Below, piece by piece: positions 1 through 47,911 of a stretch of 47,911 bases of DNA. Under the pieces are notes generated by a model, which searched no databases, was not told where the DNA came from, and worked only from the letters and a program-made list of their open reading frames with translations. The stretch is from Gammaproteobacteria bacterium. GTDB lineage: Bacteria > Pseudomonadota > Gammaproteobacteria > Thiohalospirales > Thiohalospiraceae. Numbering within the stretch: the first letter of the stretch is position 1; each line of letters begins with the position of its first letter. A program made the translations under genes and the position numbers. The stretch spans positions 1 through 47,911 of the forward strand of contig WFVH01000038.1 of NCBI GenBank assembly GCA_015491735.1, written 5' to 3'.

Positions 1-151
1 TAACTATTCAGCATAGTATGAAACAAGCCGGTAACTGTTCAGATTGCCCCTGAAATTCGTCAGTTCAAGGCGAAAAATGGGAGTTTACGCGTGTAAATGA
101 CCATTTTTCAACGCAGAAATGGCGAATTTCAGGGGTGAGCTGAATAGTTAC
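1..151 (+). mobile_element. 152-bp miniature inverted-repeat element, copy 1 (cut by the window edge)
   Basis: The sequence begins TAACTATTCAGC and ends GCTGAATAGTTAC, so only the first G of a 13-bp terminal inverted repeat lies outside the window. Inside, two arms starting CCCCTGAAAT and ending ATTTCAGGGG form a long imperfect stem. There is no coding capacity. The same 152-bp unit recurs at 7039-7198 (inverted) and 33171-33322. The right flank GCTGGGTT (152-159) would be the target duplication, but the left flank is not visible. GTAA termini with 8-bp duplications fit the IS66 family; assignment to it is inference. Confidence 0.88.
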
Positions 152-547
152 GCTGGGTTTAGCACAATTTTATGGCCCAGACGGCAACAAATATCCTCTT
201 CAGCCACCGCGCCGTGTTCCCGCCTGTTCCTGAAACCGCAAATGTGCCGTATCTTAACAAATTGGCGCCCTGGTATCGGAGCGACATTGCGGCTTCCGGT
301 AAAATTTGTGAGAAATCCTGTCCGATGTTGTCTATACCTATACTAGGACAAAGCAAAGTGAAGCCAGCAGGTCCGTCAGTTGCATCACGTGGCGGTTGGC
401 ATTACCCGCGCAGTATGTCTTGCTCCGGCAGGCGGGGTTCGCCCTGGACATGGCTTCATTAACGTTTTCCCCAGTATATACCAGCTATCGACCCGCGATA
501 GACAGGATACCCAAGCAAGAGAGATTGTACACCGAGATTCCGGCAAA
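152..547. other. gene-free stretch upstream of the PilZ gene
   Basis: No convincing gene. Short open frames on both strands have no ribosome-binding site, no recognisable motif and overlap one another. The stretch probably carries the promoter of the PilZ gene, but no clear -35/-10 pair could be assigned. Confidence 0.5.
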
Positions 548-940
548 ATGAGAACATTTATCCGACAACCTTCCAAAATACCGGTAGAAATTTCTACCCC
601 GAAGAAACCGGCAGGGAAAAGTCAGCTGCTCAAAAATATCAGCTTCGGCGGCCTCTGTTATCGAACGGGTGAGCCGATTGAACCGGGGACACAGGTAAAC
701 ATCCGCTTGCCAACCCTTGATCCCGGTCTGGAAACCCGCGGACGCATCTCCTGGTGCCGACGCAAGAACAACGATATCGAAATCGGGATTCAGTTCCTTG
801 ATAAGGACAGTGAGCACCGCTTGCGAATAGTGGAGCAGATATGTGATATCGAGCGCTCCAGAAAAGAGGCAACCAGACCGAAAAACCGCCTCCGTCACGG
901 CAGGGCACCCGGCCGCAAGCCGCGAACGGACCTCCACTGA
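548..940 (+). CDS. PilZ-domain protein, putative c-di-GMP receptor
   Basis: A 130-residue single-domain PilZ protein. The c-di-GMP signature is visible: an RxxxR motif at residues 2-6 (R2, R6) and an NxSxxG motif at 30-35 (N30, S32, G35), followed by the alternating strands typical of the PilZ beta barrel and a basic C-terminal tail. By family knowledge such proteins bind c-di-GMP and tune motility, pili or exopolysaccharide by protein contact. The frame is open further upstream to 380, but the extension has no PilZ similarity. The ATG at 548 puts the RxxxR motif at the very N-terminus, where short PilZ proteins have it, so that start was chosen; its ribosome-binding site is weak. The partner is unknown, and the gene stands alone between a mobile element and the convergent EEP gene. 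Confidence 0.75.
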   Translation: MRTFIRQPSKIPVEISTPKKPAGKSQLLKNISFGGLCYRTGEPIEPGTQVNIRLPTLDPGLETRGRISWCRRKNNDIEIGIQFLDKDSEHRLRIVEQICDIERSRKEATRPKNRLRHGRAPGRKPRTDLH

Positions 941-949
941 ATATTGGCA

Positions 950-1768
950 TCACCGGTGCAAAAAAACGCTATCGGGTACGGTGAGTTCCATCGATATCGG
1001 AAGGTGATCAGAATAGGCGTGCCTCAATACCCGCGCCTCCCGCACCTCCAGCTCCGGGGTTACCAATATATGATCGATATTGCGGTTTGGCTGCCAACTG
1101 GGAAAGGTATGAAACCTGTCCGCCGGTTCACGCAACCGGGTTCGGCGAAACAGATAAGCAAGCTCCGGACTGTCCGGCTGGCAGTTCATGTCACCCATCA
1201 GTATGACATGGGGGTACTGGTTGACCAAATCGGCCAGGTAACTGATCTGTTCCAGCCGCACCCGCCTGCTCAGCGCCAGGTGGATATTGAATACAACCAG
1301 CGGCTCTTCCGTTTGACCGTATAGTGCGGCGGTAAACCCCCTTCCGGGAATCAACCCCGGCAGGCGCTGCTCCGCGACCTTGGCCGGACGAATCCGGCTG
1401 AGCAGCCCCGTTGCGTGCCGGGCGAACTTGCCCAGACGGCGATTGACGCGGTGATGCCAGAAGGGAAAACCCGCTTTGTCCGCCAGATATTCTGTCAAAT
1501 TGATAAAATTGCTGCGCAAGCTCCCGGCATCCACCTCCTGCAATCCAACAATATCATAGTCATGTAACAGATGGGCAATGTGATCCAGATTGTTAAACCG
1601 CCCCGGGTGGGGAATGATATGCCGCCAGCTATTGGTCAAATAGTGGCGTGGCCGCTGGGTTGCGATACCTACCTGGATATTGTAGCTAAGCAGCCTGAGC
1701 CGGCTTCCGGATGCAGGTTGGCGAACGACGTCCGCCGGCATCGGAATCGACTCAGTCACACAGGACAT
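950..1768 (-). CDS. endonuclease/exonuclease/phosphatase family hydrolase
   Basis: A 272-residue EEP-superfamily metal-dependent phosphodiesterase or phosphatase. All signature motifs are present in order: SYN (N30), LQEVD (metal-binding E78), NIHLAL (H163), GDMNCQP (D193, N195), IDH (232-233) and SDHLP (D254 with catalytic H255). No signal peptide is seen, so it is probably cytoplasmic. The substrate cannot be read from sequence; relatives cleave DNA, inositol phosphates or sphingolipids. Its ATG overlaps the end of the upstream thiamine-diphosphate enzyme gene by 13 nt, so the two are probably translationally coupled. An EEP gene near dsbA and cytochrome c4 is a recurrent gammaproteobacterial arrangement (recalled from Pseudomonas aeruginosa, not checked). 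Confidence 0.88.
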   Translation of the reverse strand: MSCVTESIPMPADVVRQPASGSRLRLLSYNIQVGIATQRPRHYLTNSWRHIIPHPGRFNNLDHIAHLLHDYDIVGLQEVDAGSLRSNFINLTEYLADKAGFPFWHHRVNRRLGKFARHATGLLSRIRPAKVAEQRLPGLIPGRGFTAALYGQTEEPLVVFNIHLALSRRVRLEQISYLADLVNQYPHVILMGDMNCQPDSPELAYLFRRTRLREPADRFHTFPSWQPNRNIDHILVTPELEVREARVLRHAYSDHLPISMELTVPDSVFLHR

Positions 1769-3390
1769 ACCATCTCCCCCATCTGCTTGGTAAGTTTCAG
1801 GTTTTCGCTATAATCCACGGGGCAATCGATAACGGTAACCGCATCATCTTGCAACGCCTGCCGCAATGCCGGCAGCAGCTCTTCAGTGCGCCCGATACGG
1901 ATGCCCTTCGCGCCAAAGGATTCCGCATACATAACAAAATCAGGATTGCTGAAATCGACATTCGACTTGCGCCCAAAACGGTTCATCTGCTTCCATTCGA
2001 TAAGTCCATATCCACCATCATTCCATATCAACACCACCAGCGATATCTTCAATCGCACAGCGGTTTCGAGCTCCTGTGAATTCATCAGAAACCCCGCATC
2101 CCCGGTAACGGCCACAACGTTGCGATCCGGCATGGCAAGCGAAGCGGCAATGGCACCCGGTACGGCTATTCCCATACTGGCAAACCCGTTGGATATAATG
2201 CAGGTATTCGGCCGCTCACAACGAAACATGCGGGACATCCACATCTTGTGGGCTCCAACATCACAGACCGCAATATCAGGCAGCGCCATTGCTGTGCGGA
2301 GATCCCAAATCAGCTTTTGCGGCTTGACCGGAAAACTGCAATCATCACGATGATGGTTCATATCCTTCACAAGGATGTCCCTCAGCGCCCGCATGGCGTG
2401 CCCGGTATGCGGCGTTGCCAACTCCGCGATACGCAGCAGGCTGTGCTTCAAATCACCCACCACTCCAACTGTTACGGGGTAATAGGCATCAACCTCCGCC
2501 GGCGACATATCGATATGTACGATCGTGCGATCCTTGGTAGGGTGCCACAAATAGGGGTGGTACTCCACCAGATCATACCCGATACAGATAATAACATCTG
2601 CACGATCAAAACCACAGGTAACATAATCTTTCGACTGCAGACCGGCGCTACCCAACGCCAACGGATTCCTGGCAAAAGGAACAACCCCCTTGGCCATGAA
2701 GGTATTGGTGACCGGAATATTAAGCCGCGCGGAAAAATCGGCCAGTTGCTGCCACGCCCGCCCCCGTACCACGCCGTTGCCGGCCAGGATAATCGGGTTC
2801 TTTGCCTCGGAGATCACCTGTGCGGCAAACTCTACCCGCTCCCTCGGCGGCTCGGGAATGGTGGCATGCTTAACCGGGAGCGGCTCATCGACAATCGGCA
2901 TTTCAGCGATATTTTCCGGAAACTCGATAAAACAGGCGCCGGATTTTTCCGTCTGCGCCACCTTGAAAGCCTTGCGGACAACCTCGCTAATAATGTTGGG
3001 AGTCAGCAGCCGGGAGGAGTACTTGGTAACCGGGTGAAAAATACGTTCCAGGTCGAGAACCTGATGGGACTCCTTATGCAGCCGGTTAGTGGCTGCCTGG
3101 CCCGCAATTGCCACCACGGGAGCATGATCCATGTTCGCATCGGCCACTCCCGTGATCAAATTGGTAGCACCCGGCCCCAAAGTCGCCAGGCAAACACCCG
3201 CCTTCCCGGTTAAACGCCCATGGACATCCGCCATAAACGCGGCTCCTTGCTCATGCCGGACGGTTACAAAACGAATGCTCGAATCAAGAAGTGCATCCAT
3301 GAACTCCAGGTTCTCCTCTCCCGGAACGCCATAAATACACTCTACACCCTCATTTTCAAGACATTTTATGAACAACTCTGCTGCCTTCAT
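1756..3390 (-). CDS. acetolactate synthase-like thiamine-diphosphate enzyme (AlsS type, no small subunit)
   Basis: 544 residues with the three-domain layout of the acetohydroxyacid synthase family: an N-terminal pyrimidine-binding domain with activating Glu in RHEQGAAF (E47), a central domain, and a C-terminal diphosphate-binding domain with the GDx...ND motif (G430-D431 to N457-D458). The C-terminal PVDYSEN stretch resembles catabolic AlsS more than biosynthetic IlvB. Expected reaction: two pyruvate to 2-acetolactate plus CO2, although other 2-oxo-acid carboligases or decarboxylases share this fold. The start at 3390 is preceded by a strong GGAGGGGG site; an in-frame start 14 codons upstream has none. 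No ilvN or alsD is adjacent. The gene is coupled by a 13-nt overlap to the EEP hydrolase. Confidence 0.85.
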   Translation of the reverse strand: MKAAELFIKCLENEGVECIYGVPGEENLEFMDALLDSSIRFVTVRHEQGAAFMADVHGRLTGKAGVCLATLGPGATNLITGVADANMDHAPVVAIAGQAATNRLHKESHQVLDLERIFHPVTKYSSRLLTPNIISEVVRKAFKVAQTEKSGACFIEFPENIAEMPIVDEPLPVKHATIPEPPRERVEFAAQVISEAKNPIILAGNGVVRGRAWQQLADFSARLNIPVTNTFMAKGVVPFARNPLALGSAGLQSKDYVTCGFDRADVIICIGYDLVEYHPYLWHPTKDRTIVHIDMSPAEVDAYYPVTVGVVGDLKHSLLRIAELATPHTGHAMRALRDILVKDMNHHRDDCSFPVKPQKLIWDLRTAMALPDIAVCDVGAHKMWMSRMFRCERPNTCIISNGFASMGIAVPGAIAASLAMPDRNVVAVTGDAGFLMNSQELETAVRLKISLVVLIWNDGGYGLIEWKQMNRFGRKSNVDFSNPDFVMYAESFGAKGIRIGRTEELLPALRQALQDDAVTVIDCPVDYSENLKLTKQMGEMVCPV

Positions 3391-3562
3391 TTCCCCCTCC
3401 GTTGCTGCAAACGCCCCGAAAAAGCGTACCAAGGCGCTTCCCCTCTCTTGCGAAAGGGACTAACCCGGCAATCAAGTATAGGAGCCTCAGCCGCCCAAAA
3501 CCCTATTATCGGACAGCCATGCAACTCTTTCACTATAGTGATCCGGTGAAAAAATCCATTTC

Positions 3563-3727
3563 ATGGAGACAAGCACCACCAAGGGAGACCCATTATTGCG
3601 GGGAAAGTGGCCTGAATGGTATCCTGTGGCGGAAAATATTCAGTTTCAGAACGAACAGTTACAAAAAGCACCCGCCCTCTCCGAAACCGCCCGTACCTTC
3701 CGGCGAGCAAGGAAGATGATCCAGTGA
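3563..3727 (+). CDS. possible 54-residue hypothetical protein
   Basis: A short ATG-to-TGA frame between the divergent AlsS-like gene and the end of dsbA. The product is hydrophilic and ends basic (TFRRARKMIQ), with WPEWYP near residues 16-21. It has no recognised domain and only a poor ribosome-binding site. It could be a small gene, the 3' remnant of a longer one, or chance; length and composition alone do not decide. Confidence 0.25.
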   Translation: METSTTKGDPLLRGKWPEWYPVAENIQFQNEQLQKAPALSETARTFRRARKMIQ

Positions 3728-3759
3728 GCGGGCCAAGGCCGGAGCAGCCAGCCGCTCAA

Positions 3760-4410
3760 TCACGGCCTGGTTGAAGCAGCAACCTCTTTGCTCACCAGAT
3801 AATCCACCACCTTGAGCAACTCGGAATAGCTTCGCACGCCCCTGGCGCCAACCCGGTACTTTCCGTTTACGATCATGACAGGCACGCCCTCAATACCATA
3901 ACTTTTGGTCAGTTGAACAGCGCGCTTTACCTGGCTTTTTACCGCAAAGGAGTTAAACGCCTTATAAAAGTCATCCTCACTTACCCCGTACTGCGCAAAC
4001 AGCCCCTGCAAACTGGCTGGAGTAGGGAGTTTCTGCCCCCCCTGGTGCATGGCATCGAACATGGCGTCATGGATTTTACCACCAATTCCCAGCGCCTTGG
4101 CTGTGTAGAAAGCCTGGGCATGCAACTCCCACATCTTGTTGAAAACAGCCGGAATATGTACAAACTCTACATTTCCTGGCTTGCGCATCATCCAGCGCTT
4201 TACATAAGGGTCAAAGTCGTAACAGTGCGGACAACCATACCAAAACAGCTCCACCACCTCGACTCTCTCACCTGTACTCGTCGGAACGGGCGGTTCGACA
4301 AGCTGATAGTGGACCCCTTCCTTATATGTATCACCCGCAGCGCCCGTCACGAATCCAGCCAACAGAACCAGCAAGATGACACTCCATTTTGCGCCTGCAC
4401 CGTATGCCAT
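3760..4410 (-). CDS. dsbA: thiol:disulfide interchange protein DsbA
   Basis: A 216-residue periplasmic thioredoxin-fold oxidase. An N-terminal hydrophobic segment (about 9-25) acts as the signal peptide. The active site is CPHC (C60, C63), the same dipeptide as E. coli DsbA, and the cis-proline is in the EGVPV segment (P177). The helical insertion of DsbA lies between. It introduces disulfides into exported proteins, which is relevant to folding of the periplasmic cytochromes encoded nearby. It would be re-oxidised by DsbB, which is not in this window. It is divergent from the cyclic-nucleotide-binding gene across a 293-nt spacer that carries no other gene. Confidence 0.95.
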   Translation of the reverse strand: MAYGAGAKWSVILLVLLAGFVTGAAGDTYKEGVHYQLVEPPVPTSTGERVEVVELFWYGCPHCYDFDPYVKRWMMRKPGNVEFVHIPAVFNKMWELHAQAFYTAKALGIGGKIHDAMFDAMHQGGQKLPTPASLQGLFAQYGVSEDDFYKAFNSFAVKSQVKRAVQLTKSYGIEGVPVMIVNGKYRVGARGVRSYSELLKVVDYLVSKEVAASTRP

Positions 4411-4605
4411 AGATCTACCCCTTCTTCGTTAAAGTATCCAGAAAAGCGCCGGTCACCTTCATAAATTCAATGACGTTGCGGCACGTTAAGATTTCCAACC
4501 CGGATAGAGAACATCGCCGAAAACCAGCAGGACCCGGCAAGCCCCCCTTTTGCTGTCGTAAAGTACCTGTATAGTGCCGGACTGTGCACAAAAGTTCCAT
4601 ATAAT

Positions 4606-4633
4606 TTGCGAAACCTGCCTGATGCTTTATGCT
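4606..4633 (+). promoter_or_regulatory. candidate sigma70 promoter for the cyclic-nucleotide-binding gene
   Basis: TTGCGA (4606-4611) and TATGCT (4628-4633) are separated by 16 bp, about 70 bp upstream of the ATG at 4704. The match is by eye and both boxes differ from consensus. Confidence 0.35.
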
Positions 4634-4703
4634 ATTCACTAATCTGCCAATTTCTTGCTGGCGGAGCAATGATCTGGATTGTAACCAAAAAGAGAGGCTA
4701 TGT

Positions 4704-5192
4704 ATGGGTACGACGGCAATCGATCTTACCGAATTTCTCAACCAGCAGTATCTCTGTGAATCACTGACTATCAAAGAGGTCGAAACCCTGCTTGAATATA
4801 CCGAGCTTATCACCTTCAAGAAAAAAGAAACCATTGCAGATATCGGAGAGGTCGGCGAAGCCCTGTATTTTGTCGTACGCGGTGAGGCCGCGCTGGTTTA
4901 CGACAACGGTGACAATCAGGTTGAAATCGGCCGCATGAAAGAGGGGGAACTCATGGGAGAAATGTCTTTTTTCGATCGCCAGCCCCGTTCCGTCCGCATG
5001 ATGGCTGTCTCATCCGACACAAGATTGTTACGCCTCACCCGCACCATGTACAAACGATTACGGATAGAGCATCCTTTCATCGCGGTTAACCTGCTGGAGC
5101 ACGCAATCATCAGTCTCGATCATCTGATTCGTCGCCTGAGCACCGATGTTGCAATTTTCAACCGTTACTTCTACGCAGCGGGGAAAAAATAG
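4704..5192 (+). CDS. stand-alone cyclic-nucleotide-binding domain protein
   Basis: 162 residues, essentially a single Crp-type beta-roll with flanking helices and no helix-turn-helix, so not a transcription factor by itself. The phosphate-binding cassette is canonical: GEMSFFD followed by PRSV, with Glu86 and Arg95 at the positions that contact ribose and cyclic phosphate. cAMP or cGMP binding is therefore plausible. The start at 4704 has AGAGAGG seven bases upstream; the longer frame from 4629 has no site. It lies divergent from dsbA and opposite the cytochrome c4 operon. The target protein is unknown. Confidence 0.85.
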   Translation: MGTTAIDLTEFLNQQYLCESLTIKEVETLLEYTELITFKKKETIADIGEVGEALYFVVRGEAALVYDNGDNQVEIGRMKEGELMGEMSFFDRQPRSVRMMAVSSDTRLLRLTRTMYKRLRIEHPFIAVNLLEHAIISLDHLIRRLSTDVAIFNRYFYAAGKK

Positions 5193-5200
5193 CTTTTCCC

Positions 5201-5302
5201 GTACCTGCTCGGCTTGAACCCTGAAATCCACGGTCGTTACAGTTGCAAACTCACTTTTTTTGCCTTGAACCGACGGATTTCAGGGGGCAATCTGCGCAAC
5301 TG
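5201..5302 (-). repeat. degenerate core copy of the GTAAC miniature element
   Basis: The left end GTACCTGCTCGGC resembles the GTAACTATTCAGC terminus. The interior holds the two opposed CCTGAAATCC / GGATTTCAGG arms, and the right side GGGGCAATCTGCGCAACTG matches the inner end of the intact copies. It lacks the 31-bp outer arm of the 152-bp elements and has many substitutions, so it looks like an old core-type copy. Confidence 0.6.
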
Positions 5303-5561
5303 CTCCTGTACACTGCAACTCCTTGAGTAGCCGGCCTTTTTACAATAGATAACCGCCGGGGAGAGCGAAGCCAGGGCGGTTATCCCCCGAAAGCGATCAA
5401 GGCCGCACCGCTTATCCGTCGTGCGGAGCGCCAGAGGGGAAAACAGGCCTCCGAACAATCGCGTCAAACCAATTTGGGGGAGTGCTGCATGGCCTAGCGC
5501 CGAGGTAACGAGGATGCGACGGAGCGAGCGGTTTTGGCAACCTGGATGCCCCCCCACGACC
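5303..5561. other. intergenic stretch with one hairpin
   Basis: No gene is supported between the decayed repeat and the terminator. A 10-bp stem, GATAACCGCC (5348-5357) with GGCGGTTATC (5375-5384), is visible. It has no U-tract, so its role is unknown. An open frame of 128 codons on the minus strand crosses both the repeat and the terminator and is not credible. Confidence 0.5.
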
Positions 5562-5600
5562 GCATAAAAAAAGGTGGTTATCAACCACCTTTTTTTATGC
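5562..5600. terminator. strong bidirectional rho-independent terminator
   Basis: An 18-bp perfect stem with a 3-nt loop: GCATAAAAAAAGGTGGTT pairs with its complement, giving a GC-rich core flanked by A-tract and T-tract. It can therefore stop transcription from either side. It lies 45 bp beyond the end of the cytochrome c4 gene, whose transcript it should terminate. Confidence 0.93.
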
Positions 5601-5644
5601 GCGGCACCCCGCGCAATCCACAACAGATATTTATTTAAAGAGAA

Positions 5645-6250
5645 TCAATGCAACCCTGCGACAAACTCAGCCACCGCCTTGATCTCTTCATCTGTCATTT
5701 TTGCGGCGACGCCGCGCATCATCTGGTTAACATCGTTGCTTCGGGCGCCCGACTTGAAATCATTCAAAGCCTTCACCACATAAGCAGCGTGCTGACCACC
5801 TATCTTCGGGAAGTTGGCAGCAGAATTCCCTGCCCCGGTGGGTCCGTGGCAGGCAATACAGGCAGCCACACCGGTAGCCGGATTACCACCACGGTAGATC
5901 TTCTCGCCCAACCCGGCAAGCTCGGCATTCCCCTTCCCGACAGTTCCGGACTGACTGGAAAAATAAGCAGCAATATCTTCGATATCCTGCTCATTCAGAG
6001 GTGCCGCCATAGGCGCCATGGTTGCATCCGAACGCGCCCCGGACTTGAAATCCGCAAGCTGTTTGGACAAATAAGCAGCATGCTGCCCGGCCAGCTTGGG
6101 GAAATTTGGCACCAGGCTGTTGCCGTCAGCACCATGACAGCCGGCGCATGCCCCTGCCTTGCCTTTCCCCGCTTCGGCGCTGCCTGCGCCAAACGCACTG
6201 CCCGCAAATCCAACGGCAGCGACCAAGACCACAATGCCCAGTTTCTTCAT
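5645..6250 (-). CDS. cytochrome c4 (di-haem)
   Basis: A 201-residue periplasmic di-haem cytochrome. The signal peptide runs to about residue 22 (cleavage near AFG-AGS). Haem motifs are CAGCH (C35, C38, H39) and CIACH (C131, C134, H135). The two domains are internally similar (GQHAAY and DFKSGARS occur in each), the hallmark of c4. Distal Met ligands are available in both halves. By family knowledge it carries electrons from the bc1 complex to terminal oxidases. The ATG at 6250 was chosen over the upstream frame because the signal peptide starts there and AAGGGG lies about ten bases before it. It is the second gene of an operon with the c5-type cytochrome, 59 nt apart. Confidence 0.94.
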   Translation of the reverse strand: MKKLGIVVLVAAVGFAGSAFGAGSAEAGKGKAGACAGCHGADGNSLVPNFPKLAGQHAAYLSKQLADFKSGARSDATMAPMAAPLNEQDIEDIAAYFSSQSGTVGKGNAELAGLGEKIYRGGNPATGVAACIACHGPTGAGNSAANFPKIGGQHAAYVVKALNDFKSGARSNDVNQMMRGVAAKMTDEEIKAVAEFVAGLH

Positions 6251-6309
6251 GGATAGATAGCCCCTTCCCCAAGATAGGTTGTTACGAATCGCCCTGAGTG
6301 TCAATCAGG

Positions 6310-6633
6310 CTACTTTACCTTGCTCAGCATAAAGGCAACGGCATCTTTAACAGCCTCATCGCTCAGATCGGTACGGCCGCCCTTCGGAGGCATGGTACCT
6401 GTCTCACCGGTAAACCCTTCGAGGGAGTGCTTGATCAGCGTCTCCTCGCCTTGAGCCAGGCGCGTCTCCCAGGCAGCCTTGTCACCCAGCTTCGGAGCAC
6501 CGGCGACACCGGCGTCATGGCATGCGAAGCACACCTGCTTGTAGATCTCCTCTCCTTTCGCGGCATCTCCCGCATGAGCGGCTCCGAGTCCAATCATAGC
6601 AAAACCAGCCAAAGCGATTGCTGTTTTTTTCAT
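6310..6633 (-). CDS. cytochrome c5 family mono-haem protein
   Basis: 107 residues with a signal peptide ending at AHA (residue 21), one CFACH haem motif (C35, C38, H39) and a distal Met in TMPPKGG (M81), the usual c5 pattern. It is a soluble periplasmic electron carrier. The AGGAGA site five bases before the ATG at 6633 fixes the start; the longer open frame to 6690 is unnecessary. It is the first gene of the c5-c4 operon. Confidence 0.93.
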   Translation of the reverse strand: MKKTAIALAGFAMIGLGAAHAGDAAKGEEIYKQVCFACHDAGVAGAPKLGDKAAWETRLAQGEETLIKHSLEGFTGETGTMPPKGGRTDLSDEAVKDAVAFMLSKVK

Positions 6634-7038
6634 AACTTTCTCCTGTACTCTCGCTACCGCCCAGTGCGAAATCTCCACTTCGGTCGGCAACGTTTTTCTG
6701 TCAATTGCCCCGGTATCCGCAGGGCGCGTCTGTCCAACGTTTCGTCTGCTACAGTCCTAGAGCAAAACGCGGTAATGGTAAAGCACTTTGCCGGTAACTG
6801 TCAACTTCAGGTACTTCAGCACGGTGCAGCGGATTTGACAAACGATACCCCGCAAATGTTCAATTTTTCCTTGGCCGTTTTTTTTCCTGAGGGTATGTCT
6901 GCTCTGGTAATCAATTGAAATACAAGAATAAAATAGCGCGCGGCATCCTTTGCAAACGGCTGCTTATCCACAAGATTTCCCGGTTTTTCGGCAGTTCGCA
7001 TATTATACTTGGGGTGGATCCCGTTTGGTTGCCACGGC
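6634..7038. other. gene-free stretch between the c5 gene and the mobile element
   Basis: No supported gene. It should contain the promoter of the cytochrome operon on the minus strand, but no clear consensus pair was found. Short open frames here lack ribosome-binding sites and motifs. Confidence 0.45.
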
Positions 7039-7198
7039 GTAACGGCGTAACTATTCAGCTCACCCCTGAAATACGCCATTTCTGCGTTGAAAAATGGTCA
7101 TTTACACGCGTAAACCCCCATTTTTCGCCTTGAACTGACGAATTTCAGGGGCAATCTGAACAGTTACCGGCTTGTTTCATACGATGCTGAATAGTTAC
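7039..7198 (-). mobile_element. 152-bp miniature element, inverted copy with an 8-bp extended left end
   Basis: A 152-bp element (7047-7198) runs from GTAACTATTCAGC to GCTGAATAGTTAC in the opposite orientation to copy 1. The duplicated target GCCACGGC lies at 7031-7038 and 7199-7206, so the left end includes an extra GTAACGGC (7039-7046), apparently a partial reiteration of the tip. The element ends 18 bp before the -35 box of rpsT. Confidence 0.92.
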
Positions 7199-7216
7199 GC
7201 CACGGCAACTTTGCGC

Positions 7217-7245
7217 TTGACATGACTGCTGCATGCTGCCATTAT
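7217..7245 (+). promoter_or_regulatory. sigma70 promoter of rpsT
   Basis: TTGACA (7217-7222), a 17-bp spacer and CATTAT (7240-7245) give a near-consensus promoter 34 bp upstream of the rpsT ATG. The miniature element sits directly upstream, so any UP-element sequence present before its insertion has been replaced. Confidence 0.72.
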
Positions 7246-7279
7246 TATCTGTTCAGTATCTATTTTTACAGGAGTCGTA

Positions 7280-7540
7280 ATGGCCAACTCAGCCCAAGCT
7301 AGAAAGCGCGCCCGCCAGGCGGAGAAACGCCGCCAGCGCAACGCCAGCATGCGCTCGATGATGCGCACCTGCATCAAGAAAGTTGCTGGCGCCATCGAGG
7401 CCGGCAACAAAACAGACGCCGAAGCGGCTTACCGCGCCGCGGTGCCGGTAATCGACCGCATGGCGGGAAAGGGGTTAATCCACAAAAACAAGGCTAGCCG
7501 CCACAAAAGCCGTCTCAACGGCCGAATCCGGTCGATGTAG
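7280..7540 (+). CDS. rpsT: 30S ribosomal protein S20
   Basis: 86 residues, the family's usual length, lysine/arginine rich, with the conserved [15 protein letters not shown] and [16 protein letters not shown] stretches. It binds the bottom of 16S rRNA early in 30S assembly. AGGAG lies just upstream of the ATG. It is a single-gene transcription unit, as usual for rpsT, and convergent with the copA operon. Confidence 0.97.
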
Positions 7541-7676
7541 CTTGAAAGTCCTTTAGCTCTCCGGACGACCCCCTGCCAGGAAGTTTCCCCGGCACGAGAT
7601 ATCCGCTGTTTCAGAACCTTCGGTGTTGGACTCTCCGGCCCGGCAGACGCCGGGTGGATATCCTGTTATTGCCGGA

Positions 7677-7766
7677 TTAATCCTTATCCGGTTTAGCCAG
7701 CCAGAACCACCAGACGATAGCCACAACCAGCACCAGCCCGGTCAGATTAACCAGGATAGTCATCAT
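7677..7766 (-). CDS. 29-residue single-pass membrane peptide downstream of copA
   Basis: An ATG overlaps the copA stop (ATGA) and opens a 29-codon frame: start [10 protein letters not shown], a hydrophobic segment over residues 4-23 ending VWWFWL, then the charged tail AKPDKD. This is a credible transmembrane anchor, translationally coupled to copA. From memory it resembles the N-terminal anchor of membrane-bound cupredoxins found next to copper ATPases. The sequence after the stop shows no cupredoxin domain in any frame, so it may be a stand-alone micropeptide or a truncated cupredoxin. The similarity was not tested. Confidence 0.45.
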
Positions 7767-10003
7767 CCCCTTTTTGCCTCCCCACGAGGCTTGAACAGAC
7801 GCAATCGGTTGGCATTGCTTACCACGGTAAGCGATGACATCGCCATCGCCGCCCCGGCTACCATGGGGTTCAGCAGCATTCCCATCAACGGGTAAAGCAC
7901 TCCCGCAGCAACAGGAATACCAATACTGTTATAAACGAAAGCCCCGAACAGGTTCTGCTTGATGTTTGTTACTGTGGCATTGGAGATTGCGATAGCATCG
8001 GCCACACCATGCAGCGAACCCCGTATCAGGGTTATATCTGCGCTCTCGATAGCGACATCGGTTCCGGTGCCAATAGCAAAACCCACATCGGCACGAGCCA
8101 ACGCAGGCGCATCATTGATTCCATCCCCCACCATACCGATAATCTCTCCGTTCGACTGGAGCCCGCTTACCTTGGAGTCCTTGTCCTCTGGCATTACCTC
8201 GGCAATTACCTCTTCCACCCCTACCTCGCGGGCCACCGCCTCCGCTGTTGCCCGGCTGTCACCCGTAAGCAGCACTACCTTGATTCCTGCGGCCCCCAGC
8301 CGTGCAATCGCATCCCTTGAGTCGGGTTTGACGGGATCAGCCACACTGACAATACCTGCAGCACGCCCGTCAACTGCCAGATATATTGGTGTTTCCGCCT
8401 GCGCTGCAAGGGCGGCAGCCCTCTTCTCAAGGTCACCGGCATATACACCATTATCAACCATGAACCTGTCATTGCCGAACAAGACATGCTTTCCATCCAC
8501 ACGGCCACGAACACCTCGTCCCGCAACCGCTTCGAAATCTGTAACGGGAGAAACCGTAATCCCCTGCTCCAGCGCCGCATCCAGAACCGCTTGCGCCAAC
8601 GGATGTTCCGAACCCGACTCCACCCCGGCGGCCATTCGCAGCAGCTGCTGCTCATCCCACCCGGAAGCCGGAACCAGTGCAGTCACGCCGGGCTTTCCCT
8701 CGGTAACGGTGCCAGTCTTGTCCAGGATGACAGTGGTCAGTTTACCCGCCTGCTGCAGTGCATCTCCGTTACGGATCAGTACGCCATATTCGGCTGCCTT
8801 GCCCACCCCCACCATAATCGACATCGGCGTCGCCAACCCCAGCGCGCAGGGGCAGGCGATAATCAGCACCGTCATGGTGGTTACCAGGGCATACCCCCCC
8901 CATGGCTGCGGACCAAAATTGTACCAGGCCAGAAATGTCATCACGGCGACAATCAATACCACCGGCACGAATATCGAAGCCACCCGATCCGCCAGGCGGC
9001 CGATGGCCGGTTTGCTGGACTGGGCCTGACGCACCATCTCGATGATGCGGGCCAGAACAGTATCCGCACCAACACGGCGGGCCTGAAACAAAAAGGTGCC
9101 AGCCTTATTGATAGTTCCACCGGTAACCTCATCTCCCGGCCGTTTTTTTACCGGCCGGGGTTCACCGGTAAGCATCGACTCATCCACGGTTGAGTGGCCC
9201 TCGATGATGACGCCATCCACGGCAATTCGCTCACCGGGACGAACGCGCAGCGTCTCGTCCAGCCCAATCTGGTCGATGGGCAGATCCAGCTCTTTACCAT
9301 CGCGAACTACCCGCGCAGTTCTGGGTTGCAGATGGATCAGCCGCTTGATGGCCTCCGAGGTCTTGCCACGGGCGCGCACCTCAAGGGCGGAACCCAGATT
9401 GATCAGCGCGATAATAATAGCCGCCGCTTCAAAATAGGCGTGCTGGGCCAGGCTGGGCACACGCTCCGGAAACAGCACCACCGCCATCGAGTAACTCCAG
9501 GCGCTGCCGGTACCCAAGGCGATGAGCGTATCCATGTTGGCGTTGTGGTTCCAGAACGACTTCCAGGCACCGGTAAAAAAATGGCCGCCGGCATAGATCA
9601 ACACCGCCAGCGTCGCCAGCCCAATCAGCAACCAGAACAGTGTGCCGGCAGGTGTGGCGACATGCGGAAGCAACCCCGCCATCCCCCCTAGAAAAAGCGG
9701 CACCCCCACCAGTCCGGCAACCAGCGTATTGCGCAACAGGCGGCGGTAGTGGGCCAGCTCGGCCGCCTCTTTCTCCGCCTCGTCATCAGCCCCACGCAGC
9801 ACCGCGGCCCCGTAGCCCGCCTGGGTAACGGCAGCGATCAACTGCTCGGCGCTGGCCGTGCCGTTTACAACCGCGGTGTGCTCGGCGAAGTTGACCGTGG
9901 CTTCGGTGACGCCGGGAACACCCTTCAGCGCCGCCTCAGCGGCGGCCACGCAGCCGGCACAGCTCATACCGGAGATGGAGAGACGGATCTGCTGTTCCGG
10001 CAT
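7763..10003 (-). CDS. copA: copper-translocating P1B-type ATPase CopA
   Basis: 746 residues. One N-terminal heavy-metal-associated domain with GMSCAGC (C15, C18), the transmembrane CPC ion motif (C384-P385-C386) followed by ALGLATP, the phosphorylated Asp in [11 protein letters not shown] (D428), the SEHPLAQA nucleotide-domain motif, and GDGINDAP (D627). The CPC type with one HMA domain fits Cu(I) export from the cytoplasm. It lies 26 nt after ssb on the same strand and so probably shares the MFS-ssb transcript; no CueR-type regulator or CopZ is nearby. The start ATG has only a weak GAG upstream, but it places the HMA motif at the normal distance. Confidence 0.95.
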
Positions 10004-10029
10004 AATCTCAATCGGGTCCGGACGCTGCT

Positions 10030-10491
10030 TCAGAACGGAATGTCATCATCGAAGTCATCGACACCCCCGGCCGCTGGCGGGTTGCCCGGTTTGGCGCCGC
10101 CGGATTGCCCACCGGCCGGTGGCTGCTGGTTGAAATTCGAGCTGCCGCCCGAACCTCGGCTGTCCAGCATCTGCATCTCATTGGCTACGATCTCGGTGGT
10201 GTAGCGGTCGTTACCGTTCTGATCCTGCCACTTCCGCGTCTGCAGTTTTCCTTCGATATAGACCTTTGAGCCCTTCTTCAGGTACTCCCCGGCAATCTCG
10301 CCCAGGCGGCGGAACATCACCACCCGATGCCACTCGGTACGCTCCTGTTGCTCCCCGGTCTGCTTGTCCTTCCACTGCTCGCTGGTAGCAACGGTTAAAT
10401 TGGCCACCGCGCCACCATCCGGCATATAACGAACCTCGGGATCGTTCCCGAGATTACCGATCAGAATCACTTTGTTGATACCTCTTGCCAT
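10030..10491 (-). CDS. ssb: single-stranded DNA-binding protein
   Basis: 153 residues. The N-terminal OB fold has the typical [17 protein letters not shown] start and the WHRVV and [13 protein letters not shown] strands. A glycine/proline/glutamine-rich linker follows (about 112-145), and the acidic tip DDDIPF recruits partner proteins such as RecO, PriA and exonuclease I. It coats single-stranded DNA in replication and repair. It follows the MFS gene by 9 nt, and the pair is divergent from uvrA, a conserved gammaproteobacterial arrangement. Confidence 0.97.
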
Positions 10492-10500
10492 AACGCTCTC

Positions 10501-11895
10501 CTATGTTTCCAAATCACTCGAATATTTTGCCAGTGCGCCCTTGTCCATCTTCTCCATATCCACTTTCAGATAGGCAACCCCATCTTCCGCCAGCACCACC
10601 GCCTCTTCAACCCCCCGCTCCTTCAGCAACTGCTGTGTCAACGTCTCGGCGCGGGCGGCATCGATCTGCCCGACATTGATCAGATAACTGCTGAGATACC
10701 GCGGCTCACGCATGGTCAACGCCATCAACAGCCACACGCCGGTGATCACGGCACTGAACAGAAACACACCGCCCAGACCATAGCGGCCGTTGAGCCAGCC
10801 GCCCATAAATCCACCCGCAAACGCACCCAGAAACTGGGAACTGGAGTAGACCCCCATGGCGGTACCCTTGCTGTAGGCTGGAGCCGTCTTGGCTATCAGC
10901 GATGGGAGGCTCGCCTCCAGAAGATTGAAGGTTGTAAAGAACAGCAACAGCGCCAGGGCAATACCGATAAGGTTGTCATGAGACAGCCACATGCCAATCA
11001 TTGACAGTCCCAGCCCAAGGATAGCACCAGAGAAAACCTGCTTCATGCGCCGTTTTTTTTCGGCAATGATGATAAACGGAACCATTGCCACAAAAGCGGC
11101 CAGCATGACCGGCAGGTAGATGTGCCAGTGCTGGTTTACCGGCATACCCGCGCTGTCCCGCAAAATGTGCGGCACCACCACAAAAATTGCGGTCAGCGCC
11201 ATATGCAGGGCAAATATCCCAAAATCCAGACGCAGCAGTTGCCCATCGGTCAACACCTCCCGGAACTGTCCTGGCACCGTTTCGGTATCACGGTGCAGAT
11301 GCAGATGGGTCGGCTTTGGCACCCAGAAATGAAGCACTGCAATCCCACCCAGCGCCAGCAACGCTGTCAGCCAGAAAATCCCCGGCACGCCGATCCAGTG
11401 ATCCAGCATCGGGCCGGCCACCAGCGCCACCGAAAAGGAGACGCCGATACTGATACCGATGCCCGCCATCACCTTCAAGCGGTGCTCTTCGCGGGTGAGA
11501 TCCGCAGCCAGCGCCAACACCACGGCGGCCACCGCCCCGGCCCCCTGCAGCGCCCGGCCGACGATAACCCCCTGGATGGAATCCGACATGGCGGCCACCG
11601 CGCTGCCCAGCGCAAAAATCAACAGCCCCGCCGTAATCACCGACTTGCGCCCAATGCGATCCGACACCAACCCGAAGGGAATCTGAAACAGCGCCTGGGT
11701 CAGGCCGTAGATGCCGAGCGCCACCCCAACCAGGGTTGGAGTCACGCCATCCAGATGCTCCGCATACAAGGCAAACACCGGCAGAATCATGAACAGGCCC
11801 AGCATGCGCAACGCATAGATGCTGGCAAGTGAAGCCGCGGCGCGGCGCTCCAGCGGAGTCATTGTTTCAGAAATGGTTGTTTGCACAGGAGTCAT
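10501..11895 (-). CDS. MFS transporter, YajR-like, with C-terminal cytoplasmic domain
   Basis: 464 residues: about twelve hydrophobic segments up to residue ~395, the MFS signature between helices 2 and 3 (LVSDRIGRKSV), then a soluble C-terminal region of about 65 residues (from SSYLINVGQ) that matches the layout of the ferredoxin-like YAM domain of E. coli YajR. Substrate unknown; drug or proton-coupled efflux is the usual guess. Two Met starts are possible (11895 or 11 codons later); the first was kept. It is first in the MFS-ssb-copA operon and divergent from uvrA. Confidence 0.88.
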   Translation of the reverse strand: MTPVQTTISETMTPLERRAAASLASIYALRMLGLFMILPVFALYAEHLDGVTPTLVGVALGIYGLTQALFQIPFGLVSDRIGRKSVITAGLLIFALGSAVAAMSDSIQGVIVGRALQGAGAVAAVVLALAADLTREEHRLKVMAGIGISIGVSFSVALVAGPMLDHWIGVPGIFWLTALLALGGIAVLHFWVPKPTHLHLHRDTETVPGQFREVLTDGQLLRLDFGIFALHMALTAIFVVVPHILRDSAGMPVNQHWHIYLPVMLAAFVAMVPFIIIAEKKRRMKQVFSGAILGLGLSMIGMWLSHDNLIGIALALLLFFTTFNLLEASLPSLIAKTAPAYSKGTAMGVYSSSQFLGAFAGGFMGGWLNGRYGLGGVFLFSAVITGVWLLMALTMREPRYLSSYLINVGQIDAARAETLTQQLLKERGVEEAVVLAEDGVAYLKVDMEKMDKGALAKYSSDLET

Positions 11896-11903
11896 TACTT
11901 TCT

Positions 11904-11933
11904 TTGCTTCTCACAGCCAAAGCATCTTATAGT
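11904..11933 (+). promoter_or_regulatory. candidate uvrA promoter
   Basis: TTGCTT (11904-11909), an 18-bp spacer and TATAGT (11928-11933) lie about 33 bp before the uvrA start. No CTG(N10)CAG LexA-type box is visible in the divergent intergenic region, so SOS control is not evident. Confidence 0.42.
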
Positions 11934-11965
11934 AACAGGTTGCGTTCCGCTGAGAAAAAGTGAAG

Positions 11966-14830
11966 ATGGAAAAGATGATTAAAATCCGTGGCGTCAAAAC
12001 CCACAACCTGCAAAACGTCGATCTGGATCTGCCCAGGGACAAACTGATCGTTTTCACCGGCCTGTCGGGTTCAGGCAAGTCATCCCTGGCCTTTGACACC
12101 ATCTACGCGGAAGGACAACGACGTTATGTGGAGTCGCTTTCCAGCTATGCACGCCAGTTCCTGTCGATGATGGAAAAACCCGACGTGGAGCATATCGAAG
12201 GGCTCTCCCCGGCGATTTCCATCGAACAGAAGTCTACCTCGCACAATCCCCGCTCCACGGTGGGTACGGTCACCGAGATCCACGACTACCTGCGGCTGCT
12301 GTTCGCTCGGGCCGGCGAGCCCCGTTGCCCGGAACATAACAGCGCACTGCGGGCACAGACCGTCAGCCAAATGGTCGATCAGGTAATGACTCTGCCGGAA
12401 GGAGAACGGCTGATGCTGCTCGCCCCGGTTATCAAGGAGCGCAAGGGAGAGCACCTGCAACTCATCGATGAGCTGCGTGCCCAGGGCTTCGTACGCGCCC
12501 GCATTGACGGACGGGTGTATGAACTTGACGAGCCCCCCAAACTGCAAAAAAACCACAAACACACCATTGAGGTGGTGGTTGACCGTTTCAAGATCCGACC
12601 CGATCTGGAACAGCGTCTGGCCGACTCGTTTGAAACAGCACTGCAGTTGTCAGACGGCCTTGCCCGTATCGCCTTCATGGACGAGAACAGGCCCCGGAAA
12701 GAGCTGGTCTTTTCGGCAAAATTCGCCTGCCCCGATTGCGGATACTCGCTCACCGAACTGGAACCCCGGCTGTTCTCCTTCAACAATCCGGCAGGTGCCT
12801 GTCCCACCTGTGACGGTCTGGGAGCAAGGCAGTTTTTCGACCCGGATCGGGTGGTCAATCATGCCGATCTGAGCCTCTCCGCCGGAGCCATCCGTGGCTG
12901 GGATCGGCGCAATGCCTACTATTTCCAGATGCTGGAGTCACTGGCAAAACACTACCGGTTCGATATCGACACCCCCTTCAGCCAACTCCCGCAGCAGGTG
13001 AAGGATGCCATTCTGTACGGCAGCGGTGACGAAGCCATCACCTTCACCTATTTCAACGAACGGGGCGGCTCAATGATCAAAACTCAACCGTTCGAGGGAA
13101 TAATCCCCAACATGGAACGCCGTTATCGGGAAACCGAATCGAACGCGGTACGAGAGGAGCTGGCCAAATACCTGAATCAGCAGCGCTGTCCCGACTGTGA
13201 TGGAAGCCGCCTGAACACAGCGGCACGGCACGTATTCGTAGCCGATCACCGGCTGCCGGAAATCACCTCCCTGCCGGTAGGACGTGCCTATGATTTTTTT
13301 CTGAATCTGCAACTGCCGGGACAATCAGGCGAGATTGCCGCCCCCATCCTTAAGGAGATCACACTGCGCCTGCGCTTTCTGGTCAACGTAGGTCTGGATT
13401 ATCTGACGCTGGACCGCAGTGCCGATACCCTGTCGGGCGGAGAGGCGCAACGCATCCGGCTGGCCAGCCAGATCGGTGCCGGGCTGGTAGGGGTAATGTA
13501 CATCCTTGACGAACCATCCATTGGTCTGCATCAGCGGGACAACGAACGGCTGCTCCAGACCCTGACCTATCTGCGCGATCTGGGCAATACCGTCATCGTG
13601 GTGGAGCACGATGAAGACGCCATCCGCCGCGCCGATCACATCGTGGATATCGGACCGGGAGCCGGAGTCCATGGTGGCCAGATCGTAGCCCAGGGGGACG
13701 TTCAGGCAATCATCTCCTGTAAACATTCACTCACCGGGCAATACCTCTCGGGGGAGAAGCGCATCGAGATACCGGAAAAACGACACCCACCCGAACCGGG
13801 GCGGATGCTGACGATCCGCGGGGCCAGCGGCAACAACCTCAAAGCGGTGGATGTCGAGATACCCATCGGCCTGATGACGGCGGTTACCGGTGTTTCCGGC
13901 TCCGGGAAATCCACTTTGATTAACGATACCCTCTACCGTCTGGCCGCACGAAAGCTGCACAGAGCCGGAACCAATCCGGCACCCTGCAAGGAGATCACCG
14001 GGCTGGAACAGTTTGATAAGGTGGTCGATATCGATCAGAGTCCCATCGGCCGCACCCCGCGCTCCAACCCCGCCACCTATACCGGTATTTTCACCCCCAT
14101 TCGTGAACTGTTTTCTGGGACACCCGAAGCAAGAGCACGAGGCTACAATCCAGGCCGTTTCAGTTTCAACGTCAAAGGTGGTCGATGCGAAGCCTGCCAG
14201 GGGGACGGCGTAATCAAGGTGGAGATGCACTTTCTGCCCGACATCTACGTACCTTGCGATGTCTGCAAGGGTAAACGCTACAACCGGGAAACCCTGGAGA
14301 TAAAATACAAGGGAAAAAACATCCACCAGGTTCTGGAGATGACAGTGGAAGATGCCCGTCTCTTCTTCGACGCCATTCCGTCACTGGCCCGCAAGCTGCA
14401 AACATTGACTGACGTGGGACTGAGCTATGTCAGACTGGGACAGAGCGCCACCACGCTGTCGGGAGGAGAGGCACAACGGGTCAAGCTGGCCCGCGAACTC
14501 TCCAAACGGGATACGGGGAATACCCTGTATATACTGGATGAACCCACCACCGGGCTGCACTTTCACGATATCGAACAGCTGTTGAAAGTACTGCACCGGC
14601 TGCGTGACAGAGGCAATACCATTGTGGTCATCGAACACAATCTGGACGTAATCAAAACCGCCGACTGGATCCTGGATCTGGGACCTGAAGGAGGAGATGG
14701 CGGTGGCTCCCTGGTTGCGGCCGGCCCTCCGGAGAAAATCATAACCGCTCCCCTGTCGCATACTGGACGCTTTCTAAAACCCCTGCTGCCCGATCCATCC
14801 CTTCCTGTGGCCAAGGCCATCCCAACGTGA
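11966..14830 (+). CDS. uvrA: excinuclease ABC subunit A
   Basis: 954 residues, normal for UvrA. Two ABC ATPase modules: Walker [11 protein letters not shown] (about 32-41) and [10 protein letters not shown] in the second half, and two LSGGEAQR signatures each followed by YILDEP. Zinc-finger cysteines are visible in CPDCGY...CPTCDG, CPDCDG and CEAC/CDVC. It recognises DNA damage with UvrB and starts nucleotide excision repair in the cytoplasm. Candidate starts are GTG 11960, ATG 11966 and ATG 11975; 11966 was chosen. The E. coli N-terminus would also allow 11975. Confidence 0.96.
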
Positions 14831-14833
14831 CGT

Positions 14834-14862
14834 TTGATTATAGATCTGATCAAGAATATAAT
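14834..14862 (+). promoter_or_regulatory. sigma70 promoter of kbp
   Basis: TTGATT (14834-14839), exactly 17 bp, then a perfect TATAAT (14857-14862). It lies directly after the uvrA stop and 62 bp before the kbp start, so kbp has its own promoter. Confidence 0.7.
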
Positions 14863-14924
14863 GGGAATCAGTTATACATTGATAAATTTGGTTTTTTTCT
14901 AAAAATGCAACAGGGAGACGTGCC

Positions 14925-15362
14925 GTGGGACTGTTCGACTTTGCAACGGAATTTGGCAAAAAGCTGTTTGGAAAAGATGATGATGCCGCCGAAAAAGTCC
15001 AGCAGAGTATTGAGGAAGACAATCCCGGCGTATCGGATTTAAGTGTCAGGTTCCAGGATGGCGTAATCACGCTTTCAGGTAAAGCAGAATCCGCCGAGGC
15101 GATGGAAAAAACCGTATTGATGGCCGGTAACGTGCAAGGCGTCCACACGGTTGAAGCAGATGCAATAGCTGCGCCCCAACAAGCCGTACGCATCGAATAT
15201 TATACGGTTGTCAAGGGCGATACATTGTCTGGTATCGCCAAGCGGTTCTACGGTAATCCACAGGATTACCTATTCATCTTCGAGGCGAACCGCGAGGTCA
15301 TCAAGGATCCCGATCTAATCTACCCGGGGCAGAAAATCCGCATCCCGGAAAAAACGCGATGA
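14925..15362 (+). CDS. kbp: BON-LysM protein, potassium-binding Kbp (YgaU) homologue
   Basis: 145 residues beginning MGLFDF like E. coli YgaU (149 aa). A BON domain (about 20-85, with GVITLSGKAES and NVQGVHTVEADA) is followed by a LysM domain (about 93-142, YTVVKGDTLSGIAKRFYG ... IYPGQKIRIPE). There is no signal peptide, so it is cytoplasmic like E. coli Kbp, which binds K+. The start is GTG with GGGAG upstream. Confidence 0.9.
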   Translation: MGLFDFATEFGKKLFGKDDDAAEKVQQSIEEDNPGVSDLSVRFQDGVITLSGKAESAEAMEKTVLMAGNVQGVHTVEADAIAAPQQAVRIEYYTVVKGDTLSGIAKRFYGNPQDYLFIFEANREVIKDPDLIYPGQKIRIPEKTR

Positions 15363-15693
15363 TGCCTCTGTACCAACCGGACGGGAACCTATGCTTTCCG
15401 GATTATATTTGTGATTTTCAACTTATTGTAAAAATAGCCACGATACCGGCAAGACGTATGGACAATCGTTATCGAACAGTAAAAAATGGGCCACGATTCA
15501 GTTTCATGTCATAACGTTTCCCGGCGGGATGCAATACAGGATATTGTGCTCCCCGTGAAAAACGGAAAGTAAAAAAGAATGCCGGCAACCGAGCGGAGCG
15601 GGCGCAGCCCGTATGAAAAAGCAACCATGCTCGCAAGTTCGGGGGAGCGTGACTGATTTGTTTTATTGCAAGCAAAACCGAGGTAGGTCAAAA
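15363..15693. other. gene-free stretch upstream of the repeat lipoprotein
   Basis: No supported gene. Open frames on the minus strand have no ribosome-binding site. The in-frame upstream extension of the lipoprotein gene (from 15613) would put 27 residues before the signal peptide and is not used. No convincing terminator for kbp or promoter for the next gene was found. Confidence 0.4.
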
Positions 15694-16830
15694 ATGAAAA
15701 TATCGAGTTCCTGGGGAAAAATCACTGTAGCAGCATCCGTTGCGCTACTCCTCGGCGCGTGCTCTCATGCACCAAGGGAGACCGCGTCGATTAGCCAAGA
15801 GGAGTGCATTTCCTGCTCCGCGAAACTGGAGGCATTGAAAGAGCGCGAGGCAGCACTGGCCCGCAAGGAACAAACCCTGCAGGAAAAAGCCGATGCACTG
15901 GCCAAAAAGCAGCAGGAAGCATCGGCACATGCGCCATCCCTGGCAGAGGGGGGAGACTCTATGCTTCCCCCTCAGGCCAAACCGGGCGAGTGTTACACTC
16001 GCGTATGGGTTCCGCCAAAGTACAAAGTCGTCAGCGAAAAAGTGGTCAAGAAAGAGGCGGGTACCCGCTACGAAGTGATACCCGCCAAGTACCAGAGGGT
16101 AAAAAAACGGGTACTGGTCAAAGAGGCTTCTGAAAAACTCAAGGTTATTCCCGCGAAATACAAGTGGGTAGAAGAGCGCGTTCTCGTAAAACCTGCGGAG
16201 GAGAGGATCGTCACTGTTCCTGCCACTTACGAAACCGTTACGGAAAAGGTGCTGGATAAACCGGCTCATACCGTCTGGAAAAAAGGGACCGGCCCGATTC
16301 AGCGCATCGATCAGACCACAGGGGAGATCATGTGCCTGGTGGAGGTTCCCGCTACCTATAAGACAGTCACCCGCAAGGTTCTGAAAACACCAGCAACGAC
16401 AAAGACCGTTCAGATCCCGGCTGTCTACAAAACGGTGAAAAAACGGGTCGTTGCCGAGCCGGAGCATACTGTAAGAGTCGAAATTCCCGCCCAGTACAAA
16501 ACCATTACCGTTACCGAGCTGGTGACTCCACCTCAAACGCAGGCCATCGAAATTCCGGCCGTTTACTCCACGGTAACCCGCCAGGAGAAAATCGCTGACG
16601 GCCACATGGAGTGGCGCAGCATTCTCTGTCAAACCAACATGACCCGTGATCGTATTGCCGATATTCAGCGCGCTCTGAAAGCGAAAGGTTTTGACCCCGG
16701 CCCGATTGACGGTGTCATCGGCTCCGGAACCATGGCGGCGGTCAATGCCTTTCAGCGGAAAAACAACCTTCCGGTGGACAAGTATCTGAACATTGCCACC
16801 GTCAAGGCGCTGGGAGTATCTACGCATTAG
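15694..16830 (+). CDS. repeat lipoprotein with C-terminal peptidoglycan-binding domain
   Basis: 378 residues. A lipoprotein signal with lipobox LLGAC lies at about 20-24, followed by a charged coiled-coil-like segment (KLEALKEREAALARKEQ...). Eight tandem units of 23 residues with the pattern [V/I]PA-x-Y-x-x-V-x3-V follow; unit 4 carries a 20-residue insertion. A PG_binding_1-type domain closes the protein (DIQRALKAKGFDPGPIDGVIG ... AFQRKNNLP). This suggests an outer-membrane-anchored periplasmic protein whose repeats span toward peptidoglycan; the function is not known. GAGG-TAGGT precedes the ATG at 15694. Confidence 0.85.
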   Translation: MKISSSWGKITVAASVALLLGACSHAPRETASISQEECISCSAKLEALKEREAALARKEQTLQEKADALAKKQQEASAHAPSLAEGGDSMLPPQAKPGECYTRVWVPPKYKVVSEKVVKKEAGTRYEVIPAKYQRVKKRVLVKEASEKLKVIPAKYKWVEERVLVKPAEERIVTVPATYETVTEKVLDKPAHTVWKKGTGPIQRIDQTTGEIMCLVEVPATYKTVTRKVLKTPATTKTVQIPAVYKTVKKRVVAEPEHTVRVEIPAQYKTITVTELVTPPQTQAIEIPAVYSTVTRQEKIADGHMEWRSILCQTNMTRDRIADIQRALKAKGFDPGPIDGVIGSGTMAAVNAFQRKNNLPVDKYLNIATVKALGVSTH

Positions 16831-16835
16831 CACGC

Positions 16836-16873
16836 ATTGACGGAAGGCCGCTGCAAGGCGGCCTTCCGTCAAT
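16836..16873 (+). terminator. hairpin terminator after the repeat lipoprotein
   Basis: A 16-bp perfect stem (ATTGACGGAAGGCCGC with its complement) and a 6-nt loop start 6 bp after the stop codon. The trailing sequence AATACTTGT is only weakly T-rich, so termination strength is uncertain. Confidence 0.65.
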
Positions 16874-16910
16874 AATACTTGTAACCACCCGGTACAATGT
16901 CACACTCGCG

Positions 16911-17032
16911 CTAACGGCTCAAATTGCCCTCAAAATCCGCCCGTATCGAAGCGAAAAACGGGAAATTACAACTGTAAATGCCATTTTTCAGCACAGAAAT
17001 GGCGGATTTCATGGACGAGCCGGGTAGTTGCG
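16911..17032 (+). repeat. degenerate core copy of the GTAAC miniature element
   Basis: TAACGGCTCAAATTGCCCTC at the left matches the inner end GTAACTGTTCAGATTGCCCC of the intact elements. The right end GACGAGCCGGGTAGTTGC matches the outer end. The AAAATCCGCC / GGCGGATTTC arms and the conserved centre (CTGTAAATGCCATTTTTCAGC) are retained. The 31-bp outer arm is absent and there is no clear target duplication, so this is an old core-type copy. Confidence 0.65.
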
Positions 17033-17133
17033 CCCCTTTAGATTCGGGACAGAAAGGGATGAGAGACAGAAAGGGTACATTTTCAGGATAAACCGGTAGT
17101 TGTTCACAATCCAATCTCAAAGGAGAGTAAAAA

Positions 17134-17553
17134 ATGGGCATGATACAGGAATTCAAGGAGTTTGCCGTCAAGGGGAACGTGGTCGATATGGCGGTTGGTA
17201 TCATTATCGGCGCTGCCTTCGGAAAAATCGTAAGCACGCTGGTGGAAGGGGTGATCATGCCGCCGATTGGCCTGCTGATGGGAGGGGTGGATTTCTCCGA
17301 TCTGTTTATCAATCTGGGCGAGGGAACGTATGCCACACTCGCAGCAGCCGAGGAGGCAGGAGCACCGGTCATCAAATACGGCCTGTTTGCCAATGAGATC
17401 ATCAGCTTCACCATTGTCGCTTTTGCCGTGTTCATTTTGGTAAAAGTCATCAATAAGCTGAAGAAACAGGAAGAGGAGAAACCGGAAGCTCCCGCCGAAC
17501 CCAGTGAAGACATTCTTTTGCTGAGAGAAATAAGAGATCAGTTGAAAAAATAG
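17134..17553 (+). CDS. mscL: large-conductance mechanosensitive channel MscL
   Basis: 139 residues. N-terminal amphipathic helix ([22 protein letters not shown]), first transmembrane helix with the pore glycines of [15 protein letters not shown], a periplasmic loop, a second helix ([19 protein letters not shown]) and the cytoplasmic bundle helix at the C-terminus. It opens in the inner membrane under extreme turgor to release solutes. AGGAGAG lies upstream of the ATG. It is monocistronic with its own terminator. Confidence 0.97.
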
Positions 17554-17579
17554 TCAGCCCCGTACAGGCGATATCAACC

Positions 17580-17612
17580 CGGCAGAAGAGTCACGCCTTC
17601 TGCCGTTTTTTT
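17580..17612 (+). terminator. rho-independent terminator of mscL
   Basis: A 9-bp GC-rich stem, CGGCAGAAG / CTTCTGCCG, with an 8-nt loop followed by seven T residues, 26 bp after the mscL stop. Confidence 0.88.
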
Positions 17613-17650
17613 GTCCGGCACCAAAATGACAACTTGCCAAACCGGTATAT

Positions 17651-18415
17651 TCAGCTGCGAATACCTACTCCGCGATCCAGCAACAGCAACGCACCCCCAA
17701 AGGCAGCCAGCACCATAACCCCAATCAGGGCAATTGCTGCGGTAATATCAATATCCGATACACCGAGAATCCCGTAGCGGAAAGCGTTGACCATGTATAG
17801 CACGGGGTTGGCAAGAGAGAGCTTGTACCACAACGGTGACAACATATCGATGGAGTAAAACACACCACCCAGATAGGTCAACGGTGTCAGCACGAAGGTT
17901 GGAACGATGGAGATATCATCAAAACTTTTGGCAAACAGTGCGTTGATAAACCCTCCCAGGGAGAACAACATGGCGGTCAGAATCACGATAGTTACTGTGA
18001 TCCAGGGGTGTTCAATCTTCAGATCGGCAAAAAACAGCGCAGTCAGCGTGACCAACACACCAACCATCAGGCCGCGCGCCACGCCTCCCAGCGTATAGCC
18101 CAGCAGGATAATGTAGTTCGGCATCGGCGACACCAGCATCTCTTCGATGTTGCGGTGGAATTTGGAGCTGTAGAAAGAGGAGACGACATTGGAATAGGAG
18201 TTGGTAATCACCGCCATCATCACCAGCCCCGGCATGATAAATTCATTGTAACCGATGCCGCCCATCTGCCCGATCCGCGGCCCAATCAAACTCCCAAAGA
18301 TAATGAAATAGAGTGAAGTAACGACCACTGGCGGCAGCAGCGTCTGTAACCAGATCCGTGAAAAACGCAACACCTCGCGGATTACAATGGTGGTCAGGGC
18401 AATACGGTTATTCAT
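17651..18415 (-). CDS. yadH: ABC-2 type transporter permease, YadH-like
   Basis: 254 residues with six hydrophobic segments and the ABC-2 family signature region (NPVLYMVNAFRYGILG) near the C-terminus. It should pair with the ATPase encoded just upstream; the two genes overlap by 4 nt (ATGA), indicating translational coupling and a fixed stoichiometry. The exported substrate is unknown for the E. coli YadGH pair as well. It is last in the cca-yadG-yadH operon. Confidence 0.9.
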   Translation of the reverse strand: MNNRIALTTIVIREVLRFSRIWLQTLLPPVVVTSLYFIIFGSLIGPRIGQMGGIGYNEFIMPGLVMMAVITNSYSNVVSSFYSSKFHRNIEEMLVSPMPNYIILLGYTLGGVARGLMVGVLVTLTALFFADLKIEHPWITVTIVILTAMLFSLGGFINALFAKSFDDISIVPTFVLTPLTYLGGVFYSIDMLSPLWYKLSLANPVLYMVNAFRYGILGVSDIDITAAIALIGVMVLAAFGGALLLLDRGVGIRS

Positions 18416-19329
18416 TTCGAATCTTTCACCAGACGCAGAAAAAGCTCCTCCAGACGATTGACCTTGTTACGCATACTCAATACGTGAATTCCCTGCGCCG
18501 TCAACTGCCCAAACAGTGCATTGATGCTTCGCTGACGGGAGATCTCCACCTCAATGGTGTGGCTGTCGACCAAACTCACCCTGCAATCACCCAGTATGGG
18601 CGCCTCATCAAGTTGCTCTCGAATGTTCAAGATAAAGGTTTCCACATCCAACTTGCCTATCAGTTCACTCACCTTGCCATGCTCCACAATCTCCCCGTTG
18701 TTGATAATAGCCACCCGATTACAAAGCGACTCCGCCTCTTCCAGATAGTGGGTGGTCAAGATAAGGGTGGTTCCAGAGTTGTTCAACTCGGTCAGAAACG
18801 CCCACATGGAGCGCCGGATCTCGATATCCACCCCGGCAGTAGGCTCATCCAGAATCAGCAGTTTTGGCTGATGAACCAGCGCCCTGGCGATCATCAGCCG
18901 CCGCTTCATCCCCCCGGACAGCTCGCGCGCCGATCCCCGCCGCTTCTCCCACAGGCCCAACCGCTTGAGGGCGATACCGGCCCGTTCACAAGCTTCCCGG
19001 CGCGGAATGCCGTAGTATCCCGCCTGATTGATTATTATCTCCTCTACCGGCTCGAAGATGTTGAAGTTAAACTCTTGCGGAACCAGGCCAATACAGCTTT
19101 TGGCCTGCACAGGCTGCCGTTCGATATCCATGCCAAATACTTCGACACGACCGGCGGATTTACCGATGAGTGAGTTAACAATACCGATGGTGGTGGATTT
19201 CCCTGCTCCGTTGGGTCCGAGCAGGGCCATAAAATCACCCTGCTCCACATCCAGGTCGATTCCCTTGAGAGCCTGAAAGCCGTTGCCATAAACCTTTTGC
19301 AGATTGCGGATGGAGAGCGCCCTGGTCAC
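18412..19329 (-). CDS. yadG: ABC transporter ATP-binding protein, YadG-like
   Basis: 305 residues. Walker A GPNGAGKSTT, Q-loop region GLVPQEFNF, signature LSGGMKRRL, Walker B LLILDEPTAGVD and switch His in TTHYLEEAE are all present. A C-terminal extension of about 80 residues (from GKLDVETFILN) is typical of ABC-2 partner ATPases. It overlaps yadH (downstream) and cca (upstream) by 4 nt each. Confidence 0.93.
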   Translation of the reverse strand: MTRALSIRNLQKVYGNGFQALKGIDLDVEQGDFMALLGPNGAGKSTTIGIVNSLIGKSAGRVEVFGMDIERQPVQAKSCIGLVPQEFNFNIFEPVEEIIINQAGYYGIPRREACERAGIALKRLGLWEKRRGSARELSGGMKRRLMIARALVHQPKLLILDEPTAGVDIEIRRSMWAFLTELNNSGTTLILTTHYLEEAESLCNRVAIINNGEIVEHGKVSELIGKLDVETFILNIREQLDEAPILGDCRVSLVDSHTIEVEISRQRSINALFGQLTAQGIHVLSMRNKVNRLEELFLRLVKDSK

Positions 19330-20546
19330 GCAGCACGAACCTTCTCTATCGCAACGCTGCGCCTTCGCCGCAACGCATCAGAAATGGCACCCCCTTTCAA
19401 CCCTTCTGCCACCAGGTCAGATGGCCTGACCGCTGCCGCTGCCTCGTAAGCCGCATGGAATATATCCAGTTGAGGCGGTCTTCGCTCCTCATAACCAAAC
19501 CGCCCTCTCGAGTCCGCCTCGCAGGCGACAAGAAACTGTTCAAACCGCTGTGGCCGCCGGAATGCATCCAGTTTCTGCAACAGATCCAGCATTGTCGTGC
19601 CACGCAACTCCGCCGCACGATGAAAATAGAGATGATAACGGGTCACCAGCAGCGCCAGCTCACGGTATTTTCCGGGTACACGCAGCCGCTCGCAGAACTG
19701 TTTCACCAGCGGGACGCCCCGCTGTTCATGGCCCACATGGCGTGGCCACTGGTCGCGCGGCGTGGTGCCTTTACCCAGGTCGTGCACCAGGGCAGCAAAA
19801 CGCACCTCCCGATCGGCAGTCAGCCTGGCAGCCTGATTTACCACCAGCAGGGTATGAACACCTGTATCGACCTCAGGGTGATATTTCTCCGGCTGCGGGA
19901 TACCAAACAGCCGCTCAATCTCCGGGAAAATGCGCCGCAGGGCGCCGCACTCACGCAGCACTTCAAAGAACCGGGCAGGCGCCGTCTCGCCAAGCGCCCG
20001 CCGCAATTCCACCCAGATCCGCTCCGGCACCAGCGCATCCACCTCACCGGCTTCCACCATCTTCCTCATCAGCTCCATGGTTTCCGGAGCGATGCGAAAC
20101 CGTTGGGCGGAAAAGCGGGTGGCAAGGCGGGCCACACGCAGTATCCGCACCGGATCTTCCACGAAAGCCGGAGAAACATGGCGCAGAATACGTTGTTCCA
20201 GATCACGCCGCCCCCCATAGGGATCGATGATCTTGCCATCCGGAGTCATCGCCATGGCGTTGATGGTCAGATCCCGGCGGGCCAGATCCTGCTCCAGTTT
20301 TACATCCGGAGCAGCATGAAAAGTGAAACCGGCATAGCCCGGCGCCACCTTGCGCTCGGTACGCGCCAGCGCATACTCCTCATGGGTTTCGGGGTGGAGG
20401 AATACCGGGAAATCCCTGCCCACCGGAACAAAGCCCCTGGCAACCATCTGCTCCGGCGTAGCACCCACCACCACCCAGTCACGGTCCGTAACCGGCAGGC
20501 CCAGCAGCCGGTCACGCACTGCCCCGCCTACCATGTATATCTTCAT
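19326..20546 (-). CDS. cca: multifunctional CCA tRNA nucleotidyltransferase
   Basis: 406 residues. The class II nucleotidyltransferase head has GGAVRDRLLG and the catalytic DRD (DRDWVVVG), the RRDLTINAMA motif, and the EDPVRILR-VARLATRF helix region. An HD-type domain (LVHDLGKG) follows, as in the bifunctional gammaproteobacterial enzyme that also has phosphatase/phosphodiesterase activity. It adds or repairs the 3' CCA of tRNAs in the cytoplasm. It is first in an unusual overlapping operon with yadGH and divergent from the Sad-like gene. Confidence 0.96.
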   Translation of the reverse strand: MKIYMVGGAVRDRLLGLPVTDRDWVVVGATPEQMVARGFVPVGRDFPVFLHPETHEEYALARTERKVAPGYAGFTFHAAPDVKLEQDLARRDLTINAMAMTPDGKIIDPYGGRRDLEQRILRHVSPAFVEDPVRILRVARLATRFSAQRFRIAPETMELMRKMVEAGEVDALVPERIWVELRRALGETAPARFFEVLRECGALRRIFPEIERLFGIPQPEKYHPEVDTGVHTLLVVNQAARLTADREVRFAALVHDLGKGTTPRDQWPRHVGHEQRGVPLVKQFCERLRVPGKYRELALLVTRYHLYFHRAAELRGTTMLDLLQKLDAFRRPQRFEQFLVACEADSRGRFGYEERRPPQLDIFHAAYEAAAAVRPSDLVAEGLKGGAISDALRRRRSVAIEKVRAA

Positions 20547-20645
20547 TCACTGTCTTCCCGCATTCAAAACCAGTCGCCCATCCGATACATTCAGTTTATC
20601 ATCTTAGCATTGGCTCATCGCACATCAAAAACAGGGGGAACACAG

Positions 20646-22010
20646 ATGGCATTTGAATCGATCAACCCGGCGAACGGGGAACTGCTGGCGACTTTCCCTG
20701 CGTGGGGATCGCCTGAACTGGAGCAAGCGCTATCCCGGGTGGCTGCCGCCACACCGGCATGGGCGTCAAGCCCGCTCGAACAGCGCTGCACACTGATGCG
20801 CAGCGCCGCACAGGTGTTGCGCAACCGCCGTGACGAACTGGCCAAACTGATTACCCTCGAGATGGGCAAGCTGTTCACCGAAGCCAGGGCGGAGATAGAA
20901 AAATGCGCGCTCGCTTGCGACCACTACGCCGACAACGGCCCCCGCTATCTCGCCGATGAACACATCCGCAGTGACGCAGCGAAAAGCTATGTTGCTCACC
21001 AGCCACTGGGGACGATATTGGCGGTAATGCCGTGGAATTTCCCTTTCTGGCAGGTATTTCGCTTCGCCGCTCCCACCTTGGTGGCAGGCAACACCGGCGT
21101 GCTCAAACACGCCTCCAACGTTCCGCAGTGTGCCCTTGCCATCGAACAGGTGTTTCAACAGGCAGGATTTCCGGACAATGTTTTCCGCACCTTGATGATC
21201 CGCGCCTCCCAAGTCAAAACCGTCATTGAAGACCCCCGTATTCAAGCCGTTACGCTGACCGGCAGCGAACCGGCCGGGCGGCAGGTAGCGGCAGCCGCGG
21301 GGGCGGCGCTGAAAAAATCCGTACTGGAGCTGGGTGGCTCCGATCCCTTCATCGTACTGGAGGATTGTGACCTGGAAGAGACTGTCGAACAAGCCGTCGC
21401 CTCCCGTTTTCTCAACGCGGGACAGAGCTGCATCGCGGCCAAACGGTTCATCGTGCTGAACCCGGTCGCCAACATTTTTCTGGACAAATTCAAGGCCGCG
21501 GTGGAATCGCTGCGCCCGGGTGATCCCCTGGACGGCAACAGCTCCCTCGGCCCCATGGCGCGCAACGACCTGCGTGACGAACTGCATCAACAGGTGAGTG
21601 ACAGCATCTCGCAAGGGGCTGTCGCCCTAACAGGCTGCGCGCCCCTTGATGGTCAGGGGGCTTTCTATCAGCCGTCCATTCTGGACCGGGTGGCGCCTGG
21701 AGCAAGAGCCTACGATGAAGAGCTGTTCGGACCGGTAGCTACCGTCATTCGCGCCAGGGATGAAGAGGAGGCTATAAAGATAGCCAATGGAAGCAGATTC
21801 GGCCTCGGCGGCAGCATCTGGACGGCGGATACTGCACGCGGAGAGCGGCTGGCACGCAAACTCCAGTCGGGCTGCTGTTTCATCAACAGAATGGTAAAAA
21901 GCGACCCACGACTGCCATTTGGCGGTATCAAAGCCTCCGGCTACGGACGGGAGCTATCATGGAACGGCATGCACGAGTTTCTGAATATCAAAACAATCTG
22001 CATAGAATAA
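20646..22010 (+). CDS. succinate-semialdehyde dehydrogenase, Sad-type aldehyde dehydrogenase
   Basis: 454 residues of the aldehyde dehydrogenase fold, very like E. coli Sad (YneI, 462 aa) in its start (INPANGELL), PLGTILAVMPWNFPFWQV, ELGGSDPFIVL (catalytic Glu), NAGQSCIAAKRFI (catalytic Cys) and C-terminal FGGIKASGYGREL. Expected reaction: NAD(P)+-dependent oxidation of succinate semialdehyde or a similar aldehyde. The frame is open far upstream (to 19455), but that part overlaps cca on the other strand. The ATG at 20646 has GGGGGAA before it and starts the homology. Confidence 0.92.
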   Translation: MAFESINPANGELLATFPAWGSPELEQALSRVAAATPAWASSPLEQRCTLMRSAAQVLRNRRDELAKLITLEMGKLFTEARAEIEKCALACDHYADNGPRYLADEHIRSDAAKSYVAHQPLGTILAVMPWNFPFWQVFRFAAPTLVAGNTGVLKHASNVPQCALAIEQVFQQAGFPDNVFRTLMIRASQVKTVIEDPRIQAVTLTGSEPAGRQVAAAAGAALKKSVLELGGSDPFIVLEDCDLEETVEQAVASRFLNAGQSCIAAKRFIVLNPVANIFLDKFKAAVESLRPGDPLDGNSSLGPMARNDLRDELHQQVSDSISQGAVALTGCAPLDGQGAFYQPSILDRVAPGARAYDEELFGPVATVIRARDEEEAIKIANGSRFGLGGSIWTADTARGERLARKLQSGCCFINRMVKSDPRLPFGGIKASGYGRELSWNGMHEFLNIKTICIE

Positions 22011-22218
22011 GGTAGAGCCAACCAGATGCAGGGGTGGGCGATACACTATTCCGGCAGATGAGCCGGCGGGAGCTTGCCACCACAAGTTGGCTGTCGTTCT
22101 CAAAAAGATATGTTCGTTCAATCCTGACAACAACCCGCGTGACCTGCTATGGCTTTATCTGCGCTGCAGCAACCCAGCGAACTGCAAGATTTGCCCGGCC
22201 GGTTCGGGCTGATCATGA

Positions 22219-25200
22219 TCATCTCCGAAGCTGTTCCAGCAGCTTCTGCACAGCCTGAATCCGTTGCTCCCTTTCTGGAAGGCTCTGGGTGATACGCAGT
22301 TTGTCCTGTCCATCCAGCTTGTAGCGCTGGGGCTGTTGCTGGATCAGCTGGATGATCTTCACCGGATCCACATTGGGTTGCTGGTCGAAAATGATTCGTC
22401 CACCCTGTTCTCCCATATCGATTTTGCGAATGCCCAGTGGCGTGGCCTTGAGCTTGAGTTCGGTGATCTGGAACAGGGCCTTGGCGGCGTCGGGGAGCAG
22501 TCCGAAGCGGTCGATCATCTCCACCTGCAGTTCGCTTAGCGCTTCGCGGTTTGCCGCGCTGGCGATCCGTTTGTACATCACCAGCCGGGCGTGGACATCC
22601 GGCAGGTAGTCGTCCGGGATCAGGGCGGGGAGGTGCAGCTCCACTTCGGCACCGTGGTCCAGCGGGCGGTCCAGCTCCGGCTGTTTGCCCGCCTTGAGTG
22701 CCTTGACCGCGCGCTCCAGCAGTTCCGAATAGAGGCTGAAGCCGATCTCCTGCATCTGCCCACTCTGTCCTTCACCCAGCAGCTCACCCGCGCCGCGGAT
22801 CTCCAGATCATGAGTGGCGAGGGTGAAGCCGGCCCCCAGATCCTCGATGGACTCCAGCGCCTCCAGCCGTTTCAGTGCGTCGGCGGTGATCAGCTTGCGG
22901 GACGGGATGATCAGATAGGCGTAGGCGCGATGGTGGGACCGGCCCACCCGGCCGCGCAGCTGGTAGAGCTGCGCCAGACCGAAGCGGTCGGCGCGGTCGA
23001 TGATGATGGTGTTGGCGCTGGGGACGTCGATGCCGGTCTCGATGATGGTGGTGCAGACCAGTACGTTGAAGCGTTGGTGATAGAAATCGGCCATCACCCG
23101 CTCCAGCTCCCGCTCGCCCATCTGGCCGTGGGCGATCTCTATCCGCGCCTCGGGCACCAGTTTTCCGATGGCGGCTGCGGTCTTTTCGATGGTTTCCACC
23201 TTGTTGTGCAGGAAGTAGACCTGGCCGCCGCGCTTGATCTCGCGCAGCAGTGCCTCGCTCAGCAGGGTGTCGCTCCATTCGCTGACGAAGGTCTTTACCG
23301 GCAGCCGCCGCGCCGGTGCGGTGGCGATGACGGAGAACTCACGCAGCCCCGAAAAGGCCATGTTGAGGGTGCGTGGGATGGGGGTGGCGGTGAGCGTGAG
23401 GATATCCACCTCGGAGCGCAGCGCCTTGAAACGCTCCTTCTGGCGTACGCCGAAACGGTGCTCCTCGTCGATGATCACCAGCCCCAGCTGTTTGTATTTC
23501 ACCCCTTCCTGAAGCAGTTTGTGGGTGCCGATGATGATGTCAACGGTGCCGTTCTCCAACCCGGCCAGCACCTGCTGCTGCTCCTTGCGGGAGCGGAAGC
23601 GGGAGATGGACTCGATATTGACCGGCCAGTCGGCGAAGCGGTCCTGGAAGCTCTGGAAGTGCTGCTGGGCCAGCAGGGTGGTGGGCACCAGCATCGCCAC
23701 CTGCTTGCCCCCCTGCACGGCAACGAAGGCGGCGCGCATCGCCACCTCGGTCTTGCCGAAACCCACGTCACCGCACACCAGGCGGTCCATCGGCTTGTCC
23801 GAGGCCATGTCGGACAGCACGGCGTGGATAGACTCCAGCTGGTCGGGGGTCTCCTCGAACGGGAAGGCTGCGGCAAAGGCGGCGTACTGATCATCGACGG
23901 GGTAGGCGTGCCCCTGGCGCGCCTCGCGCCGGGCGTAGATATCCAGCAGTTCGGCGGCCACGTCGCGGACCTTTTCGCCGGCCTTGCGTTTGGCTCGCTC
24001 CCACTGGCCGCTGCCCAGTTTGTGCAGCGGGGCATTTTCCGGGGCGGCGCCGCTGTAGCGGCTGATCAGGTGCAGCGAGGCAACTGGCACATAGAGTTTG
24101 TCTCCGCCGGCATACTCCAGGGCCAGAAACTCCGCTTCGGTTTCGCCCACGGTCAGCTTCTGCAGGCCGAGGAAGCGCCCGATGCCGTGGTCTTCATGCA
24201 CCACCGGCGCGCCCTCCTGCAGCTCGGCCAGATCGCGGATGATGGCGTCCGCCTCGCGGTGGCGGGTGCGGCGCCGGCTGCGCTGGATGGCATGGGCGCC
24301 GAACAGCTGTGCCTCGGTGACCACGGCGACCGCGGGCTGATCCAGCACCAGTCCCTGTTCCAGCGGGGCGACGGTGATCCCGACCGGCGCTTCCCCCTGC
24401 AGAAATGCGTGCCAGCTCTCATACAGGGTGGGGTGGATGTCGTCGGCTTTCAGCAGCTCCAGCAGGGCTTCCCGGCGGCCGGTGCTCTCCGCGGCGAGCA
24501 ACACCCGGCCGGAAAAATCCTGCAGATAGTGGCGTAGCGCAGCACTGCCTCTTGCCGTGGGGCTGTTCAGATTGAGATCGGCCGGTGCAGCGGTAGCGTA
24601 GTTGATGCCCTTGTCGATCTGCTTGAAGTGGTGCAGGCGTATCTGGCTGAAACGGCCGACAGCGGCAAACAGCTCGTTGCTGCGCAGAAACAGCTTCGCC
24701 GGCGGCAGCAGGGGGCGTTCGATATCGTGACGGCGGCTCTCGTAGCGCTGTTCCGCCTCCGACCAGAACTGTTCGGCCGCCTCCTGAACCCCCTCGGTGA
24801 CGAATACCAGGCCCTTCTGCGGCAGGTAGTCGAACAGGGTAGCAGTCTGCTCGAAGAACAGCGGCAGGTAGTATTCGATGCCGGGTGGGGCCAGGCCATC
24901 GCTGACGTTTTGGTAGATGAGGCTGCGGGTTAGCTCGCCCTCAATTTGATCCCGGTAGGCTTGACGGAACTGCTTGATCGCTTCGGGCGTGAGAGGGAAC
25001 TCGCGCGCGGGGAGCAGATGCGCCTTCTCCACCTTTTCCAGGGTGCGCTGGGTCTCGGGATCAAAGGTGCGGATACTCTCGATCTCATCGTCAAAAAGGT
25101 CGATACGGTAGGGCTGTCTGCTGCCCATGGGGAACAGGTCAATCAGACTGCCGCGCACCGCAAACTCGCCGTGCTCCATTACCTGGGAGACACAGTTGTA

Positions 25201-25677
25201 ACCGCTGTTTTCCAGCCGTTGACGCAGCCCTTCCAGATCCAGCCGTTGCCCGGTATCCAGCATCAGGGCATGGGCATCCAGGTAGTGGCGCGGAGGGAGC
25301 TGCTGCATCAGGGTGGAGACCGGCACTATCAGAATCCCGTTACTCAGCTCCGGCAGACGGTAGAGCGTGGCCAGGCGCTGGGAGATGATCTCCTGGTGCG
25401 GGGAGAAGATGTCATAGGGCAACGTCTCCCAGTCGGGAAAACTGAGTACCGGCAGGGGCTGTTCTGCACCGTGATTGAAAAACTGCAGCTCCTGCTCCAG
25501 CCGCAGGGCGGTCGGGGTATCGGGGACAATCGCCATGGCCGGTGCGCCGTGCCGGGTTGCCGCGGCATGGATGGCCAGGCCAAAACTGCTGCCGTACAGC
25601 CGCCCCCAGTCCAGGCGTGCGCCGGGTTTCGCAGGCAGTTCAGGTAGCAGCGGTGAAGGGTAGTCCGTCTGTTTCAT
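22219..25677 (-). CDS. mfd: transcription-repair coupling factor Mfd
   Basis: 1152 residues, normal length. The N-terminal UvrB-like region is followed by the RNA-polymerase interaction domain (EDHGIGRFLGLQKL ... YAGGDKLYVPV), then the superfamily 2 translocase with Walker A GDVGFGKTEVAMRAAF, DEEH box (IIDEEHRFGV), TATPIPRTL, and the TRG/motif VI region (QLYQLRGRVGRS), and a C-terminal TRCF domain. It removes stalled RNA polymerase and recruits UvrA, which is encoded 7 kb away. The ATG at 25677 is preferred over a TTG five codons upstream; neither has a strong ribosome-binding site. Confidence 0.97.
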   Translation of the reverse strand: MKQTDYPSPLLPELPAKPGARLDWGRLYGSSFGLAIHAAATRHGAPAMAIVPDTPTALRLEQELQFFNHGAEQPLPVLSFPDWETLPYDIFSPHQEIISQRLATLYRLPELSNGILIVPVSTLMQQLPPRHYLDAHALMLDTGQRLDLEGLRQRLENSGYNCVSQVMEHGEFAVRGSLIDLFPMGSRQPYRIDLFDDEIESIRTFDPETQRTLEKVEKAHLLPAREFPLTPEAIKQFRQAYRDQIEGELTRSLIYQNVSDGLAPPGIEYYLPLFFEQTATLFDYLPQKGLVFVTEGVQEAAEQFWSEAEQRYESRRHDIERPLLPPAKLFLRSNELFAAVGRFSQIRLHHFKQIDKGINYATAAPADLNLNSPTARGSAALRHYLQDFSGRVLLAAESTGRREALLELLKADDIHPTLYESWHAFLQGEAPVGITVAPLEQGLVLDQPAVAVVTEAQLFGAHAIQRSRRRTRHREADAIIRDLAELQEGAPVVHEDHGIGRFLGLQKLTVGETEAEFLALEYAGGDKLYVPVASLHLISRYSGAAPENAPLHKLGSGQWERAKRKAGEKVRDVAAELLDIYARREARQGHAYPVDDQYAAFAAAFPFEETPDQLESIHAVLSDMASDKPMDRLVCGDVGFGKTEVAMRAAFVAVQGGKQVAMLVPTTLLAQQHFQSFQDRFADWPVNIESISRFRSRKEQQQVLAGLENGTVDIIIGTHKLLQEGVKYKQLGLVIIDEEHRFGVRQKERFKALRSEVDILTLTATPIPRTLNMAFSGLREFSVIATAPARRLPVKTFVSEWSDTLLSEALLREIKRGGQVYFLHNKVETIEKTAAAIGKLVPEARIEIAHGQMGERELERVMADFYHQRFNVLVCTTIIETGIDVPSANTIIIDRADRFGLAQLYQLRGRVGRSHHRAYAYLIIPSRKLITADALKRLEALESIEDLGAGFTLATHDLEIRGAGELLGEGQSGQMQEIGFSLYSELLERAVKALKAGKQPELDRPLDHGAEVELHLPALIPDDYLPDVHARLVMYKRIASAANREALSELQVEMIDRFGLLPDAAKALFQITELKLKATPLGIRKIDMGEQGGRIIFDQQPNVDPVKIIQLIQQQPQRYKLDGQDKLRITQSLPEREQRIQAVQKLLEQLRR

Positions 25678-25815
25678 GATTGAGTGACGCAAAAAAAGCG
25701 CTATTCTACCCTATCCGTCAATAGTATCCGGCGGGATGCGTTAATACTTCCAAATATTACAACTCGCTGGGTGGTTGCTGTATGTGTAATGTTGCCGGGT
25801 TAATCAATACGCAAA

Positions 25816-25863
25816 GTAACTATTCAGATTGCCGGCTTGTTTCATACTGTGCTGAATAATTAC
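25816..25863 (-). mobile_element. 48-bp derivative of the GTAAC miniature element with perfect target duplication
   Basis: The element runs GTAACTATTCAG to CTGAATAATTAC and is flanked on both sides by TACGCAAA (25808-25815 and 25864-25871). Read in the other direction it equals the first 32 bp of the full element joined to an inverted copy of the inner GTAACTGTTCAGATTG repeat, with the entire stem missing. Confidence 0.88.
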
Positions 25864-25916
25864 TACGCAAAAATATTTTTATGTCCCAAGTGTCGAATGG
25901 AGATGCCTTTTGGTTT

Positions 25917-26399
25917 TTATCCGTCGCTGTGATTGGCTTGATCTGTCATGTGAGAAAAGATCGCTTCGATATCTTTTTCCCAACGGTTGAATATTTCATC
26001 AGCAGACGCTTCGTCAGACAGGAATTCGCGAAAGGTTGATGGGTTGACTGTTACCATCAAGGTGCTGTCTCCTTCAGCAAATATGGCAATACGCAAGGGC
26101 AGATAGGGAACAAGTTGGGGGTATTTGCGGGAAAGCGCTTCTATCTCGCCAGCTTTGCCAAAAAAAACAGCGCGGTATTTGTTGCTGGTATAGCCCATGC
26201 CAAGCAGACCGATGTTGACCATATCCACCCGGGCAACGGTGTATCCCTGTTGTTGAATGGTCTGTTTTAAATTGCCCAGCGCGGAAGCAAGCGGCTGGTG
26301 GGCGCGAACCATGAGCAAGTGATCTGCCTGCAGCGGCAGGGCCGCCAGCATCAGCAGAATGAACAAAAAAATGCCACGCAGAGCAAATGTTGTTTTCAT
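25917..26399 (-). CDS. secreted DUF302 protein
   Basis: 160 residues. A hydrophobic N-terminus (about 8-25, cleavage near LQA-DH) indicates export to the periplasm. The rest is a DUF302 domain (LASALGNLKQTIQQQGYTVARV ... LPLRIAIFAEGDSTLMVTVNPSTFREF). DUF302 is a small alpha/beta fold of unknown function. The gene overlaps the upstream cytochrome-DUF302 gene by 4 nt (ATGA), so the two are co-translated. It ends 50 bp from the 48-bp element. No terminator was recognised. Confidence 0.85.
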   Translation of the reverse strand: MKTTFALRGIFLFILLMLAALPLQADHLLMVRAHQPLASALGNLKQTIQQQGYTVARVDMVNIGLLGMGYTSNKYRAVFFGKAGEIEALSRKYPQLVPYLPLRIAIFAEGDSTLMVTVNPSTFREFLSDEASADEIFNRWEKDIEAIFSHMTDQANHSDG

Positions 26400-27460
26400 T
26401 CTGAAACCTCTTCAAGAATAGCGGAATAGATTTGGTGCAGTTCTTTGGATGTGTGTTCGAGATTGGCATTATTGAACAGGTTTCCAAAGCGCAGCGGGTT
26501 GACTGAAGTGACGATAACCTTGCCATCCTCCTGTTCCAGGACGGTGATGCGGTTGGGGAGAAACAGCCCCATCCGCGGATCAATCGCCAGCAGGGTATTT
26601 ATCTGCTGGATATTGCCAAAGTGAATGATCAACTGCTTTTTGTTTTCCTTCCCCTGCGCAACCAGACCGTCATCAAGATGGTGTTGCCGGATAATGCGTA
26701 GCCGCCTGGCGGAAATGGCTTGCTTGATGATATCCACAGTCTCGGCAAAGGGTTTTGCTGATACCGTAATCAAGGTAGGTTCGACGGGTGTTGCTGCCTT
26801 TTTATCCGCCTTCTGAACCTGTGTTTCGAAGCTGCGAATGAAGCTGACCACATCGTCGACATCCTGACCGCTGAGGCCCATTTTTGCGGCAGGTAACATT
26901 GGCGTTCCCCGTCTCCCTTTCAGCAGGGTTGTTCGGATAATCTCGTCCGAGGCAGCGGCAAGATAGCCCGGATTGTTCAAAGCCGGTGCAACAATGGGGA
27001 CATCGTGCAGACGGGTGAAGTTCACCCCGGTACCTGCTCCCCCCTTGCCCAGCGGTCCATGACAACGGGCGCAGTTTCTGGCAAAAATATCCCTGCCTTT
27101 TTCAGCGTTTCCCGCTGCGCCTCCAGGCACAAGTTTTACCTCTTTACGTCCCCAGCTGCGAATGTGTTTGACAATGGCATGGGTCTGTTCATCGCTGAGA
27201 TGCTGGAAGGCGGGCATGATCCGTCCCGGCCGGCCAAGACGGATCGTCCGGAAAAGGTAATCATCCGTGACGCTGGTGAGAAAATCCGGCAGTGCGAGGG
27301 GAATACCAATCCCGCCATCACCTTTATCACCGTGACAGGCAGCGCAGTGTATAGCGAACAGCTTGCCGCCGTCCGTCCCGGCATTCGCACTGGTTTCTGT
27401 TGCAACAAACAACAAAAACAGGGCTATGAATAAACGTAACTGATTGCGATCGATTTGCAT
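26396..27460 (-). CDS. di-haem cytochrome c fused to a DUF302 domain
   Basis: 354 residues. Signal peptide to about residue 24. Two class I cytochrome domains follow: CAACH (C39, C42, H43) with Met in RIMPAF (M82), and CARCH (C130, C133, H134) with Met in GTPMLP (M188). After a charged linker (about 212-230) comes a DUF302 domain (232-354). The whole protein should be periplasmic or anchored by an uncleaved leader. The start at 27460 has AAGGGA upstream; two longer in-frame starts do not. It is co-translated with the second DUF302 protein. Inference: the DUF302 modules sense or bind a ligand coupled to electron flow; nothing in the sequence names it. Confidence 0.88.
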   Translation of the reverse strand: MQIDRNQLRLFIALFLLFVATETSANAGTDGGKLFAIHCAACHGDKGDGGIGIPLALPDFLTSVTDDYLFRTIRLGRPGRIMPAFQHLSDEQTHAIVKHIRSWGRKEVKLVPGGAAGNAEKGRDIFARNCARCHGPLGKGGAGTGVNFTRLHDVPIVAPALNNPGYLAAASDEIIRTTLLKGRRGTPMLPAAKMGLSGQDVDDVVSFIRSFETQVQKADKKAATPVEPTLITVSAKPFAETVDIIKQAISARRLRIIRQHHLDDGLVAQGKENKKQLIIHFGNIQQINTLLAIDPRMGLFLPNRITVLEQEDGKVIVTSVNPLRFGNLFNNANLEHTSKELHQIYSAILEEVSE

Positions 27461-27593
27461 AAAGATCCCTTTTCGTGACATTTCTTCAGGGTTATATACA
27501 ACTTTAGTACACAATAGCAGGTTTTCAGCTTTCGTGGCGAAAAATGCTGGTTAAATATGTAGTTAAGGAACTGCGGCTGCTGCAACCTTTATG

Positions 27594-27599
27594 TATAAT
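27594..27599 (+). promoter_or_regulatory. candidate -10 box for the cyclase-like receptor operon
   Basis: A perfect TATAAT lies 33 bp before the ATG at 27632, preceded directly by TG, without a recognisable -35 at 16-18 bp. The divergent cytochrome-DUF302 promoter must lie in the same 171-bp spacer. Confidence 0.4.
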
Positions 27600-27631
27600 G
27601 GACAAAAAATTTTACCGTACAGGAGTCACGG

Positions 27632-29767
27632 ATGCATTTCAGCGGACGGTTGAGTATCCGGTCAAAACTGGTCATTCTGCTGTTGCTCGCAAGTTTCGTC
27701 AGTATTGCCGTGGTTGGTTATCAGGGATTCCGCTCCGCCAGGGATGCTCTGGATGAGGCGGTATACAAAGAGCTGACAACGTTGCGGGCGGCCAAGACCC
27801 AGCAGGTGCAGGCTTATTTTTCGGATATTCATGATCAGGTATTGGCGTTTGCAGAGAACCGCACCATTATCGAGGCGCTGAACGAGTTTCGTACCGCCTA
27901 TCATCTGGCCGAACGTGAATCTGTCCCGGAACCCCAAAAACAGCAGCTGGTTGAGTACTATCGCAGAGAGTTTGTCCCGCGGCTGAAAGATCGCATGGGT
28001 GGTGAACCGGAGGTGAAACACTATCTCCCGGATGATGCTGCCGCCGCCTGGTTGCAGTATCACTATATTGCCGCCAATCCCAACGATGTGGGCAGTAAAG
28101 ATGCGTTGATGCGTGCGCCGGGTGATGATGGTTATTATGCCCAGGTGCATGAGCGTTATCATGAAAGCCTGCGCAGTCTGATTAAAAAATTTGGTTACTA
28201 TGATCTGTTTCTGATCGATCCCGAGAGTGGCAATATTATCTATTCGGTGTTCAAGGAGACCGATTTCGCCACCGGCCTTTTGCATGGTCCCTACGCCTCC
28301 AGCAATTTTGCCCAGTTGATCAAAGAGGTGATGCGCACCAAGGAGCGTGGCCGGGTACGATTTCAGGATTATGATATCTACATACCTTCCTACGGCGCAC
28401 CTGCTGCCTTTGTTGCGGTGACGGTGTTCGACGGCAGGGATATTGCGGGCATTCTTGCCCTGCAGGTTCCCAGTGATGAGTTGAACAATGTCATGACCAG
28501 TAATCAGGAGTGGGAGAAGAGCGGGATGGGTGAGACGGGTGAGGTGTATCTGGTGGGACGCAATCATCTGATGCGCTCCGACTCCCGTTTTCTGCTTCAG
28601 GACCGCGAGCACTATCTGCAGCTGTTGCGCGGGATCGGCATGCCGGCCGACGAGATTCAGCGTATCGAGAAAAACAACACCACCATCCTGTTTCAACCGG
28701 TGCATGGCGAGACGGTGGATCTGGCGTTGAGCGGCAAAACGGGAACGCGGGAGGTGGTGGATTACCGGGGTGTGCCGGTGATGAGCGCCTATGCGCCGCT
28801 GCGTGTCCGCGGGATGGACTGGGTCATTCTTTCCGAAATGGATATTGCGGAAATCAAGCAGCCGATCGACCGCTTCCGGCGTCACGTAATCGTTTCAGCC
28901 ACTATTCTGGGGGTGGTAATTACCCTGCTGGCGCTGCTGCTGGCGAGCTACATTACCCGGCCGATTCACGCTCTGGTGGCCGGAATGCGGCGGGTGGGCG
29001 CCGGAGAGTCGGATGTTCAGGTAAAGGTTGACAGCCGGGATGAGTTTGGTGAACTGGCCAACTCGTTCAATACCATGGTCGAGGGCATCCGCCAGCAGAA
29101 GCAGATTATCGAGGACAAGGAGCAGGAGAATGCCCTGCTGCTGCACTCTATTCTGCCGGAGTCCGTTGCACAGCGCATGAAGGCGGGGGAAGAGCAGATT
29201 GTCGATCGGATTCCCAATGTCTCGGTGATTGTCACCCTGTTGACGGGATTCAGCCACCAGGGTGAGGAAGAGAATCCTGAACACGCCATCGCCCGGCTCA
29301 ATCACCTGATAGCGGAGCTGGATGAGTCTGCCGCCGGACATGGCGTGGACAAGATAAAGACCGTGGGTGATGACTATATCGCCGCCTGTGGTCTGCTGAC
29401 CCCTCGCCTGGATCACGACAAGAGGGCGCTGGAGTTTGCGAAGGAGATGATGGCGATCGTACGGCGTATCGGCCAGGAGTATGGACTGGATCTTGAACTG
29501 CGTATCGGCATCCACTCGGGGACCGTGTTGGCGGGCGTCATTGGCCGGCACCGTTTCGCCTATGATATCTGGGGCAGTACGGTCGATCTGGCCAGCGAGA
29601 TCTGTTTCGCCGCCGCCCCGGGGTCTATCTGTATCTCGGAGCAGATGTATGCACAGCTTCATGATAAGGATGAGTTCAGCAAGGCGGGCCAGGTCAGGGT
29701 GGATGGTGAAGAGAGTGTACAGATCTGGTGCTGCAACCTGAGCGGGGAGGAGTCCTCCCGTGCTTGA
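27632..29767 (+). CDS. membrane receptor with degenerate class III cyclase domain
   Basis: 711 residues: transmembrane helix 1 (about 12-30), a large periplasmic Cache-type sensor, transmembrane helix 2 (about 414-437), a HAMP domain (about 438-490), an S-helix linker (LLLHSILPESVAQRMKAGEE) and a class III cyclase homology domain (about 527-690). The adenine-selecting pair is kept (K576 in KTVGD, D645 in YDIWG), as is the second metal Asp (D580). The first metal Asp is Leu (L536), and the transition-state Asn and Arg are Asp and Glu (D652, E656). It is probably unable to make cAMP by the known mechanism. AGGAG precedes the ATG. It overlaps the MscS-like gene by 8 nt. Confidence 0.9.
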   Translation: MHFSGRLSIRSKLVILLLLASFVSIAVVGYQGFRSARDALDEAVYKELTTLRAAKTQQVQAYFSDIHDQVLAFAENRTIIEALNEFRTAYHLAERESVPEPQKQQLVEYYRREFVPRLKDRMGGEPEVKHYLPDDAAAAWLQYHYIAANPNDVGSKDALMRAPGDDGYYAQVHERYHESLRSLIKKFGYYDLFLIDPESGNIIYSVFKETDFATGLLHGPYASSNFAQLIKEVMRTKERGRVRFQDYDIYIPSYGAPAAFVAVTVFDGRDIAGILALQVPSDELNNVMTSNQEWEKSGMGETGEVYLVGRNHLMRSDSRFLLQDREHYLQLLRGIGMPADEIQRIEKNNTTILFQPVHGETVDLALSGKTGTREVVDYRGVPVMSAYAPLRVRGMDWVILSEMDIAEIKQPIDRFRRHVIVSATILGVVITLLALLLASYITRPIHALVAGMRRVGAGESDVQVKVDSRDEFGELANSFNTMVEGIRQQKQIIEDKEQENALLLHSILPESVAQRMKAGEEQIVDRIPNVSVIVTLLTGFSHQGEEENPEHAIARLNHLIAELDESAAGHGVDKIKTVGDDYIAACGLLTPRLDHDKRALEFAKEMMAIVRRIGQEYGLDLELRIGIHSGTVLAGVIGRHRFAYDIWGSTVDLASEICFAAAPGSICISEQMYAQLHDKDEFSKAGQVRVDGEESVQIWCCNLSGEESSRA

Positions 29768-31301
29768 CTGGTTGCTGCAGGAGAGCTGGCTTGCCTGGGG
29801 TGTCGGGCTGCTGATCGGGTTTCCGCTGCTGACTATCCTTTTTGGGGAGATGCTCTACCGTATCGAAAGCGGTGGAGAGTCGCGAGCCTCGCTGGGAAAG
29901 GCCCTCTATTTTGTGCTCCCCAGTCTGGTGGTCTGGATGCTGCTGACCAACGTTCTGGAGCTTGATAGCAGCAATGTCTGGGTACGAACTGCCGCCACCC
30001 TGTTCTGGATTAGCCTTATCTATCTCACTCTTTCGGCATTTAATCTGTTCTGGTCTGCGCACAGTGCGGAAGATGGCTGGCAGAGCCGCATTCCCTCTCT
30101 GGTGCTGAATATCGCCCGGCTGTTTTTTATTCTGCTGGGGGTTGCCTTTGTCATGTCATCAGTATGGGGCATCGACCTGGGCAAGATGCTGGCGGCACTG
30201 GGTGTCGGCTCCATTGTGCTGGGTCTGGCGCTTCAGGACACCCTGGGAGGACTGTTTGCCGGTATTACCCTGATCTCGGCCCGGCAGTTCAAGGTGGGGG
30301 ACTGGTTGAAGACCGGCGATGTCACCGGGCAGGTGGTGACGGTCAACTGGTACTCGGTGACCCTGAAGACGCTGGAAAATGATCTGCTGGTGATTCCCAA
30401 CTCGGTGCTGGCGCGGGACACCTTCCGCAACTACAGTCAGCCTACGCCGGTTCACATGGAGCGCGTTATTATTCAGTTCTGGGAGGAGCATCCCCCCAAT
30501 CTGGTCAGAAAGGCACTGCTGGAAGCGGCCCGCGCTACCCCGGGTGTGCTGGAGGATCCGGCACCCAGGGTGATACTGCGGGAACTGGCCGATGATGCCG
30601 GTGCCTACGAGGCACTGCTCTATTTCGGCGATTACGGCAGGATAGATGAGATCCGGGATGCCTTCCTGACGCATGCCTGGTACGCAGCCAAACGCTACAA
30701 CATTGTGTTCCCCTATGAGGACTATCAGCTCTATCATTTTTCCGGCTCGGAGATGAATCTGGGGAGTGACGATCTCGTCGCCCCTGATGCGCTGGTGGAT
30801 AAACTGATGCAGCTGGAGGTGTTTGCGCTGTCCCGGGGAGAGATGGAGAGCATCACTCGCGGAGCACGTATTCAGCGGTTTGGCGCCGGGGAGCAGATCA
30901 TTCGTGCCGGGGTGGAGTACGGGAAATTCTTTATTGTTTTATCCGGTAGTGCGCGCAAGTATCTCATGGACCATACGGGGTGTGAGCAGAACATGGGAAC
31001 GGCTGATCCCGGCGATCTGATCGGGGTAGTGGCGGCGATGCGGCACTGCAAGAACATGATCACCGTGTATGCCAACAGTGATGTCCAGGTTGTCGAGTTA
31101 TCATTGGAATCGGTCGAACAGGTACTAAAATCCAATCCGCAGTTTGCCCAGGAGCTTGAGGAGGCGATCGAAACCCGTCTCGAGACCATTGATTCAATAC
31201 TGCAACGCAGTGACCGGGCTGTCCGTGGCGATGCTGTTCAACCCTCGAATCTCAGGCAGTTGCTGGGCGGACACAGACACCGTCGTCCACCACAATATTA
31301 A
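29760..31301 (+). CDS. MscS-family channel with C-terminal cyclic-nucleotide-binding-like domain
   Basis: 513 residues. About four hydrophobic N-terminal segments, then the MscS pore helix and beta domain (GKMLAALGVGSIVLGLALQD ... FKVGDWLKTGDVTGQV ... NDLLVIPNS), a cytoplasmic vestibule, and from about 355 a Crp-like beta roll. In that roll the cassette reads GDLIGVV...HCKNMITV (418-436): the consensus Glu and the Arg before the T/S are missing (Lys431 at or near the Arg place). The start is GTG 29760 with GGGGAGGAG upstream, inside the cyclase gene. The stop codon TAA lies in the inverted repeat of the adjoining miniature element, so the last residues may not be the original ones. Related MscS-derived channels are called bCNG. 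Confidence 0.9.
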   Translation: MLDWLLQESWLAWGVGLLIGFPLLTILFGEMLYRIESGGESRASLGKALYFVLPSLVVWMLLTNVLELDSSNVWVRTAATLFWISLIYLTLSAFNLFWSAHSAEDGWQSRIPSLVLNIARLFFILLGVAFVMSSVWGIDLGKMLAALGVGSIVLGLALQDTLGGLFAGITLISARQFKVGDWLKTGDVTGQVVTVNWYSVTLKTLENDLLVIPNSVLARDTFRNYSQPTPVHMERVIIQFWEEHPPNLVRKALLEAARATPGVLEDPAPRVILRELADDAGAYEALLYFGDYGRIDEIRDAFLTHAWYAAKRYNIVFPYEDYQLYHFSGSEMNLGSDDLVAPDALVDKLMQLEVFALSRGEMESITRGARIQRFGAGEQIIRAGVEYGKFFIVLSGSARKYLMDHTGCEQNMGTADPGDLIGVVAAMRHCKNMITVYANSDVQVVELSLESVEQVLKSNPQFAQELEEAIETRLETIDSILQRSDRAVRGDAVQPSNLRQLLGGHRHRRPPQY

Positions 31302-31487
31302 CCCGGCCACATAATATGTCGTGTTCAGAGCCTCAGGCCTCTCCCCTGTCAAGGCGCGTGACGCCGGCAAGGGTCGTTCCCTTGGCAAGGCACGCAACGC
31401 CGAGAGGGGGAGGTCTGAGGCTCCTAACTCATTGACTCTAAAAGACAGGCCGTGCTGTGCGCGATATATTATGTGGCCGGGTTAATA
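31296..31487. mobile_element. 192-bp miniature inverted-repeat element, TA ends
   Basis: A perfect 22-bp inverted repeat spans 31296-31317 and 31466-31487, beginning TATTAACCCGGCCACATA. Further inside, GAGCCTCAG (31327) and CTGAGGCTC (31416) form a second set of arms. There is no open frame. The outermost TA could be the duplicated target, which is the rule for IS630/Tc1-type transposases; that family assignment is inference. The TTAA at the left end contains the stop codon of the MscS-like gene. Confidence 0.8.
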
Positions 31488-31512
31488 AATAGTCATTTGT
31501 GGCCGGTGCCTG

Positions 31513-32898
31513 CTACTCCGGCGGCAGAGCAGAATCGACGATCGCTTTTGCCTTGCGGTAATTGTTCAGGACAAAGGTATCCCAACTGTTTTCAATCTCC
31601 GCCTGTCTGCCGGTTACGACATCCGTTGCTTTCTTGCGCTTTTGGGTGAATCGGGAAGCAAAATGGGGATCTCCTGCAGTTAACTCATCAATCGGAATCC
31701 GGTTGATCAGATCACGCGCGCGCGCCACCGCGCCGGCGAGGCCGGGGTGCGGCTGGTGTGTGGACTGTATCAGTGTTTCGGCTCGCTGAACGGACGCCAT
31801 TGCTGCGCGCAACTCATCCAGCCGATAGCTGATCATGACATCAAACAGAGAGTTGACCACGTTATAGCGCCGTCGGCTCTTCAATACATCGAAAGCAACA
31901 TGGGCGCCCAGCTCACGGGCGCTATAGGGACGGGGAAAATAGTCCGGCAGGTCATTTTCCAGATAGGTGGCCGGCCGGATTGGCAAGCGGCTGATCTCCG
32001 GTTTCAGCAGTAGCTGCTGCCCCTGGGGAGAGAGCAGAAACTCGATAAAACGTTCGGCCAGCTCCGGTCGGGGCGCCTCTTTCAGAATGGCGATGTTTGC
32101 CGGAACCAGAACCGTTTCAGCCGGGTAGGTGAACTCTACCGGGGCTCCCTCCGCCTTCGTCATCAATCCATAAAAATCGATCACGATGCCAATTCCAAAC
32201 TCACCCGAGGCAACGCCGGCGGGAACGTCGCCACTTTTCACGGTGATCGTCTTTGCATTGGCAGCCATTGCCTTGATCAGTGCCCAGCCGCGTTGCCAGC
32301 CCCTCAACTGCAGAATCGCTTCGACGGTGAGATGGGTGGTGCCGGAACGTGATGGCGCCGACAGACCAATATGGCCCTGGTACTCCGGCCGAGTGAGATC
32401 GATCCACTCTCTGGGCGCCGCCAAACGGTGGGTCTGCAGATAGTCCCTGTTCCACATGACTCCATATCCGGCGGCGGCAAAACCGCTGTAGTAGCCATCC
32501 GGATCATTGACCGGATAGCCACTCAGCCGCCTGGGGATTCCTTCTGCCCGTGGCCGATATCTCTTCAACATTCCCTTCTTTTTCAGAACTTCAAACGCAT
32601 CCGGTGCTGATACCCAGAACAGATCGATGCTGTTCCTGTTTTTATCCAGATATTTCAGCCCTGCGGAGGTTTTTTTGCTGATGATCTCAACCATTGAACC
32701 GGGGTTACGCCGTTCGAAGGCGGTTTTGAATACCTCGGTCATCTGCTCTGGAAATGAGGTTACGATAACGAGCCGTTGCCCGGAGTGGGTCGCAGTAGCA
32801 TGTATCAGGCAAGGGAAAAACAGCAGGACATACAACACCGCCCGCCATTTTGCAGGTTTTTTTTGGCAGGGTTGCGGGTGTTCATAAATCCGTGTCAT
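31513..32898 (-). CDS. periplasmic solute-binding protein with C-terminal extension
   Basis: 461 residues. A basic N-terminus and hydrophobic stretch (about 20-34, LYVLLFFPCLIHA) form the signal peptide. Residues about 40-340 resemble type 2 extracellular solute-binding proteins of the iron(III)/phosphoglycerate group (IVTSFPEQMTEVFKTAFERRNPG, DLFWVSAPDAFEVLKKKGML, GYYSGFAAAGYGVMWN, PANIAILKEAPRPELAERFIEFLLSPQGQQLL). The last 120 residues are helical and not part of the usual fold, as in PgtC-type regulatory binding proteins. No permease, ATPase or sensor kinase is adjacent, so it is an orphan here. The ATG at 32898 was chosen; an upstream TTG is possible. Confidence 0.82.
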   Translation of the reverse strand: MTRIYEHPQPCQKKPAKWRAVLYVLLFFPCLIHATATHSGQRLVIVTSFPEQMTEVFKTAFERRNPGSMVEIISKKTSAGLKYLDKNRNSIDLFWVSAPDAFEVLKKKGMLKRYRPRAEGIPRRLSGYPVNDPDGYYSGFAAAGYGVMWNRDYLQTHRLAAPREWIDLTRPEYQGHIGLSAPSRSGTTHLTVEAILQLRGWQRGWALIKAMAANAKTITVKSGDVPAGVASGEFGIGIVIDFYGLMTKAEGAPVEFTYPAETVLVPANIAILKEAPRPELAERFIEFLLSPQGQQLLLKPEISRLPIRPATYLENDLPDYFPRPYSARELGAHVAFDVLKSRRRYNVVNSLFDVMISYRLDELRAAMASVQRAETLIQSTHQPHPGLAGAVARARDLINRIPIDELTAGDPHFASRFTQKRKKATDVVTGRQAEIENSWDTFVLNNYRKAKAIVDSALPPE

Positions 32899-33170
32899 TT
32901 CTAGATCGGTAACAGAAGGAATGACACATGTAAAACGACAGAGGGTGTTCAATCGCCTGTATCAGGGCCGGTTTTCAATGAGCGATATGCTCTTTCCGGA
33001 CTTCCGTCAAAATGGTATTGCCGGTTGTAAAGGAGTCAGGTACCGGTTTTGCGCAGGGTGCGTCCTGCGGCACCCCCCCGGGACCTTCGGTATAGCCGCA
33101 CAGAGCAGCTACAACAAGCTGTCCTCATTGGCAACGCCACCCTTGATTGAAATCCAGACCATGATTATTG
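32899..33170. other. gene-free stretch upstream of the solute-binding protein
   Basis: No gene is supported. Short plus-strand frames have no ribosome-binding site. The promoter of the solute-binding gene should lie here, but no clear boxes were found. Confidence 0.4.
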
Positions 33171-33322
33171 GTAACTATTCAGCAAAGTATGAAACAAGCC
33201 AGTGACTGTTCAGATTGCCCCTGAAATCCGCCAGTTCAAGGCGAAAAACGGCCGTTTACGGGTGTAAATGACCATTTTTCAACGCATAAGCGGCGTATTT
33301 CAGGGGTAAGCTGAATAGTTAC
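33171..33322 (+). mobile_element. 152-bp miniature element with perfect 8-bp target duplication
   Basis: GTAACTATTCAGC (33171-33183) and GCTGAATAGTTAC (33310-33322) are perfect 13-bp inverted ends. The target GATTATTG is duplicated at 33163-33170 and 33323-33330. Same orientation and length as copy 1. It lies 100 bp after the end of rplQ, in the place where the ribosomal operon would normally terminate. Confidence 0.95.
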
Positions 33323-33421
33323 GATTATTGTAGCGAGCCAACAGGTTAGTAGATGGTGTGTTCGCATATAACTGCACACCCAATCACCTGTTTGTCATTG
33401 CCCTCCAAACGTCAGAGAACT

Positions 33422-33826
33422 CTATCGCTCAATGTCCCCTTCAGGTTCCAAATCAGCCTCCACCGGCTTTGGTCGATCGACCAGCTCGACATAAGCCATC
33501 GGGGCTTTATCCCCGGCGCGAAACCCACACTTCAATATGCGAAGATACCCCCCGGGGCGGGCCTGGTATCGGGGTCCCAGTTCGTTAAACAGCTTGGTTA
33601 CCATCTCCCGATCACGTATCCGCGCATATGCGAGACGCCGGTTCGCCACAGAGTCCTTCTTTGCCAGGGTAATCAATGGCTCCGCGACCCTGCGCAGCTC
33701 TTTCGCTTTCGGGACCGTCGTCCGAATAAGCTCGTGACGAAATAACGATGTAGCCATGTTTTTGAACATAGCGCGACGATGGCTGCTGTTCCGGTTCAGC
33801 TGTCGCCCTGTTTTACGATGACGCAT
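33422..33826 (-). CDS. rplQ: 50S ribosomal protein L17
   Basis: 134 residues (E. coli 127), beginning [20 protein letters not shown], which is invariant in the family. An acidic tail ([13 protein letters not shown]) is longer than usual. It binds domain III of 23S rRNA. It is the last gene of the alpha operon, separated from rpoA by an unusually long 182 nt with no gene in it. No clear terminator follows; a miniature element lies 100 bp downstream. Confidence 0.97.
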
Positions 33827-34008
33827 AGCGATAACACCTAATAGAATTAAAGAAAAATGAACAGCCCTATCTCAGGAACAGTATAGAGCCGCTGTCTGCG
33901 GTATCGAGATAAAACGGCACCCGACCCAGAACCAATGCTTTCCCCCGACATCCCGAGAAATATTGCCCGGTTATCTTCGCAAACCAACCCAGCAGCGCCA
34001 GCCCAACC

Positions 34009-35016
34009 TCAAGCCGTCGATTGCTCTTGCTCCTTTTCTCCCAGATTTGGCGGTGGCCAGTTTTCCAGTTTCATGCCCAATGATAATCCGTGGGATGCCA
34101 ACACATCCTTAATCTCGGTAAGCGATTTCTTCCCAAGATTCGGCGTCTTCATCAACTCGACTTCGGTGCGCTGAATCAAATCACCGATATAATAGATATG
34201 CTCGGCCTTGAGGCAGTTAGCAGAGCGTACGGTAAGCTCAAGATCATCCACAGGTCTCAAAAGGATAGAGTCAAACTCAACCTTCTGCTCTTCCTCGCTG
34301 ATTTGATCCTGGTGCTGCAAATCCACAAAAAAGGACAGTTGATCCTGCAAAATGGTAGCAGCAGCGCGAACTGCATCTTCTGGATCAATCGCTCCATTTG
34401 TCTCCAGGCTTATGATTAGCTTGTCAAGGTCGGTACGCTGCTCAACCCGCGCACTGTCAACCGTATAGGAGACGCGCTTTATGGGACTGAAACTGGCATC
34501 CAGCTTCAAACGCCCAATAGGTCGATCCCCTTCCTGATCAAAAAGGCGCTGATTGGCAGGCCGGTACCCCCGTCCAGCCTCCACCCACAAGGTGATATTC
34601 AGCTCCCCGGCCTTGCTGAGATTGGCAATGACATGATCCGGATTGATCACCTCAATATCGTGATCGAGCTGGATATCCGCGGCTGTAACCACACCCGGAC
34701 CTTTCTTGCTAATGGTCAGCGTCGCGGAATCACGATTATTCATACGCAACGCCACACCCTTCAGGTTTAGCAGGATATCGATAACATCTTCCTGAACACC
34801 CTCGGCGGTGGTATATTCGTGAAGCACGCCCTCTATTTCAGCCTCAACGATCGCTGCTCCGGCCATGGAAGAGAGCAAAATTCGCCGCAACGCATTGCCA
34901 AGAGTATGACCAAAACCCCGTTCCAACGGCTCCAGCGTTATCTGTGCGTGCAGCTCATTGAGTTTACGCACCTCGACCAAACGTGGCTTAAGAAATTCAC
35001 TTGTTGAGCCCTGCAT
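34009..35016 (-). CDS. rpoA: DNA-directed RNA polymerase alpha subunit
   Basis: 335 residues (E. coli 329). N-terminal dimerisation domain ([24 protein letters not shown]), flexible linker near 235-250, and C-terminal domain with the UP-element/activator surface ([23 protein letters not shown] ... [13 protein letters not shown]). It nucleates assembly of the polymerase. It follows rpsD by 61 nt in the alpha operon. Confidence 0.98.
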
Positions 35017-35077
35017 GAAACCCTCTTTGAAAATTCGCTGTTGTTGGATAGAAGCTTACGATAAACCAAGCGGTTGA

Positions 35078-35704
35078 CTATTTGGAGTATAGCTCGACGA
35101 CCAGGTGTTCCTTGAGATCCGCTGGTAGTTCGCTCCGTTCGGGAAGCGTCTTGAAAACACCCTGTTTACGCTTTGGATCCACCTCCAGCCATTCGTCAAA
35201 CCCACGCTGTTCTTGCATATCCAGCGCAGCCTGAACCCGCAACTGGTTTTTAGCCCGTTCGGAAACAGCGATCAGGTCGCCTGGCCGAACAAGGTGTGAG
35301 GGAATATTCATCTTTTTCCCGTTAAGAGTAATTCCGTTATGCCTGACCAGCTGCCTTGCTTCGGAACGGGATGCTGCAAACCCCATCCGAAAAACAACAT
35401 TGTCCAGCCGGGACTCCAGCAACTGCAGAAGGTTATCGCCGGTCGACCCCTTCAGGCGATCCGCCCGTTTATAATAGATGCGAAACTGCCTCTCCAGAAC
35501 GCCGTAAATACGCCGAATCTTCTGTTTTTCCCGCAATTGCAACGCGTAGTCGCTCAAACGTGTGCGGCGCTGGCCATGTTGCCCGGGGGGGAAGCCGCGC
35601 TCCTCAATGGGGCAGCTGCTGGAGAAGCATTTCTCGCCTTTCAGGAAAAGCTTCCCACCTTCTCGGCGGCATTGACGGCATTTTGGTCCAATATACTTTG
35701 CCAT
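35078..35704 (-). CDS. rpsD: 30S ribosomal protein S4, zinc-binding type
   Basis: 208 residues. It binds 16S rRNA early, helps form the mRNA entry site and represses the alpha operon in E. coli. Four cysteines at C9, C12, C26 and C31 (CRQC ... CFSSSC) match the zinc-binding C+ form seen in Thermus; E. coli S4 lacks this set. The S4 RNA-binding domain ([23 protein letters not shown]) is standard. Confidence 0.97.
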
Positions 35705-35719
35705 TACATCTCTCCGGGG

Positions 35720-36115
35720 TTAAACACGACGCCGCTTGGGGGGCCGGCAACCATTATGCGGAATGGGGGTTACGTCTTCAATGTTGGTGACTTTAAGTCC
35801 TACATTATTGAGCGCCCTCACCGCGGATTCGCGGCCGGGACCGGGACCCTTCACCAAAACTTCAATGTTTTTCATCCCGAACTCCTGCGCCTGATTTCCG
35901 GCCCTTTCCGCAGCAACCTGGGCTGCAAAGGGTGTGCTTTTACGTGACCCCCGGAATCCTGACCCGCCCGAAGTGGCCCAACACAGGGTATTCCCCTGTC
36001 GATCGGTTATAGTCACAATGGTGTTATTGAAAGAAGCATGAACATGCGCGACCCCATCGACGACATTTTTTTGAATGCGCTTTCGCGAACGTGAACCCGA
36101 CTTAGCTTTTGCCAT
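35720..36115 (-). CDS. rpsK: 30S ribosomal protein S11
   Basis: 131 residues (E. coli 129). It has [22 protein letters not shown] and the C-terminal [18 protein letters not shown] typical of the family. It sits on the 30S platform near the E site and contacts mRNA upstream sequence. The ATG at 36115 is used; a TTG two codons earlier is not needed. 20 nt after rpsM. Confidence 0.97.
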
Positions 36116-36135
36116 TTTCAAATATCCAATATTTC

Positions 36136-36492
36136 TTACTTACGAATAGGCTTGCGCGGTCCCTTGCGGGTGCGCGCATTGGTCCGTGTGCGTTGGCCAT
36201 GCACGGGCAATCCACGACGGTGCCGCAGCCCCCGATATACACCCAAATCCATCAGCCGCTTGATATTCATCGATACTTCGCGGCGCAAATCGCCCTCAAC
36301 GGTAAACTTGCCGACCGCATTACGAAGTGAATCGAGCTGCTCTTCAGTCAACTCTTTGACTTTACTATCGCACTTTATCTTTGCCTCTTCGCAAATGCGC
36401 TGTGCACGCGTGCGCCCGATACCGTATATCGCGGTCAGCGCGATTACGACATGCTTCTGTACAGGAATATTAACTCCGGCAATACGAGCCAT
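36136..36492 (-). CDS. rpsM: 30S ribosomal protein S13
   Basis: 118 residues, the same as E. coli, starting [22 protein letters not shown], with the basic C-terminal tail [17 protein letters not shown] that reaches P-site tRNA. It forms inter-subunit bridges from the 30S head. It opens the alpha-operon portion, 107 nt after rpmJ; no promoter was recognised in that gap. Confidence 0.97.
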
Positions 36493-36599
36493 ACGGCATA
36501 ACTCCTAAAACTTCCCAACAAGCCCACGTAAACGATCGATTATACCGGCCACGCAGGCAAAAAACAATCTACAACATCGCTATCGGTGCATAATTCCGA

Positions 36600-36713
36600 T
36601 TAACCTTGGCGTTGCTTGTGTCTGCCATCCGTACAGATGACCCTGACAACGCCCCGGCGGCGAACGATTTTACAATTACGGCACATTTTTTTTACGGAAG
36701 CACGAACCTTCAT
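36600..36713 (-). CDS. rpmJ: 50S ribosomal protein L36
   Basis: 37 residues starting [15 protein letters not shown] and ending HKQRQG. The zinc ribbon ligands C11, C14, C27 and H32 are all present, so this is the zinc-binding form. It is a late-assembling 50S protein. It sits 13 nt after secY, its usual place at the spc/alpha junction. Stop TAA. Confidence 0.96.
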
Positions 36714-36726
36714 AACAGATCTCCGT

Positions 36727-38082
36727 TTATCTCCTGCCAGAACCCCCACGCCCATGGGTTCTCAGATTGGTTTTTTTCATAAGCCCCTCGTATTGATGAG
36801 ACATCAGGTGGGCTTGTACCTGCGCCATAAAATCCATCACTACGACAACGATAATCAACAGCGATGTTCCGCCAAAATAGAAGGGCACATTCCAATATAC
36901 AATCAGAAACTCCGGCAGCAAGCATACGGCTGTAAGATAAATAGCACCTGCCATGGTCAGACGTGACAGAACTTTATCGATATACTTTGCTGTTTGCTCA
37001 CCTGGTCGAATGCCAGGAACAAAAGCACCTGAACGTTTCAGGTTGTCCGCCGTCTCTTTTGGATTGAACATCAACGCGGTATAGAAAAAAGTAAAAAACA
37101 GAATAGCCAACGCATACATCAGCACATAGAGAGGCTGCCCGGGCGAAAGTGTTGTTGACAAATCCTGCAACCAGCGCAGCCCCTCGCTGCTGCCGAACCA
37201 TCCCCCTAGCGTGGCCGGGAAGAGGATGATGCTTGAAGCAAAGATAGGGGGTATTACACCAGCCATATTCACTTTAAGCGGCAAGTGGGTGCTCTGCGCC
37301 GCCAAGACTTTGCGCCCTTGCTGCCTCTTGGCGTAGTTTACGGTAATCCGCCGCTGCCCCCTTTCGACAAAGACCACAAACGCGGTTACGGCCAGCGCCA
37401 GCGCAAACAGGATAATAATCAGGAAGGCACTCAGCTCTCCGGTACGCCCCAACTCCAGCGTTCCTCCGATAGCGGAGGGTAGTCCGGATATGATACTGGC
37501 AAAGATAATCAATGAGATACCATTGCCAATCCCTCTTTCCGTAATCTGCTCTCCCAACCACATGAGGAACATGGTGCCGCAAACAAGCGTTAGTGCGGCG
37601 ACCATACGGAATGCCATGCCCGGATCGATGACAACCGGTATACCGCCGGCGCTCTGCGCCTCCAATGCTATCGCCACGCCAATTGACTGGAAGGTGGCAA
37701 GAACCAGTGTAAAATAGCGGGTATATTGACTGATTTTCCGCTTTCCGGCAGCGCCCTCCTTGCTCAGTTGCTCCAGCTTCGGCGATACCTTGGTCAAAAG
37801 CTGCACAATTATCGAGGCCGATATATAGGGCATAATACCCAGGGCGAATACGGTCAGCCGCTCGAGAGCCCCTCCCGAAAACATGTTGAACATATCGATG
37901 ATGGTTCCACGCTGCTGCTCGAACATCGCTGCAAGCGCCACCGGATCGATACCCGGAACGGGGATATGTGCGCCGATACGGTAAACAATCAACGCCCCTA
38001 ATACAAACAACAGGCGTTGCTTCAGTTCTACCAGTTTACCGCCTCCCAAGGCATTTGCCATGGCCGCTGCTGATTTGGACAC
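36727..38082 (-). CDS. secY: protein translocase subunit SecY
   Basis: 451 residues (E. coli 443), ten transmembrane helices, with plug and pore-ring region, [12 protein letters not shown] near the N-terminus and the conserved cytoplasmic loops between helices 6-7 and 8-9 ([36 protein letters not shown]). It is the channel of the inner-membrane SecYEG translocon. The start is a GTG with AGGAG nine bases upstream; the first ATG is seven codons further in and has no site. Confidence 0.97.
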
Positions 38083-38101
38083 CGCCCGTCGCTCCTGTGT
38101 A

Positions 38102-38536
38102 CTACTCGGTTATCGTACCGCCCGCAGACTGAATGGCATCCCTGGCACCCTTGCTCACCCCCAGCCCTCTGACATTAACGGGCCTGGTGATCTGCCCGGC
38201 CAGTATAATCTTGACATGTTTTACTTTCTGGCCAACCAAACGGGCGCTTTTCAACACGGACAGATCAACCTGATCACCTTCCAGTTTTGATAAATCATCC
38301 AAACGAATCTCGGCAGTAAGCGGAGCCTTGCGCGAACGGAAGCCGATTTTCGGGAGGCGTCTTTGCAGAGGCATCTGACCCCCTTCAAACCCCGCCTTCA
38401 CCCTACCGCCGGAGCGGGATTTCAATCCCTTGTGGCCCCTTCCGCAGGTTTTTCCAAGTGTCGATCCAATCCCGCGTCCGACGCGCTTACGGCTCTTTCT
38501 TGCACCGGGAGCAGATCTAATAGTGTTCAAACGCAT
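38102..38536 (-). CDS. rplO: 50S ribosomal protein L15
   Basis: 144 residues, the same as E. coli. The glycine/arginine-rich N-terminal arm ([27 protein letters not shown]) threads into 23S rRNA, and the globular C-terminal half follows. Late 50S assembly protein. 5 nt after rpmD, 19 nt before secY. Confidence 0.97.
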
Positions 38537-38541
38537 ATTAG

Positions 38542-38727
38542 CTATCCTTCAACCTCAAGCAGGTAAGAAACCTTATCAATCATGCCCCGCACCGCGGGCG
38601 TGTCCTCGACCTCTACGGTGTGGTGCATTCGACGCAAGCCCAAACCGGAAACGCAAGCTTTGTGCGACGCAGTACGATGTATGGGGCTGCGCACCAGGGT
38701 AACCTTGATTTTTTTATGACTGGCCAT
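38542..38727 (-). CDS. rpmD: 50S ribosomal protein L30
   Basis: 61 residues (E. coli 59) with the family core [29 protein letters not shown]. Small ferredoxin-like protein on the 23S surface. Only 2 nt separate it from rpsE, so translation is probably coupled. Confidence 0.95.
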
Positions 38728-38729
38728 GG

Positions 38730-39236
38730 CTATTCCAGAATCTCGTTAACGGATTTTCCTCTTTTTGAGGCGATGGATTGGGGATCTTGCATTGCGGCAA
38801 GGCCTTTCATCGTGGCACGAACCACATTGATGGGGTTGTTACTGCCTATACACTTGGCCAGTACGTTACGGACACCAACCACGTCGAACACCGCGCGCAT
38901 GGCTCCCCCGGCAATAACTCCAGTGCCTTCAGATGCTGGCTGCATAAAAACCTTGGCCGCCCCATGGGTAGATGTAATTGGATACTGTAACGTGCCATCT
39001 ACCAGCCGAACCATCTGCATATTCTTGCGCGCCGACTCCATCGCCTTGGCGATAGCAGCGGGGACTTCGCGAGCCTTGCCATAGCCAAACCCCACCTTAC
39101 CTTCCCCATCTCCGACTACCGTCAATGCTGTAAAACTGAAAATACGCCCGCCTTTTACCACCTTGGCCACACGATTTACGGTTACCAAACGCTCTTGCAG
39201 CCCATCACCAGCCTCTGCAGTTTCAAATGCCGCCAT
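38730..39236 (-). CDS. rpsE: 30S ribosomal protein S5
   Basis: 168 residues (E. coli 167). The double-stranded RNA-binding N-terminal domain includes the [19 protein letters not shown] loop associated with spectinomycin sensitivity and decoding accuracy. The C-terminal domain has [15 protein letters not shown]. It lines the mRNA entry channel with S3 and S4. Confidence 0.97.
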
Positions 39237-39249
39237 AATCTCTCAACTC

Positions 39250-39603
39250 CTAAAATTCCAGTCCACCTTCGCGTGCTGCGTCTGCAAGCGCTTTCACCCG
39301 CCCGTGATATTGAAACCCCGAGCGATCGAAGGCGACCTTAGTAACTCCGGCGGCTTTCGCTTTCTCGGCTATTTTTTTGCCGACGGTTGATGCCGCCTCA
39401 CTATTGCCAGTATATTTCAGCCCTTCCTTGATATCTCCCTGCAAGGTGGAAGCAGACGCTATAACGGAGGAGCCGTCCGGATCGATAATCTGCGCATAGA
39501 TGTGCTTGGATGTTCGATGAACCGAGAGACGGTGAATGCCCAGCTTCTTGATCCGGGCGCGCACCTTCCGTGAACGCCTTATACGGGATAATTTCTTGTC
39601 CAT
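39250..39603 (-). CDS. rplR: 50S ribosomal protein L18
   Basis: 117 residues, the same as E. coli; basic N-terminus [20 protein letters not shown], then the 5S-rRNA-binding fold ending [21 protein letters not shown]. It brings 5S rRNA to the central protuberance with L5. The ATG at 39603 is used; the preceding GTG codon also reads in frame. Confidence 0.96.
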
Positions 39604-39618
39604 CACTATTGCCTGCTA

Positions 39619-40152
39619 CTATTTCTTTTTCGCTTCTTTACGAACCACATGTTCGTCGGCATAACGAACACCTTTCCCCTTATACGGCTCGGGAGGCCGA
39701 AACGCACGTATTTCAGCAGCCACCTGACCCACTTTTTGTTTGTCAACTCCCCGAACCACCACCTCGGTCTGACTGGGGGTTTCTATGGTGATTCCTTCCG
39801 GGATAGGGTAGTCAATAGGATGGGAGAAGCCCAGGTTAAGGTTAAGATTCTGTCCCTGAGCCTGCGCCCGATACCCGACACCGATGAGCTGCAACCTCTT
39901 CTCGAACCCATCGGCAACACCTGTCAGCATATTCTTGAGAAGTGCGCGGAGGGTGCCCGTCATAGCCACGGCTTTCCGCCCTTCGTTACGCGGAGAAAAA
40001 AACAGCAGACCGCCATCCGAAGACACATCAACCAGAGGGTGACCTGCCTGCTCCAGCACACCCTTGGAACCTTTTACGGATATTCCCTGCTCGCCAATAA
40101 CCACATCTACCCCCGCTGGAACGGATACGGGATTTTTCCATGCTTTAGCCAT
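39619..40152 (-). CDS. rplF: 50S ribosomal protein L6
   Basis: 177 residues, the same as E. coli. Two repeated RNA-binding domains, with the conserved C-terminal [25 protein letters not shown]. It lies near the factor-binding GTPase centre. 9 nt after rpsH. Confidence 0.97.
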
Positions 40153-40161
40153 AGCTGCCCC

Positions 40162-40557
40162 CTAGAAAACGAAGCACAACACTTCCCCGCCATGACCAAT
40201 TCGACGGGCGGCCCGATCGGTCATAACACCGGCGGAAGTAGAAACGATAGCGACTCCAAGCCCCCCACTGACTTTGGGTAGTTCATCTTTCCCTTTATAC
40301 TGCCTGAGACCTGGGCGGCTTACCCGTTTCAGTCGCTCGATAACGGGCTTGCCTTGATAGTATTTCAAACGAATCGTCAACGTTGGTTTACCATTGACAT
40401 CCAGAACGGAAAAATCTTCGATATAACCTTCATCCTTCAAAACCTGACAGACCGCCGCCTTGATCTTGGAAGAAGGCATTACCACCTCCTTTTTTGTTGC
40501 CGCCAGCCCGTTTCTGATTCGGGTCAACATATCCGCGATAGGATCAGTCATGCCCAT
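40162..40557 (-). CDS. rpsH: 30S ribosomal protein S8
   Basis: 131 residues (E. coli 130), starting [17 protein letters not shown], with C-terminal [26 protein letters not shown]. Primary binder of the central 16S domain and, in E. coli, the translational repressor of the spc operon through a site near the start of rplE; that site was not examined here. Confidence 0.97.
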
Positions 40558-40582
40558 GCTGTTTGCTCCCAGTTTAACTCAA

Positions 40583-40888
40583 TCACCAGCTTGCCTTGCG
40601 GACACCGGGGACATCACCCCGCATCACCGCCTCCCGCAGTTTGTTGCGCCCCAACCCAAATTTACGGTAATAGCCATGAGGCCGCCCGGTTAACCGGCAA
40701 CGGTTCTGCTGCCGAACGGGACTGGCATCGCGAGGAAGTCTTTGCAGCCGGTGTTGCGCTTCCATCCGTTCTTGATAACTGAGATTGACATCCTTCACCT
40801 TCGCCTTCAATGATGCCCGTTTCTCAGCAAATTTTTTAACTGTGTGAGCCCGCTTTCTCTCCCGGTTGATCATGCTAACTTTGGCCAT
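40583..40888 (-). CDS. rpsN: 30S ribosomal protein S14
   Basis: 101 residues, the long non-zinc form: no CxxC pairs are present, unlike S4 and L36 in this operon. Ends PGVRKASW, standard for the family. It binds the 30S head. 10 nt after rplE. Confidence 0.97.
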
Positions 40889-40898
40889 ATCTCTTCCT

Positions 40899-41438
40899 TC
40901 ACCCTTTTAACGGGAATTTAAACGCCTTCAATAGGGCACGTGCTTCTTCATCGTTTCTGGCGGTTGTAGTAATGGTAATATCCATCCCGCGCAACGCATC
41001 AATTTTATCGTAGTCTATCTCCGGAAATACTATTTGCTCCCGAACACCCATACTGTAGTTCCCCCGTCCATCGAAAGATCGGGAATTCAATCCGCGAAAG
41101 TCCCTGATCCGGGGAATAGCTATACTTATCAGCCGATCCAGAAATTCGTACATCCGATCACGGCGCAGCGTAACTTTACAACCAATAGGCCACCCATCCC
41201 GGATCTTGAATCCGGCAATGGATTTGCGAGAGCGGGTAACTATCGGCTTCTGGCCGGCAATCCGCGTCATATCTTCCACCGCTTGCTGTATCACCTTCTT
41301 GTCAGCCACGGCCTCGCCCAGACCCATATTCAGCGTGATCTTGCTGATGCGGGGCACCTGCATCGGGCTACCATACTTAAATTGCTCACTCAACTGCTTA
41401 ACCACAGTATCCCGATAAAATTCCTTCAGTCTTGCCAT
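40899..41438 (-). CDS. rplE: 50S ribosomal protein L5
   Basis: 179 residues, the same as E. coli. [16 protein letters not shown] start, [10 protein letters not shown] and the C-terminal [20 protein letters not shown]. It binds 5S rRNA and touches P-site tRNA. The ATG at 41438 has GGTGAAG upstream; a seven-codon extension overlapping rplX is not used. Confidence 0.97.
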
Positions 41439-41451
41439 AGCTTCACCAGAT

Positions 41452-41769
41452 TTACGCATCTACGGCTTCGCCGTTAGATTTGAAAACACGAATTTTCTTT
41501 CCATCCTCAAGGCTCTTGAAACCCACCCTGTCACCCTTTTCCGTTGCCGGATTGAACAGGGCCACATTGGAGATGTGTAGCGGCATTTCCTTGTCTATAA
41601 TGCCCCCGGGAACGCCGGCGTTCGGGTTGGGTTTTTGGTGTTTTTTCGCGATGTTCACATTCTCCACATACAGCCGCTGATCATCCAGCACCCGCAAAAC
41701 CAACCCCCGGCGTCCTTTATCTTTGCCGGCAATAACAATTACCTCGTCGCCTTTCCTGATTTTTCGCAT
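41452..41769 (-). CDS. rplX: 50S ribosomal protein L24
   Basis: 105 residues (E. coli 104), KOW motif at the N-terminus ([22 protein letters not shown]). It initiates 50S assembly on domain I of 23S rRNA. 13 nt after rplN. Confidence 0.96.
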
Positions 41770-41782
41770 GACGATATACCTC

Positions 41783-42151
41783 TTAAAGCACTTCAGGCGC
41801 CAGGGAAACGATCTTCATGAAATTTTCGGCACGAAGCTCACGAGTAACGGGACCGAATATCCGTGTTCCAATTGGCTGGTTTTGATTGTTCAATAACACC
41901 GCTGCGTTACCATCGAAGCGTATCAACGAACCGTCACTGCGCCGGACGCCTTTTCTGGTGCGCACGACGACAGCACTGTATACCTCCCCCTTTTTGACTT
42001 TGCTACGGGGAATCGCCTCTTTAACACTAACCTTGATAATATCCCCGATACCTGCATAGCGCCGCTTGGATCCCCCGAGCACCTTAATGCACTGAACGCG
42101 CCGAGCCCCGCTGTTATCAGCCACCTCCAGGTTCGTCTGCATCTGTATCAT
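41783..42151 (-). CDS. rplN: 50S ribosomal protein L14
   Basis: 122 residues (E. coli 123): [18 protein letters not shown] start, five-stranded barrel, ending [12 protein letters not shown]. It forms an inter-subunit bridge and is the docking site of the silencing factor RsfS. The ATG at 42151 has GGAGACC seven bases upstream. Oddity: it is separated from rpsQ by 598 bp, instead of the usual few tens of bases. Confidence 0.97.
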
Positions 42152-42749
42152 TGGCTGGTCTCCAAAACCCTCTACTACTCTACCCACAATCTAGTCGATT
42201 GCCCTGAAAAAAAGACAAACACCCCGCGAAAAGACGAAGCATGTTATCACAAAAAACAGCTTACCCCAAGCCTTTTTGGTGCTCTACGCAAAAGAAAACA
42301 GGGCGCCCGAGAACGGAAAAACCATCAATTACCGCTGGTACGAATGGGGCAACGGCCGGGTCGGCCAAGGCTCAACCCGTCAAGCTTCAACCTGGATCCG
42401 CAAGTTCAGGGCGGATACGGAGTGCACGACAATGATTTCACTGCGGAATCAAAAATTCTGGCTGCACCCACCGGTTATGCGGACATTTTGTGAACCGCTA
42501 TGGAATCAAAAGCTTGTGCGATGTGCCGGTATGAACTACGGATTCAGGTTCAACCGCTGGACATTCTTTTTCAACGTAAGCGAGAACCTGCGCGTCTTTA
42601 ACCTGATTTACCCCAAACCATTCCCCTCAAGAGTGGCAACAACCCGCGTCGCTCCCCTTCTCATCTCCCCGTCTCGCAAAGAAGCCATTTTGCTGCCGGG
42701 GTAGATTGGAACAAAGGGATCAAATGGTTTCGTTACCCGCTAGCGTCAT
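42152..42749. other. 598-bp non-ribosomal insert between rpsQ and rplN
   Basis: This stretch breaks the ribosomal operon at the S10/spc junction. Plus-strand frames are open over long distances (42276-42704 has no stop for 142 codons but starts at TTG without a site). Coding-like fragments appear in different frames, which suggests a decayed gene, but no family was recognised. No GTAAC- or TATTAACCC-type inverted ends bound it. Near its operon-downstream end, on the minus strand, TGTGATAAC upstream of rplN resembles an extended -10 box, so it could carry a promoter for the spc half. Confidence 0.55.
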
Positions 42750-43013
42750 TTAATCCGCAGCAGTACCAACAACATCCACCAGGCGCCAGGTCTTGGTTTT
42801 TGAGAGCGGCCGGCATTCCTCAATCGTTACCACATCCCCTTCTTTACAGGAGTTGTTTTCATCATGCGCGTGCAGTTTGACAGAGCGCTTGATGTACTTT
42901 CCATACAGCGGGTGCGCCACCTTGCGCTCGACCATCACTGTGATTGTCTTATCCATTTTGTTACTAACAACACGCCCACGAACGGTGCGGGAAGCCTTTG
43001 TCTGCTCACTCAT
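42750..43013 (-). CDS. rpsQ: 30S ribosomal protein S17
   Basis: 87 residues (E. coli 84) with the OB-fold core [44 protein letters not shown]. Primary 16S rRNA binder. It overlaps rpmC by 4 nt and is the last gene of the S10 block before the 598-bp insert. Confidence 0.96.
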
Positions 43014-43201
43014 TTCGCTTCGCCTTCTTTGAGAATCGTTTTAATGCGAGCAATATCCCGGCGAATTTGTTTCATTCGATGGGGTTTCGACATCTGCCCG
43101 CTAGCTCTTTGCATCCTTAGATTGAACTGCTCTTGCAGAAGGGACAGAATCTCGTCTTTCAGTTCCATGCCGCTTTTTTCTCGTAATTCACTTGCTTTCA
43201 T
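43010..43201 (-). CDS. rpmC: 50S ribosomal protein L29
   Basis: 63 residues, the same as E. coli; two helices ([26 protein letters not shown] ... [15 protein letters not shown]). It lies at the exit-tunnel rim near the trigger factor/SRP docking site. It abuts rplP directly. Confidence 0.96.
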
Positions 43202-43615
43202 CTACAACACCGTTCGCGTTACAAAGGTTGTCCTGACAGGCAGTTTGGAAGCGGCCAGCCGAAAGGCCTCCCGGGCAATCTCCTCGGAAACCCCCTCCAT
43301 TTCGTATAACATTTTGCCCGGCTGTATCTGGGAGACCCAGTATTCCACCGAGCCTTTCCCCTTACCCATGCGAACCTCCAACGGTTTCTTGGTAATGGGT
43401 TTATCGGGAAATACGCGAATCCAGATTTTACCACCCCGTTTTATATGCCGGGTCATGGCCCGGCGCCCCGCTTCTATCTGGCGTGCAGTTATCCTGCCCC
43501 GGGTTGTCGCCTTAAGGCCAAACTGACCAAAGCTGACTTTGTTCCCGTTGGTGGCCAGCCCCCGGTTGCGGCCCTTCATCTGTTTGCGAAATTTCGTCCT
43601 TTTTGGTTGCAGCAT
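43202..43615 (-). CDS. rplP: 50S ribosomal protein L16
   Basis: 137 residues (E. coli 136): [19 protein letters not shown] start, [22 protein letters not shown] centre and C-terminal [10 protein letters not shown]. It positions A-site tRNA in the 50S subunit. No gap to rpmC. Confidence 0.97.
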
Positions 43616-43628
43616 ATTTGCTTACCTC

Positions 43629-44306
43629 TTACTGACTGGCAACGGTTTTCTCTGTTGAACTCGCAGATTCCCGGCTCGCCTCCAGTACTTCACCCTTGAA
43701 TATCCACACTTTGATCCCGATGACACCGTAGGTGGTATTGGCTCTTGCCACGCCATAGTCGATATCCGCTCGTAAGGTATGGAGTGGAACACGCCCTTCC
43801 CGGTACCATTCGCTGCGTGCTATCTCCGCACCATTCAGCCGTCCGGCAACATTGATTCTTACCCCTTGAGCGCCCAAACGCATAGAGTTGCTTACCGCCC
43901 GTTTCATGGCCCGCCGAAACATAATGCGCTTCTCCAGTTGCTGGGCAATGCCTTGTGCAACCAATGTAGCATCAAGTTCGGGCTTGCGAATCTCTTCTAT
44001 GTTGATATGCACCGGGATACCAACCATTCTCCCCACTTCCCTTCGCAGCTTTTCAATATCCTCGCCTTTCTTTCCGATGACGATGCCCGGCCGGGCGGTA
44101 TGAATCGTAATTCTCACATTCCGCGCAGGCCGCTCAATCTGAATGCGGCTTACCGAAGCCCTGGCAAGTTTTTTCTGCAAAAAATCCCGCACCTCCAAAT
44201 CGTTATTAAGTAGCTCCGGGTAGTTTTTTGAATCTGCATACCACTTGGATGTCCAGTCCTTGACAATCCCAAGACGCATTCCGGTTGGATGTACTTTTTG
44301 ACCCAT
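43629..44306 (-). CDS. rpsC: 30S ribosomal protein S3
   Basis: 225 residues (E. coli 233; the C-terminal tail is shorter). [15 protein letters not shown] start, KH domain with [14 protein letters not shown], and the C-terminal [17 protein letters not shown]. It forms part of the mRNA entry helicase. The ATG at 44306 replaces a ten-codon longer frame that overlaps rplV. Confidence 0.97.
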
Positions 44307-44319
44307 GCCTGACTCTCTG

Positions 44320-44652
44320 TTATCTGTCGGACACAACCACGGTGATGTGGCTGGTTCGTTTTAAAATGCGATTACCTCGCCCCTTGGCCCTGGCACGCAT
44401 GCGCTTGTAGGTCGGACCCTCGTCTACATAAACTTTCGAAACCTTCAGTTCATCAATATCCGCACCTTCATTGTGCTCTGCATTGGCTATTGCGGATTCA
44501 AGAACCTTTTTGACGATAGCAGACGCCTTTTTTGTGCTAAAAGCCAGCGTCTGCAGCGCACTATCCAGCTGCTTTCCGCGAATCATGTCGGCTACCAAAC
44601 GAGCTTTCTGCGCAGAAACCCGCGCAAATCTCAGTTTTGCTACTGTCTCCAT
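44320..44652 (-). CDS. rplV: 50S ribosomal protein L22
   Basis: 110 residues, the same as E. coli. The long hairpin ([23 protein letters not shown]) lines the peptide exit tunnel and is a macrolide/arrest-peptide contact. 11 nt after rpsS. Confidence 0.97.
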
Positions 44653-44663
44653 CGAACTTCACC

Positions 44664-44936
44664 CTATCTGGACTTTTTATCTGCCATATGGCCCCGGTAT
44701 GTGCGCGTGGGTGCAAACTCGCCCAATTTGTGGCCAACCATATTTTCGGAAATCAAGACGGGAATATGCGCCCTCCCGTTATGAATCGCGATGGTCAACC
44801 CAATCATGTCCGGCAGAATCATGGAACGGCGTGACCAGGTCTTAATCGGTTTCTTACTGTTGGAAGCCTTGGCTTCCTCCACTTTTTTTGCCAGATGCAA
44901 ATCAACAAATGGCCCCTTCTTTACTGAACGCGGCAT
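44664..44936 (-). CDS. rpsS: 30S ribosomal protein S19
   Basis: 90 residues (E. coli 92): [15 protein letters not shown] start and [15 protein letters not shown] end. With S13 it forms the head bridge to the 50S subunit. The ATG at 44936 begins the homology; the longer frame reads into rplB. Confidence 0.97.
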
Positions 44937-44956
44937 ACTTGCAATTACTCTTTCAG

Positions 44957-45784
44957 TTACTTGCCATAACGGCGACGAACGATCATCGAATCGGTGCGTT
45001 TGTTGCTCCGAGTCCGATACCCCTTGGTTGGTGTACCCCAAGGTGAAACGGGGTGACGCCCCCCTGAGGTGCGGCCCTCCCCGCCCCCATGGGGGTGATC
45101 GACGGGATTCATGGCAACACCGCGCACGGTGGGACGAACGCCCCGCCAGCGCTTGGCGCCGGCCTTGCCCAATTTTCGGAGTCCGTGCTCCGAATTGCTG
45201 ACCTCACCAACGGTGGCCCGACACTCCGCCAGAACCTTGCGCATTTCGCCGGATCGGAGGCGAAGGGTGGCGTGCCGCCCTTCTCGTGCCACCAGTTGGG
45301 CAGACGCACCTGCACTCCTGGCCAGCTGGGCCCCTTTGCCCGGCCGCATCTCCACACAATGCACGGTGGTTCCCACGGGGATATCCTGCAAAACCAGCGT
45401 ATTCCCCGGTTTGATAGGAGCCCCTTGCCCGGAAATAACCTGGCTGCCTGCCTGAACCCCTTTGGGAGCGATAATATAACGACGCTCCCCGTCTGCGTAT
45501 CGTATCAGGGCAATGTGAGCACTGCGATTTGGATCATACTCGACACGCTCAACCTCACCGGCAATGCCATCTTTATTCCGTTTAAAATCTATGAGGCGGT
45601 ATTTCTGTTTGTGGCCCCCGCCCTGATGGCGGCAGGTAATGCGCCCATGGTTGTTACGCCCGCCCGTTTTGCTCTTCTTCTGCAACAGGGGATCATAAGG
45701 CTTTCCCTTATGTAGCTCCGGAGTAACCACCTTCACCACAAACCGGCGGCCTGCCGATGTCGGTTTTGTCTTGACGACTGCCAT
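44957..45784 (-). CDS. rplB: 50S ribosomal protein L2
   Basis: 275 residues (E. coli 273). The universally conserved [13 protein letters not shown] loop near the peptidyl transferase centre is present. It is needed for subunit association and catalysis. 12 nt after rplW. Confidence 0.98.
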
Positions 45785-45796
45785 AATCCTGTTCCT

Positions 45797-46099
45797 TTAG
45801 CTCAACTCTTCAGTCATAAAGCCAATATCCTGGCCGGGTTTAAGGGTAACATACGCCTTTCTGACACCACGGCGGCGACCCAGGCGGGCACCAAAGCGCT
45901 TGCTTTTCCCCTTGATATTACAGACGTTAACGGACTGCACTTCAACTTCAAACAGCTGCTCGACAGCTTTCCTGACCTCCGTTTTGGTAGCATCAGGCGC
46001 AACCTTGAAAACCACCTGATTGTACTTCTCTGTCGCAATGCTCGCCTTCTCTGAAATATGAGGAGCAAGCAGCACCTTTAGCAAACGGCTCTGATTCAT
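45797..46099 (-). CDS. rplW: 50S ribosomal protein L23
   Basis: 100 residues, the same as E. coli; [15 protein letters not shown] start, with the exit-site surface that docks trigger factor and SRP. It overlaps rplD by 4 nt (ATGA). Confidence 0.96.
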
Positions 46100-46710
46100 G
46101 CGAGTCTCTCCTCGATTCTCTTGATGGCTCCCTCGGTCACCAGCACTTTCTCATACCCGACCAAACTGACGGGATCGATGGATTCCACATCACACAAGCC
46201 CACACCATGAAGGTTACGTGAGGCAAGAAAAGTATTTTCATCCAGCTCTTCGAGCACAATCAGCACATCCTTTACGCCGATGCTACCAAGCTGTTTCACC
46301 AGTTCTCGTGTCTTGGGGACGTCCATGGTCAGCTGATCCATAATCACCAACCGCTCCTGACGAACCAGCTCTGACAGTATGGAACGCATCGCAGCCCGGT
46401 AGGCCTTGCGATTCACTTTCTGCGAATAATCCCGAGGCGATGCGGCAAACGTCACTCCTCCGCTGCGCCACAGAGGACTGCGAATCGTTCCGGCCCGGGC
46501 ACGCCCGGTTCCTTTCTGCCGCCAGGGCTTGGCTCCGCCGCCTCTGACTGCAGCCCGGTTTTTCTGCGCTTTACTTCCGGCCCTTGCTCCCGCCATGTAG
46601 GCCGTAACCACCTGATGAATCAAAGCCTCGTTGAACTCTTTGGCGAATACGGCATCAGACAATTCGATCGAACTCGTCGCTCCGGACGTGGATGACAATT
46701 TCACTTCCAT
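46096..46710 (-). CDS. rplD: 50S ribosomal protein L4
   Basis: 204 residues (E. coli 201). The extended tunnel loop ([25 protein letters not shown]) is intact. In E. coli L4 also represses the S10 operon through its leader; no such leader exists here because tuf and rpsJ are 6 nt apart. The ATG at 46710 follows AGGAG by eight bases. Confidence 0.97.
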
Positions 46711-46719
46711 CACAATCTC

Positions 46720-47364
46720 CTAGGAACACGCCTTTACAGCAGGCCGGACAAGAACATCACCCCCCTTCGAACCAGGCACGGCCCCTTTTACCAGCAAAAG
46801 ATTACGTTCAGCATCCACACGCACGATCTCCAGATTCTGCACGGTAACACGCTTGTTGCCCATCTGGCCGGACATTTTTTTGCCCTTGAACACCCGCCCC
46901 GGACTCTGGTTTTGCCCTATCGAGCCGGGGGTGCGATGAGACAAGGAGTTGCCATGGGTCGCATCCTTACCCCGGAAATTATGCCGTTTTATGGTTCCGG
47001 CGAACCCCTTGCCAATGGAGGTACCCGTTACATCGATTTTTTGGCCGGCAGAAAAAATATCCACCTTAATCTCTCCGCCTGCCGCCAGTTCCACCTCTTC
47101 GCCATCACCCAAACGAAACTCCCACAGTCCTCGACCGGCGGCAACGCCTGCCTTGGCAAAATGGCCTGCCGCCGGCTTCGTTACACGACCGGAACGACGG
47201 GTTCCGGTGGTCACCTGAACCGATCTGTAACCATCGGATTCCATGGTCTTGACCTGGGTTATGCGGTTAGGCTCTATTTCAATAACGGTTACGGGGATTG
47301 ATACACCTCCCTCGTCAAAAATGCGAGTCATGCCGGCTTTGCGCCCTACTACCCCAATACTCAT
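46720..47364 (-). CDS. rplC: 50S ribosomal protein L3
   Basis: 214 residues (E. coli 209). The finger reaching the peptidyl transferase centre, with the PrmB methylation context [20 protein letters not shown], is conserved. It starts 50S assembly with L24. It follows rpsJ after 68 nt that can form a small imperfect hairpin (AACCCGG / CCGGGGTT) without a U-tract. Confidence 0.97.
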
Positions 47365-47432
47365 CTCAATTTAACCTCTAAATCACTTCAATCGCGTCAA
47401 CCCGGCCTTTCCGGGGTTGGTGGCAACCGCAC

Positions 47433-47750
47433 TCAATTCAATTTAATCTGCACATCGACCCCGGTCGCCAAATCAAGCTTCATCAGGGCATCAACCGTCT
47501 TATCCGTAGGATCGATAATATCCATCAGTCGCTTATGGGTACGCAGTTCGTACTGATCCCGCGCATCCTTGTTGACATGCGGCGATATCAACACGGTAAA
47601 CCGCTCGATTTTCGTAGGTAACGGGATTGGGCCGTTCACCTGTGCACCCGTACGTTTGGCCGTTTCCACAATTTCACTTGCCGACTGATCGATCAAACGG
47701 TGGTCAAACGCTTTAAGGCGTATCCGTATTCTTTGATTGCTGGTTGCCAT
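47433..47750 (-). CDS. rpsJ: 30S ribosomal protein S10 / NusE
   Basis: 105 residues (E. coli 103): [31 protein letters not shown] and the long loop [15 protein letters not shown] that also binds NusB in antitermination. It starts only 6 nt after the tuf stop with little room for a leader or promoter, so it is read with the str operon. Confidence 0.97.
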
Positions 47751-47756
47751 GTTCTA

Positions 47757-47911
47757 TTACTCGATAATCTTCGATACAACGCCTGCACCCACAGTGCGAC
47801 CACCCTCCCGGATGGCAAAGCGCAAACCCTCTTCCATCGCTATCGGCGCTATCAGCGATACCACCATGTTAACGTTGTCCCCCGGCATCACCATCTCCGT
47901 CCCCTCCGGAA
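47757..47911 (-). CDS. tuf: elongation factor Tu, C-terminal end (partial)
   Basis: The last 51 codons of EF-Tu: [12 protein letters not shown], then [20 protein letters not shown] and stop. This is domain 3, which contacts aminoacyl-tRNA. The gene continues beyond the right edge of the window. Confidence 0.97.

Follow-up and report, generated by a model that had tools for sequence, protein, structure and literature searches.

The receptor encoded in the window, by which we mean the whole stretch of 47,911 nucleotides analysed, belongs to a family whose class III cyclase domain is degenerate almost throughout and which is paired with an MscS-family channel, itself without the Arg that binds the cNMP phosphate in its C-terminal CNBD. 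This partner had been missed in an earlier note on the receptor, made from the sequence alone. Read from alignments, both halves of the pair are shown to be degenerate at the residues that define their chemistry. The two genes co-occur and co-evolve, and the receptor is under strong purifying selection. A pair so widespread and strongly preserved, with both halves apparently crippled, points to control of the channel by the sensor in which cAMP, the usual messenger, has no part. At a probability of roughly 45%, we propose that sensor and channel form one receptor-channel unit in which the pseudo-cyclase drives the CNBD-like domain by contact rather than through diffusible cAMP.

Architecture and catalytic residues of the two genes

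The receptor and channel genes contain the following features:

27632-29767 (+): receptor gene, 711 aa, ATG start; TM, periplasmic dCache-like sensor, TM, HAMP, signalling helix, class III pseudo-cyclase
28937-29095 (+): HAMP domain, receptor residues 436-488 (Pfam PF00672, 7.3e-16)
29096-29206 (+): signalling helix / cyclase transducer element, LLHSILPESVAQRMKAGE (from sequence; helices 2-20 and 23-30 of the predicted model)
29207-29728 (+): class III cyclase fold, residues 526-699, catalytic residues degenerate (Pfam PF00211, Guanylate_cyc, 4.3e-37; model; Foldseek)
29237-29239 (+): Leu536 codon at the metal-A Asp position (alignments)
29357-29371 (+): codons K576 to D580, substrate Lys and second metal Asp, both retained (alignments)
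29564-29566 (+): D645 codon, substrate-specifying Asp, retained (alignments)
29585-29599 (+): codons Asp652 to Glu656, replacing the catalytic NxxxR motif (alignments)
29744-29752 (+): Shine-Dalgarno-like ggggaggag of the channel gene, within the end of the receptor gene (from sequence)
29760-29767 (+): gene overlap of 8 bp, receptor stop over channel GTG start
29760-31301 (+): MscS-family channel with C-terminal CNBD, 513 aa, GTG start (Pfam MS_channel 7e-18, cNMP_binding 7e-13; phmmer and Foldseek to MscS/YnaI)
30873-31136 (+): channel CNBD, residues 372-459 (Pfam)
31026-31055 (+): degenerate phosphate-binding cassette, Glu replaced by Val423 and Arg by Asn432 (alignment to paired and unpaired relatives)

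Divergent from the receptor gene lies a di-haem cytochrome c fused to a DUF302 domain (26399-27514, -), which is followed by a second DUF302-like protein (25917-26399, -; sub-threshold match).

That the receptor carries a class III cyclase in the sense of fold and superfamily is indicated by its Guanylate_cyc domain, by an AlphaFold2 model of residues 488-711 (pLDDT 89.5), and by Foldseek, in which the cyclase-domain model matched 5o5l/5o5k and Rv1625c at E about 1e-17; among solved structures, those closest to it are class III domains from bacteria and mammals. The Cache sensor, HAMP domain, and S-helix had been described in the earlier note as well formed. For HAMP this is borne out by the Pfam match (7e-16), and the Cache call for the periplasmic sensor is plausible despite a dCache_1 score of 27.2 bits, which is below the Pfam cut-off of 45.

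phmmer alignments against AC5, AC8, and AC9 run through the C1-domain catalytic core without gaps and place Leu536, K576, D580, D645, Asp652, and Glu656 on the six catalytic positions. The spacing of these positions (0, +40, +44, +109, +116, +120) is exactly that of Rv1625c, whose catalytic residues are D256/K296/D300/D365/N372/R376 (PMC4174876), and therefore no register shift rescues Asp, Asn, or Arg, such a shift being excluded by the gap-free alignment as well. The residue calls of the earlier note (K576, D580, and D645 intact; Leu536, Asp652, and Glu656 substituted) are correct by these alignments and this spacing, which give no sign of the different alignment that it had named as a threat, with a metal Asp, Asn, and Arg elsewhere in the site. 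Active class III enzymes have two metal-binding Asp residues and an NxxxR motif; the receptor has D580 and Leu536 at the metal positions and Asp652/Glu656 in place of the motif. Of 29 class III cyclases taken as controls (27 drawn from the class and 2 from the window's own genome), all 29 had Arg and the metal Asps, including metal-A, and 28 had Asn; given these controls the losses in the receptor, as aligned, are not chance. The cyclase domain is thus folded as modelled, yet without one metal ligand and both transition-state residues. With three essential groups absent, one of them a metal ligand, catalysis by the window receptor should be lost, in line with the earlier claim.

The channel combines an MscS beta domain with a C-terminal CNBD, the composition of bCNG (MscS-CNBD) channels, as judged by Pfam, phmmer, and Foldseek. 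A CNBD that binds cNMPs has a Glu and an Arg in its cassette, and in the window channel these positions hold Val423 and Asn432. The phosphate-binding Arg is absent from all 105 paired channels (Ser in 93) and present in 13 of 14 unpaired MscS-CNBD relatives, with L230 as the exception; L232 and L233, also without Arg, are probably the remaining halves of family channels cut at contig ends. The CNBD Glu is present in 81 of the 105 paired channels and lost in the window genus, and no clear pattern between cyclase state and loss of this Glu was seen by eye. A further CNBD gene in the window (4812-5060, +) has the phosphate-binding Arg (PRSV), and therefore this cell probably has another protein that reads cNMPs in the canonical way.

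Pairing, selection, and probable order of loss across the family

Relatives were collected by scanning GTDB genomes with patterns taken from the sensor region, which are hence free of active-site bias. The scan yielded 80 loci, cyanobacterial for the most part, and together with further genomes gave 140 distinct receptors. The pair is present in about a fifth of the cyanobacterial genomes sampled and is also scattered in Gammaproteobacteria, Kuenenia, and Verrucomicrobia. A same-strand MscS-CNBD gene lies downstream of 111 of the 140 receptors, in all but three cases within about 300 bp, and the majority of the receptors that have no channel neighbour sit at a contig edge. Across 291 cyanobacterial genomes, the two genes occurred together in 62, the receptor without the channel in 3, and the channel without the receptor in 1 (Fisher p 2e-58). 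Both genes are retained even in four genomes (G594, G608, G648, and G574) where they lie tens of kb or more apart or on separate contigs. Receptor and channel family distances are correlated in a mirror-tree comparison (r 0.88, in part reflecting common descent). Within the window genus, both genes were found in G000 and G002-G006, and at the thresholds used both were absent from G001 and G007. A search for natural receptor-channel fusions found none.

Two loci (L089:3204-12180 and L093:3325-12136) encode three tandem paralogous receptors followed by a single MscS-CNBD channel, an arrangement that would fit several sensors acting on one channel; catalytic motifs are partly lost in all of these receptors. 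One cyanobacterial protein (G613:C1:162808-164250) has the family sensor and HAMP, with a profile match that ends before the cyclase domain, and a paired-type channel was not found in its genome.

Purifying selection on the receptor was measured among five genus members at 87-90% identity, giving dN/dS of 0.03-0.05 for the sensor and about 0.04-0.10 for the cyclase domain, in which one pair was saturated. Position 536 is L, T, I, M, and M in these five, and the genus receptors have Asp at 652 and Glu at 656 without exception.

Degeneracy extends through the family, as the homologue search proposed in the earlier note has now established. All six catalytic residues occur together in only 7 of 140 receptors; taken singly, Arg is present in 26, Asn in 77, the metal-A Asp in 73 (Glu in 21), the second metal Asp in 101, Lys in 114, and the specificity Asp in 113. 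A tree of the receptors built without the catalytic columns requires at least 12 changes of state for Arg and at least 15 for Asn, which would represent repeated loss when L114, an intact alphaproteobacterial member, serves as outgroup. Members of the gammaproteobacterial clade lack the metal-A Asp even where NxxxR is present (L011/G020, L117/G282, and L105 from Leucothrix), and therefore metal loss would have come first in that clade. The window lineage would accordingly have lost the metal-A Asp before NxxxR, and most cyanobacterial lineages, in which the metals are present and Arg is absent, appear to have lost Arg first. Six of the seven full-set homologues are cyanobacterial (L055, L059, L072, L081, L083, and L103); the adjoining channel CNBD has no Arg in five of them, and that of L059 is cut by the contig end. 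From these Arg-less channels beside full-set cyclases, CNBD loss may precede cyclase loss. Among Arg-less homologues, the Arg column ranks 173rd in conservation out of 175 cyclase columns, the top ranks being taken by structural Gly, Trp, and Tyr positions.

A proposed contact-coupled unit and its alternatives

Under the proposed mechanism, a periplasmic dCache-like sensor would signal via HAMP and the S-helix to a cyclase dimer that has ceased to produce any cyclic nucleotide. The co-encoded MscS-type channel presents a CNBD-like domain without the canonical cNMP phosphate contact, and the pseudo-cyclase would serve as a conformational coupler, contacting the channel's CNBD-like ring and opening or closing the channel on ligand binding. 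The folds that write and read cAMP would thereby be redeployed as a protein-protein interface, with nucleotide perhaps tuning the coupling. Several points weigh against such a unit. No natural fusion speaks for physical contact, and common descent accounts for part of the mirror-tree correlation. Seven homologues have all six catalytic residues, an Arg-less channel adjoins at least five of the six cyanobacterial ones, and the ancestral unit may have made nucleotide. Even when the canonical Arg is missing, a CNBD-like fold may bind cAMP, as in Popeye proteins; in addition, there is a stoichiometry mismatch between a dimeric receptor and a heptameric channel. The wider proposal, that this is a widespread prokaryotic ligand-gated channel system in which writer and reader folds have come off nucleotide chemistry and a periplasmic ligand gates an MscS-type channel by contact, with no second messenger involved, is put forward tentatively.

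Alternatively, the receptor may be a nucleotide-gated coupler, binding ATP or GTP with one metal via K576, D580, and D645 and relaying to the channel, through contact, either the level of nucleotide or ligand and nucleotide combined. These three residues are retained throughout the window genus and are present together in 76 of 114 Arg-less homologues, and GTP at a non-catalytic class III site has been proposed as a regulator of NeoR/RGC heterodimers (PMC12264004). However, their conservation among the Arg-less homologues is average (K576 55th, D580 91st, and D645 79th of 175 columns), one or more of them is lost in many relatives, and one metal ligand is gone in the window receptor itself. 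Because the pocket residues evolve at an average rate, the purine nucleotide binding that the earlier note had allowed for is weakly supported, its residue retention standing on the 76 of 114; a strong case for a preserved pocket was considered and rejected on the same ranks. We regard this alternative as rather unlikely.

Less probable again is residual or unusual chemistry, in which a weak or non-canonical cyclase product would serve as a small-molecule signal and a CNBD with Ser for Arg would be its reader. The seven full-set homologues, the common occurrence of a metal-A Asp or Glu in cyanobacteria, and the CNBD Glu of 81 of 105 channels would all be consistent with such a signal. On the other hand, metal-A Asp, Asn, and Arg are all three missing from the window genus, its CNBD lacks both Glu and Arg, and the Arg column is almost the most variable in the domain.

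The receptor could also be one subunit of a heterodimer, with one active site completed together with another cyclase. Class III sites lie at dimer interfaces (PMC4174876), and mammalian C1 and NeoR of the chytrid rhodopsin guanylyl cyclases have likewise lost NxxxR in a conserved functional protein (PMC12264004); the majority cyanobacterial state, with metals present and Arg lost, would fit this arrangement. In NeoR and C1, however, both metal Asps are retained, and association with a partner cyclase gives one complete site, which the window receptor, with Leu536 and a channel as its partner, cannot form. Because it lacks both NxxxR (as in C1) and one metal Asp (a C2-type loss), neither composite site would be complete, and rescue by heterodimerization is unlikely. 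Furthermore, the two other cyclases of the genome are of different types, and each genus genome has one family receptor (the G002 copy being split across two contigs). Our estimate for this possibility is accordingly low.

Finally, free drift of position 536 within the genus might indicate a decaying gene, expressed and unneeded, a reading that the earlier note had set aside and that is scarcely credible given contradiction by purifying selection (dN/dS 0.04-0.1 in each domain, frames intact), Asp652 and Glu656 fixed in the genus, a channel present whenever the receptor is, and the same state across phyla.

Known relatives and significance

The receptor shares its fold, HAMP, signalling helix, substrate Lys and Asp, and exact six-position spacing with class III AC/GC receptors, those of the Rv1625c type and TM-HAMP-cyclase proteins, and differs from them in its substituted metal-A Asp, Asn, and Arg and in its MscS-CNBD partner. 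bCNG channels, reportedly described by Caldwell in 2010 and Malcolm in 2012 as MscS superfamily members with a CNBD, have in common with the window channel a layout of MscS pore and C-terminal CNBD; the paired channels uniformly lack the CNBD Arg that unpaired relatives keep. KCNH channels likewise carry a CNBD-like fold that does not bind cNMPs canonically, the CNBD-homology domain, but their pore is unrelated and they have no co-encoded pseudo-cyclase. Pycsar systems (PycC with PycTIR or PycTM) also place a class III cyclase beside a CNBD effector, and the window gave weak PADLOC matches to them. These matches span only generic cyclase and CNBD parts, and in place of an active PycC and a CNBD-TIR/TM effector the window has a cyclase stripped of catalytic residues, a dCache/HAMP sensor, and an MscS effector; a Pycsar defence unit was therefore rejected.

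A search of open-access literature found no paper on a co-degenerate receptor-channel pair. The folds and layouts, those of class III receptors and bCNG channels, are already known, and contact gating, if shown, would be new in mechanism.

Class III pseudo-enzymes are known chiefly from active heterodimers, of which they form one half. The present receptor family, conserved yet degenerate in nearly all members, and tied to a channel without the matching cNMP contact, offers a clean natural case in which a messenger pathway may have been rewired into direct coupling. Such rewiring would suggest that about a fifth of the cyanobacterial genomes sampled carry this unit under incorrect annotations, "adenylate cyclase" and "cAMP-gated channel", and the control of CNBD-bearing MscS channels by periplasmic signals becomes directly testable.
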